From assembly GCF_000416985.1 (NCBI RefSeq), contig NZ_ATDL01000014.1, positions 310,001-374,000 on the forward strand: DNA of 64,000 nt, read 5' to 3'. Both the position numbers and the translations under genes were made by a program. Below are positions 1 to 64,000 of this stretch, piece after piece. The notes under the pieces are model-generated. The model was not told the origin of the DNA, searched no databases, and worked only from the letters and a program-made list of their open reading frames with translations. Every line of letters starts with the position of its first letter. Position 1 is the first letter of the stretch. The stretch comes from Sphingobacterium paucimobilis HER1398. Its GTDB lineage: Bacteria > Bacteroidota > Bacteroidia > Sphingobacteriales > Sphingobacteriaceae.

Positions 1-1
1 T

Positions 2-886
2 GGGATCGAACATAAGATTCCCAAACGGATAGAATATATACGTGTCTTAGTGTGTGAACTCAACCGGATCGCCTCGCATCTAATAGCGATAGGCACATAT
101 GGTATAGATATCGGCGCTTTTACACCATTTATGTGGTGTTTTAGAGATAGGGAACATATCATGAACCTATTGGAATGGGCGTCTGGCTCCAGAATGCTGT
201 ATAATTATATCTGGGTGGGCGGTTTGTTTTATGATTTGCCCGTCGGATTTGAAGAGCGCTGTCAGGAGTTTGTCCAATATTTCAAACCTAAGCTTGTCGA
301 ATTGGATGACTTATTGTCAACGAATCAGATTTTTATATCAAGAACAGCAAATATAGGTGTGTTGCCAGCAGATGTCGCAGTAAACTATGGCTGTTCGGGA
401 CCGATGTTGCGAGCGAGTGGCATCAAATGGGATTTGAGACGTATCGACGGGTACTCGGTGTACCCAGAATTGGATTTTGAAATTCCAATCGGAAAAGGCG
501 AGGCTGGAACAGTAGGCGACTCTTGGGATCGGTACAAAGTGCGTGTGGATGAAATCCATGAGTCCGTAAAAATAATAGAGCAATGTCTTGCACGGTTGTT
601 GTCTGATTTTGCACGTTTGCCGGACTTTGATCCGCGTGCATTAGTCCCGAAAAAAGTAAATCTGAAGGCTCAGAATTATTATGTACGTGCCGAAAATCCA
701 AAAGGAGAGTTGGGCTTTTACTTTGAGACACAAGAAAAGACAGACATTCCTAGGCGTTTAAAGGCTAGAGGGCCAAGTTTTAATAATCTTTCGGTACTTC
801 CGGAATTAGGAAGGGGTGTTTTGATAGCTGATTTGATAGCAATCCTGGGCTCAATAGATATTGTATTGGGAGAAGTGGATAGATAA
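2..886 (+). CDS. nuoD: NADH-quinone oxidoreductase subunit D, 5' end outside window
   Basis: This is the 49-kDa quinone-site subunit of respiratory complex I, on the peripheral arm at the membrane interface. The frame is open from base 2, so the gene begins upstream of the window; the GTG at 50 is internal. The visible 294 residues carry NuoD hallmarks: NRIASHL, the block [25 protein letters not shown], and the C-terminal [12 protein letters not shown] at which the family normally ends. The quinone-pocket His and Tyr lie in the missing N-terminus. No other nuo gene follows; a small-RNA candidate and an unrelated secreted protein come next, so any nuoE-N genes are upstream or elsewhere. Identification is firm. 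Confidence 0.95.
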
Positions 887-917
887 CGAATAAAAATGCA
901 AAAAAGCGCATAAAAAA

Positions 918-948
918 TTTGGAGTTTAAACATTAAGTTGTATCTTTG
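918..948 (+). promoter_or_regulatory. Bacteroidota promoter for small RNA A
   Basis: TTTG (918-921), a 19-nt spacer and TATCTTTG (941-948) match the Bacteroidota consensus TTTG-N19-TAnnTTTG exactly. Transcription would begin near 952 and run into the hairpin at 987-1010, while the next gene starts only at 1146. Confidence 0.7.
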
Positions 949-951
949 AGT

Positions 952-1018
952 TCTCATAATTTAAGTTTATAATTGGTTAATAGGAAGTCTGCATCCGCCC
1001 GGATGCAGGCTTTTTTAT
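952..1018 (+). ncRNA. Candidate small RNA A (two-copy family)
   Basis: A transcript of about 65 nt is predicted between a consensus promoter and an intrinsic terminator (10-bp stem 987-996/1001-1010, loop GCCC, then a T run). Positions 954-982 match 29507-29535 at 26 of 29 bases, and both copies then form a 10-bp stem of different sequence, capped by a C-rich loop and followed by TTTTTTA. The conserved single-stranded 5' block with a covarying stem suggests an RNA gene rather than only the nuoD terminator. I do not recognise the family. Confidence 0.5.
987..1017 (+). terminator. Intrinsic terminator (nuoD / small RNA A)
   Basis: A 10-bp stem (987-996 with 1001-1010, one G-T pair) has loop GCCC and is followed by TTTTTTATTTT. 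It would end both nuoD read-through and the small RNA. Confidence 0.8.
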
Positions 1019-1145
1019 TTTGGTAGAGACCATATATTCCGTGTTATCAGGATCGACAATAGAGCTACTTGATTTTTTACTAAAAGTTGTTGTATTGGAG
1101 AGATTTATCTAAGTTTATATGTCAAAACGATAACCAATAACAAAG

Positions 1146-2555
1146 ATGAAACCCTTTATCCTTTCAAAGTGGAGGTATGTATTGACCGTAAAATGTTTGA
1201 ACAGACCTGTATTCCATTTGCTACAAGTTGTTGCTCTGTCTCTTCTTGTGTTTTTTGGAGGGTATGCTAACATTTATGCGCAGCATTGGGACTTCAAGGG
1301 TAATAAAAGTAGTGTAACTATACCTATAGAGATCGTCAATCATATTATTACTATCCCTGTACAGCTTAATGGAGAGGAGTTGAGATTTATTTTAGACACA
1401 GGTGTGAAGGAAACTTTATTGTTCGGAAATATAGATTCTGTAGTTCTTCATAATGTTACGTCAATAAACTTTAATGGACTAGGGATTTCTGAGGGGCTCA
1501 AAGGGCTCCTGTCCCTAAGCAATGTATTGGTATTGGGAGATTCTGCGTTGATTGATCATAGACATGATCTCTATGTTGTGGTGGACAGTAGTGTCAACCT
1601 ATCCAAAAATATAGGTATTCCTATCCATGGGATTTTAGGAAGCCATTTTTTTAGCTCTCATATCGTTCGTATTGATTATGTGAAAAAGAAATTGCAGGTC
1701 TTTAAGTCTTTAAATGGGATCGAGAAGATGCTCCAAAAATATACAGTTTTCAAAATGGATCTTTTGAAAGATCGTCCTTTTGTAGCGGTGGACATACTGA
1801 CGGGGAGGCAAGAATTCGAAAGTTTGCGCATGTTGGTCGATTTGGGGAATTCTGATCCTTTAATGCTGTTTACTACAGCACTTCAAGATTATATGATCAA
1901 CACGCCTTATGTGTACGAATTTTTAGGACAGGGATTCAATGGTGATATCTATGGTAAAAGAAGTCGAATTGCTAAAGTACGCATTGGCCGGTTTAGCTTG
2001 AACGAACCCTTCGTTTCTTATCCGGATACCAATTCGTATAACGAGCTTAGGTTGGCAACAGGACGTGTCGGCTCTATTGGCAACCAGGTGATGTCACGCT
2101 TTGACGTGGTTTTCAACTATACCGATAGCCTACTGTATCTTAAGAAAAACAGATTGTTTGCCGACGCCTTTAATATTGATATGAGTGGGTTGGAGATTCG
2201 CCATGAGGGATTTACTTGGGTAAAGAATGAAGTGCTACCACAGGTAAATGATTCAAAGATGAAATATGACGCTAAAACCGTGAATTTGGGAACAGATGTT
2301 ACGTATCAGATAGCGTTGGTACCTTCTTATGTGGTGTACCATGTACGCAAGGACTCTCCTGCTGATTTGGCAGGGATCAGGATTGGAGATGTTATTTATA
2401 AGATAAATGGTAGTTATGCTGGAAAGATTGGGCTGGAGAAAATAAGACAAAAATTGCAGGTCAGAAATAATTATGGAGTAAGTCTTGAGGTCAAACGCGA
2501 TGGAGAGTTGCACAAGTTCAGATTTGCGCTGATAGATCCTATTTTATTGAAATAA
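1146..2555 (+). CDS. Secreted two-lobed retropepsin-like protein with C-terminal PDZ domain
   Basis: The 469-aa protein has an N-terminal hydrophobic export segment (about residues 22-46, ending YAQ). Two retropepsin-type lobes follow. Lobe 1 has FILDTG (residues 81-86) and later GILGSHFF (162-169). Lobe 2 has the altered motif LVDLG (230-234) and GSIGNQVMSRFDVVF (309-323). Residues about 395-465 form a PDZ domain (PADLAGIRIGDVIYKING). Similar proteins are annotated as aspartyl proteases with PDZ in Bacteroidota; substrates are unknown to me. The Thr-to-Leu change in the second motif keeps the aspartate. The gene stands alone, with a terminator shared with dnaJ downstream. Confidence 0.75.
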   Translation: MKPFILSKWRYVLTVKCLNRPVFHLLQVVALSLLVFFGGYANIYAQHWDFKGNKSSVTIPIEIVNHIITIPVQLNGEELRFILDTGVKETLLFGNIDSVVLHNVTSINFNGLGISEGLKGLLSLSNVLVLGDSALIDHRHDLYVVVDSSVNLSKNIGIPIHGILGSHFFSSHIVRIDYVKKKLQVFKSLNGIEKMLQKYTVFKMDLLKDRPFVAVDILTGRQEFESLRMLVDLGNSDPLMLFTTALQDYMINTPYVYEFLGQGFNGDIYGKRSRIAKVRIGRFSLNEPFVSYPDTNSYNELRLATGRVGSIGNQVMSRFDVVFNYTDSLLYLKKNRLFADAFNIDMSGLEIRHEGFTWVKNEVLPQVNDSKMKYDAKTVNLGTDVTYQIALVPSYVVYHVRKDSPADLAGIRIGDVIYKINGSYAGKIGLEKIRQKLQVRNNYGVSLEVKRDGELHKFRFALIDPILLK

Positions 2556-2556
2556 A

Positions 2557-2580
2557 AAAGGGCTGTGAAAACAGCCCTTT
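2557..2580. terminator. Bidirectional terminator
   Basis: A perfect 10-bp stem (AAAGGGCTGT/ACAGCCCTTT) with a GAAA loop has A and T runs on both sides and lies between the convergent retropepsin-like gene and dnaJ. Confidence 0.85.
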
Positions 2581-2585
2581 CGTGA

Positions 2586-3731
2586 TTATTCGAAGTATTC
2601 TTTGATTCTTTCGAAGAATGATTTCTCCGATTTCCCAGGTTGTGGTTTGAAATTTGCCGAACCTTTCAGTTTCTCTAGGATTTCACGCTCTTCCGAAGAA
2701 ACTGCTTTGGGAGTCCAAATATTTACATATATCAGTTGATCTCCTTTATGGTAAGAGTTTACTTCAGGAATACCTTTGCCTTTGAGTCTTAGAATCTTTC
2801 CTCCCTGTGTTCCTGCATCAATCTTGATCTTCGCTTTGCCATCTATCGTTGGGACTTCTACACTAGTGCCCAGAGCGGCATCTGCAAAATTGATGTAAAG
2901 ATCATAGATAACATTGATACCATCACGTTTCAGTGATTCGTGTGGTACTTCTTCGACCAAGATGATAAGATCTCCAGGTATTCCTCCCCGAGGAGCTGCA
3001 TTTCCTTTCCCTGTCATGGAAAGCTGCATTCCTTCACTTACGCCTGCAGGGATATTTATCGTTATCGTTTCTTCACCTCTTTCCAGACCATCTCCCTTAC
3101 AGGTGGTACATTTAGCGGTGATTTCTACACCTTCTCCGTTACAGGTAGGACAGGTGCTTGTCGTCTGCATTTGGCCTAGGATAGTATTGGTGACCCGTCT
3201 TACGGAGCCCGAACCGCCACAGGTGTTGCAAGTATGAAAAGATGACTTGTCTTTAGCTCCGGAGCCATCACAGGTCGTACATACAATCTGTTTGTTGACT
3301 TTAACCTTTTTCTCCGTTCCTTTTGCAATCTCTTCTAGGGTCAGTTTTACTTTGATTCGTAGGTTACTTCCTTTTTGAACACGGCGGCCACTGGAACGAG
3401 AACCTCCACCAAAAAAGCTTTCAAAGGGATGGCCTCCGCCAAATATATCGCCGAACTGGCTGAATATGTCATCCATATTCATACCGCCGCCGCCGCCAAA
3501 ACCACCCGAGTTGCCCGCGTGGCCAAACTGATCGTATCGTGCTTTTTTTTCTTGGTTGCTTAGTATTTCATAAGCTTCAGCGGCTTCTTTAAAGTTTTCT
3601 TCAGCCTCTTTGTCTCCCGGATTCTTGTCCGGGTGAAATTTAATAGCCAGTTTGCGGTAAGCTGATTTTATCTCGGCAGCATCGGCTTGACGCGATACCC
3701 CAAGTACATCATAATAATCTCTCTTAGACAT
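2586..3731 (-). CDS. dnaJ: Chaperone DnaJ
   Basis: DnaJ is the co-chaperone that delivers unfolded proteins to DnaK and stimulates its ATPase in the cytoplasm. The 381-aa product has the full type I layout: J domain (about 1-70) with HPD in [10 protein letters not shown], a Gly/Phe-rich linker (about 74-115), four zinc-finger repeats ([32 protein letters not shown]; about 150-215), then the C-terminal substrate-binding domains. It lies 13 nt downstream of grpE on the same strand, so the two are probably co-transcribed. Length is normal for the family. Confidence 0.97.
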
Positions 3732-3744
3732 TCCTCTTCTATTC

Positions 3745-4272
3745 TTATTGTCCTATCACTACTTTAGCAAAACGAATTACTTTGTCATTTAGAAAATATC
3801 CCTTTTCTACGGTATCTACCACTTTATTCTTTAAGTCCTCGGAAGGTGCAGGGATACTTGTTATTGCCTCTTGAAAATCGGCATCGAAAGGTTGTCCTGT
3901 GGTATCCATTTCTTTAAGACCTTCATTTTCTAGGAGCTTTCTGAACTTGTTGTTTACCAGTTCTACACCTTGTTTGATGGCCTCAAGATCTTGTGCATTG
4001 TTCATCGAGGCAAGTGCGCGGTCGAAATCATCCAATACCGGTAATAATTTGGAAATTACGCCTTGCCCTGCAGTTTGTATTAACTCTACACGTTCTTTGG
4101 ACGTTCTCTTTTTGTAATTGTCAAATTCGGCAAACAACCGAGCAAACTTATCGTTAGCTTCTGCCAGTTGATTGGTTAAAGACTCTTCCATAGATAATTC
4201 TGCAGCTTCGTTTTGCTGCGTGTCGTCTTTTGCTGAGTTTTCGTCTTGAATATGTTCTTGTTCGTTCATCAT
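3745..4272 (-). CDS. grpE: Nucleotide exchange factor GrpE
   Basis: GrpE releases ADP from DnaK and completes the chaperone cycle with the adjacent dnaJ product. An acidic N-terminal tail (about 1-40) precedes a long coiled coil ([20 protein letters not shown]) and the C-terminal beta domain with LDDFDRAL and [17 protein letters not shown]. The open frame extends upstream to 4374, but the extra 34 residues are basic and hydrophobic and unlike GrpE. I prefer the ATG at 4272 (or 4269), preceded by AGGG; the ATG at 4329 is an alternative. An inverted repeat lies in the upstream region (4339-4388). Confidence 0.9.
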
Positions 4273-4338
4273 CACCCTGTTTTTTATCTGCGTTAATAGC
4301 TTGCGTATGGTATTCAAAAAATTTGCCATTATAAAAAT

Positions 4339-4388
4339 ATCCGACAGCTTGTCAGTATTTTGAAATAAATACATGCAAAGTGTCGGAT
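4339..4388. promoter_or_regulatory. Inverted repeat upstream of grpE
   Basis: ATCCGACA (4339-4346) and TGTCGGAT (4381-4388) are perfect 8-bp arms separated by 34 bp, in the ftsE-grpE spacer and close to the grpE start. It is not the HrcA/CIRCE sequence. It could be a heat-shock operator or an mRNA structure. Confidence 0.35.
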
Positions 4389-4411
4389 TATGATCTGTTT
4401 TGTCAGTTGCC

Positions 4412-5092
4412 TTAAATGCTTACATTGTCATGCATGGCACCGTCTTCTGTTTTGATAATGCGTGCCGGCATGTTACGGATGATTTGATAATCATGTGTAG
4501 CCATGAGGACGGCTGTGCCTGAAGAAGCGATGTCACGGAGTAACAGTACGATTTCTTCTGAAGTGGCTGGATCTAGGTTACCTGTTGGCTCATCCGCCAA
4601 AATGATTTCAGGATCATTAAGCAATGCACGTGCGATAACGACACGTTGCTGTTCCCCACCAGATAGCTCATGTGGCATTTTCTTTAATTTGGAACGAAGA
4701 CCTACTTTTTCCAATACATCTAACATGCGGTTTTGAATCAAGCCTTTGTCTGTCCATCCTGTTGCTTTTAAAGCAAATTCTAAGTTCTTTTCTATGGTAC
4801 GGTCATTGAGTAAATGGAAGTCCTGAAAAACAATGCCTAATTTTCTTCTCAGAAAAGGCACTTCAGACTCCCGTAGCTTTTTCAAATCAAATCCGGCGAC
4901 CAAGCCTTCTCCGTTTGCGATATAAAGATCACCATAGATAATCTTTAATAAACTACTTTTTCCTGTTCCGGATTGCCCGATAAGGTAAAGGAATTCTCCT
5001 TGAGCAATTTCCAGATTGACATTGGACAAAACCAAATGTTTTTGTTGGTATATATCTACGTTTCTTAGTCTTATTACAGTATTTTGTGCCAT
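4412..5092 (-). CDS. ftsE: Cell-division ABC ATPase FtsE
   Basis: FtsE is the ATPase of the FtsEX complex, which couples division-site signals to cell-wall hydrolases at the inner membrane. The 226-aa protein has Walker A GQSGTGKSSLL (about 38-48), Q-loop VFQDFHLL, signature LSGGEQQRV, Walker B IILADEPTGNLD and H-loop MATHD. Its partner ftsX is not adjacent. Only 3 nt separate it from the upstream 67-aa gene, so they form an operon. Other small ABC ATPases of the MacB/LolD type look similar, but the overall pattern fits FtsE best. Confidence 0.85.
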   Translation of the reverse strand: MAQNTVIRLRNVDIYQQKHLVLSNVNLEIAQGEFLYLIGQSGTGKSSLLKIIYGDLYIANGEGLVAGFDLKKLRESEVPFLRRKLGIVFQDFHLLNDRTIEKNLEFALKATGWTDKGLIQNRMLDVLEKVGLRSKLKKMPHELSGGEQQRVVIARALLNDPEIILADEPTGNLDPATSEEIVLLLRDIASSGTAVLMATHDYQIIRNMPARIIKTEDGAMHDNVSI

Positions 5093-5095
5093 CTA

Positions 5096-5299
5096 TTAAA
5101 GTTCTATTTTCTTAATTTGACCAAAGGGCAATTCATTGACTAATTGCATAATCTGTTCGGCTTTATCACCTAATCCAATTTTGTCAAGAGATTTATCTGG
5201 TCGATCTACTCGGAAATACGCTAACAAAGTAAACGAATTGTCTCGCAATTGGACATAGTCGGGTATTTTAGCGACACCTTTTACTTTTATTACATACAT
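5096..5299 (-). CDS. Conserved 67-aa protein upstream of ftsE
   Basis: This small protein (67 aa) alternates charged and hydrophobic residues, with no signal peptide or membrane segment; predicted secondary structure is mixed alpha/beta. I do not recognise the family. Coding is supported by its position 3 nt before ftsE and by a TAACTTTG box (5304-5311) exactly 4 nt before the ATG, which implies a leaderless transcript starting the operon here. Tight linkage suggests a role near FtsE or simple co-expression, which is inference. Confidence 0.7.
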   Translation of the reverse strand: MYVIKVKGVAKIPDYVQLRDNSFTLLAYFRVDRPDKSLDKIGLGDKAEQIMQLVNELPFGQIKKIEL

Positions 5300-5334
5300 A
5301 AAACAAAGTTAATTTTTTTTTTCAAATTAAAGAA

Positions 5335-6348
5335 TTATTGGTGTTGTGCTAAGAAATCAAGGGTATTTACCCCATCGGCATAGTCATTAAGAGCAGGGTG
5401 CTGACTTCTTCCCAATCTAAAAAGCGGTGGTGAAATCTGCAGGTCTTGTTGACAAACCACACACTGAATGTTATCTTTTTGTCCTTCAATAGCGGCTATT
5501 AATTGGTCCGTATTGTTATACTCTTCATAGAATACAACAGCTAAAGGGGAAGAAAGGGTATTGTCTTCTTTCAATAACAAAAAACCATTGTCGTAGTGTT
5601 TGTCTTTATTGATGAGATAGATGGATTTATTATAGTCGTAGTTGTTGTTGTATTTGAAATGTTCTCTGATAGGGCTGAATTGCTCAATTGCCTCAAAAAA
5701 GTTGGCAATGGGATAGTTCTTGGGGATATAGAGTTTGGATACGGATCTGCATCCCAGACCGAAATAATCAAAAATATCTGACCCTAAAGCTGTAAGTTCC
5801 TGAGGGGTTTCTTGTCCGGTAAGTACGGCGACAGCATTTCTGTTTTTTCGTATAATATGCGGTTTTTTACCAAAATAATACTCGAAATATCGTGCTGAGT
5901 TATTGGAGCCTGTCGCAATGACAAGGTCATAGTTCGTCAGTTTGTCGACCTCTTGGATTTTATCTTTAAACGAAGGGCATATTCGAATTAATTGACTGAT
6001 CACAAAAGGGGTGAGTCCAGCATCGTCCGAGGAAAGCTTTACTTGTACGCGAAACCCCATAATCAAGCAGGAAAGTATATCGTGGAACCCAACTAGAGGA
6101 AGATTGCCAGCCAAAACAAGCCCCACGGTTTTATCGGAATCCTGCGCGGTATAATCTTGGATCCAAGCATTCAATTTTTCGGGGGTGAGCTGATGTCCTA
6201 TGGCATTCATCTGACGCAGTACATTATCTGCTGTATACCAGGGGTTTTTATGGTGAAATTGAGCTGTTTTCTCCGTTGTTTCTGTATCGGGATGGGTTAA
6301 CCATTCTCCTAATTTAGCAAAGGCTGCTATCCGTTCTTGCTTTGTCAA
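5335..6348 (-). CDS. Acyl-CoA reductase (LuxC family)
   Basis: The LuxC family reduces fatty acyl-CoA or acyl thioesters to aldehydes with NAD(P)H, through an acyl-cysteine intermediate. The 337-aa protein has VGLVLAGNLPLVGFHDIL (nucleotide-binding region), DLVIATGSNNSARYFEYYF, and a plausible catalytic Cys in GLGCRSVSKLYIP (about residue 198). It is shorter than classical LuxC, as is usual for Bacteroidota homologues. The start is TTG at 6348; a stop lies three codons upstream and no ATG fits. It is divergent from the ferredoxin gene, a pairing that suggests redox linkage, though no pathway is proven. Confidence 0.8.
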   Translation of the reverse strand: MTKQERIAAFAKLGEWLTHPDTETTEKTAQFHHKNPWYTADNVLRQMNAIGHQLTPEKLNAWIQDYTAQDSDKTVGLVLAGNLPLVGFHDILSCLIMGFRVQVKLSSDDAGLTPFVISQLIRICPSFKDKIQEVDKLTNYDLVIATGSNNSARYFEYYFGKKPHIIRKNRNAVAVLTGQETPQELTALGSDIFDYFGLGCRSVSKLYIPKNYPIANFFEAIEQFSPIREHFKYNNNYDYNKSIYLINKDKHYDNGFLLLKEDNTLSSPLAVVFYEEYNNTDQLIAAIEGQKDNIQCVVCQQDLQISPPLFRLGRSQHPALNDYADGVNTLDFLAQHQ

Positions 6349-6462
6349 AATATATTATTTAGAATCGTTCTGATGAATATTTCGTTTATCTTTGTAATGT
6401 CAAATAATTGGATAAACGACTAAAGTTGTATACTTTTTTTTCGCTAGTTATAAATCCAATAT

Positions 6463-6470
6463 TTACCTTT
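6463..6470 (+). promoter_or_regulatory. -7 box for ferredoxin gene
   Basis: TACCTTTG fits TAnnTTTG, with a T-rich -33 region upstream; the leader to the ATG at 6514 is about 40 nt. A second box, TATCTTTG, occurs near 6390 on the same strand. Confidence 0.45.
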
Positions 6471-6513
6471 GACGTACAAAATTAGTTTATTTATTATAAT
6501 TGTGAGGTTATAA

Positions 6514-6864
6514 ATGGCGATAAAAATTACAGATGAATGTATTAATTGCGGCGCGTGTGAACCGGAATGCCCAAATAATGCAATATATGATGCGGGGGTA
6601 CCTTGGAAATTTGCTGACGGTACGGCTTTGGATGGAGTAATTGATTTCGGGGATGGTGTTACTATTGATGCTGCTGCGTCGCAGGATGCTATTTCTGATG
6701 AGGTGTACTATATTGTTTCGGATAAGTGCACAGAATGTGTGGGATTTCATGACGAACCACAGTGTGCGGCGGTATGTCCTGTGGACTGTTGTGTGGAGGA
6801 TGAGGATATCGTAGAGACCGAAGAGGAGTTATTGGCTAAAAAGGCTTGGTTACACGCTGAGTAG
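6514..6864 (+). CDS. 2[4Fe-4S] ferredoxin
   Basis: This is a small electron carrier. Cluster I ligands are C-x2-C-x2-C-x3-CP (CINCGACEPECP, residues 9-20). Cluster II has C-x2-C-x8-C-x3-CP (CTECVGFHDEPQCAAVCP, about 74-91), the long-spacer pattern seen in YfhL/Allochromatium-type low-potential ferredoxins. A 53-residue acidic insert lies between the motifs, and the tail is acidic. At 116 aa it is longer than minimal ferredoxins. It is divergent from the acyl-CoA reductase and followed by a strong terminator, so it is probably monocistronic. The redox partner is unknown. Confidence 0.93.
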   Translation: MAIKITDECINCGACEPECPNNAIYDAGVPWKFADGTALDGVIDFGDGVTIDAAASQDAISDEVYYIVSDKCTECVGFHDEPQCAAVCPVDCCVEDEDIVETEEELLAKKAWLHAE

Positions 6865-6890
6865 AACGATAAATATCGAAAGGTAACAAA

Positions 6891-6920
6891 AAGCACGACC
6901 ATTAGGTTGTGCTTTTTTTT
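6891..6920 (+). terminator. Intrinsic terminator after ferredoxin
   Basis: Stem AAGCACGACC/GGTTGTGCTT with loop ATTA, followed by an uninterrupted T run. Confidence 0.88.
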
Positions 6921-7013
6921 GTAGCCTTTCTGTTGAAATTTGTTTGCTAAGCCTTTCTATTTTTATATTTTTGTCGTAATCATAAATTATGTAATCACAA
7001 ATATTATTAATAG

Positions 7014-8459
7014 ATGTCAAAAAAGAAAGTAGGTTTTGTAACGCTCGTTACAATAACTATTGCGATAATTATAACTCTATTCTACGAATTTGATTTATTT
7101 GGTGTTTCTCCTTCCGTGATGATGGGAGTCCGTTGGTTAAGTGCGCTAGTATTGGTTGTGAATGCTTTGACAAGGAGGAATTTGACGACCTGGATATTGA
7201 CTTGTTTGATTTTAGGCGTGTTTGTTGGGTTAGATTTTCCTGATTTAGCAATAGCTATGCATCCATTGAGTCAAGGGTTTATCAAGCTTGTCAAAACTAT
7301 TGTGGGGCCGATCTTGTTTGCGACGCTGGTGTTTGGTATTGCGGGGCATTCGGATCTGAAATCTGTGGGACGTATGGCTTGGAAGTCTATGCTTTATTTT
7401 TTCTGTGCTACGACCTGTGCTATTTTTATTGGCCTGGTTGTAATTAATATTACAAAAGCGGGGGTTGGTGTCGATATTGAGCATATGCCTCATGAAGAAT
7501 TGCCCACAACTTCAGCGGTGACTGATGCAGATCAAAAAGTATTGGACCACATTTCGGAAAGCGTACATGGTATATATAAGTTTAATGCATTTATACGGGA
7601 TACTTTTCCTGAAAATATCGTGAAGTCGGTCTACGAAAACAAGGTTTTACAAATTGTAATATTTGGTGTGCTTTTCGGGATAGGCTTGGCTATGGTCAAT
7701 GAAAAGAAGCGGAAGCCTTTGGTTGACTTTACGGAAAGCTTGGCCGAGGCAATGTTTAAGTTTACGAACCTTGTGATGCTTTTTGCACCGATAGGCGTGG
7801 GGGCGGCAATGGCGTATACGGTTGGGCATTTAGGAGTAGATATTTTGAAGAATCTCTTTATGTTATTGATGAGTCTCTATATTGCATTAGTGGCCTTTCT
7901 GCTTTTGGTTCTTTTCCCGGTGGCTTTGTACCTTAAAGTGCCTGTTAAACAATTCATAAATGCGATCAAAGAACCGGTATCCATTGCCTTTGCTACAACA
8001 AGCTCGGATGCTGCGCTTCCTAAAGCCATGGAGAATATGGAGAAGTTTGGTGTTCCACGTAAAATAGTATCTTTTGTTATCCCTACCGGCTATAGTTTTA
8101 ATTTAGATGGCACATCGCTCTATTTGTCTTTGGCTTCTATATTTGTCGCACAGGCTGCCGGTATTGATTTGAGTATTGGCCAACAGCTGTTGATTGCATT
8201 TACATTGATGATTACGTCCAAAGGTGTGGCGGCTGTGCCTCGGGCATCGCTGATTGTTTTGATCGCTACGGCAGATCAATTTGGCTTGCCGACGTTTGTC
8301 ATTGCTGCTATCCTTGGTATCGATGAGTTGATGGATATGGCTCGTACTTCGGTTAATGTCATTGGTAACTGTCTGGCTACGGTGGTGGTGGCGAAGTGGG
8401 AAGGGGAGTTTGACGAAACTGCTGCGCAAAATCCGAATTTTTTGGAAGAAGGCGAGTAG
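7014..8459 (+). CDS. Dicarboxylate/amino acid:cation symporter (DAACS family)
   Basis: This inner-membrane secondary carrier imports C4-dicarboxylates or acidic amino acids with Na+ or H+. The 481-aa protein has the family elements: multiple N-terminal helices, the serine-rich re-entrant loop AFATTSSDAALPKAM (about 324-338), the signature PTGYSFNLDGTSLYLSLA (about 356-373), and the second hairpin GVAAVPRASLIVL with DELMDMARTSVNVIGN. The first 60 residues contain two extra hydrophobic segments compared with GltP/DctA. Substrate cannot be decided between glutamate/aspartate and succinate-type acids. The gene is transcribed alone; the dacB promoter begins 38 bp after its stop. Confidence 0.92.
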   Translation: MSKKKVGFVTLVTITIAIIITLFYEFDLFGVSPSVMMGVRWLSALVLVVNALTRRNLTTWILTCLILGVFVGLDFPDLAIAMHPLSQGFIKLVKTIVGPILFATLVFGIAGHSDLKSVGRMAWKSMLYFFCATTCAIFIGLVVINITKAGVGVDIEHMPHEELPTTSAVTDADQKVLDHISESVHGIYKFNAFIRDTFPENIVKSVYENKVLQIVIFGVLFGIGLAMVNEKKRKPLVDFTESLAEAMFKFTNLVMLFAPIGVGAAMAYTVGHLGVDILKNLFMLLMSLYIALVAFLLLVLFPVALYLKVPVKQFINAIKEPVSIAFATTSSDAALPKAMENMEKFGVPRKIVSFVIPTGYSFNLDGTSLYLSLASIFVAQAAGIDLSIGQQLLIAFTLMITSKGVAAVPRASLIVLIATADQFGLPTFVIAAILGIDELMDMARTSVNVIGNCLATVVVAKWEGEFDETAAQNPNFLEEGE

Positions 8460-8496
8460 ATTACTTGTTTGCCTTGTGCTTTTATTCAGGAGAGAC

Positions 8497-8528
8497 TTGC
8501 AAAACGTAGGGATTTTTTTATATCTTTC
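8497..8528 (+). promoter_or_regulatory. dacB promoter (leaderless geometry)
   Basis: TTG (8497-8499), a 21-nt spacer and TATCTTTC (8521-8528) end 4 nt before the ATG at 8533, so the mRNA probably starts at or next to the start codon. Confidence 0.55.
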
Positions 8529-8532
8529 TAAA

Positions 8533-9852
8533 ATGAAAAGTTATCTCCCTTATTTAATTGCGACTATTCTAGTCTCGTGTTTATTTACGTTGAATGTAGT
8601 CAAAGCACAAGACTTTTCATTGCTAGAAGATCAATTTGCGAAGTCTAGTATATTGCCTAAACACCATTTTGGGTTTAGTCTTTATGACTTAGATAGCAAT
8701 AGGTTTGTTTTTGGGAAGCAAGAGGATCAGTATTTTACCCCTGCTTCTAATACGAAAGTGTTTACACTGTTTACCGCATTGAAAACCATAGGAGACTCAA
8801 TCCCCGGTATTCAATATGTACAACGAGGGGATTCTCTTATCTTCTGGGGGACGGGAGATCCCACCTTTTTACATCCTAAGTTAGATACCCGGCGGGTGTA
8901 TGATTTTTTGAAATCCTCGGAAGCTAAGCTGTATTATGTTCCTCAGTCTCCTTCTGAGCCTGCTTATCGAGAGGGATGGGCTATAGAGGATTATGCCTAT
9001 GACTACCAGCCTGAGGTTACTGGTTTTCCTATTTATGGTAATGTGGTAAGGTTTAAGGCCAGCGGTAAAGAATTGATCGCTGTTCCAAGTTATTTTAATG
9101 GAACAATCGGACTCAGTGACAGATCCAATACGTATTTTTCAGTAACTCGGGCACTTAATTCCAATCGATTTGACAGAAGCGTGCAAAGCATCCCATCTGG
9201 GTATAGCTCGAGCAAACCTTTTATTTGGTCGGATAGCTTGTTGGTAAAACTATTGCAAGATACCTTACACAAGCCGATAGCGGTTTTACCAGGTTACGGA
9301 AAACCTGTGGATATACAGGTTTTATATTCTTCCCCCCGCAATCAGGTTTTGCGAGAGATGATGCTTCCCAGTGATAATTTTCTCGCGGAACACTTGACGA
9401 TGGTGGCCGCGGATATCCGTTATCAAGGATTTTATACGGATTCGCTGCGGTCTGAAATATACAACACGTATTATAGCCATTTTTTAGATCGTATCGAATT
9501 GCGTGACGGTAGCGGTCTGTCGACCTATAACAAGGTGTCTCCAAGGAGTTTGATCGAAGTTTTATTGAAGATAAGGGAGTTGATACCGGATGAGAATCAA
9601 CGTTATTTATTTTTTCCTGCTGGTGGAGTGGATGGAACTTTAAAAAATGCTTACGCGCTGGATCAAGGAACTCCTTTTGTATGGGCAAAAACAGGTACTA
9701 TACATGCTGTCCATTGCCAATCGGGCTATATTGTCACGCGGACGGGTCGACGGTATGCATTCTCTTTTCTGAATAATAATTTTATCACGAGTACTTCCAA
9801 TATCCGTAAGGAAATGGTGAGGATCATGACCTTTATTCGCCAGAATTATTAA
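8533..9852 (+). CDS. dacB: D-alanyl-D-alanine carboxypeptidase/endopeptidase (peptidase S13, PBP4 type)
   Basis: This periplasmic low-molecular-mass penicillin-binding protein trims or cleaves peptidoglycan cross-links. The 439-aa product has a signal peptide (about 1-24, ending VVKA) and the three active-site motifs in order: SNTK (SxxK) in TPASNTKVFT, SDN in LPSDNFLAEH, and KTG in WAKTGTI. The frame stays open back to 8356, inside the symporter gene, but that extension lacks a signal peptide at its end and the promoter at 8497-8528 lies within it. The protein is slightly short for the family because the inserted domain is reduced. Confidence 0.92.
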   Translation: MKSYLPYLIATILVSCLFTLNVVKAQDFSLLEDQFAKSSILPKHHFGFSLYDLDSNRFVFGKQEDQYFTPASNTKVFTLFTALKTIGDSIPGIQYVQRGDSLIFWGTGDPTFLHPKLDTRRVYDFLKSSEAKLYYVPQSPSEPAYREGWAIEDYAYDYQPEVTGFPIYGNVVRFKASGKELIAVPSYFNGTIGLSDRSNTYFSVTRALNSNRFDRSVQSIPSGYSSSKPFIWSDSLLVKLLQDTLHKPIAVLPGYGKPVDIQVLYSSPRNQVLREMMLPSDNFLAEHLTMVAADIRYQGFYTDSLRSEIYNTYYSHFLDRIELRDGSGLSTYNKVSPRSLIEVLLKIRELIPDENQRYLFFPAGGVDGTLKNAYALDQGTPFVWAKTGTIHAVHCQSGYIVTRTGRRYAFSFLNNNFITSTSNIRKEMVRIMTFIRQNY

Positions 9853-9893
9853 TATTTCTTAACAATTGCTATATTCGCTAGTCAATTTTTAAT

Positions 9894-11216
9894 ATGCAAG
9901 ATCTTATAAAGAATGACAAGAAGATGATTCGTTCTTGGGCCATGTTTGATTGGGCCAATTCAGCTTATAATCTTGTTATTACTTCCACCATATTTCCGAT
10001 ATACTATATCGCTATTACGACTTCAAAATCCGGGGGTGACGACTGGGTTCAATTTTTTGGATTTGAAGTTATCAATACGGTGCTCTCCAATTATGCGCTG
10101 GCCTTTGCCTATCTTGTTATGGTTTTAGCTTTGCCGTTTCTCTCTGCACATGCGGATGCTAATGGTCGAAAGATGCAGGTGATGAAGGCCTTTACGTATA
10201 TCGGAGCCTTCGCCTGTATGGGACTTTTCTTTTTCAAGTTGGATACTTTGGAGTGGGGGATTGTGTGTTTTACACTAGCCGCTATGGGTTATATCGGAGG
10301 TGTAGCTGTCAATAATTCTTATCTGCCGGTGATTGCGACACCGGATCAGCAGGATGCGGTAAGTGCAAAGGGATTTGCCTACGGTTATGTGGGCTGTGTC
10401 ACGATTCAGATCATCTGCTTTGTTTTTGTATTGAAACCAGAATGGTTTGGAATAGCGGATGGATCTTTCCCGGCTCGTCTGTCTTTCTTGTTGGTTGGTA
10501 TTTGGTGGTTGGGATTTTCGATAATCCCTTTCCGAGTATTGCCCAATAATCATCCTTCCGATCATGCTTCGGGAAAGAAAATTTTTGAAAGGGTGAAAAC
10601 GGAATTTTTAAGTGTTTGGGAGCAGATACGACTTAATAAAGGAATAAAGCGGTTTTTGCCGGCTTACTTTTTTAATTCTGTGGGCGTACAGACCATTATG
10701 GTTGTAGCGACGATGTTTGGGCAGAAAGAACTTAATCTCGAGCAGGAGTCTCTTATTATTACTATTATTTTGATTCAGCTGGTCGCTATTGTTGGAGCTT
10801 ACGCGATGTCTTATTTAGCCAAGATTTTTGGAAATATTAAGGTCTTGATGTTAGTCACCCTGCTTTGGGCAGGTATTTGTGTATCTGCTTATTACTTGAA
10901 CAGTGAGTTTCAGTTTTATGGTTTGGCATTTATGGTGGGGTTATTGATGGGGGGGATCCAATCCCTTTCTCGGTCTACGTATTCCAAATTATTGCCTCAA
11001 GAAATGGAGGATACGACTTCATTTTTTAGTTTTTATGATATTACCGAGAAATTGGCAATCGTGGTCGGCTTATTTCTTTTCGGATTGATTGAACAGATCA
11101 CTCATAATATCAGATATTCTGCTTTATCGTTATCGATTTTTTTTATCTTGGGGTTTTTACTGTTGATCAGAGCGCTGAGATACAATACATATTTAAAACA
11201 GGTATCCAATGGATAA
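9894..11216 (+). CDS. MFS transporter, UMF1/Atg22-like family
   Basis: The 440-aa protein has about 12 hydrophobic helices and the N-terminal pattern WAMFDWANSAYNLVITSTIFP typical of UMF1 family carriers related to yeast Atg22, a vacuolar amino-acid exporter. The loop after TM3 has SAHADANGRKMQVMK, a variant of the MFS loop motif. The bacterial substrate is unknown. Its stop codon overlaps the start of the lutA-like gene by 8 nt, so the two are translationally coupled; this hints at transport of a metabolite handled by that protein, but is only context. Confidence 0.85.
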   Translation: MQDLIKNDKKMIRSWAMFDWANSAYNLVITSTIFPIYYIAITTSKSGGDDWVQFFGFEVINTVLSNYALAFAYLVMVLALPFLSAHADANGRKMQVMKAFTYIGAFACMGLFFFKLDTLEWGIVCFTLAAMGYIGGVAVNNSYLPVIATPDQQDAVSAKGFAYGYVGCVTIQIICFVFVLKPEWFGIADGSFPARLSFLLVGIWWLGFSIIPFRVLPNNHPSDHASGKKIFERVKTEFLSVWEQIRLNKGIKRFLPAYFFNSVGVQTIMVVATMFGQKELNLEQESLIITIILIQLVAIVGAYAMSYLAKIFGNIKVLMLVTLLWAGICVSAYYLNSEFQFYGLAFMVGLLMGGIQSLSRSTYSKLLPQEMEDTTSFFSFYDITEKLAIVVGLFLFGLIEQITHNIRYSALSLSIFFILGFLLLIRALRYNTYLKQVSNG

Positions 11217-11943
11217 GAAAGTAGAGTTGTTTGTTCCTTGTTTTATAGATCAACTATATCCTGATACGGCGTTTAATACGATAAGGTTGTTGGAACGTGC
11301 GGGATGTGAGGTGCTATATAATAGCGAGCAGACCTGTTGTGGACAACCTGCATATAACGCCGGTTTTTGGGACGAAGCCAAAGAAGTAGGGGCTGGTTTT
11401 CTTAATAATTTCTCGGAGGATAATTATATCGTGTCGCCCTCGGCCTCTTGCGTAGGTATGTTAAAGGGTGGCTACAATGACCTTTTTACAAATTCTATAG
11501 AGCATAACCGCTGTAGAAATATTCAGCGTCATGTGCATGAAATTTCGGATTTTTTGGTTAATGTAATAAAAAGGGATTATTTTGGTGCTGAATTAGTTGG
11601 CACAGCGGTGTACCATGATTCATGTGCTGCACTGCGGGAGTGTGGAATCAAAGAGGAACCTAGAAAATTGCTGGCTCAGGTGGGGGGATTGGAATTGTTA
11701 GAAATGAAGGATGGCGAGACGTGTTGTGGTTTTGGTGGGACTTTCGCTGTCAAGTTTGAAGGTATATCTGTAGCAATGGCGGAACAAAAAGTGAAAAATG
11801 CGCAAGCTGTTAATGCGGATTATATTATTTCAACAGACGCTTCTTGTTTATTACAGCTTCAAGCGTATATTGACAAACATCATATTCCGATCAAAACGTT
11901 ACACTTGGTTGATGTATTGACCTCGGGATGGGCAAATATATAA
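11209..11943 (+). CDS. lutA: LutA/YkgE-type Fe-S protein (cysteine-rich CCG domains)
   Basis: The 244-aa protein has two cysteine-rich CCG domains: CFIDQLYPD with CCGQPAYNAG (about 10-47), and HDSCAALRECG with CCGFGGTFAVK (about 139-180). These bind an iron-sulfur cluster in LutA/GlpC/heterodisulfide-reductase-type subunits. LutA normally works with LutB and LutC in oxidation of L-lactate to pyruvate. Neither partner is adjacent here; the neighbours are an MFS carrier (8-nt overlap) and a sugar isomerase-like gene. The name reflects family membership; lactate oxidation is inferred. Confidence 0.82.
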   Translation: MDKKVELFVPCFIDQLYPDTAFNTIRLLERAGCEVLYNSEQTCCGQPAYNAGFWDEAKEVGAGFLNNFSEDNYIVSPSASCVGMLKGGYNDLFTNSIEHNRCRNIQRHVHEISDFLVNVIKRDYFGAELVGTAVYHDSCAALRECGIKEEPRKLLAQVGGLELLEMKDGETCCGFGGTFAVKFEGISVAMAEQKVKNAQAVNADYIISTDASCLLQLQAYIDKHHIPIKTLHLVDVLTSGWANI

Positions 11944-12024
11944 CAAATCTGAAGGAAGGGGATGAGTTGGTGTTGGTGACCGAAGAAATCAAATAACAAC
12001 AACATAAATCTAAACAAGCTAAAA

Positions 12025-12903
12025 ATGAATTCAAGAAGAGATTTTATCAAGACTTTGGGCCTTGCTACTGCTGGGTTAGCTATCGCACCGAATCTAGACC
12101 TTTTTGCGGGCAAAAAGAAATGGTTTGAAATTTCACTCGCCGAGTGGTCGTTGCACCGCACATTGAGAAAAGGGGAATTGAAAAATATTGATTTTCCTGA
12201 GTTTGCTGCCAAAAAGTTTGGTATATATGGTGTTGAATATGTCAATCAGTTCTTTAAAGATAAGGCGCAAGATATGACCTATTTGAAAGACCTGAAGGAT
12301 AGGGCTAAAAGTAACGGGGTTACTAATGTGCTGATTATGGTGGATGGTGAAGGGGAATTGGCCGGTGCTGACGAAACTAAACGCAAGCAAGCTGTCGAGA
12401 ATCATTATAAATGGATTGATGCAGCGCACTTTTTAGGATGCAAAGCGATTCGTGTCAATGCTGCTGGAAAAGGTTCCAAAGAGGAAATGAAAGGCCGTAT
12501 GGTCGAGAGTTTGTCTACGTTGGCCGATTATGGTAAAAAGGCAAAGATCAACGTGGTGGTGGAAAATCACGGCGGGACTTCTTCTCTTGGTGACTGGCTG
12601 GCAGACGTATTGAAAACTGTAGGTAAGAAAAATTGTGGCTCGCTGCCTGATTTTGGAAATTTCTATGAATACGATCGTTATCAGGGAGTGACGGATCTTA
12701 TGCCATATGCTAAAGGAGTAAGCGCTAAGTCTAACGTATTCGATGCTAACGGTAATGAAGCTGTAATTGATTATGCTAAGATGATGGAGATTGTTAAAAT
12801 GGCAGGGTATAAAGGCTATGTAGGCATTGAATACGAGGGAAAAGATCTTAGTGAAATTGATGGTATCATCGCTACAAAAGCATTGTTGGAGCGTTTTCAA
12901 TAG
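12025..12903 (+). CDS. Tat-exported sugar phosphate isomerase/epimerase family protein
   Basis: The 292-aa protein is an AP-endonuclease-2-type TIM barrel. The N-terminus has a twin-arginine signal (NSRRDFIKTLGLATAGLAIAP, residues 2-22), so the folded protein is exported. Barrel landmarks include GVEYVNQF, VVVENHGG and CGSLPDFGNFYEYD, residues that bind a divalent metal in related isomerases. Substrate is unknown; exported Bacteroidota members often lie in sugar-processing loci, but no glycan genes adjoin here. It is 3 nt from the next secreted protein, suggesting an operon. Confidence 0.85.
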   Translation: MNSRRDFIKTLGLATAGLAIAPNLDLFAGKKKWFEISLAEWSLHRTLRKGELKNIDFPEFAAKKFGIYGVEYVNQFFKDKAQDMTYLKDLKDRAKSNGVTNVLIMVDGEGELAGADETKRKQAVENHYKWIDAAHFLGCKAIRVNAAGKGSKEEMKGRMVESLSTLADYGKKAKINVVVENHGGTSSLGDWLADVLKTVGKKNCGSLPDFGNFYEYDRYQGVTDLMPYAKGVSAKSNVFDANGNEAVIDYAKMMEIVKMAGYKGYVGIEYEGKDLSEIDGIIATKALLERFQ

Positions 12904-12906
12904 AAC

Positions 12907-13782
12907 ATGTTACGAAATTACTTTCTGTCGTTTGCGTTGTTGATTATTTGTTCATGGACCTATGGGCAAAATAATAGCAAAATGAATATGTGGCAAGATA
13001 GCTTGGTGAATCTTGGCTCGAAGATGTTTGGAACGGGAGCAGAAACCGAACGGATAGAAAGTAATTTCGCTTTTGTGAAAACCTTGGTTTCTGCCCTTAA
13101 GGAACCAAATTCTTTTTATTTTGATTTCGAGGCTTTAGATGTAGTCTCTATTTTGCAAGCTCCAAATAGGTCATTCCGGATTATAAGTTGGAATCTACCG
13201 CTACAAGATGGTTCTTACCTATACTATGGTACACTACAGCATAAATCAGGAACTATCAAACTGACCCCACTGCTCGATAAGACTTTTGAGATTAAATCTC
13301 CCGGAGAGGATATTGTGTCCAATAAAAATTGGTATGGTGCACAGTATTATGATATTAAGCCTCTGGATAAGAATAGATATATTCTCCTGGGATGGAAGGG
13401 TCACCATAGGGATTATATGAAGAAGGTAATTGACATTTTGAACATTGCTCCTGATGGTGATGTTTCCTTTGGAGCAAAGGTCTTTTCGGATGATCCTCAA
13501 ATAACTCGGAAAATATTTTCTTTTACTAGAGAGGCAGCGATGTATCTGAAGTACAATGCGAAAGAAGCTCGTATCGAGTTTGATCATATTGTGCCCGCCG
13601 ACCCTAGTTTGAAAGATAATTATAAGTATTATGGCCCCGATCTAACGCACGATGCCTATCGAATGAAGGATGGGAAGCTTGTTTTCGAAGAGAATATCGT
13701 GATAGAAAACTCTTCATTGAAAGACGATGGTAGGTATATAGATCCCGTAAAACCCAATAAAAAACATAAGAGCGGTCTATAA
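12907..13782 (+). CDS. Secreted conserved protein, function unknown
   Basis: The 291-aa protein has a signal peptide (about 1-20, ending TYG). No catalytic motif is recognised. The body is rich in aromatic residues and beta-type segments (SYLYYGTLQHKSGTIKLTPL, DKNRYILLGWKGHHRDYMKK), and the C-terminal tail is basic (KPNKKHKSGL). It starts 3 nt after the Tat-exported isomerase, so co-transcription is likely. I believe similar proteins exist in other Sphingobacteriales, but this is from memory and not checked. Confidence 0.8.
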   Translation: MLRNYFLSFALLIICSWTYGQNNSKMNMWQDSLVNLGSKMFGTGAETERIESNFAFVKTLVSALKEPNSFYFDFEALDVVSILQAPNRSFRIISWNLPLQDGSYLYYGTLQHKSGTIKLTPLLDKTFEIKSPGEDIVSNKNWYGAQYYDIKPLDKNRYILLGWKGHHRDYMKKVIDILNIAPDGDVSFGAKVFSDDPQITRKIFSFTREAAMYLKYNAKEARIEFDHIVPADPSLKDNYKYYGPDLTHDAYRMKDGKLVFEENIVIENSSLKDDGRYIDPVKPNKKHKSGL

Positions 13783-13881
13783 GATAAATGTAACTATTTT
13801 ATTGGGTTATGACGCTTTATTAAGAAATTATGTTTTCTTTGTTATTTATTATAACTAAAATATTGATATTGATCTAAGATT

Positions 13882-15447
13882 ATGATTGAACAGAAAGATG
13901 AGGTGTTGGCTAACCATTTGACCAATAGGGGAATGGATGATAAGATGGTTATGGGACACCCCGCAGGATTATTTGTCTTGTTCTTTACGGAGATGTGGGA
14001 GCGCTTTAGCTACTACGGTATGCGTGCCTTGTTGACGACTTTTTTAATCTCTGAAATCGCCAAAGGTGGTTGGGGATGGACCAATGAAAGCGCTATGAGC
14101 TTATACGGTTGGTATACCATGTTGGTATATGCTACACCGATAATTGGCGGATATATAGCAGATAAACTGACCGGACAAAGAAAAGCTATCCTCATTGGCG
14201 CCTTGCTAATGACGCTAGGGCACGCATCTATGGCACTTGAAGGATTTGAAAAGAACTTTTTCTTTTTAGGCCTGGGGTTAATGATCTTGGGTAATGGTAT
14301 GTTCAAACCTAATATATCTTCAATGGTAGGGCAATTGTATCCGAATACCAGTTCTAAGAAAGATGCTGGTTATACCATTTTCTATATGGGAATCAATGCA
14401 GGTTCATTTTTAGGTTCTTTATTATGTGGATATCTTGGGGAAAAGATTGGGTGGCATTATGGCTTTGGATTAGCTGGAATTTTTATGTTCTTTGGTATGT
14501 TACAGTTTTTTGTTGCACAAAGAGTGTTTGGTGTGATCGGAGAACAGCCAAAGAAAGAGACAGCCGCTATCATGGATGAAGAAGAAACACCAAAGAATGT
14601 GGTGCGTGACCGCTTGGTGGTCGTTGCTATATTGATGATTGCCAGTATTTTCTTCTTTTTAGCATTTGAACAGGCTGGTGGCTCCATGACAATTTTTGCA
14701 AAAAACTATACGCAAAGGGTATTGGATGGCACGCATGCTATCACTTTTAAATGGCTGGATGCTCTGTTGACCATTATCCCTATAGGAGCAGTCACATTTG
14801 TGTTGTTTAAATTGTCAGCAAAGATTTTTGATAAATATCCACTGACGATTATATTTACGCTATTGTCATTTGCTTCGATTGCTGCGTTGGGAATATGGAA
14901 AGTATATCGGGAGTTTACGGCAGTCGATACGGAAGTAACGGTAGCTTGGTTTCAGATATTGAACGCATTCTTTATTGTAACTTTTGCTTCTTTGTTCAGT
15001 AAGCTGTGGGAGAAAGTATGGAATCCATCTGGACCAGTCAAGTTCGCTCTAGGATTGATCTTGGTTGGAATTGGATTTATCGTATTGGCCTATGGCAGCA
15101 GTTCTATACCAAAGGGAGCAGAAACTGCAGCTGTTAGTATGATCTGGCTAATATTGGCTTACTTTTTCCATACGATGGGTGAACTGTGTCTTTCACCGGT
15201 CGGTTTGTCTTATGTAAGTAAGCTGTCTCCCAAAAAGTTGTTAGGATTAATATTTGGCTTTTGGTTCTTAGCATCGGCGATCGCCAATAAGATCGGTGCT
15301 TCGATGGGAGGTATGATTGATAAAATATCGCAAGAGTATTCGATGTCTGTTTTCTTCTTGATTATTGCGGCTCTGCCAATCGTTGTTGCATTGGTGTTAT
15401 TGCTGCTGAATCCGATGCTGAAGAAAAAAATGCACGGTATCAATTAA
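13882..15447 (+). CDS. POT/PTR family peptide transporter, copy 1 (short form)
   Basis: POT carriers import di- and tripeptides with protons. The 521-aa protein has the ExxER motif in TM1 (TEMWERFSYYGM), the PTR2 signature region (FKPNISSMVG; YTIFYMGINAGSFLG) and the C-half motif GELCLSPVGLSYVSK. Unlike copies 2 and 3, the linker between the N- and C-halves (about residues 220-245) is a short acidic stretch with no hydrophobic helices, so it appears to be a 12-helix form lacking the HA-HB pair usual in bacterial POTs. It is the first of three tandem paralogues. Substrate preference cannot be read from sequence. Confidence 0.93.
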   Translation: MIEQKDEVLANHLTNRGMDDKMVMGHPAGLFVLFFTEMWERFSYYGMRALLTTFLISEIAKGGWGWTNESAMSLYGWYTMLVYATPIIGGYIADKLTGQRKAILIGALLMTLGHASMALEGFEKNFFFLGLGLMILGNGMFKPNISSMVGQLYPNTSSKKDAGYTIFYMGINAGSFLGSLLCGYLGEKIGWHYGFGLAGIFMFFGMLQFFVAQRVFGVIGEQPKKETAAIMDEEETPKNVVRDRLVVVAILMIASIFFFLAFEQAGGSMTIFAKNYTQRVLDGTHAITFKWLDALLTIIPIGAVTFVLFKLSAKIFDKYPLTIIFTLLSFASIAALGIWKVYREFTAVDTEVTVAWFQILNAFFIVTFASLFSKLWEKVWNPSGPVKFALGLILVGIGFIVLAYGSSSIPKGAETAAVSMIWLILAYFFHTMGELCLSPVGLSYVSKLSPKKLLGLIFGFWFLASAIANKIGASMGGMIDKISQEYSMSVFFLIIAALPIVVALVLLLLNPMLKKKMHGIN

Positions 15448-15577
15448 AACTGCAGGGAATAAATGGAAGGTTCAGCGAATTATATGGTCTGGACCTTTTG
15501 TATTTTCAGTAGTGCAATATTAGTATTGAAATTGTATTTTTGATAGTTTTTATAGTAAATAGATAAGTATATAACGT

Positions 15578-17365
15578 ATGAGTCAAGTTTCGGAAGCTTC
15601 TTTTTCGGAAGAATTAGAGAATCAGGGGATAGATGGTAGTTTGGTCTTAGGACACCCATCTGGATTGTTTGTTTTGTTTTTTACAGAAATGTGGGAGCGT
15701 TTTTCCTTTTATGGAATGCGCGTTTTGTTGGTGTTGTTCCTTACGGCAGCTATTACAGGAGGCAATCCTGGTTTAGGATGGTCTGCAGAGAATGCGGGCG
15801 CATTATATTCTACTTATGCGATGTTGCTTTATATAACTCCTATTTTCGGAGGGATAATAGCGGATAGATTTATTGGGTACCGTTGGGCAGTGGTGATAGG
15901 TTCTATCGTTATGACTTTGGGACATGTGGCCATGTTTTTTGACGGTACGATTCCTTTATATTTGGGACTTACCTTATTAGTTGTGGGGACCGGTTTTTTC
16001 AAACCTAATATGACGTCTATTCTTTCGGAGATGTATAAAAAATTCCCACAGAAAAAAGATGGTGCTTATACTATCTTCTACATGGGGGTCAATGCTGGGG
16101 CCTTTTTTGGAATGATGCTTTGTGGTTATTTAGCGAGCAATTTAGGGTGGCATTATGGATTTGGATTAGCCGCTGTATTTATGGGCTTGGGAACCTTACA
16201 GTTTTGGTTGGCTAAACCTCTTTTTGGTAAAATCGGGGATGTTCCAACTAAGGAGGATAAAGTACAAAGTGTAGCTGATGATGTCGATAGTAAAAGAAAC
16301 CCTTTTTCAACATTAGATTATATTTTAATAGGAATAACGACTGTTATAGGCCTATTATTCGCTTTTGATGCGCCACTCCACGTTATTGGAAACATAGATT
16401 TACTACCATCAGTAGATTTGTCATTTTTGGGGTTAGATACATTGAGAGGGATGTACGTATTAACGATAGCAGGCCTTTTGGTGTTCATAGGGTTGATTAT
16501 ATCTCGGCTTGTTCGTTATGAAAAAGTAGTGAGAGACAGAATGATTGCTGTAATCATTTTTGCCTTTTTTACGATTTTCTTCTGGATGAGTTTTGAACAA
16601 GGAGCTTCTTCATTAGTGATTTTTGCCAGAGATAATGTAGACCGGGCATTAGAGGGGACTTCTTTGACGGCTTTTAATACTTTTAATACGTTATTAACTG
16701 TTGTTCCATTAATCCTAATATCGTATGTTTTAATATTGTTGACGAAAAGAACTTGGAACAAAGCGCCTTCGACCAACATTGTATTAGCAATAACATTTTT
16801 GGTTGTATGGGGAGTAGCGGGATGGATGTTGTACAATGAATACACCAAAGAGGCGTCGGAAATCGAACCTTCATGGTTTTCTATCATGAATTCATTTTTC
16901 ATTATCACATTTGCTTCATCAGTATCAAAAATATGGGACTCAAAATTCAATCCGCCAGCCGCTATTAAATATGGATTAGGCTTAATCATCATGGCAATTG
17001 GATTCGGATTATTGGCATATGGTTCTTATGGCATCCAAGAAGGTGTAAAAGTATCTATGCTTTGGTTGGTGTTAGCATACCTATTTCATACTTTAGGGGA
17101 GTTGTGTTTATCGCCGGTAGGCTTGTCTTACGTATCTAAGCTAGTGCCTGCTCGTATGATTGCATTTATGTTTGGTATGTGGTATCTAGCGATTGCAATC
17201 GGAAATAAGTTGGCCGCGTTATTGGGAGGACAGATAGAAAATATTACAGAAGCTTACTCGTTGAGCACCTTCTTTTTGATATTTACAATTGTACCTATTG
17301 TAGCAGGAATACTTGTGATGTTGCTACATCCCGTCTTGAAAAAATTAATGCACGGAGTGAAATAA
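15578..17365 (+). CDS. POT/PTR family peptide transporter, copy 2 (long form)
   Basis: This is a 595-aa proton-coupled oligopeptide carrier. It has TEMWERFSFYGM (TM1 ExxER), FKPNMTSILSEM, YTIFYMGVNAGAFFG and GELCLSPVGLSYVSK. It differs from copy 1 by about 80 residues between the two halves (roughly 235-325) with two hydrophobic segments separated by a loop (LDYILIGITTVIGLLFAF; MYVLTIAGLLVFIGLIIS), i.e. an HA-HB pair with a long connecting loop. A 12-bp-stem terminator follows. It is probably a duplication relative of copy 1, the N-terminal halves being very similar. Confidence 0.93.
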   Translation: MSQVSEASFSEELENQGIDGSLVLGHPSGLFVLFFTEMWERFSFYGMRVLLVLFLTAAITGGNPGLGWSAENAGALYSTYAMLLYITPIFGGIIADRFIGYRWAVVIGSIVMTLGHVAMFFDGTIPLYLGLTLLVVGTGFFKPNMTSILSEMYKKFPQKKDGAYTIFYMGVNAGAFFGMMLCGYLASNLGWHYGFGLAAVFMGLGTLQFWLAKPLFGKIGDVPTKEDKVQSVADDVDSKRNPFSTLDYILIGITTVIGLLFAFDAPLHVIGNIDLLPSVDLSFLGLDTLRGMYVLTIAGLLVFIGLIISRLVRYEKVVRDRMIAVIIFAFFTIFFWMSFEQGASSLVIFARDNVDRALEGTSLTAFNTFNTLLTVVPLILISYVLILLTKRTWNKAPSTNIVLAITFLVVWGVAGWMLYNEYTKEASEIEPSWFSIMNSFFIITFASSVSKIWDSKFNPPAAIKYGLGLIIMAIGFGLLAYGSYGIQEGVKVSMLWLVLAYLFHTLGELCLSPVGLSYVSKLVPARMIAFMFGMWYLAIAIGNKLAALLGGQIENITEAYSLSTFFLIFTIVPIVAGILVMLLHPVLKKLMHGVK

Positions 17366-17370
17366 AAAGT

Positions 17371-17401
17371 AAATGCCTTCCACATCGGAAGGCATTTTAC
17401 G
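17371..17401 (+). terminator. Intrinsic terminator between POT copies 2 and 3
   Basis: Perfect 12-bp stem TAAATGCCTTCC/GGAAGGCATTTA with loop ACATC. The trailing T run is short, so termination may be partial. Confidence 0.65.
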
Positions 17402-17419
17402 ATTAGTTATATATTAGTT

Positions 17420-18952
17420 ATGTCAATAGAGACACAGAAATCATTAGCGGAAGTTCAGAGCTTCGAAGGTAAATATCCGAAACAGATATGGAGTTTATTT
17501 TTCTCTGAAATGTGGGAGCGTTTTTGCTTCTATGGTATGCGAGGAATGTTGGTTTTCTTTATGATTACCCAATTGAACTTTGGTGAAAAAGAAGCAAATT
17601 TACAGTATGGTGCTACACAGGCATTTGTATACGCATTTACCTTTATCGGTGGATTGTTTGCCGATAAAATTTTAGGATTTAGGAAGTCTTTGTTTTGGGG
17701 TGGGTTGTTGATGATTGTTGGTAGTGTTTTGCTTGCGATCGACACGCATCAGTTTTTCTTTTTTGGTCTAGCATTCATTATTATAGGTACGGGTTTTTTC
17801 AAACCTAATATTTCTACAATGGTGGGTGAGCTCTATAAGGATGGAGATAGCCGAAGGGATGCTGGTTTTTCTCTTTTCTATGCCGGTATTAATTTAGGTG
17901 CTTTTTTAGGTGGCTATATCTGTGTGGCAATCGGTAAAGGGTATATGTTAAGTTCGGTTATTGATGAAGCACACCGCTGGAATGTGGCCTTTGGTCTTGC
18001 AGCAATAGGGATGTTGATCAGTTTGATTAATTTCCACTTTACGAAAAGGAGTCTGGGGCCTATTGGTTTACAGCCAGGACATCCGGATGCGATTGTGAAA
18101 ACTTCAGCACTGCCCAAATGGGCGGAATATGCTGTTTATATCGGTACCCTTCTTTTGGTTCCATTGATTCAGGTTATGGTCTCTAAGACGGAGTATACGG
18201 ATTATTTCATGTATACCATCGGCCCGCTGACATTGCTTTATCTTTTTTATGAAATGACGAAGGTAGAGAAGGTAGAACGACATAAGTTGATCGCTGCGCT
18301 TGTTTTCATTTTGTTCTCTATTGTATTTTGGGGTATATATGAGCAGAGTGGTGGTTCGTTAAGTATTTTTGCTGCAAAGAATTTGAATGATTCTGTATTG
18401 GGAGGTGCGTTCCACCTGGACCCTAATGGGGTGAATAATTCAGGAGGAGCATTTTTTATTATTTTATTGGCTCCTCTATTTGGACTGATGTGGATATGGT
18501 TGTCCAAGCGTAAATTGGAACCTAATACAATTATTAAATTTGGGTTAGGTTTTGTATTCTTGGGTTTGGGCTTCTATGTGTTGTATGCTACCCGTTTCTT
18601 TGCTATTGATGGAATGACTTCATTGGATATCTTTACGGTAGCCTTATTGGTTATTACCGTAGGAGAGTTGTGTCTGTCACCAATAGGACTATCCATTATG
18701 ACGAAATTATCTCCTGCAAGATTACAGGGTATTATGATGGGGATGTGGTTTTTGGCTAGTGCTTACGGACAATATGTGGCAGGATTGATTGGCGCAAACA
18801 TGGCTGAAGCACGAGAAGGAGATTCCTTAATGGATAAGTTGGTTACTTATACGGAAGGCTATAAACAGTTGGGATTGTATTCGTTGATCGCAGGTGCTAT
18901 ATTGATCGTATTGTCACCTTATATCAAGAAGCTGATGCATGGCGTCAATTAG
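17420..18952 (+). CDS. POT/PTR family peptide transporter, copy 3
   Basis: This 510-aa proton-coupled peptide carrier is more divergent than the first two copies. It has SEMWERFCFYGMRGML (ExxER), FKPNISTMVGELYKDG, AGFSLFYAGINLGAFLG and GELCLSPIGLSIMTK. Two helices lie between the halves (about 234-275), so the HA-HB pair is present in compact form. The gene ends near a basic HGVN tail shared with the others. The array, together with the S9 peptidases elsewhere in the window, fits peptide scavenging. Confidence 0.93.
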   Translation: MSIETQKSLAEVQSFEGKYPKQIWSLFFSEMWERFCFYGMRGMLVFFMITQLNFGEKEANLQYGATQAFVYAFTFIGGLFADKILGFRKSLFWGGLLMIVGSVLLAIDTHQFFFFGLAFIIIGTGFFKPNISTMVGELYKDGDSRRDAGFSLFYAGINLGAFLGGYICVAIGKGYMLSSVIDEAHRWNVAFGLAAIGMLISLINFHFTKRSLGPIGLQPGHPDAIVKTSALPKWAEYAVYIGTLLLVPLIQVMVSKTEYTDYFMYTIGPLTLLYLFYEMTKVEKVERHKLIAALVFILFSIVFWGIYEQSGGSLSIFAAKNLNDSVLGGAFHLDPNGVNNSGGAFFIILLAPLFGLMWIWLSKRKLEPNTIIKFGLGFVFLGLGFYVLYATRFFAIDGMTSLDIFTVALLVITVGELCLSPIGLSIMTKLSPARLQGIMMGMWFLASAYGQYVAGLIGANMAEAREGDSLMDKLVTYTEGYKQLGLYSLIAGAILIVLSPYIKKLMHGVN

Positions 18953-19017
18953 GGGTATACAGAATCGCACTTTGCCATTAAATTTCTTATTTTTGCCTTT
19001 TATACTTTTATCATATA

Positions 19018-19743
19018 GTGGCTGACAGTATTGTAATAATTCCTACTTACAACGAGATTGAAAATATTGAGAATATTATTAGAAAGGTATTCTCACTTGA
19101 AGTTGATTTTGATATTTTAGTCGTTGATGACGGCTCTCCGGATGGTACAGCTGATGTAGTAAAGACCCTCATGGTGGAATATTCGAATCGACTTTTTATC
19201 GAGGAGCGTAGGGGCAAATTGGGACTGGGGACTGCATATATTCATGGCTTTAGATGGTCGTTGGCACGTAGTTATACATACGTCTTTGAGATGGATGCGG
19301 ACTTTAGCCACAACCCAGAAGATCTGATTCGCTTACGCACAGCAGCATTGTCCGGTGCAGATATGGTGATAGGGTCACGCTATGTACGAGGGGTGAATGT
19401 AGTGAATTGGCCAATGAGCAGGGTGCTGATGTCATACTTCGCATCAGTGTATGTTCGATTGATTACGCGTATCAATATACAAGATGCTACGGCTGGCTTT
19501 GTTTGTTTCAATCGTAAAGTACTTGAAAAGTTGGATTTGGATAAAATAAAATTTGTAGGTTATGCCTTCCAGATCGAGATGAAATTTAAAGCCATTCAGT
19601 ACGGTTTTAATGTTGTGGAGGTGCCTATTATATTTACAGATCGGACTCTTGGTGTATCGAAGATGAGTACCAAGATTTTCAGAGAAGCATTTTTTGGTGT
19701 TATACAGCTTAAACTGGAGAGTCTTTTAAAACCTTATAAGTGA
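19018..19743 (+). CDS. Polyprenol-phosphate sugar transferase (GT2, Dpm1-like)
   Basis: This cytoplasmic-face enzyme of the dolichol-phosphate mannosyltransferase-like family transfers a sugar from a nucleotide donor to polyprenyl phosphate, making lipid-linked donors for glycosylation or lipoprotein acylation-linked modification. The 241-aa catalytic domain has [12 protein letters not shown] in [10 protein letters not shown], and DAD in [20 protein letters not shown] follows. No C-terminal membrane helices are present. The start is GTG at 19018. Its stop overlaps the ruvB ATG in TGATG, so both are in one operon, without functional logic I can see. Confidence 0.88.
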
Positions 19744-20765
19744 TGAATGAGAACCTAGATCCGAATCCTGAGAGAATGAATCCTACCGATAAGGAAATGG
19801 AGCGGGTCTTGCGTCCGCAGGCATTCGATGATTTTACAGGACAGGCTAAGATTTTAGAGAATCTGTCCATTTTTGTTCAGGCTGCAAAATTGAGGGGAGA
19901 GGCATTGGACCATGTGTTGTTGCACGGCCCTCCTGGATTGGGGAAAACGACCCTATCTCATATTATTGCCAACGAAATGGGGGTGGGGATCAAAATTACT
20001 TCGGGGCCTGTATTGGATAAACCAGGTGATCTGGCGGGGCTGCTGACGAATCTTGACGAAGGAGATATTTTATTTATTGACGAAATACACCGTTTGTCTC
20101 CAGTTGTGGAGGAGTATCTGTATTCGGCGATGGAGGATTTTAAGATAGATATCATGTTGGAAACAGGTCCGAATGCGAGGTCTGTGCAGATTTCTTTAAA
20201 TCCTTTTACGTTGGTCGGAGCGACCACGCGATCAGGGCTACTGACGGCGCCACTGCGGGCTCGGTTTGGGATTAACTCTCGTCTACAGTATTATGATGCT
20301 AAGTTGCTGACGACAATCGTGCAGCGCTCAGCCAGTATATTACAGGCTGCTATTAGTGAAGAAGGAGCATACGAAATAGCACGTAGAAGTAGAGGTACCC
20401 CAAGGATAGCGAATGCGTTATTGAGAAGGACTCGAGATTTCGCCCAGATCAAAGGAAATGGCAGCATCGATAAAGCTATTGCTCAATATGCCCTGAATGC
20501 ATTGAATGTCGATGAGCATGGATTGGACGAGATGGACAACCGTATATTATCGACGATTATAGATAAATTTAAAGGTGGTCCTGTGGGACTGAAAACCATT
20601 GCAACAGCTGTGGGGGAAGATGAAGGGACTATTGAAGAAGTGTATGAGCCATTTTTAATTCAAGAAGGGTATATTATGCGAACATCTCGTGGAAGAGAAT
20701 GTACAGAAAGTGCTTATAAACATTTAGGGAAAATTCATTTTAATAAAGGAAATACCTTATTTTAG
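19743..20765 (+). CDS. ruvB: Holliday junction branch-migration helicase RuvB
   Basis: RuvB is the hexameric AAA+ motor that, with RuvA, drives Holliday junction migration. The 340-aa protein has Walker [12 protein letters not shown], Walker [12 protein letters not shown], sensor [18 protein letters not shown] and the C-terminal winged helix ([20 protein letters not shown]). The ATG at 19743 overlaps the previous stop; a GTG one codon earlier is possible. ruvA and ruvC are not adjacent. Confidence 0.97.
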
Positions 20766-20778
20766 CTTTAAATCAGAT

Positions 20779-21582
20779 ATGTCTATGTGGAGAGCTATAT
20801 TTGCTGTCGTTTTTGTTTTTGTAATCATTACGGTTAGGGCACAACCAGGATGTCCTCCACCTTTTGGTGTACAAAATGAGCTGAAAAAATATCACATTGC
20901 CGCAGGAGTGGGGTTGACCCATTTGTATGGCGATATCCATAAGGCGGGAACGCTTGGTAAAGCTCTTTTCATAAAGGGAGATTATCAGATAAAACGTGGA
21001 TTGTATGCCGGTGTGGAAGGACAGTTCGGGATTTTGGAGGCTATGGAAGATAATATTTTAGCGAATAGTAATCGTTATGCAAAGAATAGCTATATGGCTG
21101 GTGGTCTTATGGTAACATTCCATCCTTTTGAATTCTTTGCTTTGGGTAATGGATTTCAAACCTCTGCGCTCGATGTTTTGAAAAATTCATTTTACGTCGG
21201 AGTGGGGGTATTGGGAATTATGAATAACTATAAAGATGATGTATTTCGGGACGAGGGATATTATCTTCTTGATTACAAGGGGCCTGTTCCTCCAGGGAAT
21301 TATGGACCGATAGATCATTATAACGAAAAAGGAATTCCAGTGTTTAAAAAGAAAATCAATTCGGTAACGATTCCTACTGTTAACATCGGTTTTGCAGTAC
21401 CTGTGAATAGACGCTACTCCAAATCAGGTAACTACTGGAGCGTACTTGTTAATGGACAGTTTAATTTTGCTAATAACGATTTGTTGGATGGCTATATGCC
21501 CTATGATGATCAGTTTAGAAGAATAGGTACGAAAAATGATATGTATACGATGTATTCGCTAGGAGCTAGGTATTCGTTTTAG
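20779..21582 (+). CDS. Secreted outer-membrane beta-barrel-like protein
   Basis: The 267-aa protein has a signal peptide (about 1-22, ending VRA) and many alternating strands (KYHIAAGVGLTHLYGDIH, GLYAGVEGQFG), ending in a C-terminal aromatic strand (MYSLGARYSF) with final Phe, the usual outer-membrane barrel signature. A conserved-looking PGCPPPFG follows the cleavage site. Function is unknown; it starts 13 nt after ruvB and could share its transcript. I place it only as a probable small barrel. Confidence 0.7.
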   Translation: MSMWRAIFAVVFVFVIITVRAQPGCPPPFGVQNELKKYHIAAGVGLTHLYGDIHKAGTLGKALFIKGDYQIKRGLYAGVEGQFGILEAMEDNILANSNRYAKNSYMAGGLMVTFHPFEFFALGNGFQTSALDVLKNSFYVGVGVLGIMNNYKDDVFRDEGYYLLDYKGPVPPGNYGPIDHYNEKGIPVFKKKINSVTIPTVNIGFAVPVNRRYSKSGNYWSVLVNGQFNFANNDLLDGYMPYDDQFRRIGTKNDMYTMYSLGARYSF

Positions 21583-21616
21583 TATAGGATAGCCTCTCTA
21601 GGCGATCATGTTGTCT

Positions 21617-22165
21617 TTAATCTTTCAGCTTCTTTAAGATTCTTAAACCTCTGCTTGATAAAGCGGGGGTATTTTTTTTCTCTAAGTCAAATTGGATCTG
21701 AATCCGTAATTCATGTGCAAGCCAGGGGTGTTTGACAACGAATGCCAGGAGTATGTCGTATGCGTTACAGCGTACGGCAATGGGGCAGTTGGTATCTGCT
21801 AATAGTTGAAAGGTCTTTTCGAGGAGTTTTTCTTCGTTATCTTCATCTGGAAGGTCTAATCCCTTTTTTGAAGCTTTGTGTAGCTCCAGGAGAAGTTTTG
21901 AGATGCTTCTTAAGACACTCCAATTCGTCGTAGTGATGTATAAGGTTGCAATCTGTTTCTGGTATCGATGGAGTAGATCGACAGAGGAGAGCAGGATGTG
22001 TTCTAATGCCCATGCTGCACGAAACGCAGCACGTTGGTTTTCTGTTGATGTGCTTACGCAAATCAATTCATCAATAGATATATGTTTTAAGATATCCTTA
22101 TTAAGATCAGAAGCACCGTATTGGTACAGTGCTTCTGAAATAGTCTGGAACCGTTGGTTGTCCAT
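21617..22165 (-). CDS. Alpha-helical hypothetical protein (HEAT-like)
   Basis: The 182-aa cytoplasmic protein is predicted to be almost wholly helical. Repeated amphipathic helices (RAAFRAAWALEHILL; NWSVLRSISKLLLEL; IAVRCNAYDILLAFVVKHP) resemble HEAT or armadillo repeats, suggesting a protein-interaction scaffold. No catalytic residues are evident. It lies 8 nt downstream of the S9 peptidase gene on the same strand, so it is probably the second gene of that operon. Confidence 0.7.
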   Translation of the reverse strand: MDNQRFQTISEALYQYGASDLNKDILKHISIDELICVSTSTENQRAAFRAAWALEHILLSSVDLLHRYQKQIATLYITTTNWSVLRSISKLLLELHKASKKGLDLPDEDNEEKLLEKTFQLLADTNCPIAVRCNAYDILLAFVVKHPWLAHELRIQIQFDLEKKNTPALSSRGLRILKKLKD

Positions 22166-22173
22166 TGTTTCTC

Positions 22174-24660
22174 TTAACGCCTCAAGGGACGGTCTTTATT
22201 TATCTCAGTCATATCTACCTCGTTCATGTTGGAGGAACCCAGTAAATGTTCGCTGAAGTAATCTGCCATTTTCCAGAAGAAATATTCTGTCATATCACCA
22301 AAGGCGTGGCGTTGTCCCGGTAATAACACAAAATCAAATCTTTTGTTTGCTTTGATAAGTGCATCTACCATACGTATGGAGTTGGCAGGGTGTACATTGT
22401 TGTCAATGTCTCCGGTGACGATTAATAGTTTGCCTTTTAAATTTTTAGCTAATTCGGTGTTTTTCTCAATCTGGTAGTTGAATGAGGTGTCTCCTTTTGC
22501 TGATACTTCTTCTTTAACACCGTGATGACGTTCGGACCACCATCTGTTATAGATGTTGTTTTCGTGGTTACCAGCTCCAGATACGGCTACCTTAAAGAAA
22601 TCAGGATATACGAGCATAGCTGCAGTGGACATAAACCCACCTCCGGAGTGTCCTGTTATACCGACACGGTTGATGTCTATATAGGGATACTTGTTGGCTA
22701 GTTGTTCGGCTACCACTTTCTTGTCTTCTAAACCGTAATCCCTCAAATTTCCATAACCGTAAGTATGGTACCACTTTGAACGGGAAGGGTGTCCGCCCCG
22801 ATTTCCTACGGAAATAACGATGAATCCCATTTGCGCTAAGCGGTCAATTCGATCCATCCCTCTGCCGAAGCTCTTATTTACGGCTTCTGTTTGAGGACCA
22901 GGATATACATACTCAATAATTGGATATGTTTTTGTCGAATCGAAGTCGAATGGTTTGTACATCACACCATATAGGTCGGTAATACCATCTCCTGCTTTGA
23001 CTTTAAAAGGTTCGGGGAATTTGTATCCTGTTGCAAATAATTGGGATAGGTCTGCTTCTTCCAATTTCATGATTAGCTGACCTGAAGAGCTATAAAGATT
23101 GGTGGCCGGCTGTGTATTGACGCGTGAGAAGTTGTCAATGATATAGTTGCCACTTTCGCTGACAGCTACCTGATGATCGAAATCTCCAGGTGTTAATAAT
23201 TTTGCGGCACCTCCATTCTTGTTGATCGAATAGTAGAATGTGTAATAAGGATCTATTCCTTTTTCTCTACCATTGGCTTTAAAAAACAGGTTTCCGGTAG
23301 ATTCATGGTACGCTGTTAGTTCATCACAGTGGAAGTCTCCTTTTGTGATCTGGTGGATCAGCTTACCTTGTATATCGTACAGATAAAAATGTCCCCATCC
23401 ATCGCGTTGAGACCAGTGTATGAATTGTTTACCATTGTTGACAAGTTTCGGCGCTTTGATATCTAGATATACATTGGCGCGTTCTTCGACAAGTACGCGG
23501 GTACTTCCATCGATATTTACGGCAATAACATCTATTTTTTTCAGGTCGCGACTTGAGCGTGCCATGTAAAACTCTTGGTCATTGCCAAGCCAGTAGTTGA
23601 TGTAATGTTTGCCTTTGTAACTGGCTTTTGTTCTTTCTTGTCCCCATAGGCTCAAGGTTTGATTTTTAAAAGCTGCTATACTGATTTGTTTGGCTTGGTG
23701 TGTGTCGGTGTTAAATAGATATAACTCCGCTTCTGTAGAGTCCTTTTCGCCAGGCATCAAGTACTTGTAGGGCTCTAAGGTAGGACGTTTGCCACCGACA
23801 TTGTTAATCACCCATAGATCGGATATCTCACGGTTGTCTTTTCTGGAAATGGCAAAGTGCTTTCCGTTTGGAGACCAGTTGAGCCATACCCCTTTACGTT
23901 TTTTTAATTCTTCTTCCTTTGACTTTTTGTCGGTCGTGGTGGTGCTGTATTGATCACCGCCCCAGGCATAATAAGGTACGCCATCGGTTGTAATTTGATG
24001 TTCGACGATAGTAGAGTCCTTTTCATCTTTGGATGCTTTCAGGTAATTATCATAATCCATCCAATAGAGGTTGTAATTTTTCGCAAAATACACACGGGTA
24101 GTGTCTGGATTAAAACTGGCCCAGCTTGGCTTGGCTTTTTCTTTGGTAGTATCGCTTATTTCTTTGAGCTGTTTGGATATAATGTTATATTCAAAGTGAA
24201 AAGTTTTACGTTTGACAGTATCTCTTTTGTTGGTTTGTTTTTGGATTTCCTCCTTACTCTTCACGGTATCTTTGGTGCTTTGTACCTCAAAACGGATTAG
24301 ATTTTCATTGTCCATAAAACGGAGATTCTGTAGAGAAAGATGCTGAGCATCGAATGGATTACGGACTATCGAGGTGACTTTTGCTGCCATTTCAGCATTG
24401 TCAAATAGATTGGTTTTTTTTCGTGCGCTCGGGTCAACCAGGTACCAGTTTTTACCCGATGGGGTGGTATATTCATACCAAAACTTGTCACTGTAATTAA
24501 TCCAGTTTGGTGTCACTTCGGTTGAAAAGATTAAACTTCTCAATTTGTGGGGAGCAAACTTAGCCGCTTGCTGATAGTTCGGTTTAATTGCTTTCTCTAT
24601 CTCTTGAGTATGTCCCAAGGTGACATATAAGGCTAATATACCTAATAAATAATACTTCAT
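22174..24660 (-). CDS. Secreted S9 family peptidase (DPP IV-type prolyl oligopeptidase)
   Basis: The 828-aa exported peptidase should release dipeptides or short peptides from N-termini, often after proline. It has a signal peptide (about 1-18), a beta-propeller (about 50-550) and a C-terminal alpha/beta hydrolase. The catalytic Ser lies in GITGHSGGGFMS (about 661), Asp in VTGDIDNNVHPANS, and His in LPGQRHAFGD. It fits the three POT peptide importers, since released small peptides are their substrates. A helical protein gene follows by 8 nt. Exact S9 subfamily is uncertain. Confidence 0.9.
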   Translation of the reverse strand: MKYYLLGILALYVTLGHTQEIEKAIKPNYQQAAKFAPHKLRSLIFSTEVTPNWINYSDKFWYEYTTPSGKNWYLVDPSARKKTNLFDNAEMAAKVTSIVRNPFDAQHLSLQNLRFMDNENLIRFEVQSTKDTVKSKEEIQKQTNKRDTVKRKTFHFEYNIISKQLKEISDTTKEKAKPSWASFNPDTTRVYFAKNYNLYWMDYDNYLKASKDEKDSTIVEHQITTDGVPYYAWGGDQYSTTTTDKKSKEEELKKRKGVWLNWSPNGKHFAISRKDNREISDLWVINNVGGKRPTLEPYKYLMPGEKDSTEAELYLFNTDTHQAKQISIAAFKNQTLSLWGQERTKASYKGKHYINYWLGNDQEFYMARSSRDLKKIDVIAVNIDGSTRVLVEERANVYLDIKAPKLVNNGKQFIHWSQRDGWGHFYLYDIQGKLIHQITKGDFHCDELTAYHESTGNLFFKANGREKGIDPYYTFYYSINKNGGAAKLLTPGDFDHQVAVSESGNYIIDNFSRVNTQPATNLYSSSGQLIMKLEEADLSQLFATGYKFPEPFKVKAGDGITDLYGVMYKPFDFDSTKTYPIIEYVYPGPQTEAVNKSFGRGMDRIDRLAQMGFIVISVGNRGGHPSRSKWYHTYGYGNLRDYGLEDKKVVAEQLANKYPYIDINRVGITGHSGGGFMSTAAMLVYPDFFKVAVSGAGNHENNIYNRWWSERHHGVKEEVSAKGDTSFNYQIEKNTELAKNLKGKLLIVTGDIDNNVHPANSIRMVDALIKANKRFDFVLLPGQRHAFGDMTEYFFWKMADYFSEHLLGSSNMNEVDMTEINKDRPLRR

Positions 24661-24747
24661 GCCAAATGAAAATGTTAATAATTTAGGAGGGCTAAAATAT
24701 CCTTTTATTTAGGGAGAAACGATGGAAGCCTGTAATATTTTTGATAG

Positions 24748-26166
24748 CTAGAAGAACTTCTCATTGAAGTTTACCAAGAATAATTCTTTTGTAGCTCGGG
24801 TAATACCGGTGTAAAGCCATCTCAGAAACTCGGTGTTTAGCATTTCATCGGTCATATAGCCTTGATCTACAAATACGAGGGGCCATTGGCCGCCCTGTGC
24901 TTTATGGCAGGTGATGGCGTAAGCAAATTTGATTTGTAAAGCATTGTAATAGGGGTCTTTTTTTATAGCCTCCATTCTGTCCTTTTTTTGTGGGATATCT
25001 TCATAGTCTCGAGCTATAGATTCGTAGAGCTGTTGCTGTTGTTCATAAGGTAGGGAAGGGGCATCAACGTGCAAGCTGTCTAGGTTGACACGGCAGCGTA
25101 TGGCATCGCCTTCATTATTATCTGTAAATTCAAGATAGAGATCGGCAAAACGAAAACCGTGCATCTCATGGATATTGCCTACTTTTCTGATGACTGCCAT
25201 GTCTCCATTAGCTATAAAGCCAGTATGTGTTTCGTCATGCTGTTGTAACCAGTAGTAGTTGTTTTTGACGACCATGATTCGGTCAGAACCTGTTATCTCT
25301 TCCTCTCTGAATAAAATTTGATTGCGGATATGTTTGTTGTATAGATTGGCTGATTTGTTGGATCGGCAGATGACCATGCAATTTTCAATATCGAATTTGT
25401 CATAAGCATAATGTAGTCCTTCGATAAGCCTGTCGCCATTCATTCTGAAAATATCATTAAATGATTTGGTGACGAATTGAGGAAATGTGTATTGGGGCGA
25501 TTCTTCATCGAGGCGAATCTCATTCCTGATTTTTGTAGCATTAAACAATATACCTGATGCTTTGTCCTGACGGACAACATCTGTCAATTCATATAGGTAA
25601 ATGTGAAATCCAAATTCGGATTGTATAAAATCTGGATTTAAAGCAGGGCTGTTGTCTAGTCCAACAGGAGGCAATTGGGCACTGTCGCCTACGAGCATTA
25701 AACAACAGTTTTTGCCGGATTGTACATAGGTTATCAAGTCGCTGAGTAGCCCGCTGGAGAACATATTAAATCCCTCGGTGGTGATCATGGAAGCTTCGTC
25801 TACTATAAACAGGGTGTTTTCATGGAGGTTTTCGGCGAGTTCGAAATCCATCTGAAGGGACGTGACACTGCGTTTTCTGTAGATTTTTTTATGTATCGTC
25901 AATGCATTCCTGCCTGAATAAGATCCCATCACCTTGGCTGCCCGTCCAGTGGGGGCCAATAATACTGTTTTTTTTCGTATAGCTGGAAGACTTTTGACTA
26001 ATGTACTTATTATTGTGGTTTTACCTGTACCGGCATATCCTTTAAGAATAAAGCAGGAGGCTTCTGAAAAAGTGTGCAGAAATTCCGACAACAGTCCAAA
26101 GACTTCCTTTTGTTGATCGGTAGGGGGCCAGCTGAATTGTTGTAAAAGTAAATTGTTGATGAACAC
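24748..26166 (-). CDS. RecD/Pif1-like superfamily 1 DNA helicase
   Basis: The 472-aa ATP-dependent helicase belongs to SF1B, with Walker A LKGYAGTGKTTIIS, GRAAKVM, Walker B IVDEASMI, VGDSAQLPPVG (motif III) and the C-terminal UvrD-like motif AYAITCHKAQGGQWPLVFV. It is shorter than RecD2 and lacks a long N-terminal domain; Bacteroidota homologues are annotated as AAA or RecD-like ATPases. The frame opens with TTG at 26172, but a TAACTTTG box (26170-26177) covers that codon, so I choose the GTG at 26166, 3 nt after the box. It probably acts in repair or replication restart. Confidence 0.85.
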   Translation of the reverse strand: MFINNLLLQQFSWPPTDQQKEVFGLLSEFLHTFSEASCFILKGYAGTGKTTIISTLVKSLPAIRKKTVLLAPTGRAAKVMGSYSGRNALTIHKKIYRKRSVTSLQMDFELAENLHENTLFIVDEASMITTEGFNMFSSGLLSDLITYVQSGKNCCLMLVGDSAQLPPVGLDNSPALNPDFIQSEFGFHIYLYELTDVVRQDKASGILFNATKIRNEIRLDEESPQYTFPQFVTKSFNDIFRMNGDRLIEGLHYAYDKFDIENCMVICRSNKSANLYNKHIRNQILFREEEITGSDRIMVVKNNYYWLQQHDETHTGFIANGDMAVIRKVGNIHEMHGFRFADLYLEFTDNNEGDAIRCRVNLDSLHVDAPSLPYEQQQQLYESIARDYEDIPQKKDRMEAIKKDPYYNALQIKFAYAITCHKAQGGQWPLVFVDQGYMTDEMLNTEFLRWLYTGITRATKELFLVNFNEKFF

Positions 26167-26169
26167 GTC

Positions 26170-26200
26170 CAAAGTTATCTAAAAAGGTTTGGCATTTCAA
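26170..26200 (-). promoter_or_regulatory. Promoter of the RecD-like gene (leaderless geometry)
   Basis: On the minus strand, TTG (26198-26200), a 20-nt spacer and TAACTTTG (26170-26177) end 3 nt before the GTG at 26166. This fits the Bacteroidota consensus and fixes the start codon. Confidence 0.6.
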
Positions 26201-26259
26201 TTGTAAAAGCTAATTTTGTTTGATTGGACGATTTACCTCTATCTTAAAAATTTATACAC

Positions 26260-27054
26260 ATGCATTATATAGCAGCCGATTTTTATCTACACTACGTGTC
26301 AAATTATTCACTCCTTATTCAGAGTGATTTTCAAACTGACCACTTGATAGTGCTGGATGAAGATAGGCAGGTGTTGGTCTATATGGCTTATGATAACCTA
26401 AGTCCTTCTGCGGAGGCAACGAAGATGTTGAGCCTGCCATTTAAGAATGTATCTATAAATCTTCCACACCAAGGGCTGATATGGGTACCTTCGGATGTAT
26501 ACCATGAAACAGAAAAGAATTTGTATGTGGATTATTTTATGGATAGTCAAGTTGAGCATATTATGACAAGTAATATTTCTGTTTTGGGAATCACTGCTTT
26601 GTATCAATACGAACGTTCTTTGCTCAATCGTTGGAAAAAGATATTTCCAGAGGCTGGTTTTACGCCCTGTTTTGAGGTTGTTATCAATCAGGTTCAAAGC
26701 TATATCCCTATTCAGGGTGAGGTTCTCGGTGTTCATATTTATGATGATCAGGCTGATTTGTTCTTGTTCATAAATGGGGAGATGCGATTGTATAATACAT
26801 TTGAAGTGGCTACTGCGGATGATCTTAGCTACTTTGTACTGAATGTGTTTAACAATTTTTCTATTAAAGGGAAAATATCGAAGATCTTATTGAGTGGAGC
26901 ATCTAGGGAGTCTGAATGGTTTGCCCGTTTGGATAGATATGCAGAATGGGTCGATATGATTCAAGCGAAAGACAAGTGGTCCGTAGCGGATGGTGATGTG
27001 GAACGAGCATTGGAAGCATTGAATGTTTTAGCGGATAGTGTGTCATGCGTATAA
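26260..27054 (+). CDS. DUF3822 family protein
   Basis: The 264-aa cytoplasmic protein of a Bacteroidota family is known by its constant position before rsmD. It looks like an actin/HSP70-fold relative: beta-rich N-half (LLIQSDFQTDHLIVLDEDRQ), VLGVHIYDDQADLFLFINGE, and a late ISKILLSGASRESEWF resembling the second-domain pattern of ASKHA proteins. Function is unknown. Its end overlaps the start of rsmD by 10 nt, so translation is coupled. Confidence 0.82.
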   Translation: MHYIAADFYLHYVSNYSLLIQSDFQTDHLIVLDEDRQVLVYMAYDNLSPSAEATKMLSLPFKNVSINLPHQGLIWVPSDVYHETEKNLYVDYFMDSQVEHIMTSNISVLGITALYQYERSLLNRWKKIFPEAGFTPCFEVVINQVQSYIPIQGEVLGVHIYDDQADLFLFINGEMRLYNTFEVATADDLSYFVLNVFNNFSIKGKISKILLSGASRESEWFARLDRYAEWVDMIQAKDKWSVADGDVERALEALNVLADSVSCV

Positions 27055-27593
27055 TTGGAGGAACATTGGGAGGAATTAGGCTTAATCCTCCAACTAATTT
27101 GCCGGTGCGTCCAACCACGGATATTGCTAAAGAGGCTTTGTTTAATATATTGCAGCAATATGTCGATTGGGATGGGCTTAGCTGTCTAGACTTATTTTGC
27201 GGTACTGGAAATATTTCGTTTGAATTAGCTTCTAGAGGAGTAAAAGAGGTGCTATCTGTCGATATTCATAACAAGTGTCTACTGTATGTGCGTGATATAG
27301 CGAGTAAGCACAATCTTGAAGCTATACGTACGCGTAAAGCAGATGTGGTTAAGTTTGTACAGAGTTGTGGCGATTCGTTTGATTTTGTTTTTGCGGATCC
27401 ACCGTATGATATCGGTGTGCTGCCCCAGTTGCCAGAGTTGATCCTGTCCAACGGTCTTTTAAATCCGGGAGGAGTTTTAGTTGTGGAACATCCCACTATG
27501 CGCAAATTAGGACAACATGCTTTACATGTTGAGACTAGGAAATATGGAAATTCCTCTTTTAGTTTTTATAAGCAGCCTGATTTGCAACCTTAG
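27045..27593 (+). CDS. rsmD: 16S rRNA (guanine966-N2)-methyltransferase RsmD
   Basis: RsmD methylates G966 of 16S rRNA with S-adenosylmethionine. The 182-aa protein has the family N-terminus MRIIGGTLGGIRL, PVRPTTDIAKEALFNIL, the SAM-binding LDLFCGTGNISFELASRG (about 48-65) and the catalytic N-methylase motif FADPPYD (about 115-121). It overlaps DUF3822 by 10 nt and is followed after 43 nt by coaD, the usual rsmD-coaD neighbourhood. Confidence 0.95.
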   Translation: MRIIGGTLGGIRLNPPTNLPVRPTTDIAKEALFNILQQYVDWDGLSCLDLFCGTGNISFELASRGVKEVLSVDIHNKCLLYVRDIASKHNLEAIRTRKADVVKFVQSCGDSFDFVFADPPYDIGVLPQLPELILSNGLLNPGGVLVVEHPTMRKLGQHALHVETRKYGNSSFSFYKQPDLQP

Positions 27594-27636
27594 GCTGATA
27601 GTTTGGAATAATAAGTATTATTGATTTTGTTTCGAT

Positions 27637-28110
27637 ATGAAAGTAGCAGTTTTCCCAGGTTCATTTGATCCCTTTACTTATGCGCATCAGGATTTAGTGG
27701 ATCGCTCTTTAACGCTGTTTGATAAAGTTTATATTGCTGTAGGGGTCAATGCTTCTAAGAAGGGGCTTATGACCTACGAGGAGCGAAAATTGGCTATCGA
27801 AGAACTGTATAGAGGAGACTCGAGAGTGGTTGTGGATCTCTTTACCGGATTGACAGTTGATTATTGTCAGAAAGTAGGAGCCAACTTTATCCTGAGGGGA
27901 TTGCGGAATACGAAGGACTTTGAATATGAAGATACGATAGCGCAAAACAACCTTATACTGGCTCCGGGTATAGAAACTTATTTCCTGATAAGTCGTAGTG
28001 GTACGGCTCATATCTCTTCAACCATTGTTCGTGATATTCTCGGAAATGGAGGATCTGTCAATAAGTTGGTCCCTCCTGCGGTGCTGGCGTTTTTAAAGGC
28101 TAGGTCCTGA
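27637..28110 (+). CDS. coaD: Phosphopantetheine adenylyltransferase
   Basis: CoaD makes dephospho-CoA from 4'-phosphopantetheine and ATP, the penultimate step of CoA synthesis. The 157-aa protein has GSFDPFTYAH (8-17), YEERKLAIEELY, the conserved FILRGLRNTKDFEYE (about 87-101) and ISSTIVRDIL (about 127-136). The first motif is unusual: the nucleotidyltransferase pattern (T/H)-x-G-H reads T-Y-A-H, with Ala for Gly; the His is kept. Its 3' end overlaps the convergent helicase gene by 11 nt. Confidence 0.93.
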   Translation: MKVAVFPGSFDPFTYAHQDLVDRSLTLFDKVYIAVGVNASKKGLMTYEERKLAIEELYRGDSRVVVDLFTGLTVDYCQKVGANFILRGLRNTKDFEYEDTIAQNNLILAPGIETYFLISRSGTAHISSTIVRDILGNGGSVNKLVPPAVLAFLKARS

Positions 28111-29404
28111 AGAACTTTATTTTCTTGCCTTTGATCTTACCGTTTTCAGTATTTTTGATGATGGTTGTCAGCAAATGTCTTTTTATGGCAATATAAGACT
28201 CTTTGTCTTTTACTTCAATCAGACCTATATCTGTCTTTTCCAATCCTTCCATTTGTAGCATATATCCAACGATATCTATTTTATTTACCTTATCTTTTTT
28301 ACCATAAGGGATGTATACGGTTGCATAAGGGGTATTGTCCGGAAGCGGATACCTGTCTTCTAAGATGATCTCTTCGGTGTCGTCTGGAAGATAGGCGAAA
28401 TGATCTTCAGGTTTTAACATAATGACAACTTGTCCAGCATTGTTCATGCGTGCTGTTCGTCCGTTTCGATGTATAAATGCGTCTTCTTTGTTAGGCAGCT
28501 GATAATGTATGATTGTGTCAATCTGAGGAATGTCCAATCCTCTCGCTGCCAGGTCGGTAGTGATGAGTATCCTGTTGCTGTTATTCCTGAATTTAAGTAT
28601 TGCCAATTCCCGATCACGTTGTTCTAGCCCACCGTGAAACATATCGTGGATGAGTCCTCTGTCTTCTAATAGCTCACTGATATGGTCGACTGCATCTCGG
28701 TGGTTACAAAATATCAGTATCTTTTGGTTCTCTAGGCTGCATATTAGGTTGAATAGTGTCTGTAATTTGTATTGTGGCGGACATACTGTCTTTTTGAAAT
28801 GTATAGCAGGTTTGTTTTCTATGTCTGCTAAGAAGTCTAATTTTATGGGGTTGTTCAATTTGAGAACAGAGGGGAAATCATCTAGATCGGTAGCGGATGT
28901 CAATATTTTACGCTGAATAGCAGTACATGCGGAGATGATTCTTTCCAGTTGATCTAGGAAACCCAGTTCTAGCGATTTGTCAAACTCATCCAATACTAGG
29001 GTGTGGATACTGTCTGTTGAAAAATGTTTGTGATCCAGGTGGTATATGATACGTCCAGGAGTACCTATTAAGATACCAGGAGCCTCTTTCAATGCATTTC
29101 TCTCTGTCTTCGTGTCGTGCCCTCCATAGCAACATACTGTTTTATGGCCTTTTATGACTGTTTTGATAACAAATTCTATTTGTAAAGCCAGTTCGCGTGT
29201 AGGAACGACTATGAGGACTTGTACTTCATTTTTTTTGTTTATAATTAACTGCTCTATTAAGAGGCTAAAAGCTAGTGTCTTACCCGAGCCGGTGGGTGAT
29301 AATAATAGGAGATCTTGTGCTGGAGTGAATTGCGACAAGGTCTGTTTCTGCATATTATTAAGATCTTCGATCTGTAGTCTTTTTAACAGTGCTGATAATT
29401 CCAT
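28100..29404 (-). CDS. DEAD-box RNA helicase, DbpA-like
   Basis: The 434-aa ATP-dependent RNA helicase is probably for ribosome assembly. Helicase domain 1 has SPTGSGKTLAF, PTRELALQ, TPGRI and SAT; domain 2 has ITTDLAARGLDIP and HRNGRTARM. Motif II reads DEFD rather than DEAD. The C-terminal 75 residues (about 360-434) resemble the DbpA RNA-binding domain, which in E. coli DbpA recognises hairpin 92 of 23S rRNA. A TATCTTTG box (29409-29416) is 4 nt before the ATG, predicting a leaderless mRNA. rRNA targeting is inferred from the domain only. Confidence 0.87.
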   Translation of the reverse strand: MELSALLKRLQIEDLNNMQKQTLSQFTPAQDLLLLSPTGSGKTLAFSLLIEQLIINKKNEVQVLIVVPTRELALQIEFVIKTVIKGHKTVCCYGGHDTKTERNALKEAPGILIGTPGRIIYHLDHKHFSTDSIHTLVLDEFDKSLELGFLDQLERIISACTAIQRKILTSATDLDDFPSVLKLNNPIKLDFLADIENKPAIHFKKTVCPPQYKLQTLFNLICSLENQKILIFCNHRDAVDHISELLEDRGLIHDMFHGGLEQRDRELAILKFRNNSNRILITTDLAARGLDIPQIDTIIHYQLPNKEDAFIHRNGRTARMNNAGQVVIMLKPEDHFAYLPDDTEEIILEDRYPLPDNTPYATVYIPYGKKDKVNKIDIVGYMLQMEGLEKTDIGLIEVKDKESYIAIKRHLLTTIIKNTENGKIKGKKIKFFRT

Positions 29405-29506
29405 GGCGCAAAGATACTTTTTTCTACCTATTATCTGTCGAATAAGATGTTGCTGTAGTTAATAATGGTTTGTTTTTTGGCATGGGTTTTGTTTGTTATC
29501 TAGTAT

Positions 29507-29572
29507 TCATAATTTAGGTTAATAATTGGTTAGTAAAAAAGCGTTCAATCTCCCCGATTGAACGCTTTTTTA
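29507..29572 (+). ncRNA. Candidate small RNA B (two-copy family)
   Basis: Positions 29507-29535 match 954-982 at 26 of 29 bases; then a perfect 10-bp stem (29541-29550/29556-29565) with loop TCCCC and TTTTTTA. The stem sequence differs completely from copy A, yet both pair perfectly or nearly so and both loops are C-rich. Copy B sits between divergent genes (the helicase on the minus strand, eno on the plus), so there is no upstream plus-strand gene for it to terminate. The promoter is weak: TATCTAGT at 29497, with a T-rich -33 region. Confidence 0.5.
29541..29571 (+). terminator. Hairpin and T run ending small RNA B
   Basis: Perfect 10-bp stem GCGTTCAATC/GATTGAACGC with loop TCCCC, followed by six T. 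Confidence 0.82.
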
Positions 29573-29617
29573 TGATATAGTATGTAAGCTCTGTATGGAT
29601 ATTTCATATATAATTTC

Positions 29618-29625
29618 TATTTTTG
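29618..29625 (+). promoter_or_regulatory. -7 box of eno
   Basis: TATTTTTG fits TAnnTTTG; the -33 element is weak. The predicted leader to the ATG at 29700 is about 70 nt and A+T-rich. Confidence 0.4.
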
Positions 29626-29693
29626 AATTATAGGCCATATATTAGTGTTAATAATACACTAAGTGTTAGCTGTGTTTGATCATAACCTTATAA

Positions 29694-31037
<1,344 letters not shown>

Positions 31038-31125
31038 AAAGTATACAGTGATGGGGGCTTGTTTTTTATCCAAAAGTTTATTTAACTTTAGATGTAAAGT
31101 CCGATCATAGTGTTATTTTTGCGTT

Positions 31126-31422
31126 ATGGAAAGAATAGTATCTTTAGTTAAGAATAGATTTCTCATATCAGGCGTTGCTTTTTTAATATGGATGTGTTTT
31201 TTTGACAGGTATGATTTTGCTACTCAAATTGGCTATCAACAGGAGAGAAATAAATTAGAGCTGGAAAAAGAGTTTTATTCTACTGAAACAGATAATATCG
31301 AAAAAGCAATTAAAGATGCGCAGTTCAATCCTGGAGAAATACAACGTATAGCTCGAGAAAGGTATAAAATGAAAAAGGCAAACGAGGATGTGTATGTAAT
31401 ATCTGAGGTGGATCCTGACTAG
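31126..31422 (+). CDS. Septum formation initiator family protein (FtsB/DivIC-like)
   Basis: The 98-aa bitopic membrane protein of the divisome has a single TM helix (about 11-28, FLISGVAFLIWMCFFDRY), a coiled coil (about 38-62, QERNKLELEKEFYSTETDNI) and a small C-terminal part with RIARERYKMKKANEDVY, the typical FtsB/DivIC ending. It would link FtsL and FtsQ during septum assembly. TATTTTTG (31114-31121) lies 4 nt before the ATG, predicting a leaderless mRNA. Position after eno is common in Bacteroidota. Confidence 0.85.
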   Translation: MERIVSLVKNRFLISGVAFLIWMCFFDRYDFATQIGYQQERNKLELEKEFYSTETDNIEKAIKDAQFNPGEIQRIARERYKMKKANEDVYVISEVDPD

Positions 31423-31610
31423 TTTTTTGCTGTTTCTGAAATTGAGGTGAACGGCCTCTCCTTTTGATAATCCCAATCTTTTCTTAATTCTGTTAATTTG
31501 TGCTTATTGTGTATGTGCGCTGTAGATTGTTTTTCTATATTCTCTCCTTTAGAAGAACCAGTTACCATGATGAATAAGGTACTGATGAGCCATGCTATTA
31601 AATTTTTCAT
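31419..31610 (-). CDS. Possible small secreted protein
   Basis: The 63-aa reading frame has a convincing signal peptide (about 1-22, NLIAWLISTLFIMVTGSS) and a hydrophilic tail. Its 3' end overlaps the convergent ftsB-like gene by 4 nt. There is no clear ribosome site or -7 box. It may be real, but the shortness and lack of recognisable relatives leave this open. The next 200 bases up to the tRNA terminator hold nothing else I can support. Confidence 0.4.
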   Translation of the reverse strand: MKNLIAWLISTLFIMVTGSSKGENIEKQSTAHIHNKHKLTELRKDWDYQKERPFTSISETAKN

Positions 31611-31809
31611 TGTTAGGGCGTATTGCTGTATTCAAAAATAGATAGATTGGAAAACTGTTGGCAGCGGTTTTAGGCGAGTATTCTATAAAGATCGGTGAGT
31701 CGAGGTTTATGTTCGGTAAAGACATCGTTTTGGACTGCACGGGAGAAGAAATTCCTTATTTGGTGTTTTGGAATAAGTGGGAATAGGTAGACGAAATAAT
31801 TATATATAA

Positions 31810-31837
31810 AAAAGGCTAATCTTCTGATTAGCCTTTT
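31810..31837 (-). terminator. Terminator of the tRNA operon
   Basis: An 11-bp stem (AAAAGGCTAAT/ATTAGCCTTTT) with a six-base loop; on the minus strand it is followed by a T run. Confidence 0.8.
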
Positions 31838-31838
31838 G

Positions 31839-31923
31839 TACCTAGGGCGGGAATCGAACCCGCACTCCCTTAACGGGAACAGGATTTTAAGTCCTGCGTG
31901 TCTACCAGTTCCACCACCTAGGC
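31839..31923 (-). tRNA. tRNA-Leu (UAA)
   Basis: Read on the minus strand, it is 85 nt with acceptor GCCTAGG/CCTAGGT (one G-U), D-loop TGGTGGAACTGGTAGACAC, anticodon loop CTTAAAA (anticodon TAA), a long variable arm (class II, CCCGTTAAGGGAG) and T arm GTGCGGGTTCGATTCCCGC. The 3' CCA is not encoded. It is co-transcribed behind tRNA-Gly. Confidence 0.96.
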
Positions 31924-31928
31924 AACTG

Positions 31929-32001
31929 AGCGAAAGACGAGATTCGAACTCGCGACCCCAACCTTGGCAAGGTTGTGCTCTACCAACTGAGCTACTTTCG
32001 C
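31929..32001 (-). tRNA. tRNA-Gly (GCC)
   Basis: Minus-strand 73-nt cloverleaf: acceptor GCGAAAG/CTTTCGC, D arm GCTCAGTTGGTAGAGC, anticodon stem-loop CAACCTTGCCAAGGTTG (anticodon GCC), T arm CGCGAGTTCGAATCTCG. CCA is not encoded. It lies 5 nt before tRNA-Leu. Confidence 0.97.
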
Positions 32002-32012
32002 TTGACGTGATG

Positions 32013-32020
32013 CAAAGATA
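32013..32020 (-). promoter_or_regulatory. -7 box of the tRNA operon
   Basis: On the minus strand, TATCTTTG lies 11 nt before the tRNA-Gly 5' end, with a T-rich -33 region about 19 nt further upstream. Confidence 0.6.
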
Positions 32021-32186
32021 GACAGAAAAATGAAAAAGTAAAATTTTTATATTCTTAATTTTTGTATGTTCCTGTAAGCGGCTCAATTTGTGTGGATTAA
32101 TTTTTGATGTGATCAACAAATTCTTCGTTAGCGGCGGTTTATGCATGGTTTTTGCGTAAATTTGAATATTGAATCGATAGAAAGAT

Positions 32187-34394
32187 ATGAAGTACTTAGG
32201 TTTCCTTGTTTTTTTCTTTATTTTTTGTTCCGTAAAAGTGTACGCAGATACTTATCCTGAGGTGGTATTTGATAACAGTTTGGTGAAGGGAAGTTACGCA
32301 AAAAGTCGTGTGCAATACGCAGGAGCAAGTTGGGTGGAGAATGTAAATGGGCATCTTTTGGTTTCTGACACGTTGTTTTTTACACCTGGTAATGCGCTGT
32401 CTCTTCGCTATTTGTCGAATGAGCAAGGGCATTGGGATGTCAGTCTACGTTATAGCCGTCAGAAATATCATTATAGATTTTCTAATAAAGATTTTTTAAG
32501 TATACGGATATATATAAAGTCGGAGCATACCAAGCTTGCTGATCTGCCTAGAATATACATCGGACAGCGAGATAAAGTTTCTGATACATTGGATATCAGT
32601 TCCTATGTGGAGGATTTTGAAGTAGGTAAGTGGTTGCAGGTCAAGGTACCTACGAAAGAGTTCAAGATTGTAAATCTAGAGGAGCCTATTAATGGTATAC
32701 ATTTTATTCAGAATGTCGCTTCTAGTGATCTACATCACATATTTATCGATCAGGTGGAGTTTTTGCCTGCCAAGTATTCGGAAGTCAAGTTAAGTACTAA
32801 TGCGGTATTAACAGATGCTATTGGATACGATCGTATCGTTCATCTGAAATGGCAACTTCCTTTGACTCCCAGTATACGGTATATAAAAATATACAGGTCG
32901 GAAGACGGTGAAGTGTTTAGGCCTATTGGGATAAGGCCCGTTCAAATGCAGTCTTGTCTTGATATCGTTCCAGTAGTAGGGCAGAAGTATTTTTATAAGA
33001 TAACATGGATGGATTATAACTATGAGGAATCATTGTTTTCTGCAGTTAAGGAAGCATCAACAAAACGTATGGAAAACGATGCCTTGATTACACTTATACA
33101 AATGACGCATATCAATTACTTTGTCGAGAATTTCGACATCAATAGCGGTATGTATATGCCCTATCGTTCCAAAGAGAAAGCCATTGTTTCTACCAAAGAA
33201 ACAGCTCCTGCTGTGCTGGCACTGCTGATCGGCGTAGAACGAAAGTTTATCAACAGGCAGCTTGCTTTCAACAGGATTTCGAAGATGACTTATTTTCTCT
33301 TGCGAGCGCAGAATAAATACGGGGTTTTTCCGTCTTATTTTGACGGCAGAAAGGGAGTGCCCGAGTATAGAAGGGGTTTTTCTTCTTATGACGTCAATGG
33401 AACGGCTTCGTTGATCGAAGCACTCTTGATTGCTAGACAATATTTTGCAGCAGATAATGAGAGCGAGAGGGATTTGCGAAGTCGTATAACGGCACTTTAC
33501 GATAATGTAAATTGGCAAAAATTGGTAGTAGAAAACAGCAATAATATTCTTCGATCTAAGTTAAGTTTGATGGAAGAAGAGGTTTCGGAACTACCTGTTG
33601 CGGCTTCTCTTCTGTCTGGTCCAAATGATGCGATTAATACTTATTTGTTGGCCATAGGATCCTCTAAGTATCCACTGCCTATTGATGCCTATCGTAATGG
33701 TGTGTATAATAGATATGACGTCCGAAGGTATGAACATATCGAAGAATTGGATACGGATATTTATTCCGATAGTGTCAGACAGGACGTTTATAATCCACTT
33801 CCTTTTATGAGAGAGAGATTTGATACGGTAGCGGGTCTGTCGGTGATGCAGCCGTCGACACAGTTTGGTGTGTATTTGCCCTTGGGGGAAATTGGCGGAA
33901 GTCTTATGGATTTGTACAAGCCATTTCTGACTATAGAACCGCGAGAACTAAAAGATAGTTTGATGGACTGGGATAAGGTCTTGAATTCCTATATCCAATA
34001 TGTTAAACGAAGGGACAACGAGTCAGGGGTCGGGACGACGAACAGTGATATTTGGGGGTTTTATCAACATAGAGATAGTATTGGGAACTATAGAATAAAT
34101 CCGGCTATCGCACCATCGTCTATTATTGCTGACAAAGAATTAGGTGTAGCATCGGTATTAGCCTTATATAGTCAATATGGCCATATCTTGTTTACGGAGT
34201 ATGGTTTTAGGTCTTGGCTGGACTTGCGGAATGATGATGTGTCTGATGAATATTTGGCGCTCAATCAGGGTGCTATAGCTGTTATGCTGGAGAATGCCAA
34301 GACAGGCCTGATCTGGAAGCTTTACAAAGAGATTCCGGAGTTGAAAAGGATAAGAAAAGAATTGTTTTTTACACAGAAAGAAGACGTTAACTAA
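32187..34394 (+). CDS. Secreted glycoamylase-like (GH144-related) protein with Fn3-like domain
   Basis: The 735-aa protein has a signal peptide (1-20, ending VYA), a beta-sandwich of carbohydrate-binding type (about 25-205), a fibronectin-III-like domain (about 210-292) and a C-terminal (alpha/alpha)6 region (about 300-725). This last resembles the glycoamylase domain of PF10091/GH144 endo-beta-1,2-glucanases: GVFPSYFDGRKG, SSYDVNGTASLIEALLIARQ, LNQGAIAVMLENAKTGLIWK. The equivalent of the family's usual DQG reads NQG, and other motifs drift, so activity is uncertain. No other glycan-utilisation gene adjoins. OmpA-like lipoprotein follows after 51 nt. Confidence 0.6.
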   Translation: MKYLGFLVFFFIFCSVKVYADTYPEVVFDNSLVKGSYAKSRVQYAGASWVENVNGHLLVSDTLFFTPGNALSLRYLSNEQGHWDVSLRYSRQKYHYRFSNKDFLSIRIYIKSEHTKLADLPRIYIGQRDKVSDTLDISSYVEDFEVGKWLQVKVPTKEFKIVNLEEPINGIHFIQNVASSDLHHIFIDQVEFLPAKYSEVKLSTNAVLTDAIGYDRIVHLKWQLPLTPSIRYIKIYRSEDGEVFRPIGIRPVQMQSCLDIVPVVGQKYFYKITWMDYNYEESLFSAVKEASTKRMENDALITLIQMTHINYFVENFDINSGMYMPYRSKEKAIVSTKETAPAVLALLIGVERKFINRQLAFNRISKMTYFLLRAQNKYGVFPSYFDGRKGVPEYRRGFSSYDVNGTASLIEALLIARQYFAADNESERDLRSRITALYDNVNWQKLVVENSNNILRSKLSLMEEEVSELPVAASLLSGPNDAINTYLLAIGSSKYPLPIDAYRNGVYNRYDVRRYEHIEELDTDIYSDSVRQDVYNPLPFMRERFDTVAGLSVMQPSTQFGVYLPLGEIGGSLMDLYKPFLTIEPRELKDSLMDWDKVLNSYIQYVKRRDNESGVGTTNSDIWGFYQHRDSIGNYRINPAIAPSSIIADKELGVASVLALYSQYGHILFTEYGFRSWLDLRNDDVSDEYLALNQGAIAVMLENAKTGLIWKLYKEIPELKRIRKELFFTQKEDVN

Positions 34395-34445
34395 AATTTG
34401 TATATATTAGTTTGTGTTTTTGGATAGATCGTTATAATAAGTTAT

Positions 34446-34958
34446 ATGAAGAAAATCTTTTTATTTTCAGTGAGTGCTGCTGTTCTTTTTTTTGCAGCTT
34501 GTAAACAACAGCAGATTGTTGTAAATCCTGGTGCTGTTGTATCTAAGGACGGGACAGATGATGGTTTGAAAAATGTTAAAAGTGAGTTTGAGGACGCTTC
34601 TAGAACCGATGAAGGAATCAAGTTTACCTTGTCGTCGGATGTGCTGTTCCCAACTAATTCGTCTTACTTGACGGACAAGGCTAAAGTGGAGCTGACAAAA
34701 TTAGCAAAGCTGATGAAGGATGATAAGTCGAAGAAGATTCGTGTAGATGGACATACTGATGCTACTGGTGAAGAGGGGTATAATGTGTGGTTGTCGGATA
34801 AACGCGCCGCTTCCGTGAAGAAATATCTGGAAGAGGCAGGAGTATCTGGAGGAAGGATATCGACGAAAGGATTTGGACCTTCTAAGCCGGTAGCAGATAA
34901 TAAAACTGCTGATGGAAGACAAAAGAACAGAAGGGTAGAGGTGACTATCCTGAAGTGA
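34446..34958 (+). CDS. OmpA family peptidoglycan-binding lipoprotein
   Basis: The 170-aa lipoprotein has a type II signal with lipobox FAAC (Cys 19), a linker, and an OmpA C-terminal domain (about 58-170). Peptidoglycan-binding residues are visible in VDGHTDATGEEGYNVWLSDK, RAASVKKYL and GRQKNRRVEV. Predicted to be anchored in the outer membrane and to bind the wall, like Pal, but no tol genes adjoin. A 42-bp palindromic terminator follows. Confidence 0.9.
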   Translation: MKKIFLFSVSAAVLFFAACKQQQIVVNPGAVVSKDGTDDGLKNVKSEFEDASRTDEGIKFTLSSDVLFPTNSSYLTDKAKVELTKLAKLMKDDKSKKIRVDGHTDATGEEGYNVWLSDKRAASVKKYLEEAGVSGGRISTKGFGPSKPVADNKTADGRQKNRRVEVTILK

Positions 34959-34979
34959 TGAAAAGATATATCTGTGGAT

Positions 34980-35021
34980 AACAAAAAGGTTGTATAAATA
35001 TATTTATACAACCTTTTTGTT
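34980..35021. terminator. Palindromic terminator after the OmpA-like gene
   Basis: A perfect 42-bp palindrome (21-bp arms) with A5 and T5 flanks on either side of an A+T-rich stem. It overlaps the 3' end of the frameshifted minus-strand gene. Confidence 0.8.
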
Positions 35022-35193
35022 TAAAGGACAACTGTTGCGTAATCCTATGAAATAAATAATAGAACCTAAGATGGGTAGGAAAAGCATCAATAGGATCAGT
35101 AAGATGCTGTCTGTGTTTTTTAGAGAAGTCTCTTTTAAAAACATCTACTAAAGCCAATATTACAAATATTAAATTTCGAATAAAAATAATCAT
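35004..35193 (-). pseudogene. PLDc_N-like small membrane protein gene, frameshifted
   Basis: From ATG at 35193 the frame encodes a hydrophobic start and ILALVDVFKRDFSK, then loses sense. In the +1 frame, immediately after the A6 run (complement of 35116-35121), it continues TDSILLILLMLFLPILGSII, then YFIGLRN and a stop at 35004-35006. Together these make a 62-aa protein with the layout of PLDc_N (PF13396): helix, VD-x-F/L, second helix with LPxLGxxxY. One A too many in the run explains the break. It may be a true mutation or a homopolymer sequencing error. The last codons lie within the terminator at 34980-35021. Confidence 0.65.
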
Positions 35194-35258
35194 GTATCAG
35201 CGCTTTCTTTTTTATCAAGGTGTGGAAACAATGTCGATAATATCTTAGCTTATTTGAG

Positions 35259-35266
35259 TATTTTTG
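35259..35266 (+). promoter_or_regulatory. -7 box of dnaE
   Basis: TATTTTTG about 22 nt before the ATG at 35289; a purine-rich AGAGGG ribosome site lies between. Confidence 0.45.
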
Positions 35267-35288
35267 TTTTGATTAAGAGGGATAGACT

Positions 35289-38200
35289 ATGTATATAATA
35301 TTTGATACGGAAACGACGGGCTTACCGAAGCGTTGGGATGCGCCGATTACAGATACAGATAATTGGCCGCGTTGTGTGCAAATTGCTTGGCAATTGCATG
35401 ATGAATTGGGTAATCTAGTTGAACATCAAGATTATCTTATTAAGCCAGATGGCTTTGACATCCCTTTTGATTCGGAGAAAATTCATGGTATCTCGACGGC
35501 TTTAGCTACGGAGAATGGAGTTCCATTGCAAGACGTACTTGTCAAGTTTAATGAGGCGCTTGCTAAAGCGAAGTTTGTTGTCGGCCAAAATATTGGATTT
35601 GATATCAATATCATGGGCTGTGAGTTCTATCGTTATCAGGTTGAATCACCCATGGCCTCTATGGCTGTACTTGATACGTGTACGGAGGTTACTGCAAATT
35701 TGTTGAAACTTCCTGGAGGTAGAGGGGGAAGATATAAATTGCCGAATCTTACCGAGCTTCACTCTTATCTGTTTGGTGTTCCTTTTGCTGAAGCGCATAA
35801 TGCAACAGCCGATGTGGAGGCGACGACACGCTGTTTCTTTGAATTGGTACGGCAGGATGTTTTTACCGCTGAGGAGCTACAGGTTGATACGGGGTATTTC
35901 ATAGAATTCAAGAAACAGAACCCAGAACCAATAGCCACTGTTGGGCTTCAACATACGAATCTAAAGGCTGCTTCGGATGCTATTCGCCAACGTGATCAAG
36001 GAGATAAAAAGATAGTTGTTGATCAGGAGGCGTTAGAGGCATTGAAGAATGCGCCTTTTGCGCATCTGCATAATCATTCTCAGTTTTCGGTGCTTCAGTC
36101 AACGATCTCTATCGGGGATTTGGTAGCAGCGGCGGCAAAACATAATATGCCTGCGGTAGCAATGACGGATCACGGGAATATGATGGGGGCTTTTCATTTT
36201 GTGAGCAAAGTGCTTGGGCATAATAAAGAAGTCGAAGCAAAGCAGAAGGAGGAGATTGAAGCTGGACAGGAACCGACAGGACAGCTGATTAAACCTATTG
36301 TGGGGTGTGAATTTTTTGTTTGTGAGGACCGCAAGGATAAGTCTAGAAAGGACAATGGCTATCAAATCGTGTTTTTAGCGAAAAATAAAAAAGGATATCA
36401 CAATTTAGCAAAAATGGCTTCGGCAGCCTATACTGAGGGCTTCTATTATGTGCCTCGGATCGATAAGAGCATTGTCGAGAAGTATAAAGACGACTTAATT
36501 GTGCTTTCGGGTAATCTTCAGGGCGAGGTACCCAGTAAAGTATTAAACATTGGTGAAAATCAGGCGGAGGAAGCTTTGGTGTGGTGGAAAGAGCTGTTTG
36601 GAGATGATTTTTACATCGAAGTGATGCGACATGGGCAGGAAGATGAAGATAGGGTGAATGAAACCCTGATCCGACTGGCAAAGAAACATCAGGTAAAATT
36701 AGTCGCAACTAATAATACGTACTACGTAAATAAGGCCGATGCGCATGCCCATGATATCTTGTTGTGCGTAAAAGATGGAGAAAAGCTTTCGACCCCAAAA
36801 GGAAGGGGAAGAGGTTTCCGTTTTGGTATGCCTAATCAGGAGTATTATTTTAAATCTTCTGAAGAAATGAAGAAAGCTTTTGGTAACCTGCCTGAGGCTA
36901 TTTTGACTATTCAGGAGATTTTGGATAAGGTCGAGATCTTTTCGCTTAATAGGGACGTACTCCTTCCTAAGTTTGAGATTCCCGAAGAATTTCAACATGC
37001 TGAAGATGATTTGGATGGTGGGAAGCGGGGGGAAAATGCCTATTTGAGGCATCTTACGTATGTGGGAGCGAGAAAGCGTTATAAGGAGATAGATGATTTG
37101 ATTACGGAACGATTGGATTTCGAACTCGAAACCATTGAGCGTACCGGATATCCTGGGTATTTTTTGATTGTACAAGACTTTATAGCTGCTGCACGTGATA
37201 TGGGGGTCTCTGTTGGGCCTGGACGTGGTTCAGCAGCAGGTTCTGCTGTAGCGTACTGCCTAGGTATTACTAACCTTGATCCGATTCAGTATGACTTGCT
37301 CTTTGAGCGTTTTTTGAATCCGGATCGGGTATCCATGCCAGATATTGATATCGACTTTGATGATGAGGGGCGTGGTCGCGTAATGCAATATGTAATAGAC
37401 AAGTATGGCGCATCTCAGGTAGCACAGATTATTACGTATGGTACTATGGCGGCCAAATCTTCTATAAAGGATACGGCGCGTGTGTTGGATTTGCCTTTGT
37501 CAGACGCGAACGAAATAGCGAAGTTAATCCCGAACTTGAAGCTGAGCAAGATTTTCAATCTGGAAGAAAAAGCGCTCAAGGAGGTGCTTCGCTCAGAAGA
37601 GTTGGATGCAGTGAATCGCTTAAAATCTTTGGCAGATGGGGCTGGGCTTGAGGCCGAGACAATCAAGCAAGCGCGTGTGTTGGAAGGATCTATGCGTAAT
37701 ACAGGAATTCATGCCTGTGGTGTGATTATTACGCCCGATGATATTACGAATTTTGTGCCGGTATCATTGGCAAAGGACTCCGACTTGTATGTTACTCAGT
37801 TTGATAACTCGGTGGTTGAGAGTGCGGGGTTGCTTAAGATGGACTTTTTGGGTCTTAAGACGCTGACTCTTATTAAGGACACGGTTGCAAACGTCAAACT
37901 GAGACACGGTATTGAGTTGGACCCGGATGAGTTTCCTATTGACGATGAGATCACTTACGAACTATTCCAACGCGGAGAGACTATTGGGGTTTTCCAATAT
38001 GAATCTCCTGGAATGCAGAAGTATATGAAAGAACTGAAGCCTACGGTTTTTGCGGATTTGATCGCTATGAACGCATTGTATAGACCGGGGCCGATGGAGT
38101 ATATTCCTTCTTTCATTAAACGAAAGCATGGTATTGAACCTATTGTTTATGATTTGGATGCGTGTGAAGAATATCTGCAAGAGACTTATGGTATTACGGT

Positions 38201-39704
38201 CTATCAGGAACAGGTCATGCTTTTGTCGCAAAAGCTTGCTGGATTCTCTAAAGGTGACGCTGACGTTTTGCGCAAAGCAATGGGTAAGAAGCAGAAGGCT
38301 GTGTTGGATAAAATGAAACCTAAGTTTGTAGAACAGGCTGTAGAGAAAGGTCATAATGCTAAGGTCCTAGAAAAAATATGGACGGACTGGGAAGCTTTTG
38401 CAAGTTATGCTTTCAACAAGTCCCATTCGACCTGTTATGCTTGGGTAGCTTATCAGACCGCTTATCTAAAAGCACATTATCCGGCAGAGTATATGGCTGC
38501 GGTACTGTCGAATAACATGAATGATATTAAGCAGGTCACTTTCTTTATGGAGGAATGTAAGCGAATGGGGCTTGCGGTATTGGGGCCTGATGTGAATGAA
38601 TCTCACTACAAGTTTACGGTGAATGAGCAAGGAGCGATCCGGTTTGGTATTGGTGCGGTGAAGGGAGTTGGTGCAGGAGCGGTAGATACCATTGTGGAGA
38701 CGCGTAGCGAAGGATTGTATAAATCTATATTTGATTTTGCTAAGCGTATTGATTTGCGCTCAGCTAATAAGAAGGCCTTTGAAAGTTTGGTATATGCTGG
38801 TGGTTTTGACAGCTTTACGGATACGCATCGAGCTCAGTATTTTTATAAGGATGGGGATAATACAACTGGGATTGAAAAAGCCATAAAGTTTGCGCAGCGC
38901 TTTAAGGAAAATGAGCACTCGGCTCAGGCTAGTCTTTTTGGTGGTGGAGCAGCAGCTGAATTGCCAGAGCCTGTTTTGGCACCTTGTCCTCCTTGGGGCT
39001 TAATCGAAAAGTTAAAATATGAACGGGATGTTATTGGTATATATTTGACAAGTCACCCGTTAGATAACTATAAGTTTGAGATTAAGCACTTTTGTGCGAA
39101 TACAGTTCGAGATTTGCAGCTGATCAATAAGGTAAAAGCCTCGGAAGTAGAAGAGGAAGTGCTTCTTGAATTTAATCGCATCAAAAATAAAGAAGCTGTT
39201 GTCGGTGGTATTATTGCAAATGCGGCACATCGTGTTTCCAAAAATGGTAAACCTTTTGGTTCGTTTGTAATCGAAGATTATTCGGATTCTTATGAAATTG
39301 CTGTTTTTGGAGAAGATTATGTCAAATTTAAAGGATATCTCCAGGACGGTTATTTTGTACAAATCCGAGGGTTAGTGCAAGAACGTTTTAAGCAGGTCGG
39401 AAACTGGGGCTTTGAAATCAAGAACATACAATTGCTCTCTGATTTAAGAGAAAAGCTGGCTAAGAGCTTTACTATACAGATTGCTTTGCAGCAGTTGAAT
39501 GAAGAGGTGGTGAAGCTGATCAATGAGCTGGTACATGCTTCAGTCGAAGAGGGAGAGGTTGCCAATTGTAGCTTGAAGTTTAAGGTAATGGATGTACAGG
39601 AAAATATTGCTGTAGAGATGCCAGCCAAAACTATAAAGATTAAAGTGACTAACGAATTGATCGATGAGTTGGAGAATAAAGGAATCCGATATCAATTAAA
39701 TTGA
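35289..39704 (+). CDS. dnaE: DNA polymerase III subunit alpha with fused N-terminal proofreading exonuclease
   Basis: The 1471-aa replicative polymerase has an N-terminal DEDDh 3'-5' exonuclease (about 1-200): FDTETTG (5-11), VGQNIGFDIN, and H-x4-D in AHNATADVEA. The PHP domain follows (about 255-560; HLHNHSQFS, MTDHGNM), then the Pol III palm with PDIDIDFDDEGRG, fingers, helix-hairpin-helix and OB fold. In E. coli the exonuclease is the separate epsilon subunit; fusion to DnaE is known in Bacteroidota. Both active sites look intact. It is transcribed alone; trxA follows 90 nt later. Confidence 0.96.
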   Translation: MYIIFDTETTGLPKRWDAPITDTDNWPRCVQIAWQLHDELGNLVEHQDYLIKPDGFDIPFDSEKIHGISTALATENGVPLQDVLVKFNEALAKAKFVVGQNIGFDINIMGCEFYRYQVESPMASMAVLDTCTEVTANLLKLPGGRGGRYKLPNLTELHSYLFGVPFAEAHNATADVEATTRCFFELVRQDVFTAEELQVDTGYFIEFKKQNPEPIATVGLQHTNLKAASDAIRQRDQGDKKIVVDQEALEALKNAPFAHLHNHSQFSVLQSTISIGDLVAAAAKHNMPAVAMTDHGNMMGAFHFVSKVLGHNKEVEAKQKEEIEAGQEPTGQLIKPIVGCEFFVCEDRKDKSRKDNGYQIVFLAKNKKGYHNLAKMASAAYTEGFYYVPRIDKSIVEKYKDDLIVLSGNLQGEVPSKVLNIGENQAEEALVWWKELFGDDFYIEVMRHGQEDEDRVNETLIRLAKKHQVKLVATNNTYYVNKADAHAHDILLCVKDGEKLSTPKGRGRGFRFGMPNQEYYFKSSEEMKKAFGNLPEAILTIQEILDKVEIFSLNRDVLLPKFEIPEEFQHAEDDLDGGKRGENAYLRHLTYVGARKRYKEIDDLITERLDFELETIERTGYPGYFLIVQDFIAAARDMGVSVGPGRGSAAGSAVAYCLGITNLDPIQYDLLFERFLNPDRVSMPDIDIDFDDEGRGRVMQYVIDKYGASQVAQIITYGTMAAKSSIKDTARVLDLPLSDANEIAKLIPNLKLSKIFNLEEKALKEVLRSEELDAVNRLKSLADGAGLEAETIKQARVLEGSMRNTGIHACGVIITPDDITNFVPVSLAKDSDLYVTQFDNSVVESAGLLKMDFLGLKTLTLIKDTVANVKLRHGIELDPDEFPIDDEITYELFQRGETIGVFQYESPGMQKYMKELKPTVFADLIAMNALYRPGPMEYIPSFIKRKHGIEPIVYDLDACEEYLQETYGITVYQEQVMLLSQKLAGFSKGDADVLRKAMGKKQKAVLDKMKPKFVEQAVEKGHNAKVLEKIWTDWEAFASYAFNKSHSTCYAWVAYQTAYLKAHYPAEYMAAVLSNNMNDIKQVTFFMEECKRMGLAVLGPDVNESHYKFTVNEQGAIRFGIGAVKGVGAGAVDTIVETRSEGLYKSIFDFAKRIDLRSANKKAFESLVYAGGFDSFTDTHRAQYFYKDGDNTTGIEKAIKFAQRFKENEHSAQASLFGGGAAAELPEPVLAPCPPWGLIEKLKYERDVIGIYLTSHPLDNYKFEIKHFCANTVRDLQLINKVKASEVEEEVLLEFNRIKNKEAVVGGIIANAAHRVSKNGKPFGSFVIEDYSDSYEIAVFGEDYVKFKGYLQDGYFVQIRGLVQERFKQVGNWGFEIKNIQLLSDLREKLAKSFTIQIALQQLNEEVVKLINELVHASVEEGEVANCSLKFKVMDVQENIAVEMPAKTIKIKVTNELIDELENKGIRYQLN

Positions 39705-39794
39705 TAGGGTATAGATATTTATTACAATACGATTAGACTACAATTGTGGGCAATTGATTATATTTGTGTTAAATTATAAAAAGAGGATATTATT

Positions 39795-40112
39795 ATGGCA
39801 TTAGAAATTACAGATAGCAACTTTGAGGAGCTTGTTTTGAAATCCGATAAACCTGTATTGATCGATTTTTGGGCAGAATGGTGTGGTCCTTGTCGCATGG
39901 TAGGTCCGGTAGTGGATGAGATTGCAAAAGAATATGATGGTAAAGCTGTTGTTGGCAAGGTGAACGTTGATAACAACCCTGAGATATCAGTACGTTTTGG
40001 TATTAGAAATATTCCTGCATTGTTATATTTCAAAAATGGTGAGATCGTTGATAAACAAGTAGGTGCAGTTCCTAAATCGGTATTGACTGAAAAATTGGAA
40101 AAGCAATTGTAA
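39795..40112 (+). CDS. trxA: Thioredoxin
   Basis: The 105-aa disulfide reductase has active site [10 protein letters not shown] (Cys 31 and 34), the cis-proline loop [12 protein letters not shown] and the standard thioredoxin length. It acts in the cytoplasm with thioredoxin reductase. A TATATTTG -7 box lies upstream near 39760 and an AAGAGGA site before the ATG. Confidence 0.96.
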
Positions 40113-40136
40113 AATTTTCTTTTTGGAAACTACATA

Positions 40137-40168
40137 GAAAAGCATTCAGTAATGAATGCTTTTTTTTG
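40137..40168 (+). terminator. Intrinsic terminator after trxA
   Basis: Stem AAAAGCATTCA/TGAATGCTTTT with loop GTAA followed by T8. Confidence 0.85.
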
Positions 40169-40221
40169 TACACTGTTTTTGTTTCTTAACCTATATTAAG
40201 TTCTAGTAAGTCCGTTGCATG

Positions 40222-40229
40222 TATCTTTG
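40222..40229 (+). promoter_or_regulatory. -7 box of the pirin gene
   Basis: TATCTTTG overlaps the upstream in-frame ATG at 40215, ruling that start out; AAAGGAGA (40241-40248) then serves the ATG at 40257. Confidence 0.55.
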
Positions 40230-40256
40230 TTATATAAATTAAAGGAGACTGTAAAG

Positions 40257-41119
40257 ATGAAAACTGTTGAACATATTTTTAATCCCAAACCAGCACATTT
40301 TGTTGGAGATGGATTTAGAGTGCACAATTTTATACCGAGTTACGTGCCGATGACAAGGATGAGTCCTTTTATTATGTTGGATTATAACTCTATATATAAT
40401 TTTCCAGCTAGCGACATTCCGAAGGGGGTGGGTGTACATCCTCACCGTGGGTTTGAGACCGTAACAATTGCCTATAAAGGTAGAGTAGAGCATGGTGACA
40501 GTTCTGGTGGTGGTGGGATTATTGGAGAAGGGGATGTACAATGGATGACTGCAGCATCTGGTGTGTTGCATAAGGAATTTCATGAGACGGAATGGAGTAA
40601 ACAGGGAGGTGATTTTCAGATGGTGCAGTTGTGGGTAAATCTTCCTGCAAGACATAAGATGGATCCGCCTAAATACCAAGCCTTGATACATGGAGATATC
40701 CCTACTTATGCATTAGAAGATAACGAAGGGATTATCGAGGTGATTGCTGGAGAGTATAATGGGATACAGGGAGGAGCTTCGACTTTCACACCATTACATT
40801 TAATGAATGCTAAGTTGAATAAGGGGGCGGTCGCAACATTTGATTTCCCCGCGCATTACAATACAGCCTTATTGGTTATTCAGGGAAATGTTATAGTAAA
40901 CGATACTTTTAAAGCTGGAACAGACAAAATGGTACTATTCTATAACGATGGAGATCAATTTACTGTGGAAGCTGAAGACGATGTGATAGTATTGATTATG
41001 AGTGGAGAGCCGATTAATGAGCCGATTGCGACGTATGGCCCCTTTGTGATGAATACTAAAGAAGAGATACAACAAGCGTTTGAAGACTTTAATACAGGTA
41101 AGTTTGGAGAATTGGTATA

Positions 41120-41120
<1 letters not shown>
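40257..41120 (+). CDS. Pirin family protein
   Basis: The 287-aa bicupin has N-terminal cupin motifs GVGVHPHRGFETVTIAYKGR and HGDSSGGGG, and MTAASGVLHKEFHE, containing the metal-binding His/His/His/Glu set of pirins. Some bacterial pirins are quercetin 2,3-dioxygenases; the role here is not fixed. A longer frame from 40215 is rejected because the -7 box TATCTTTG lies in it, and a good AAAGGAGA site precedes the ATG at 40257. Length is typical. Confidence 0.9.
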
Positions 41121-42805
<1,685 letters not shown>

Positions 42806-42815
42806 TTACACCATG

Positions 42816-43541
42816 TTATTTTATCCCAAATTCCGTTGTGATATTTCGTTTGAACTCTATTACTTCAGGTGCTATTTTAAAGCCCTGTCCTCCGAATGCT
42901 TTATTGTAGGTGTCGATCCGTTCGCCACTTGTGTAACCATTTGTATTGCTAGCGGATCCGTCGTTCGATAAAAAGAGCAGTTCTCCTAGTTTGACGTTTG
43001 CTCTATTGGCCAGTTTGTTTGCCGATTTTAAAGCATCATCGTAGGCGATTAGATCTGCTTCGCGCAATAGGCTGTCTGCCTTGGAATGGTTAAATTGAAT
43101 TTGTGAAATGCTGCTTATTTTTGTTTCTAATAGTTTGGCCGTAAGCTCGCTGAATTTGTTGAGGTCGTGAAGAACGAAGTCGACTGTTTGCTCCGCCTGA
43201 AACCCTACAAACTTATACGTGCTGCCTACATATTGATAATCTTTATTTGCAGAGATGCTGCTTGTTTTAATATCTTCATTTTTCTTTCCGAACTTTTCTA
43301 AAATATGCATGACGGTGTCAACTGTCGCTTGTGTTTCTCGAACAGCTTCCGCCATTTTAGGTTTAGAAAAACTGGCATTGATTGTTAGGGTCACTTGATC
43401 TGGCATGACCCGGATCTTGCCTTCCCCGCCAACACGAATGCGGTTTTTGCTTTCTGAGTTTCCGTTCCCACAAGAAAATAGTGTGGCGGTACTAAGAGCC
43501 AATGCTCCTAAAAATAAGGATGAGGTGAACTTGCTAGTCAT
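42816..43541 (-). CDS. SIMPL domain (DUF541) lipoprotein
   Basis: The 241-aa protein has a lipoprotein signal (lipobox LFSC, Cys about 24) and one SIMPL/DUF541 domain (about 38-240), with VGGEGKIRVMPDQVTLTI and the later KSANKLANRANVKLGELLF typical of the family, including BP26 and E. coli YggE. The biochemical role is unsettled; YggE is linked to oxidative stress. Probably anchored to the outer membrane or periplasmic. It follows the exonuclease/GIY-YIG gene by 47 nt. Confidence 0.88.
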   Translation of the reverse strand: MTSKFTSSLFLGALALSTATLFSCGNGNSESKNRIRVGGEGKIRVMPDQVTLTINASFSKPKMAEAVRETQATVDTVMHILEKFGKKNEDIKTSSISANKDYQYVGSTYKFVGFQAEQTVDFVLHDLNKFSELTAKLLETKISSISQIQFNHSKADSLLREADLIAYDDALKSANKLANRANVKLGELLFLSNDGSASNTNGYTSGERIDTYNKAFGGQGFKIAPEVIEFKRNITTEFGIK

Positions 43542-43588
43542 AAAGTTTTATAATAGGAGATGAAATTACATGTTCTTTTCCATAAGTG

Positions 43589-44956
43589 TTACTTAAAAAA
43601 AACGTCTTTTTTTTGTCTCACCTTACCGGGAAATCTTTCTGCATACTGCAATACCAAAGCATTCATATAGTAGTTACTTATACATTTGTCCTGTTCAGAG
43701 ATCATATCAGCAGGATTGTTTATTTGAGTATCTGCATGAAAGAATCCGAATGCGTGAAGTCGGTCGTCTGAAAAATATATGTATGACTTTTCTTCTAGAT
43801 TTCTTCCTTGGTCAAGAATGATGAAGGAATTTCGATTGTTATTCACATATTCCAACGCTGTATCTACCATCTCGTTATATGCTGTAACTGATAAAAGACT
43901 CGTGTAATCTATGCTGGATTTAAGCTCAGGTCTAATGGTATAGAAGGAGCACAGCTTGTTGTTCAGACCAAAGTCGGTTATCAGTTTTAATAACATATGG
44001 TTTGCTTCGGTGGCTCGTTCAAAATACTGTATTGCTTTGGCTTCCTTATTGAAAGTCGATACTAAAAGCCTTTTATAGCCTTTTTGATCTTCATATTCAA
44101 AGAGACCGTATTTAGGTTCGAATTTTTTCAACGCTTTATTATGTATAGGCCAATGCTCTTTGATCATTTTGCACTCCATTAAAAGTGCCATCAACTCTGT
44201 TCCACTTTCTTCAAAGTCGATGCTGAAGATATCATTGATAAAGGTTTGCCTTTTTTGAGAAGTATTATTGCCGCTAAAATGGCTCAATACTCTCTTTTTT
44301 AGGTTAATTGCTTTTCCTATATAAATTATTTTGTTGCTTTTGTTTCTAAAGAGGTATATTCCAGGTGATTCGGGAAGATTGAGAAAGTCTTCTTGGTTGA
44401 TATGTGTGGGCAATTGTTGCTCTTTTGTTTTCTTCAGTGTGGTCGTAATCACTGCGTCATGGTCATTTTGTAATAACCTTTCAAATAGGATAACGGTCGC
44501 TTCCGCATCTCCCATGGCACGATGGCGTTGGTAAATAGGAATTCCTAGATTTTGACAGAGCTTACCCAGGCTGTAAGAAGCGAGATTTGGAAATATCTTC
44601 CGAGCTAGGCGTACCGTGCAAAGTTTTTGTGATTTCCAATCATAACCTGCTTTTTTAAGTTCTTTGCTGAGAAATGAATAATCAAAATTAACATTGTGGG
44701 CTACAAAAATCCGTTTGTGGAGTAACGCATGTACTTTCTTGGCTATCTGTTTGAACGTTGGTGCATCTTCTACCATTTCATTACTAATCCCGGTTAGGGA
44801 TTGTATGTGAAATGGGATGGGGGTGTCTGGATTGATTAGTGATTGAAATTTATCCACAACGTGTTGTCCATTATGTATAATAATAGCGATTTCTGTCATG
44901 CCATTATCTCCTGCATAAGATCCTGTGGTCTCAATATCCACGATTGCATATTCCAT
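43589..44956 (-). CDS. DEDDh exonuclease fused to GIY-YIG nuclease domain
   Basis: The 455-aa protein has a DnaQ-type 3'-5' exonuclease (about 1-170: VDIETTG, FVAHNVNFDYSFL, HRAMGDAEAT) followed by a GIY-YIG domain (about 197-280: PGIYLFRNKSNKIIYIGKA and NLKKRVLSHF) as in UvrC/Cho, and a C-terminal helical part. Fusions of this kind are annotated as 'exonuclease domain-containing' repair proteins; a nick-and-trim role in excision repair is inferred. TATTTTTG (44961-44968) lies 4 nt before the ATG, predicting a leaderless transcript. Confidence 0.9.
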   Translation of the reverse strand: MEYAIVDIETTGSYAGDNGMTEIAIIIHNGQHVVDKFQSLINPDTPIPFHIQSLTGISNEMVEDAPTFKQIAKKVHALLHKRIFVAHNVNFDYSFLSKELKKAGYDWKSQKLCTVRLARKIFPNLASYSLGKLCQNLGIPIYQRHRAMGDAEATVILFERLLQNDHDAVITTTLKKTKEQQLPTHINQEDFLNLPESPGIYLFRNKSNKIIYIGKAINLKKRVLSHFSGNNTSQKRQTFINDIFSIDFEESGTELMALLMECKMIKEHWPIHNKALKKFEPKYGLFEYEDQKGYKRLLVSTFNKEAKAIQYFERATEANHMLLKLITDFGLNNKLCSFYTIRPELKSSIDYTSLLSVTAYNEMVDTALEYVNNNRNSFIILDQGRNLEEKSYIYFSDDRLHAFGFFHADTQINNPADMISEQDKCISNYYMNALVLQYAERFPGKVRQKKDVFFK

Positions 44957-45017
44957 GTTTCAAAAATACTAATAATGTTAGCTGTTTGTTTAGGTATTAT
45001 TTATTAATTTTAGCGCT

Positions 45018-46094
45018 ATGAAAAGATTTACTACTTTATTGATTGCTATTTGTCTGTCTATTATGGCTGTACAAGCTCAAGGAAAAAAAAGTGTTTTCCA
45101 TACGTTGCCTGTTCATGGCAAATATTTTGATACTCCAGAGCAATTTCATCGTGTAGATACCGCAAGATACCGCAATATGCCAAAGAATGTCAAAAATCTG
45201 TACACGAATAGTGCGGGGATGTTTGTGACTTTTAGATCTAATACTACGGAGCTGTATGCCAAATGGTGTGTTACCGATAGAAAGGTAGGACTTAATCTGA
45301 CTGCTATTGCGAATAAGGGTCTTGATGTATATATTAAAAATGAAAAAGGGAAGTGGCAGTATGGGGGGGCTAAAGGAACCGTTAAAACTTGTGAAGAAAC
45401 ACTTGTCTTGGAAAATCTCGACTCAGAGGAAAAAGAGTTTTTAGTCTATCTGCCTCTATATGATGAGACCAAGTCTTTGGAAATCGGGATACATGAAGGC
45501 GCGAGTTTTCAGCCTTTGGCTAACCCTTTCAAGAAAAATATAGTCATATACGGATCGAGTATTGTGCATGGAGCCTCTGCGAGTAGGCCAGGTATGGCTT
45601 ACCCCGCGATATTGTCGAGACGTACAGGTTTTAATTTTATAAATTTTGGAATTAGTGGTAATGCACGAATGGAGAAAGAAGTGGTACATATGTTAGCGGA
45701 TGCAGACCCGGATATGTTTATTCTCGATTGCGTTCCTAATTCTTCACCTGAACAGGTGACAGATAGGACCTCTTATATCGTTACTTATTTACGGGAAAAG
45801 CATCCTAATACGCCAATTGTTATGATTCCATCTGTTGTAAGAGAGCTCAGTTACTTTAATCAAAGTTGGAAGACAAGAAATCAATTGCAAAATGAGAACT
45901 GGAAAGCAGAGTACAATAAGTTGATCACCAATGGAATTACAGGACTGTATTATTTGGACATTGATAATCTATTGGGTGATGACCATGAAGCGACTACAGA
46001 TGGTACACACCCCAGCGATTTGGGGTTTATGCGTATGGTTGAAGTTATAGAACCATTTGTTCTCGATGTTTTGAAAAAACATGGAATACAATAG
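45018..46094 (+). CDS. Secreted SGNH/GDSL hydrolase with N-terminal beta domain
   Basis: The 358-aa protein has a signal peptide (1-20, ending VQA), an N-terminal beta-sandwich (about 25-170, of the kind found before such esterases) and an SGNH hydrolase domain (about 175-355). The nucleophile Ser is in IYGSSIVHGASAS, the block-II Gly in NFGISGNARM, block-III Asn in VPNSSPEQ, and Asp/His in TDGTHPSDLGF. It likely removes acyl groups from a carbohydrate or other substrate in the periplasm or outside. A weak TAATTTTA box is 5 nt before the ATG. Confidence 0.85.
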   Translation: MKRFTTLLIAICLSIMAVQAQGKKSVFHTLPVHGKYFDTPEQFHRVDTARYRNMPKNVKNLYTNSAGMFVTFRSNTTELYAKWCVTDRKVGLNLTAIANKGLDVYIKNEKGKWQYGGAKGTVKTCEETLVLENLDSEEKEFLVYLPLYDETKSLEIGIHEGASFQPLANPFKKNIVIYGSSIVHGASASRPGMAYPAILSRRTGFNFINFGISGNARMEKEVVHMLADADPDMFILDCVPNSSPEQVTDRTSYIVTYLREKHPNTPIVMIPSVVRELSYFNQSWKTRNQLQNENWKAEYNKLITNGITGLYYLDIDNLLGDDHEATTDGTHPSDLGFMRMVEVIEPFVLDVLKKHGIQ

Positions 46095-46141
46095 ATTACA
46101 AAAAAAGGCTTAACATCTGTTAAGCCTTTTTTGTAATCTAT
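46091..46141. terminator. Bidirectional palindromic terminator
   Basis: A nearly perfect palindrome centred on 46116-46117 with one extra A; core AAGGCTTAACATCTGTTAAG flanked by A and T runs. It lies between the convergent SGNH hydrolase and aminotransferase genes and includes both ends. Confidence 0.88.
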
Positions 46142-47343
46142 TGTCCTTCTTTTCGACCAGGGTATGCTTCAAGAGCTTTCTCTAGGCATACAAGAGCTTT
46201 TTTGAGATCTTCTTGATTCAGAACATAAGCCAAGCGAACCTCATTCAATCCAAAACCGATAGTACTGTAGAATCCGGTGGCTGGTGCCATCATAACGGTT
46301 TCATTTTCATAGGAGAAGCTTTCTAATATCCATTGGCAGAACTTGTCCGCATTGTCTATCGGTAGTCTAGCTACTACGTAGAAAGCTCCTCCGGGATTAG
46401 GGCAGAATACGCCTTTGATTTGGTTTAATCCTTTTACCAGGGTGTCTCTGCGGGCTGTATATTCTTTCGAGACAGCTTCAAAGTAAGCGTCTGGTGTATC
46501 TACTGCTGCCTCGCCTGCAATCTGACCTTCTAAAGATGGGCTAAGGCGGGCTTGGGCAAACTTTAGTGCTGTTTGGTATAATTCTTTGTTTTTTGTTATC
46601 AAACATCCTATACGGGCACCACAAGCAGAGTATCGTTTAGAAACGGTGTCAAAAACGACGACATTGTTTTCTAGACCTTCTAGATGCATAGGGGAAATGA
46701 ATTCTCGTCCATCGTAGCAGAACTCTCTATATGCCTCATCGGAAAATAGATACAAATCATATTTTAGGCAAAGCTCGCGCAGTGCTTCCAGTTCCTCGCG
46801 CGAGTAAAGATAGCCTGTAGGATTGTTGGGATTACATATAGCAATCGCTTTTGTTTTTTCTGTGATTAATTTTTCAAAGTCAGCGATGGATGGCAGAGCA
46901 AATCCGTTTTCTATATGAGACATGATCGGTTTAATGACAATGTCAGACGAACAAGCAAACCCGTTATAGTTTGCGTAAAATGGTTCGGGTATAATAACTT
47001 CTTCACCAGGATTTAGACAGGCCTGCATAGCGATAGTAATAGCCTCTGATCCACCATTGGTCACCAAGATATCTGTTGGTTCTATATTGTAGTTGAGTTT
47101 ATTATAATAGCTGGCTAGCTTTGTTCTGTAGGAAGCTGTTCCTTCTGATGGAGTGTATGCCCATACTTTAAAATCAATATTTTTTAAGGCATTAAGCATG
47201 ACCTCTGGTGTTTGGATATCCGGTTGACCGATATTCAAATGATATATTTTTTTTCCTTCTTTCTTTGCTTGATCTGCAAATGGGGTAAGTTTTCTTATTG
47301 GAGAGGCTGGCATATCCATGCCTTTTTGTGATATCTTTGGCAT
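46138..47343 (-). CDS. Pyridoxal-phosphate aminotransferase (AspB-like, class I/II)
   Basis: The 401-aa cytoplasmic fold-type I enzyme has HLNIGQPDIQTP, the PLP-contact TNGGSEAI, CNPNNPTGYLYS, FSDEAYREF with the conserved Asp/Tyr, and the Schiff-base Lys in FDTVSKRYSACGARIG (about residue 236). The substrate-carboxylate Arg is probably in LNEVRLAYV. Aspartate- or alanine-type specificity cannot be decided. Promoter box TATCTTTG (47375-47382) precedes a leader of about 30 nt. Confidence 0.9.
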   Translation of the reverse strand: MPKISQKGMDMPASPIRKLTPFADQAKKEGKKIYHLNIGQPDIQTPEVMLNALKNIDFKVWAYTPSEGTASYRTKLASYYNKLNYNIEPTDILVTNGGSEAITIAMQACLNPGEEVIIPEPFYANYNGFACSSDIVIKPIMSHIENGFALPSIADFEKLITEKTKAIAICNPNNPTGYLYSREELEALRELCLKYDLYLFSDEAYREFCYDGREFISPMHLEGLENNVVVFDTVSKRYSACGARIGCLITKNKELYQTALKFAQARLSPSLEGQIAGEAAVDTPDAYFEAVSKEYTARRDTLVKGLNQIKGVFCPNPGGAFYVVARLPIDNADKFCQWILESFSYENETVMMAPATGFYSTIGFGLNEVRLAYVLNQEDLKKALVCLEKALEAYPGRKEGQ

Positions 47344-47374
47344 AATAACTAAAAGTTTTATTTAAAATGGTGAA

Positions 47375-47382
47375 CAAAGATA
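47375..47382 (-). promoter_or_regulatory. -7 box of the aminotransferase gene
   Basis: TATCTTTG on the minus strand, with a T-rich -33 region about 19-21 nt upstream; the ATG is at 47343. Confidence 0.5.
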
Positions 47383-47401
47383 CGAAAAGCGTACTTATAA
47401 A

Positions 47402-47433
47402 AAAGCCGTATTAGTTATAACTAATACGGCTTT
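47402..47433 (-). terminator. Terminator of the DUF1573 gene
   Basis: A 32-bp perfect palindrome (16-bp arms, core GCCGTATTAG/CTAATACGGC); on the minus strand it is followed by a T run before the next promoter. Confidence 0.85.
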
Positions 47434-47450
47434 CTTTTTATGCTTTATTT

Positions 47451-47825
47451 TTATTCTACGTTTCCTTTTACGGTCAACGTTTTTACTGGAGTTTTCGTGT
47501 TAGATTTTACCGTAAATGATTTTGTAAAAGGACCTTTCGTTGCTGCATTATAAGTTACTTTGATCTTGCCAGAGTCGCCTGGTTTTATTGGTGCTTTAGA
47601 AAAATCAGCAACAGAACAACCACAAGATGGAGCTACTTCCGAAACGATGATTGGAGCATCACCTACATTGGTGAACGCAAATTCGAAGCTAGCCGGCTTG
47701 TTAAAAGGTATTGTTCCAAAATCGTGAGTTTCTTTCTCGAATTTGAATTCGCCCACCGCGACTGCCATCGCCGATAACGAAATGAAAGCGATTAATACGG
47801 TTGCTATACTTAATAACTTTTTCAT
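47451..47825 (-). CDS. DUF1573 domain secreted protein
   Basis: The 124-aa protein has a signal peptide (about 1-24) and a single Ig-like DUF1573 domain: FKFEKETHDFGTIPFNKPAS, VSEVAPSCGCSVADF (the conserved CGC), and KITYNAATKGPFTKSFTVKS-like strand pattern near the end. The family is widespread and secreted in Bacteroidota; function is unknown. A TACATTTG -7 box lies about 60 nt upstream. No neighbour suggests a specific job. Confidence 0.88.
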   Translation of the reverse strand: MKKLLSIATVLIAFISLSAMAVAVGEFKFEKETHDFGTIPFNKPASFEFAFTNVGDAPIIVSEVAPSCGCSVADFSKAPIKPGDSGKIKVTYNAATKGPFTKSFTVKSNTKTPVKTLTVKGNVE

Positions 47826-47982
47826 GTTTTATCTAATTATATCGTTTTGTTCTAATCAATGTGCTCAATAGATATGCCAAATGTAGTTTTTTATCTTAAC
47901 ATATTTTAACTGTCCTATTAAACAACAATATTTTTACAATTAATGCTAATTGTGATATTGGACTTTAATTGTTGGGTATGGT

Positions 47983-48948
47983 TTAAATGATTCCTTCTTT
48001 CAGTAAATCTTGGATATGTATGATACCCGCATAACTTCCCTGTTTCGTAACTAATAATTGCGAGATGTTATTCTCTCTCATTTTGTGTAAGGCATTTGCC
48101 GCAAGTTCTTCGGCTTCGATTTCTTTTGGTTTTTTAGACATGATGTCGATAGCTTTCAATCGAGATATATCGTCATGTTTCTCGAGCATTCTTCTGATGT
48201 CACCATCCGTTATAATGCCTACAATTTGTCCATCGTTAATGACTGCTGTCGCCCCTAGGCGATGTTTCGTTATGGTTATGATGAGCTGCTTTATTGAATC
48301 GTCCGTATGGACACTTGGTTGGGACTTAAGGTTGGCTACATCACCAACTTTAAGATATAGTTGTTTGCCTAAGGCGCCTCCTGGATGATATTTTGCAAAA
48401 TCTCTGTCTGTAAACTCCCTTGCTGTCTGTAGACAGACGGCTAATGCATCTCCCATCGCCAGTTGGGCTGTTGTGCTAGTCGTTGGTGCAAGGTTGTTGG
48501 GACATGCTTCTCTATCAACTGTTGTATCTAATATATAATCTGCTTGTTCGGCAAGGTAGGAGTTCATATTTCCTACAATGGCTACGAGTTTATTGTTGGT
48601 CTGTTTCAGAAAAGGAATTAAGACCTTGATCTCTGGTGTATTCCCGCTTTTTGAGATAGCGATGATAAGGTCATCTTGCTGGATAATGCCAAGGTCGCCA
48701 TGTATCGCATCAGCAGCGTGCATAAAGATGGAGGGTGTGCCTGTGGAATTGAGCGTTGCAACTATTTTTTGAGCAATAATGGCGCTTTTTCCAATTCCAG
48801 TCAGAATTACTCTGCCTTTGAGGTTTAAGATGAGCTGTATGAGTTCAACAAAATCATCGTTAATTCTAGAAGCTAAATTTAGCAAGGCTTTAGCTTCTAG
48901 TTCGAGGACTTGGACAGCCTCTTTTTTTATTTCTGAATTGCTTTTCAC
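47983..48948 (-). CDS. kdsD: Arabinose-5-phosphate isomerase (KpsF/GutQ, KdsD)
   Basis: The enzyme converts ribulose-5-phosphate to arabinose-5-phosphate, the first committed step to Kdo for lipopolysaccharide. It has a SIS domain (about 30-165; GIGKSAIIAQKIVATLNSTG, ISKSGNTPEI) and two CBS repeats (about 205-320). The frame starts at GTG 48981, but the -7 box TATTTTTG (48981-48988) overlaps that codon; I choose the GTG at 48948, beginning KSNSEIKKEAVQ, which fits the family N-terminus (321 aa). It is divergent from recQ-kdsA; kdsA catalyses the next Kdo step, so the pathway genes flank recQ. Confidence 0.9.
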   Translation of the reverse strand: MKSNSEIKKEAVQVLELEAKALLNLASRINDDFVELIQLILNLKGRVILTGIGKSAIIAQKIVATLNSTGTPSIFMHAADAIHGDLGIIQQDDLIIAISKSGNTPEIKVLIPFLKQTNNKLVAIVGNMNSYLAEQADYILDTTVDREACPNNLAPTTSTTAQLAMGDALAVCLQTAREFTDRDFAKYHPGGALGKQLYLKVGDVANLKSQPSVHTDDSIKQLIITITKHRLGATAVINDGQIVGIITDGDIRRMLEKHDDISRLKAIDIMSKKPKEIEAEELAANALHKMRENNISQLLVTKQGSYAGIIHIQDLLKEGII

Positions 48949-48980
48949 GGAAAATATGCCTATTTTTATAATACAATTCA

Positions 48981-48988
48981 CAAAAATA
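48981..48988 (-). promoter_or_regulatory. -7 box of kdsD
   Basis: TATTTTTG on the minus strand. Its -33 region falls inside the palindrome at 49006-49023, so a regulator could bridge this promoter and that of recQ. Confidence 0.5.
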
Positions 48989-49005
48989 GGTTATTTAAAT
49001 TTTAG

Positions 49006-49023
49006 ATAGGTAGGCCTACCTAT
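49006..49023. promoter_or_regulatory. 18-bp perfect palindrome, candidate operator
   Basis: ATAGGTAGGCCTACCTAT is a perfect palindrome (9-bp arms). It lies exactly in the spacer between the recQ -33 region (to 49005) and -7 box (49025-49032), and over the -33 region of divergent kdsD. It has no T run and lies upstream of both genes, so it is not a terminator. Confidence 0.5.
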
Positions 49024-49024
49024 T

Positions 49025-49032
49025 TAATTTTG
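49025..49032 (+). promoter_or_regulatory. -7 box of recQ
   Basis: TAATTTTG fits TAnnTTTG; the -33 position holds TTTAG with a 19-nt spacer filled by the palindrome. The ATG of recQ is at 49044. Confidence 0.5.
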
Positions 49033-49043
49033 TAGCTGCGCAG

Positions 49044-51233
49044 ATGGAAATAGAAAAATCTTTGTACGACAATCTCCAGGAGTTCTTCGGGTTTGATGCT
49101 TTTAAAGGGGACCAAGAGGCAATTATTACTAACATTTTAAATAAAAAAGACACCTTTGTCATCATGCCTACGGGAGGTGGCAAGTCGATATGTTATCAGT
49201 TGCCGGCATTAATGAGTGCTGGTACAGCAATTGTTATTTCTCCACTAATAGCTTTGATGAAGAATCAAGTGGATCAGCTTAGAGCATTTGGAGGTACAGA
49301 TAGTATCGCTCATTTTCTGAATTCTTCCCTGACCAAAGGAGAGATCACGAAAGTTAAGGCGGATGTTACTGAAGGGAAAACGAAATTGCTTTATGTCGCT
49401 CCGGAATCCCTGTCGAAAGAGGATAATGTGCAGTTTCTGAAAAATATCAAAGTATCTTTTGTCGCTGTAGATGAAGCACATTGTATTTCAGAATGGGGAC
49501 ACGACTTCAGACCCGAATATCGTAAGATAAGATTAATCATAAATGGTATTGGAGAGAATATTCCTATTATCGCCTTGACGGCTACAGCAACTCCAAAAGT
49601 ACAATCGGATATTCGAAAAAACCTCCAAATGAACGATGCCACATTGTTCAAATCTTCTTTTAATCGATCGAATTTATTTTATGAGGTGCGTTCAAAAAAG
49701 AACGTGGTCAAGGAGATTGTTAAGTTTATCAAAGGAAATGGAGGGAAAACGGGTATCATATATTGTCTTAGCCGTAAGAAGGTTGAAGAGATTGCTGAAG
49801 TTTTGAATATCAATGGGATCAAAGCATTACCGTATCACGCAGGTTTAGATGCTAAAACCCGGGCGGACACACAGGATAAGTTTTTGATGGAAGATGTCGA
49901 GGTCATTGTAGCAACGATAGCTTTTGGTATGGGAATTGACAAACCTGATGTCCGTTATGTAATCCACCATGATATACCCAAATCGATGGAGGGCTACTAT
50001 CAGGAAACGGGACGGGCAGGACGTGATGGAGGAGAAGGCGTTTGTATTTCGTTCTATTCCAAGAAGGATGTCGAAAAGCTGACTAAGTTTATGAAGGATA
50101 AGCCCGTTTCTGAACGAGAAATTGGAACACAAATTCTTAAAGAGGTTATAGATTATTCGGAATCATCTGTCTGTAGACGTAAGCAGATTTTACACTATTT
50201 TGGTGAAAAATTTGACGAAACGGGGTGTAATAATATGTGTGACAATTGTCGGGCTCAGAAGACGTATTTCGATGCGGAAACAGATTTGGTGAAAATATTG
50301 AATTTTATTAAAGAAGAGGGAGACAAATTTGATGACCATCATTTGATAAATGTATTTTTAGGACAGAATAATCAACCTGTTTCTTCGTATAAACATGATG
50401 AGCACGAACTTTTCGGTACGGGGAAAGATCAAGGAGTAAATTATTGGAATTCTCTGATAAGACAGGCCGAATTAGCCAGTTTTGTTAAAAAGGATATCGA
50501 TCATTATGGTTTGCTTACGCTAACCGAAGATGGGAGGCGCTACTTGAGTAATCCGTATGCGCTGAAGTTTATTTTGAATAGACCTATGGAGGCGGCAGAT
50601 GATGATGGATCGGAGGAGCCTAAGCAAGCATCAGGAGTATTGGATACAGACTTGCTCGTGATGTTAAAAGACTTGCGTAAGAAAATTGCAAAGCAGAAAT
50701 CACTACCTCCTTTTGTTGTCTTCCAAGATCCATCTTTGGAGGAAATGTGTGCACATTATCCAGTAACGATGGATGAAATGAAGCAAATTCATGGGGTGGG
50801 CGCAGGAAAGGCTTTGAAATTTGGCTCTCCTTTCGTGGAGCTGATTAAGAATTATGTGGAAGAAAAAGGTATTGATAGACCTCAAGACCTTATCGTAAAA
50901 AGTACAGCTAATAGATCTGCATTAAAAGTCAGTATTATTCAAAATATAGATCGTAAAATCGGTTTAGAAGATATCGCTTCATCGAAGGGAATTAGTTATG
51001 AGGATTTACTGAAGGAAGTGGAGTCTATTGTATATTCAGGGACAAAATTGAATATCGGTTATTTTGTCGATGAAATGATTGATCAGGACAGGCAGGATGA
51101 GGTATATGATTATTTCAAAACCGCTGAAGTTGATTCTATAAAGAATGCACTTTCTGAATTGGGAGAGGAAGATTATTCCTACGAAGATATCCAATTGATG
51201 CGTATTAAGTTTATATCGGAATTAGGTAATTAA
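49044..51233 (+). CDS. recQ: ATP-dependent DNA helicase RecQ
   Basis: RecQ is a 3'-5' helicase in recombination and fork repair. The 729-aa protein has Walker A MPTGGGKSICYQLPAL, DEAHCISEWGHDFRPEY (motif II and the aromatic loop), ETGRAGRDG (motif VI), the RecQ-Ct zinc site with four Cys (CRRKQILHYF through GCNNMCDNC, about 383-408), a winged helix, an HRDC domain (about 533-610) and a C-terminal helical extension. kdsA follows after 9 nt, so they share a transcript. Complete length and motifs. Confidence 0.96.
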   Translation: MEIEKSLYDNLQEFFGFDAFKGDQEAIITNILNKKDTFVIMPTGGGKSICYQLPALMSAGTAIVISPLIALMKNQVDQLRAFGGTDSIAHFLNSSLTKGEITKVKADVTEGKTKLLYVAPESLSKEDNVQFLKNIKVSFVAVDEAHCISEWGHDFRPEYRKIRLIINGIGENIPIIALTATATPKVQSDIRKNLQMNDATLFKSSFNRSNLFYEVRSKKNVVKEIVKFIKGNGGKTGIIYCLSRKKVEEIAEVLNINGIKALPYHAGLDAKTRADTQDKFLMEDVEVIVATIAFGMGIDKPDVRYVIHHDIPKSMEGYYQETGRAGRDGGEGVCISFYSKKDVEKLTKFMKDKPVSEREIGTQILKEVIDYSESSVCRRKQILHYFGEKFDETGCNNMCDNCRAQKTYFDAETDLVKILNFIKEEGDKFDDHHLINVFLGQNNQPVSSYKHDEHELFGTGKDQGVNYWNSLIRQAELASFVKKDIDHYGLLTLTEDGRRYLSNPYALKFILNRPMEAADDDGSEEPKQASGVLDTDLLVMLKDLRKKIAKQKSLPPFVVFQDPSLEEMCAHYPVTMDEMKQIHGVGAGKALKFGSPFVELIKNYVEEKGIDRPQDLIVKSTANRSALKVSIIQNIDRKIGLEDIASSKGISYEDLLKEVESIVYSGTKLNIGYFVDEMIDQDRQDEVYDYFKTAEVDSIKNALSELGEEDYSYEDIQLMRIKFISELGN

Positions 51234-51242
51234 CATAATAAG

Positions 51243-52058
51243 ATGATTAATAAATATTTGCCTCAAATTAAGAATGGTAATTCCAAACAATTCTTTTTGA
51301 TGGCGGGGCCATGTGCTATTGAAGGAGAAGATATAGCTCTTCGTATTGCAGAAAAAATAGTAAATATAACTGACTCGCTAAATATTCCTTTTGTTTTTAA
51401 AGGTTCTTATAGAAAGGCTAATCGATCTAGAATAGATTCTTTTACTGGAATAGGGGATGAGAAGGCGCTTAAAATATTGGAGAAAGTGGGGCGTGAATTT
51501 GGGGTGCCTACGGTGACGGATATTCATGAAAGCCATGAAGCGGCTATGGCAGCAGCATATGTCGATATTTTACAGATTCCTGCATTTTTATGTCGTCAAA
51601 CCGAGTTGCTGGCGGCAGCAGCCGAGACGGGTAGGGTTGTTAATATAAAGAAAGGACAGTTTCTTTCTGCGGAATCGATGGCGTTTGCTGTAGACAAGGT
51701 AAAAGATGCAGGAAACGAAAAGGTCATTCTGACGGACCGTGGAAACTCCTTCGGTTATCAAGACTTAATTGTGGACTTTAGGGGAATTCCTATGATGCGC
51801 TCATTCCAAGTTCCTACGGTGATGGATTGTACACACTCCTTGCAACAGCCTAATCAGACTAGTGGGGTAACGGGAGGGAAGCCTGCCTTGATAGAGACTA
51901 TTGCTAAGGCTGCAATTGCGGTTGGAGCAGATGGTCTCTTTATTGAAACCCATCCTGATCCTGCCAACGCAAAATCGGATGGAGCGAATATGTTGCATTT
52001 GGATTTGTTAGAGGGCTTGATGCAAAAATTGACAAGAATACGTGAAGCTATTATTTAA
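51243..52058 (+). CDS. kdsA: 3-deoxy-8-phosphooctulonate synthase (Kdo-8-P synthase)
   Basis: KdsA condenses arabinose-5-phosphate and phosphoenolpyruvate to Kdo-8-phosphate for lipid A-core assembly. The 271-aa TIM barrel has MAGPCAIEGEDIALRIAE, FKGSYRKANRSR, VTDIHESHEA, DILQIPAFLCRQTEL, and FIETHPDPANAKSDG. It lies 9 nt behind recQ and opposite kdsD, whose product is its substrate. The motif spacing is that of the KdsA family rather than DAHP synthases. Confidence 0.96.
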   Translation: MINKYLPQIKNGNSKQFFLMAGPCAIEGEDIALRIAEKIVNITDSLNIPFVFKGSYRKANRSRIDSFTGIGDEKALKILEKVGREFGVPTVTDIHESHEAAMAAAYVDILQIPAFLCRQTELLAAAAETGRVVNIKKGQFLSAESMAFAVDKVKDAGNEKVILTDRGNSFGYQDLIVDFRGIPMMRSFQVPTVMDCTHSLQQPNQTSGVTGGKPALIETIAKAAIAVGADGLFIETHPDPANAKSDGANMLHLDLLEGLMQKLTRIREAII

Positions 52059-52077
52059 AAGCAAATAAAAACTTTTT

Positions 52078-52125
52078 TTTTCAAACGACAAAGGCGCTTA
52101 AGAAAGCGCCTTTGTCGTTTGAAAA
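52078..52125. terminator. Long hairpin after kdsA
   Basis: A 22-bp perfect stem with loop AAGA; core GGCGCTT/AAGCGCC is followed by TTTGTCGTTT, which could act as a weak T tract, while the outer arms extend the pairing. Confidence 0.65.
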
Positions 52126-52227
52126 GACTAGTAGTGGTATTATTTCAAATAATCTTATAGGTTTGTGCTAAAAAATACCTTTATTTACAGAAATAAATGA
52201 CAATTATAACACGACTAGACCTTATTG

Positions 52228-53706
52228 ATGGAACAGCTTATTTCTACAGTCTCTAGCTATGTATGGAGCGATTTTTTTATTTATTTCTGTTTACTTATAG
52301 GACTGTATTTTTCAATACGAACAGGTTTCTTACAGGTTCGCTATCTCAAGGATATGGTGAATTTGTTGTTTAAGAAAAAGAAATCTAATGAGGGCATATC
52401 TTCTTTTCAGGCATTTGCTCTTGCTATTTCGGGACGGGTGGGCACTGGTAATATTGTGGGAGTGGCTACAGCTATATTTATGGGAGGTCCGGGTGCGATT
52501 TTTTGGATGTGGGCAATTGCGTTCTTAGGTTCAGCTTCCGCTTTTGTTGAATCTACTTTAGCCCAGGTGTATAAACAAAAGGAAGGAGATGAGTTTAGAG
52601 GAGGACCAGCATATTATATAGAGAAGGGGCTGGGAGTAAAGTGGTATGCTGTTTTATTTGCTGTAATAACCATTGTGAGTACAGGTTTTTTGTTGCCTGG
52701 GGTGCAGAGTAATGCAATCAATAGTACGATTACAAATGCATTTGACTATTCGAATAGTGTGATCTCTTTAGGAGGTACTGATTGGACGATTAGCTGGGTA
52801 GGAATCGCTGTGGTTTTGCTTTTGACACTTATTATTGTAGGGGGAGTAAAGCGCTTGGGACAAGCCTCTGAGTTTCTCGTTCCTTTTATGGCAGGTGCCT
52901 ATATATTGATGGCTTTGATTATCATAGGAATGAATTTTACGCAGATTCCAGCAATGTTTAAGCTGATATTTAGTTCGGCATTTAGCATGGATGCTACTTT
53001 TGGCGGCGTTGTGGGGATGGCTATAGCTTGGGGGGTAAAGCGTGGAATTTATTCGAATGAAGCTGGGCAAGGAACGGCTCCCCATGCTGCAGCTGCGGCT
53101 GATGTCAGTCATCCAGCGCAACAGGGATTGGTTCAAGCTTTTTCGGTATATGTAGATACTTTATTTGTCTGTACAGCTACTGCTTTGATGATTCTATTTA
53201 CAGGTATGTATAATGTTGCTGAGTCCTTCGATCAGTCTGGACATGCTGTCGTATTGTTGAAGGAAAACTTGCCGGGAGTTGCTGCGGAAGGTTTTACTCA
53301 AGCCGCTGTTTCTCACCATTTTCCTGGTTTTGGAAATCAATTTGTAGCTATAGCATTGTTTTTCTTTGCTTTTACGACTATTATGGCTTATTATTATTAC
53401 GCAGAGACTAATGTGGCATACATAATTAAGGGGAGAAATAAGAAAGGTGTTATTTGGTTATTGCGTGTTGTGTTCTTATTTTCTACTTATTTTGGTACTA
53501 TAAAAACAGCAAAACTTGCTTGGGATTTAGGTGATATCGGTGTAGGATTAATGGCTTGGGTGAATTTAATAGCTATAGTACTAATGAGTAAAACGGCGAT
53601 GAAGGTATGGAAGGATTACTTGGAAAAGAGGAAGAAGGGTATTGATGAGCCAGAGTTTAATCCAAAAGAGCTGGGAATAAAAAACGCAGAGTTTTGGGAA
53701 AGATAA
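52228..53706 (+). CDS. Alanine/glycine:cation symporter (AGCS family)
   Basis: This inner-membrane Na+-coupled amino-acid importer has 492 aa and about 10-11 hydrophobic helices. AGCS marks include GRVGTGNIVGVATAIFMGGP (about 71-90, the sodium-symporter signature), GGPAYYIEKGLG, GVKRGIYSNEAGQGTAPHAA (about 270-289) and the late FFAFTTIMAYYYYAETNVAY. Alanine or glycine is the usual substrate. A TTG one codon upstream is in frame, but I take the ATG at 52228. A terminator follows. Confidence 0.92.
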   Translation: MEQLISTVSSYVWSDFFIYFCLLIGLYFSIRTGFLQVRYLKDMVNLLFKKKKSNEGISSFQAFALAISGRVGTGNIVGVATAIFMGGPGAIFWMWAIAFLGSASAFVESTLAQVYKQKEGDEFRGGPAYYIEKGLGVKWYAVLFAVITIVSTGFLLPGVQSNAINSTITNAFDYSNSVISLGGTDWTISWVGIAVVLLLTLIIVGGVKRLGQASEFLVPFMAGAYILMALIIIGMNFTQIPAMFKLIFSSAFSMDATFGGVVGMAIAWGVKRGIYSNEAGQGTAPHAAAAADVSHPAQQGLVQAFSVYVDTLFVCTATALMILFTGMYNVAESFDQSGHAVVLLKENLPGVAAEGFTQAAVSHHFPGFGNQFVAIALFFFAFTTIMAYYYYAETNVAYIIKGRNKKGVIWLLRVVFLFSTYFGTIKTAKLAWDLGDIGVGLMAWVNLIAIVLMSKTAMKVWKDYLEKRKKGIDEPEFNPKELGIKNAEFWER

Positions 53707-53741
53707 AAAAAATGGGCTGAAGGTTTTTCAGTCCATTTTTT
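53707..53741. terminator. Terminator between the AGCS gene and a tiny convergent ORF
   Basis: A 14-bp stem (AAAAAATGGGCTGA with TTCAGTCCATTTTTT, one G-T) with a short loop; A and T runs allow use from both sides. Confidence 0.8.
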
Positions 53742-53754
53742 AGTTTTAAGACCT

Positions 53755-53844
53755 TTATGAACCACCAATACAGGTCGTAGCAAATATCAATACAAATGCT
53801 ACGAATAGTAGCAATAAGAAAGTAGTATATGATAGCTTTCTCAT
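53755..53844 (-). CDS. Possible 29-aa membrane peptide
   Basis: ATG at 53844 opens a 29-codon frame: a basic start (MRKLSY), one hydrophobic segment (TTFLLLLFVAFVLIFAT, about 7-23) and a short tail TCIGGS. It resembles a lone signal/TM peptide; the Cys lacks a good lipobox. The shared terminator 14 nt beyond its stop and an inverted repeat upstream (53861-53881) support transcription. It is below usual gene-calling limits and could be chance. Confidence 0.35.
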   Translation of the reverse strand: MRKLSYTTFLLLLFVAFVLIFATTCIGGS

Positions 53845-53860
53845 AGTGTTAAGTTTAATT

Positions 53861-53881
53861 GTAATGTTTTATTAACATTAC
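53861..53881. promoter_or_regulatory. Inverted repeat between the tiny ORF and nhaC-like gene
   Basis: GTAATGTT-TTATT-AACATTAC, perfect 8-bp arms and a 5-bp spacer, lies 17 nt upstream of the 29-aa ORF and 41 bp before the nhaC -33 element. Candidate operator, or a weak hairpin. Confidence 0.35.
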
Positions 53882-53921
53882 AAACAATGTGCCACTAAGT
53901 TGGATAGACAAGAGTTGAACA

Positions 53922-53952
53922 TTGAAAATGTGGCTTATGAATTGTAGTTTTG
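53922..53952 (+). promoter_or_regulatory. Promoter of the NhaC-like gene
   Basis: TTG (53922-53924), a 20-nt spacer and TAGTTTTG (53945-53952); the ATG is 20 nt further on. Confidence 0.55.
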
Positions 53953-53972
53953 TAGCCAAATAAAAAAGGATA

Positions 53973-55310
53973 ATGGATAAAGAAGAGTGTAAAGCGACTA
54001 AAGCGTGGGCATTATTGCCGTTGATAGCATTTGTATTAGTTTATTTTTCGATCTCCATCTATCTTCAGGATTTTTATGCCTTGCCTGTTCTTGTTGTTTT
54101 TATTCTCTGTCTGTTCATAGCCTTTCTTCAATATCCTAAAAAGCGGTTTTCCGATAAGCTCAAGCATTTTTCTATTGGTTCTGGCGATGAGAATATATTA
54201 GTAATGATTTTGATCTTTCTGTTGGCAGGTGCGTTCGGAGGTCTTTCCAATGCAATTGGTGCTATCTCTTCCACGGTGAACTTTGCCATAACTTATATTT
54301 CACCTCGTTTTATCATTACTGGTGTTTTTTTGATTTCTTGTTTTATCTCTGTTTCTCTAGGTACATCTGTAGGAACTATAGTCGCATTAGCTCCAATTGC
54401 GGTGGGTTTTGAAGAACATATTCCTGGAATAATGCCTTTGGCGTTAGCTGCTGTTGTAGGGGGAGCAATGTTTGGTGATAATTTGTCCTTTATTTCGGAT
54501 ACCACTATTGCTGCCACACGAACCCAAAATGTCGGAATGCGCGATAAATTTAAAGTGAACTTTGGGGTCGTGTTTCCGGTGGCGGTATTAGTTGCGGTGA
54601 TTTATTACTTTCTTGGAGCTCAGTTTGAACAACATATCCATACTTTGGAGGTGCAGGATTATGAATTGATTAAGATTGTTCCTTATTTCGTAGTCTTTGC
54701 TTTAGCTTTATTGGGGCTCCAGGTTATCTGGACATTAGGGATTGGAATATTGGTAGCGTTGTTTGTGGGAATATGGACTAATGAAGTTACTCTTTTAGAA
54801 AGTGTTTCTAGTATTAATACAGGGTTGGCAAGTATGTTTGAACTCAGTCTGCTGTGTTTAATTATAGGTGGCGTTGTTGGAATAATACGTTTTAACGGTG
54901 GTATTGATTATTTATTGAACACTGTTCTTCGGCGGATAAAATCGCCGAAAAGTGCAGAGTTAGGAATTGCTACATTAACAGCCATGGTGAATCTTGCACT
55001 CGCCAATAATACTATCACTATTGTTATTGTAGGACCTTTAGCTAAAGAGATTGGTGATAAATTCTCTTTGGATCCTAAGCGAGTGGCGAGTATTTTGGAT
55101 ACTACTTCTTGTTTTGTACAAGGAATTATTCCTTATGGAGCTCAGATTTTAGCCGCCTTAGCTGCTGCTGCTGTTTTAGAACAGGGCACAGGAAATGCAG
55201 GACTCTCTCCTTTCGAGTTGATACAATATTTATATTACCCGTTTTTGACCGGGTTAGCAACATTATTGTTCATATTTTTTTCTAGAACTAAAATGAATGT
55301 TAAGACCTAA
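53973..55310 (+). CDS. Na+/H+ antiporter, NhaC family
   Basis: This 445-aa integral membrane carrier expels Na+ in exchange for H+, or exchanges a related organic cation. About 11 hydrophobic helices; conserved-type stretches are GAFGGLSNAIGAISSTVNF, SVSLGTSVGTIVALAPIAVG, GGAMFGDNLSFISDTTIAA (about 166-184, hallmark Asp pair) and MVNLALANNTITIVIVGPLA. Following the Na+-dependent AGCS importer, it could recycle sodium, an inference from context. Length is typical. Confidence 0.88.
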   Translation: MDKEECKATKAWALLPLIAFVLVYFSISIYLQDFYALPVLVVFILCLFIAFLQYPKKRFSDKLKHFSIGSGDENILVMILIFLLAGAFGGLSNAIGAISSTVNFAITYISPRFIITGVFLISCFISVSLGTSVGTIVALAPIAVGFEEHIPGIMPLALAAVVGGAMFGDNLSFISDTTIAATRTQNVGMRDKFKVNFGVVFPVAVLVAVIYYFLGAQFEQHIHTLEVQDYELIKIVPYFVVFALALLGLQVIWTLGIGILVALFVGIWTNEVTLLESVSSINTGLASMFELSLLCLIIGGVVGIIRFNGGIDYLLNTVLRRIKSPKSAELGIATLTAMVNLALANNTITIVIVGPLAKEIGDKFSLDPKRVASILDTTSCFVQGIIPYGAQILAALAAAAVLEQGTGNAGLSPFELIQYLYYPFLTGLATLLFIFFSRTKMNVKT

Positions 55311-55360
55311 ATAATAAAAAAGGGGAACTTTGAAAAGCTCCCCTTTTTTATTATTTAGGT
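55305..55360. terminator. Bidirectional palindromic terminator
   Basis: Outer arms ACCTAAATAATAAAAAAGGGG and complement, with a central loop at about 55327-55338; lies between convergent nhaC-like and purH genes and includes the nhaC-like stop codon. Confidence 0.87.
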
Positions 55361-55373
55361 GTCTAGAAACATA

Positions 55374-56900
55374 TTAATGTTTAAAATGTCTCACGCCTGT
55401 TGTTACCATAGCTATGCCTTTTTCATTGGCCATGTCTATTGATAGTTGATCTTTGATGGAGCCCCCTGGTTGTAATACTGCTGCGATTCCAGCTTCCGAA
55501 GCAATCTCTACGCAATCAGGGAAAGGGAAGAAAGCATCAGATGCCATGGAAGAACCCTTTAGGTCAAACCCAAAAGCATTAGCTTTTTCAATAGCTTGTT
55601 TTAACGCATCAACGCGTGATGTTTGACCTACTCCTGAGGAGATCAGTGTGCCATTTTTTGCAAATACAATGGTGTTGGACTTGGTGTGTTTTACAATTTT
55701 ATTAGCAAAGAACAAATCTTCTAATTGTTCCGATGTAGGAGCGGTATTGGTCACCGTGGTCATTTGTGACGGACCTTCTACGGTGTTGTCTTTGTCTTGT
55801 AAAATTACTCCATTTAATAGAGTCTTGAATTGCTGGCTTGGCAACTTAATATCTTTACGACGTAGAATGATTCTGTTTTTCTTTTCAGTAAGGGTGCTGA
55901 TAGCCTCTTCTGTATAATCTGGTGCAATTAATACTTCAAAGAATAAATTGTTGATTTCTTTTGCAGTATCGGCATCCACGGTGCCGTTTGTGATTAATAC
56001 GCCTCCGAAAGCAGATACAGGATCGCAAGCTAGCGCATCTATCCAAGCTTGTTTTACAGTTGGACGAGAAGCTACACCACAGGCATTCGTATGTTTTAAT
56101 ATGGCGAAGGTAGTCTCTTGGAATTCATCTACAATAGCAACAGCTGCATCGACATCTACTAGATTGTTGTAAGAGAGTTCTTTGCCATTTAGTTTATCAA
56201 ACATAGCTTCCAAGTTACCGAAAAAGATACCTTTTTGGTGCGGGTTTTCTCCATAACGTAGCACCTGTGCTTGTTGTTCAGATTGCTTGAAAACCTCTAG
56301 TGGTTCAGTTTGATTGAAATAATTGAATATTGCTGTGTCGTAGTGCGAAGATGTATTGAACGCACGTTTAGCAAACGATTTACGTTGTTCTAAGCTGGTT
56401 GTTCCTTCTTGATTAGCCAGTATTTCTTCCAGTTCTTTGTAGTCATTTTTAGAGGATATAATAACTACATCGTTGAAGTTTTTCGCTGCTGCACGGATTA
56501 AAGAGATACCGCCGATATCGATTTTTTCGATGATATCTTCGTCAGATGCTCCAGAAGCTACTGTTTCTTCAAACGGATAGAGATCCACGATGACCAAGTC
56601 AATCTCTGGAATTTCAAATTGTTCCAATTGCTTTTTGTCATCTTCTAATGGACGACGAGACAAAATACCTCCAAATATTTTAGGATGTAAAGTCTTAACA
56701 CGACCGCCAAGAATGGAAGGGTAGCTTGTTAAATCTTCAACACGCTCTACGTCAACTCCTAAATCACGGATAAAAGCTTCCGTACCGCCTGTAGAGTAGA
56801 AAGTAACTCCGTATTTGTTTAAAAGTTGGATAAGAGGTGCAAGGTTGTCTTTGTAATAAACAGAGACTAATGCGTTTTTGATCTTAACAGGATGATTCAT
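55374..56900 (-). CDS. purH: Bifunctional AICAR formyltransferase/IMP cyclohydrolase
   Basis: PurH performs the last two steps of purine synthesis to IMP. The 508-aa protein has an N-terminal IMP cyclohydrolase domain (about 1-190: ALVSVYYKDNL, STGGTEAFIRDLG, GGRVKTLHPKIFGGIL) and a C-terminal formyltransferase domain (about 195-508: LRYGENPHQKG, LKHTNACGVA with the catalytic Lys-His, and SDAFFPFPD). The leader has a TACCTTTG -7 box and a CTTTCC/GGAAAG hairpin (about 56927-56970). purN, an earlier step, lies upstream on the same strand. Confidence 0.97.
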   Translation of the reverse strand: MNHPVKIKNALVSVYYKDNLAPLIQLLNKYGVTFYSTGGTEAFIRDLGVDVERVEDLTSYPSILGGRVKTLHPKIFGGILSRRPLEDDKKQLEQFEIPEIDLVIVDLYPFEETVASGASDEDIIEKIDIGGISLIRAAAKNFNDVVIISSKNDYKELEEILANQEGTTSLEQRKSFAKRAFNTSSHYDTAIFNYFNQTEPLEVFKQSEQQAQVLRYGENPHQKGIFFGNLEAMFDKLNGKELSYNNLVDVDAAVAIVDEFQETTFAILKHTNACGVASRPTVKQAWIDALACDPVSAFGGVLITNGTVDADTAKEINNLFFEVLIAPDYTEEAISTLTEKKNRIILRRKDIKLPSQQFKTLLNGVILQDKDNTVEGPSQMTTVTNTAPTSEQLEDLFFANKIVKHTKSNTIVFAKNGTLISSGVGQTSRVDALKQAIEKANAFGFDLKGSSMASDAFFPFPDCVEIASEAGIAAVLQPGGSIKDQLSIDMANEKGIAMVTTGVRHFKH

Positions 56901-56985
56901 TGTTTTTTTTCTGAAAGTGTCAGTCTTTCCATCATCTCGAATGTGTTGTGCACGAGAGGAACGGAAAGATTTAATTTAAAGTTGC

Positions 56986-56993
56986 AAAGGTAC
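56986..56993 (-). promoter_or_regulatory. -7 box of purH (approximate position)
   Basis: TACCTTTG on the minus strand, giving a leader of about 80 nt. Within the leader, CTTTCC and GGAAAG (about 56927-56970) pair around a CTCG/CGAG inner stem. Confidence 0.4.
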
Positions 56994-57086
56994 AAAATTA
57001 AGTGTTTAATCCCTATGCTTGTGAAGTAATTAAAGGAGAAAAAGAAATAAGCACTATATGACTATAGGCAAGGAAGGAGAAGGTGA

Positions 57087-57125
57087 TTAAGGAGCGCTCA
57101 ATTACTGAAAATAAGCGCTCCTTAA
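57087..57125. repeat. 12-bp inverted repeat between purN and purH
   Basis: TTAAGGAGCGCT (57087-57098) and AGCGCTCCTTAA (57114-57125) are perfect arms around a 15-nt loop. There is no T run on either strand, so it is not a standard terminator for purN. Confidence 0.55.
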
Positions 57126-57133
57126 GCTGTAGT

Positions 57134-57709
57134 TTAATTGTATTTTTTGATTAGTCCTTCTAGGACTTTAGGGTAGTGCAAATGCTCTAACTGTTGGCCG
57201 TTGAACTTTAATATTTCTAAGGTGTCTCCCTTTTCGACACGGAATCTTCCTTGATATATAATTTCCCCGTCGTCAAAGTTTTCATTGACGAAATGTATGG
57301 TTATGCCATGTTCCTCATCTCCAGCTGCTAATACCGCTTTATGTACGCGGTCTCCATACATTCCTTTTCCTCCATGCTTGGGCAAAAGGCTTGGATGGAT
57401 ATTAATGATTTTGTTTGGAAAGGCGTTTAATAAATTTTGAGGCACAAGCCAAAGGAATCCAGCTAGAACGACTAAGTCTATTTCTAGTCTTTTTAGTAAA
57501 GAAACAATTTCATCTGTTTGATAAAAGTCATGCCTATCAAAAACGTGTGATGGAATTTCAAAATTATCGGCCCGTTGTAAAACATAGGCTTCTGGATTGT
57601 TACTTAATACTAAAGCGACTTCCGCATCATCAGAGTACTTAAAATGTTCCATTATCTTTTGTGCATTGGAACCTGAACCCGAAGCAAAAATTGCTATTCT
57701 TTTTTTCAT
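57134..57709 (-). CDS. purN: Phosphoribosylglycinamide formyltransferase
   Basis: PurN transfers a formyl group from 10-formyl-THF to GAR, the third step of purine synthesis. The 191-aa protein has FASGSGSNAQKIMEHF, VVLAGFLWLVP, INIHPSLLPKHGGKGMYG (catalytic Asn and His), and EEHGITIHFVNENFDDGEII with the essential Asp. It is the same pathway and strand as purH but separated by 233 bp containing a promoter and an inverted repeat, so separate control is likely. A TAAGTTTG -7 box lies about 60 nt upstream. Confidence 0.96.
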   Translation of the reverse strand: MKKRIAIFASGSGSNAQKIMEHFKYSDDAEVALVLSNNPEAYVLQRADNFEIPSHVFDRHDFYQTDEIVSLLKRLEIDLVVLAGFLWLVPQNLLNAFPNKIINIHPSLLPKHGGKGMYGDRVHKAVLAAGDEEHGITIHFVNENFDDGEIIYQGRFRVEKGDTLEILKFNGQQLEHLHYPKVLEGLIKKYN

Positions 57710-57836
57710 GGAATAAATTGTTCTTTAACGTATTGATGCAGTTATCTGTGTAAATATCCCAAACTTAACTAAAAATCTTGGTATTTGCGGTATTGTGTCG
57801 AAAAAATGAGTTTGTCATCGTCAGCACTTGATCGTA

Positions 57837-59267
57837 TTACTTAGATTCTATAACGGTATTCAATATTTTTCGGCTTATTTCATCAACAGACAGTGCTGAA
57901 TTAGCTAAGACTATAATCGCTGATTTGGTATCCGGAACTATCGCAATAAATGTTGAGCTTCCGCCGGTTCCACCATTGTGCCAGTATTGTACCACATCGT
58001 TTACCATATTCATATGCCAAGCCAAGCCTATATCGGTAGAAGGAGGAAGATAGTAGGTGAATTGTCTGGTAAGGGCAAGTGCTTGTTCCAATGGGGCCTC
58101 TGGCATCTTGAACTGAATTTGAATAAATCGAAGCATATCTGCTATTGTCGATTTTAGCCCACCTGCACCGACAAATGCCTGCCATTGCCATACAGGGACT
58201 TCTGTCCCTGTAGCGCTGTAGACTTTAGTAATCTGTTGTGTTTTAGGATTTACTTTTTCTAAAGTATTGGATAGGCTTAGTGGAGTCGTTATAATATCAG
58301 CGACACATTGGGTGTAAGACTTTTTCGAAATAATAGAAATAAGCTCGCCCAATAAGGCGAACCCCGTATTGCTGTATTCGAATCTATCACCAGAGATGAC
58401 GTCTAGATGTATGTTTTTTAAATAAGAAAATAGCTCTTTACGGCTATACTGTGCGTAGGGATCTGATGCCGAAAATTTAGTGGATTTCTCCAGATTGTCG
58501 GGCAACCTGGGTAATCCTGAAGTATGGTTGGCTAATTGTTTAAAAGTTATTTGTTGTAGATATTGATTTTGAGCAACGGAATCGGGCAAGTACTTCGAGA
58601 TTGTATCCTCTAGTGTTATTATGTTTTTGTCTACTAAGTCCGCTAGAAGTGTCGCTGTAAATATTTTGGTGATTGAGCCTAATTCAAATAAGGTGTTTTC
58701 TTTTGGTAAAGAAAGTGAATCACCTTTGACAGTCTCTCCATAATAGAACGTGTTTGTTTTTCCGTTGTGGATTACGCCGACTGCTAGCGCTTGTGCATTT
58801 TTCTGTTGTATATAGGTCCGTGCTACAGAGTCGATATACTCGTCAAGAGCATTGTTTTTCTGCACAACGGACTTTATGTTTTCCTTTTTTTCTGTACTGA
58901 TCTCTTGGTCTTTGATTTCAAATAAATCGAAATGAAAAGTACTGTCTGTTTTTAAGTATAAGGAGGCTTTCTTTTTGTCTAACGTTATGTTGTACCCTGC
59001 TACGCCTTGATGGTATGTTGCAGGAATCGCCTCTTTTATTTGTCCGAAATTATAAAAGTACTGTAATGCCATTGCTAAGCTTTGGGGCGAAATGTTTTTT
59101 TGAAAGTTAGGCGTGGCCATCGCATATATAGAATCGGTCTGTTGGGTGTTGAAAAAATACTCTATCCTATTGTAGACTTGTCTGTTGCTTATTTCAGCTG
59201 TTGATTGGCTCCAAGCATTGGTACTATAGCATAGTATAATTAATAGATATAAGACATATTTGATCAT
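57837..59267 (-). CDS. Secreted serine hydrolase, class C beta-lactamase fold, with N-terminal DUF3887-like domain
   Basis: The 476-aa protein has a signal peptide (about 1-20), an N-terminal alpha+beta domain (about 25-120) like the DUF3887 domains found before such hydrolases, and a beta-lactamase/DD-peptidase fold (about 135-476). Active-site motifs: SITK (SxxK) in ELGSITKIFTATLLADL, YSN in FEYSNTGFALLGEL, and HNG (KTG equivalent) in YWHNGGTGGSS. It may be a D-amino-acid peptidase or esterase; antibiotic hydrolysis cannot be inferred. It lies 26 nt beyond the LytTR regulator gene and may be part of that operon. Confidence 0.85.
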   Translation of the reverse strand: MIKYVLYLLIILCYSTNAWSQSTAEISNRQVYNRIEYFFNTQQTDSIYAMATPNFQKNISPQSLAMALQYFYNFGQIKEAIPATYHQGVAGYNITLDKKKASLYLKTDSTFHFDLFEIKDQEISTEKKENIKSVVQKNNALDEYIDSVARTYIQQKNAQALAVGVIHNGKTNTFYYGETVKGDSLSLPKENTLFELGSITKIFTATLLADLVDKNIITLEDTISKYLPDSVAQNQYLQQITFKQLANHTSGLPRLPDNLEKSTKFSASDPYAQYSRKELFSYLKNIHLDVISGDRFEYSNTGFALLGELISIISKKSYTQCVADIITTPLSLSNTLEKVNPKTQQITKVYSATGTEVPVWQWQAFVGAGGLKSTIADMLRFIQIQFKMPEAPLEQALALTRQFTYYLPPSTDIGLAWHMNMVNDVVQYWHNGGTGGSSTFIAIVPDTKSAIIVLANSALSVDEISRKILNTVIESK

Positions 59268-59292
59268 GCTACAAAGCTACGAAATCAACGAG

Positions 59293-60030
59293 TTATAATC
59301 CAATTGTTTGTTTTAGACGTGCGTATCCTGATTTGCTTATATTCACTTTATCGCCATTTAAGAGTATTCCCCTATAGCTTTCTTTTTCCATAGGTTCAAT
59401 TTTAGCAAGTTGATCCACTTTAATAATAAAAGATCGGTGCACACGAACGAATTGTTTGGAATCCAGTTGTTTTTCAAAAGAAGACATGGTTTTGTTCTTG
59501 AGAAACATTCCTTCTTTGGTGTGAATTTTCACATAGTCATCGTATGCTTCCAGATATATTACTTGCTGTACAGGGATCAATTTGATTTGTGTTCCATTTT
59601 TAACAACAATGCGCTCGAGAATTTCTTCTTCGACTTCTTCTTGGAGGTTCTTGATGGTTTTTTGCGTCTGTGCTGTTCCATGTGCATTTCTGAATTTTTG
59701 TAGCGCTAATTTAAATCTATCCTCTGATATAGGTTTTAGAAGATAGTCAACGGCCGACTTTTCAAATGCCTTGATGGCAAATTCTTCAAAGGCAGTAGTA
59801 AATATAATATGTGGTAACTCATCCAATATCTCTAACATTTCGAAGCCTGTGAGTTTAGGCATCTGAATATCTAGAAAAACCAGGTCTGGTCGATGTTGTT
59901 GGATTGCTTTTGCACCCTCAAATCCATCCCCGCATTCGGCGATAACTTGTATGTCACCTTCATTCTGTAGATATCCCTGGATGATCATGCGAGCGAGTGG
60001 CTCGTCATCGATAATAATTGCTTTAATCAT
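59293..60030 (-). CDS. LytTR family response regulator
   Basis: The 245-aa response regulator has a receiver domain (about 1-120: IIDDEPLARM, phospho-acceptor Asp in PDLVFLDIQMPKLTGFEML, TTAFEEFAIKAF, LLKPI) and a LytTR DNA-binding domain (about 140-245: KNGTQIKLIPVQQVIYLEAY, KQFVRVHRSFIIKVDQL). Its start overlaps the end of the histidine kinase gene by 8 nt, so the two are a translationally coupled pair. Targets are unknown; related systems control envelope genes. Confidence 0.93.
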   Translation of the reverse strand: MIKAIIIDDEPLARMIIQGYLQNEGDIQVIAECGDGFEGAKAIQQHRPDLVFLDIQMPKLTGFEMLEILDELPHIIFTTAFEEFAIKAFEKSAVDYLLKPISEDRFKLALQKFRNAHGTAQTQKTIKNLQEEVEEEILERIVVKNGTQIKLIPVQQVIYLEAYDDYVKIHTKEGMFLKNKTMSSFEKQLDSKQFVRVHRSFIIKVDQLAKIEPMEKESYRGILLNGDKVNISKSGYARLKQTIGL

Positions 60031-61069
60031 GTTGAGGTATTTTTATAATTGCTGTGAATTTATTTTCTGTCTTTCTAACACTTAATAAATCGGTTCGTCC
60101 GTAGATTAGAAAGAGCCGACGTTGTATACTGGTCAGACCGAAGCCTGTGCCTTTTGCGTTGTAAAATTGGTCCGAATCGTAGGGGTTGGTGATTTCAATA
60201 GTCAACATATGCAACTCCAGACTGATGTTTGTCTCGATGAGTACGTCTCCCGTGACGTTGTAGAGGCCATGTTTGATTGCATTTTCCATTAGAGGTTGGA
60301 CAATCATGCTCGGCACTTTGGCCGATAGAACTTCTTCAGGATAGTTGAAAGTGGTGTTGAGACGATGGCCAAATCTGACTTTTTCGATTTCAAGGTAAAG
60401 TTCCAGATGTTTGATTTCATCGGCTAATTGTATTAATTGTTTATCGTCTTTTCGTAAGGTCCCTCTTAAGAAATCGGATAATTGAAACGTCATTTTTTTT
60501 GCCAAGTCTGGTTTTACTGTAATCAGTGCGATTATAGAATTTAAACTGTTGAATAAGAAATGGGGTTGGAGTTGCTGCCTTAGGTTATAGAGTTCGGCGT
60601 CTCGTACGAGTTTCTCAGATTCTTCCTTTCGCTTTTTGTTCTCCTTATATTCTTCCTGTATGTTCCAAAAAATATTGATGATCATGACGCACACAAGCAG
60701 TAGAAAGTTGATGATAAATCGATAAGGTAAGCGTTCGTAAAAATGATTGATAGAGGTGCTGTCAAAAAAACGAGTGAGTGAAAAAATCGAAATACCTAAA
60801 CTCAATATTGTTAAAAGAATACATATTATAGTAATTTTTAGGTATTGATTTTTTTTGGGCATATAAAACTGCATAGAGCTAAATATAAGGTAACAGCAGG
60901 CTGTTATTGCTAAGGCTCCAATTGCTGGTTCCATTGGATTTACTTTAAGTGGATGAAACTCCCACCATAGTAGAAAGTAAGAGACTAGAAAATATAGAAC
61001 AAATATGGTCCATGAGCTGATGTGGATCAGCATGTTTTTTGACTTTAATTTAAATAGTGCCGATGCCAT
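60023..61069 (-). CDS. LytS-type sensor histidine kinase
   Basis: The 348-aa membrane kinase has four hydrophobic segments in the first 140 residues, a short coiled coil, then the His_kinase domain (PF06580) with phospho-acceptor His in LRQQLQPHFLFNSLNS (about 164-179) and an ATPase domain with VQPLMENAIKHGL and GTGFGLTSIQRRL. It has no periplasmic sensor domain, so sensing may occur in the membrane or via the LiaF-like protein 9 nt upstream. It overlaps the LytTR regulator by 8 nt. Confidence 0.93.
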   Translation of the reverse strand: MASALFKLKSKNMLIHISSWTIFVLYFLVSYFLLWWEFHPLKVNPMEPAIGALAITACCYLIFSSMQFYMPKKNQYLKITIICILLTILSLGISIFSLTRFFDSTSINHFYERLPYRFIINFLLLVCVMIINIFWNIQEEYKENKKRKEESEKLVRDAELYNLRQQLQPHFLFNSLNSIIALITVKPDLAKKMTFQLSDFLRGTLRKDDKQLIQLADEIKHLELYLEIEKVRFGHRLNTTFNYPEEVLSAKVPSMIVQPLMENAIKHGLYNVTGDVLIETNISLELHMLTIEITNPYDSDQFYNAKGTGFGLTSIQRRLFLIYGRTDLLSVRKTENKFTAIIKIPQHD

Positions 61070-61078
61070 TGCTGTGTA

Positions 61079-61963
61079 CTAGCTGTTTTTTATAGTCAGA
61101 CTTCCAAAAATTGAGGTGCCTGTAATGAAAAGTTTTTTGTTTTCATCAAAAGCATGATTGATGATCACGCGTCTGTCATCATTCTCACTCAGGATGGATG
61201 AAACAGAAGGTGATACCATCCAGTGTGGGGGCACAATTATCTTTGTGCTTCCAAATAGTTGAAAGACATCAATTACAATCGGTTGATTGAGATCCGCTTG
61301 CAGTAGATTGACTTCAGTGCTTCCAAAAATATTGGTCATTGTGCCTCCTAAGAAATTTTTGGATAAAACTATTTTCTTAGCACTCCCAAATATGGAATCA
61401 ATTTTTAAATAATTTTCAGCATAATAATAGCTATTTCGATGGGCATCCTGATAATTGCTGTTTTGTTCTTGAGAACCGAAGTTTTTAGCATCTTGAGCAG
61501 AAGATTCTTGTGATGCGCCAGGGACAGACAAATCAATGACTCTTTTGTCCCAGTCAAATTCGTCTGTGGGGTGAGGTGGATCTGCTGGTGGAGGCGTTGG
61601 TATTTCTGGCGCTTTACGATTTCTATTGACAATAAATATACCCAAAACAATAGCTATAGCCGGGATGAGTATTTTCCCTGGATTGAATCCAATCATATCT
61701 TTCAAAAGAAATATTCCTCCAATGGTAATTAAGATAATCGATGACTTTTTTTGAAACTTGGAATTAACGCCAATAACAACACCAATAATAATGAGTATCA
61801 TCTGCCATCCAAATATCCACCGCGGAAATAGATAGCCAAAATCTAAGTTTTTTAATAATAGAAAAAAACCAAACAATATAATTATGGCCCCCACCATGGT
61901 GGAACTCTTATTGTTATTTGGTGGAAGTACGGGCTTCTGTTGCATCTTCTCTCTTGTTTCCAT
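61079..61963 (-). CDS. LiaF-like transmembrane protein
   Basis: The 294-aa protein has four hydrophobic segments (about 22-110), a proline-rich linker and a C-terminal repeat-rich beta domain with three IFGS/LFGS modules (DSIFGSAKKIVLSKN, NIFGSTEVNLL, QLFGSTKIIVP, SIFGSLTIKNS) as in LiaF/DUF2154 proteins. LiaF inhibits a sensor kinase in Firmicutes, and here a kinase/regulator pair follows. The frame opens at 61996, but TATCTTTG (61984-61991) lies there, so I take the ATG at 61963. Function as a kinase modulator is inferred. Confidence 0.82.
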   Translation of the reverse strand: METREKMQQKPVLPPNNNKSSTMVGAIIILFGFFLLLKNLDFGYLFPRWIFGWQMILIIIGVVIGVNSKFQKKSSIILITIGGIFLLKDMIGFNPGKILIPAIAIVLGIFIVNRNRKAPEIPTPPPADPPHPTDEFDWDKRVIDLSVPGASQESSAQDAKNFGSQEQNSNYQDAHRNSYYYAENYLKIDSIFGSAKKIVLSKNFLGGTMTNIFGSTEVNLLQADLNQPIVIDVFQLFGSTKIIVPPHWMVSPSVSSILSENDDRRVIINHAFDENKKLFITGTSIFGSLTIKNS

Positions 61964-61983
61964 TTTGTTTTTTTTATCTATTT

Positions 61984-61991
61984 CAAAGATA
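61984..61991 (-). promoter_or_regulatory. -7 box of the LiaF-like/LytS/LytTR operon
   Basis: TATCTTTG on the minus strand, 20 nt before the chosen ATG at 61963; the -33 element is weak. Confidence 0.5.
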
Positions 61992-62211
61992 ATCATAGCG
62001 CTTATAGGAATTTACTTCTATTAGGTATATGATTTCCTCTGTTCGGTAAATGGCTTTATTTAGTCGGTGAAAATACCATACTTCTTAATGGAATTAAAAT
62101 AAAGTGATAAAAAAAATAATTTTTTCAATAAAATTTGGATGTTTAAAATTAATTATTATATATTTATGGAATTAAAAAATAGGATTTAAACTTAAATACT
62201 TAACTAGACTA

Positions 62212-62550
62212 ATGGGAGATTTTGAAAACAAAGAGCGTGAAGAAGTATTTTCAAAAAAGGTGAGAGCTGGAAAACGTACTTATTTTTTTGATGTAAAAGC
62301 GACGCGATCAAATGATTACTATGTGACTATCACTGAGAGCAAGAAGCGTTTTGAAGATGGTCAATTTATCAAACACAAAATATTCTTGTATAAAGAAGAT
62401 TTTGAGAAATTTGCAGAAGGACTGACAGAGGTGGTGGATTACATCAAATCAAATCAAGAGGTTGTTGAGAAGAGATATGAGCCTAGTCAAGATGATTCTG
62501 CTTACGAAAGTAATGAAGAGTTGGTAGAGAAAGATAACTATTCTTTCTAA
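62212..62550 (+). CDS. DUF3276 / PUR-alpha-like nucleic-acid-binding protein
   Basis: The 112-aa protein has one PUR repeat fold (about 8-85): EEVFSKKVRAGKRTYFFDVK, YYVTITESKKRF, and HKIFLYKEDFEKFAEGL, followed by an acidic tail. Bacterial PUR-alpha proteins bind single-stranded DNA or RNA; the Bacteroidota family is DUF3276. The 215-bp upstream region is very A+T-rich and holds a TTTG-N21-TATATTTA-like promoter near 62137-62167. A terminator follows, so it is monocistronic. Confidence 0.9.
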   Translation: MGDFENKEREEVFSKKVRAGKRTYFFDVKATRSNDYYVTITESKKRFEDGQFIKHKIFLYKEDFEKFAEGLTEVVDYIKSNQEVVEKRYEPSQDDSAYESNEELVEKDNYSF

Positions 62551-62573
62551 ACCTTTACTTTTTATGTTATAAT

Positions 62574-62602
62574 GAGCCACTTTTGTAAAGTGGCTTTTTC
62601 TG
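62574..62602 (+). terminator. Intrinsic terminator after the DUF3276 gene
   Basis: A 10-bp stem (GAGCCACTTT/AAAGTGGCTT, one G-T) with loop TGT followed by a T run. Confidence 0.85.
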
Positions 62603-62695
62603 TGTTTAACTAGCAGGATTTATGTTGGTGAAACAGGATGTTGATACTACTTCTGTTGAATTTAGTGAAAAGCTGTGAATATGTTACACCGCTGC

Positions 62696-62727
62696 TTGCA
62701 AAAGAAATGCACTATTTCCTATTTTCG
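62696..62727 (+). promoter_or_regulatory. Promoter of the DPP IV gene
   Basis: TTG (62696-62698), a 21-nt spacer and TATTTTCG (62720-62727). The start would be near 62731, leaving a leader of about 190 nt. Confidence 0.5.
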
Positions 62728-62756
62728 TAAAAACTATTTTTGACTTTATTTAGTAA

Positions 62757-62883
62757 TCCAGCTAATTCGCAAATTGCGGAACCAGAAATAATCAGGTGAT
62801 GACCGTAAGCTAGCGGTACTGATAGGAATGCATCTAATATCCATATGTTATGGGGTTATAGATGTTATTATGGTAAAGCTGGA
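62757..62883 (+). promoter_or_regulatory. Candidate structured leader RNA
   Basis: TCCAGCT (62757-62763) and AGCTGGA (62877-62883) pair as a closing stem of 7 bp around about 113 nt. Inside are TTCGC/GCGGA (62766-62770/62776-62780), an ACCG/CGGT stem (about 62802-62817) and an ATCTA/TAGAT stem (about 62832-62863). I cannot match it to a known riboswitch class. The rest of 62603-62756 holds only the promoter and an 18-codon reading frame of no support. Confidence 0.4.
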
Positions 62884-62919
62884 CAAGATAATAAAAGATG
62901 AAAACCAAATAATATATAT

Positions 62920-64000
62920 ATGAACAAATTGTTTAGCGGTCTTTTGAGTGTATCACTTTTCTTTGTGCAATACTCTGCTGATGCCCAGATGAAAAAATTG
63001 AACTTCGATGAGTCCTGGGGAAGGGGGTACACGGTCACAAAAGCGATAAATGGTTATCCAGGATGGGCTGATAAAGATCATTATCTAGAGACGGATGCCA
63101 ATGATCATAAGATGTACAAAGTAGATGTAAAATCTGGTAAGCGAGAGTTATATATATCGGCACCGACGAATGATGTACGTGTATTTGTAAAAGATAAAGA
63201 TGTTTATATTAAATATGGTCAAGATGCTGCAAAGAGACTCACCAACTCTCCGGACGAAGAAGAACAAAACCCAACATTATCACCTGATGGTAAACATGTA
63301 GCTTTTACAAAGAAAAGTAACTTATTCAGTGTAGATGTTGCTACGGGTACGGAGGTTCAATATACTAATGACGGAACAGATGTTATTTACAATGGGTGGT
63401 CATCTTGGGTATATTATGAGGAAATATTAGGCAGGCCCACAAATTACAGAGCATTCTGGTGGTCTCCTGATAGCAAACAGATTGCTTTTATGCGATTTGA
63501 CGACACCAAGGTTCCTATGTTCCCAATATATGTGTCCAAGGGACAGAATGGCTATTTGGAAGAAACTATATATCCAAAAGCAGGACAGAGCAATCCGGAA
63601 GTAAAGATCGGGTTTGTAAAAGTAGAAGGGTCGCCTGTAATCTGGGCTGAATTTAATGAAAAAGATGATCAGTATTTCGGACAACCTTATTGGAGTTTCG
63701 ATAGTCAATCAATCATGATTCAATGGATGAATAGAGATCAGAATAATCTGAAATTCTATGCTGTAAACCCTGTTACAGGTGTAAAAAAGGAAATTTATAA
63801 TGAGGTGCAGCCGTCTTGGATAAATTTGGATCACGATGAGCGCATCACTTATTTAGCTGACAACAAACATTATATCCTGAAGTCGGATAAAACAGGATGG
63901 GCACATTATTATTTGTATACACTAGAAGGAAAGCTGTTGAATCCTATTACGCAAGGAGATTGGCAGGTGACTGCACTGGCTCATATTGATGAGAAGAGTA
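62920..64000 (+). CDS. DPP IV-type S9 peptidase, 3' end outside window
   Basis: The first 360 residues of a secreted dipeptidyl peptidase IV-like enzyme, which removes X-Pro dipeptides from peptide N-termini. There is a signal peptide (about 1-25, ending SADA) and the DPPIV_N beta-propeller with NPTLSPDGKHVAFTKKSNLF, GWSSWVYYEEILGRP (containing the double-Glu motif EE that binds the substrate N-terminus) and FWWSPDSKQIAFMRFDD. The catalytic domain lies beyond the window. It would complement the other S9 peptidase and the POT carriers. The ATG at 62920 follows a long leader; no Shine-Dalgarno is evident. Confidence 0.92.
   Translation, partial: MNKLFSGLLSVSLFFVQYSADAQMKKLNFDESWGRGYTVTKAINGYPGWADKDHYLETDANDHKMYKVDVKSGKRELYISAPTNDVRVFVKDKDVYIKYGQDAAKRLTNSPDEEEQNPTLSPDGKHVAFTKKSNLFSVDVATGTEVQYTNDGTDVIYNGWSSWVYYEEILGRPTNYRAFWWSPDSKQIAFMRFDDTKVPMFPIYVSKGQNGYLEETIYPKAGQSNPEVKIGFVKVEGSPVIWAEFNEKDDQYFGQPYWSFDSQSIMIQWMNRDQNNLKFYAVNPVTGVKKEIYNEVQPSWINLDHDERITYLADNKHYILKSDKTGWAHYYLYTLEGKLLNPITQGDWQVTALAHIDEKS

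Follow-up and report, generated by a model that had tools for sequence, protein, structure and literature searches.

Among described systems, the one closest to the RNA genes considered here is FopS of Bacteroides, which, according to the accessible part of the report on it, blocks translation of susC through pairing at the start codon and is present in 12-15 copies per Bacteroides genome (PMC11697453). GibS of Bacteroides thetaiotaomicron is a base-pairing sRNA whose 5′ seed R1 also occurs in FopS; as described in the accessible parts of two reports (PMC7366714, PMC11697453), it is a single gene with two seeds, and we liken it to our family by description only. Rfp18 of Flavobacterium psychrophilum is likewise a conserved Bacteroidota sRNA, but the accessible part of its report describes it as strongly structured, with a third stem-loop that pairs with protease mRNAs (PMC9723704). 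The published sRNA work that we found is mostly on Bacteroides, with little for other Bacteroidota. In another phylum, the Hfq-dependent Qrr sRNAs of Vibrio are present in multiple copies that share one seed and have sigma-54-type promoters. We found no report of the family described below in the open-access literature, a scope outside which subscription papers mostly fall.

The window analyzed here, i.e., a stretch of 64,000 nucleotides from Sphingobacterium paucimobilis HER1398, contains two related predicted RNA genes, termed copy A and copy B. Their parts and neighbors are as follows.

2..886, + strand: NuoD-type gene (NADH dehydrogenase 49-kDa subunit), lying 5′ of copy A in conserved synteny
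918..921, + strand: -33 element TTTG of copy A, Bacteroidota sigma-A promoter, read directly
941..948, + strand: -7 element TATCTTTG of copy A, 19 bases 3′ of TTTG
953..1016, + strand: predicted sRNA of copy A, ~64 nt, with its start set by promoter geometry and its end by the T-run
955..979, + strand: conserved seed block CATAATTTAAGTTTATAATTGGTTA of copy A, from pattern scan and recount
984..1013, + strand: terminator hairpin of copy A, -20.2 kcal/mol, loop GCCC at 997-1000, T-run at 1011-1016
28100..29404, - strand: DbpA-type DEAD-box helicase, syntenic neighbor of copy B
29479..29492, + strand: sigma-54-like promoter GGCAT-N5-TTGT of copy B, first G 29 bases 5′ of the block
29504..29571, + strand: predicted sRNA of copy B, ~68 nt, start likewise predicted
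29508..29532, + strand: conserved seed block CATAATTTAGGTTAATAATTGGTTA of copy B, from pattern scan and recount
29533..29573, + strand: terminator hairpin of copy B, -22.3 kcal/mol, loop TCCCC at 29551-29555
29700..30995, + strand: enolase, syntenic neighbor of copy B

An earlier note on this window had described a match of 26 of 29 bases between the block of copy A (954-982) and that of copy B (29507-29535), a TTTG-N19 promoter before copy A, the loops GCCC and TCCCC, and a subsequent TTTTTTA in both copies; when the bases were recounted, all of this was exact to the base. A sigma-A type for the copy A promoter was supported by direct reading and by the count of promoter classes given below. 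Covariance-model matches correspond to copy A (G000:C13:310949-311021) and copy B (G000:C13:339502-339576). At its gathering threshold, Rfam called two tRNAs in the 64-kb window and nothing else.

The earlier note had spoken of a two-copy family; the source genome has 28 copies, two of them within the window. The string CATAATTTARNNTNATAATTGGTTA, with up to two mismatches, has 24 sites in the 5.13-Mb genome and none in a control read backward, so that the similarity is no accident. A covariance-model search, which the note had proposed, was carried out with a model built from 32 copies and found the 28 copies of the source genome at E ≤ 4.9e-10; it was positive in 31 of the 41 Sphingobacteriaceae genomes sampled, with 1-28 copies in each. 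Scanning named genome contigs for the exact pattern gave at least 116 stretches, in which the conservation of the seed arises by construction of the search; among the matches listed (80 titles) were Sphingobacterium, Parapedobacter, Mucilaginibacter, Olivibacter and bacterium A37T11. One copy of the source genome, L035, is near-identical, together with its flanks, to L072 from Sphingobacterium sp. xlx-96. When 295 genomes were sampled evenly across the class, the model matched 19 of them at E ≤ 0.001, i.e., nine of the ten Sphingobacteriaceae genomes and ten genomes outside that family, the latter with one weak match apiece. By eye, several of these ten looked like relatives (UUUUCAUA...UUUAGGUU) and some had a C-rich loop; three came from the same genus. 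Because E-values from the covariance model are rough, the matches outside the family are treated as a lead.

In each copy, some 25-30 bases that hardly vary precede an intrinsic terminator, the stem of which is variable but paired. Folding of 151 copies (24 from the source genome and 127 external copies among the matches listed) yielded 108 distinct hairpins with a mean energy of -16.8 kcal/mol; in this set, whose external members are again those among the matches listed, the loop is TCCCC in 89 cases and CCCAT in 38. The C-rich loop had been singled out in the earlier note, and it is indeed a kept feature, since 59 of 67 family terminators had CCC in the loop, versus 10 of 403 others (window plus the 116 external loci listed); terminators were found by one rule, which caught only part of those of the family, and some of the G-rich "others" represent family hairpins read from the opposite strand, e.g., that of copy B. 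If this loop has a role of its own, it may serve as a further site of contact or as a mark for a protein. In L037 (G000:C14:584863-584937), which lies 394 bp from a normal copy, the loop is GGGGA, the reverse complement of the TCCCC of its siblings. This was the sole case among the 151 copies (the external ones being matches listed), and such a loop could form a kissing contact with C-rich loops elsewhere in the family or could represent a simple hairpin inversion.

To assess covariation, 100 matches (93 distinct) originating from 83 loci were aligned; the alignment was made by the model and is therefore biased toward the model structure. Changes on both sides were seen in nine of nine model pairs (a count also reached by 5 of 500 shuffles), 98.4% of the alignment cells in the stem were paired versus 71.2% after shuffling, and the covariation score was reached by none of the 500 shuffles.

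The promoters of the 28 copies in the source genome fall into several types: nine are sigma-A, nine are sigma-54-like and ten are neither. The -7 element of the sigma-A type begins at -14 from the block in nine of the genome's own copies, including copy A, and in 33 external copies listed. In all nine own copies (of 28) with the sigma-54-like motif, GGCA[CT]-N5-TTG[CTA] (or T[AT]GC), the first G stands at -29, against a shuffle mean of 0.02. The motif ends in GC in six of these and in GT in three, among them copy B, where the -12 position is GT rather than GC and the remaining motif fits; a motif of the same pattern also precedes the syntenic copies L067, L140 and L142. The source genome has one sigma-54 gene (Sigma54_DBD). 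With a -24/-12 element of the GG-N10-GC type at a fixed distance in nine copies and an rpoN gene in the genome, a sigma-54 promoter is predicted for these nine. Among the 127 external copies listed, 35 are sigma-A and 14 sigma-54-like, 31 have GTCTT[TC]T directly 5′ of the block, 13 have a tRNA-like end and 34 belong to none of these types.

Three of the genome's own copies (L036, L037 and L043) carry an exact TTAACA-N5-TTAACA direct repeat, with an 11-bp period, at -52. There are ten exact occurrences of this repeat in the source genome versus five in the backward control; among these ten, five are located 36-85 bases 5′ of sRNA copies, and one precedes a DUF47/PHO4 operon that adjoins a histidine kinase gene. 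Two repeats with one mismatch stand before one of four PstS-like matches, the other three having no such repeat within two mismatches upstream, and none was found at one mismatch or fewer in the 64-kb window. The repeat before the three copies may be a PHO-type box, and we regard the PHO part of our proposal as a lead.

Other elements also recur upstream. An inverted repeat, GTGTA-N-TACAC, was noticed 5′ of the -7 element in sigma-A copies such as L033, L035 and L041; it occurs in 4 of 28 own and 15 of 127 external copies listed (shuffles, 0.02 and 0.06), and is perhaps an operator for some regulator. Direct repeats resembling TGTTAA-N5-TGTTAA lie about 65-70 bases 5′ of the seed in L061, L064, L087, L106, L122, L124 and L140. 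By eye, the promoters that follow them are sigma-54-like in some cases and of the CGTTATATA type in others. At one mismatch, two of the 28 own copies and eight of the 127 external copies listed have the repeat. In L048, L082, L089, L094, L103, L114 (all six from Mucilaginibacter) and others, the seed follows a conserved tRNA-Leu-like sequence with GGTTCGA. An origin of the 13 external copies of this type as tRNA trailers was rejected, as ARAGORN called a tRNA in none of 12 loci scanned and Rfam called none in L048, L082, L103 or L114; given these results, the upstream element is taken as simply a tRNA-like 3′ end.

We propose, with moderate confidence, that each copy encodes a base-pairing repressor of about 65-70 nt that would act on SusC-type genes under several inputs. 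Each RNA would consist of a single-stranded 5′ seed and an intrinsic terminator and would act in trans. The seed would pair, chiefly through its stretch AUUUAGGUUAAU, with an AACCU-containing stretch just 5′ of the start codon of SusC/RagA-type genes, with a possible second contact of UUCAU over AUG-AA. The pairing would block translation of SusC/RagA-type outer-membrane transporters, and the downstream nutrient-uptake operons would be turned off. Sigma-A promoters (some with an operator-like repeat), sigma-54-like promoters and PHO-box-like promoters would drive one common seed, so that different signals would have the same output. Computation shows the family with its anatomy, covariation, synteny and promoter motifs, and the complementarity of the seed to SusC leaders as a statistical signal; both transcription of the copies and repression of the targets are steps that we infer.

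The predicted targets were examined in the source genome, which has 56 SusC-type matches; from these, 51 distinct leaders were taken, with the first ATG of the gene as the start. Five pairs of these matches, on contigs C7 and C20, agree in both score and length, as would result from duplication within the assembly. Pairing of the seed with the 51 leaders gave a mean of -11.1 kcal/mol, compared with -9.38 (sd 0.58) for 100 dinucleotide-shuffled seeds, none of which was as low; the leaders in L193, L195 and L203 rank within the top five by pairing. There was no such signal with 45 genes of the window (84 of 100 shuffled seeds as low) or with 150 of 547 external genes (56 of 100 as low). A k-mer test that is independent of the seed gave AACCT as the top 5-mer of SusC leaders. 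This 5-mer, which occurs in the seed antisense, was present in 17 of 51 leaders, against 5.0 in shuffled leaders and an expectation of 3.6 from 592 other genes (p = 3.4e-7, uncorrected for the k-mers tested). It ended 2-38 bases 5′ of the ATG in all 17 leaders, with a second copy at 62 in one. The 6-mers AACCTA, TAACCT and AATTAT, all in the seed antisense, were among the top ten in SusC leaders; CAAATG, which ranked first, is not part of that antisense.

These findings bear directly on an alternative, i.e., that this is a true multicopy sRNA family whose main targets are other mRNAs or a protein, the SusC signal arising because the leaders are rich in AT and contain AACC motifs that originated otherwise. 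We consider this an appreciable but unlikely possibility. It is opposed by the persistence of the SusC signal against both shuffled seeds and shuffled leaders, and by the lack of a whole-seed signal in other genes. In its favor, energies of single duplexes are modest, with 13 of 51 SusC leaders below -12 kcal/mol versus a shuffled-seed mean of 6.72 (3 of 100 shuffles reached 13); the 17 of 51 leaders with AACCT also speak for it, as this motif may have another role in SusC leaders, and the C-rich loop suggests a second partner. The start-codon patch, too, is on its side. A scan of the seed in 10-base pieces had first indicated two patches, UAUUCAUAAU and AUUUAGGUUAAUAA. The seed pieces ATTTAGGTTA and TTAGGTTAAT gave z values of -3.0 and -3.3 with SusC leaders, -0.4 and -1.0 with window genes, and -1.3 and -1.7 with external genes. 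The start-codon patch, TATTCATAAT, gave -2.7, -1.4 and -2.2, respectively, and AGGTTAATAA differed little between the sets (-2.5 with SusC leaders versus -1.5 and -1.8). Because the start-codon patch pairs nearly as well with other genes, it has no SusC specificity, and the idea of two patches is weakened. The portion of the predicted pairing that is most specifically associated with SusC would be AUUUAGGUUAAU. An independent SusC set from relatives comprised only four genes and was uninformative, and inspection of coordinates by eye gave no obvious excess of sRNA genes near SusC genes. The proposed repression of SusC-type genes has statistical support from this complementarity.

Synteny of copies A and B supports the view of the family as RNA genes. 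Copy A has counterparts 3′ of nuoD in L054, L081, L144 and L145, whose stems are four different ones; in Parapedobacter (L076 and L084), the position 3′ of nuoD is kept by another sub-type. Copy B is matched next to dbpA in L142, and in L067 and L140 (three copies there) in the interval flanked by dbpA and enolase. The earlier note's view of an RNA gene in which the 5′ block is conserved and the terminator stem changes in a compensating way is upheld by folding, synteny and covariation, and there is strong support for a real, large and conserved family of sRNA nature. The note's interpretation as a whole is supported in part; it overlooked the sigma-54-like promoter of copy B and the 5′ block as the likely pairing region.

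Copies A and B both end about 130 bases 5′ of a same-strand gene, as would a cis-acting leader or attenuator of the next gene (enolase for copy B, an aspartyl protease/PDZ gene for copy A). This is very improbable, however, as enolase was found in two and the protease gene in none of the 116 external loci listed (tblastn, E 1e-10). That the copies are a repeated DNA element (MITE-like, an att site or a scattered terminator cassette) without an RNA function of its own is scarcely credible despite their high number, the several copies on one contig and their presence in viral contigs, because the common part besides the promoter motifs amounts, by eye, to some 30 bases and a hairpin that changes, promoters of different types lie at a fixed distance, and the same place is kept across species with compensating stems, for copy A even in Parapedobacter.

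The family of proposed SusC repressors also extends to phages. An exact seed-pattern scan of IMG/VR gave 43 viral contigs (L341-L383) with one listed stretch each, examples of the seed being L354:3142-3165 and L350:9728-9751; BLAST of one 69-nt copy against phage and plasmid collections gave no match. By eye, the hairpins of the phage copies are unlike most host hairpins. At least one of nine query phage proteins was found in 19 of the 43 viral pieces. A portal gene lies 0.8-2.8 kb upstream of the seed on the same strand in 16; L344 and L362 have terminase downstream only, and L383 has a capsid protein only. The nine query proteins were absent from 24 pieces, several of which are too short to tell. 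In five contigs examined closely, terminase, portal or head genes were found near the seed (PHROGs, Pfam). ARAGORN placed a tRNA 12 bases or fewer 5′ of the seed in 4 of 34 viral pieces, as did Rfam in L350. In L345 (4562-5689), an AbiH-type abortive-infection gene lies closely 3′ of the phage copy. The FopS 5′ block was found in 13 other viral contigs, in agreement with a remark on phage presence in the accessible part of the FopS paper (PMC11697453). We regard the phage part of our reading as a lead.

A broader reading, which is speculative and in our judgment improbable, would join this family, FopS and the weak matches outside the family in one Bacteroidota-wide sRNA superfamily, whose seed, with its UUCAU and AGGUUAA patches, would be directed against the start regions of SusC genes. 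In hosts, this seed would be wired to several signals, and phages would carry it in their portal/head module, some behind a tRNA, to lower SusC-type surface proteins of the host, e.g., excluding competing phages. A family with up to 28 copies, one seed and several promoter types lends itself to testing why bacteria maintain an sRNA in many copies. It also allows a test of whether control of SusC by sRNAs is phylum-wide and works without an RbpB-type protein, and the phage copies offer a specific example, open to testing, of a phage bearing a host sRNA seed.

The Rfam model of FopS (RF04319) aligned to both copies over its full length, copy A scoring 21.3 bits and copy B 21.8 bits, short of the cut-off of 56; since unrelated Rfam leaders and sRNAs score similarly, this bit score alone means little. 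At E ≤ 0.001, the same model matched none of ten Sphingobacteriaceae genomes and 11 of 295 genomes of the class. The best alignment of the seed with FopS agrees at 23 of 24 letters with three gaps, and for four string pairs 46, 85, 73 and 104 of 5000 shuffles scored as high, with two pairs in another register. In the alignment joining both, about seven bases that FopS has between UUCAUA and AUUUA are missing here. Loops are C-rich in our family, whereas the FopS copies compared by eye were without a run of C. FopS has canonical sigma-ABfr promoters, whereas here sigma-A promoters (9 of 28) stand beside sigma-54-like and PHO-box-like ones. A profile search found no RRM_1 (RbpB-type) protein in the source genome; such a protein is present in 15 of the 31 sRNA-bearing Sphingobacteriaceae genomes, the source genome being among the 16 without. 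Because the score lies far under the cut-off and the RRM protein is lacking, the family is termed FopS-like and not proven FopS. Several copies with one seed and sigma-54-type promoters are features also of Vibrio Qrr, to which we liken the family by description only. With FopS it shares multicopy paralogues of about 65-70 nt (a predicted length here), a predicted unstructured 5′ seed followed by a rho-independent terminator, UUCAU and AGGUUAA within that seed, SusC start regions as targets (here predicted only) and phage-borne copies, and the family likely acts as FopS does.
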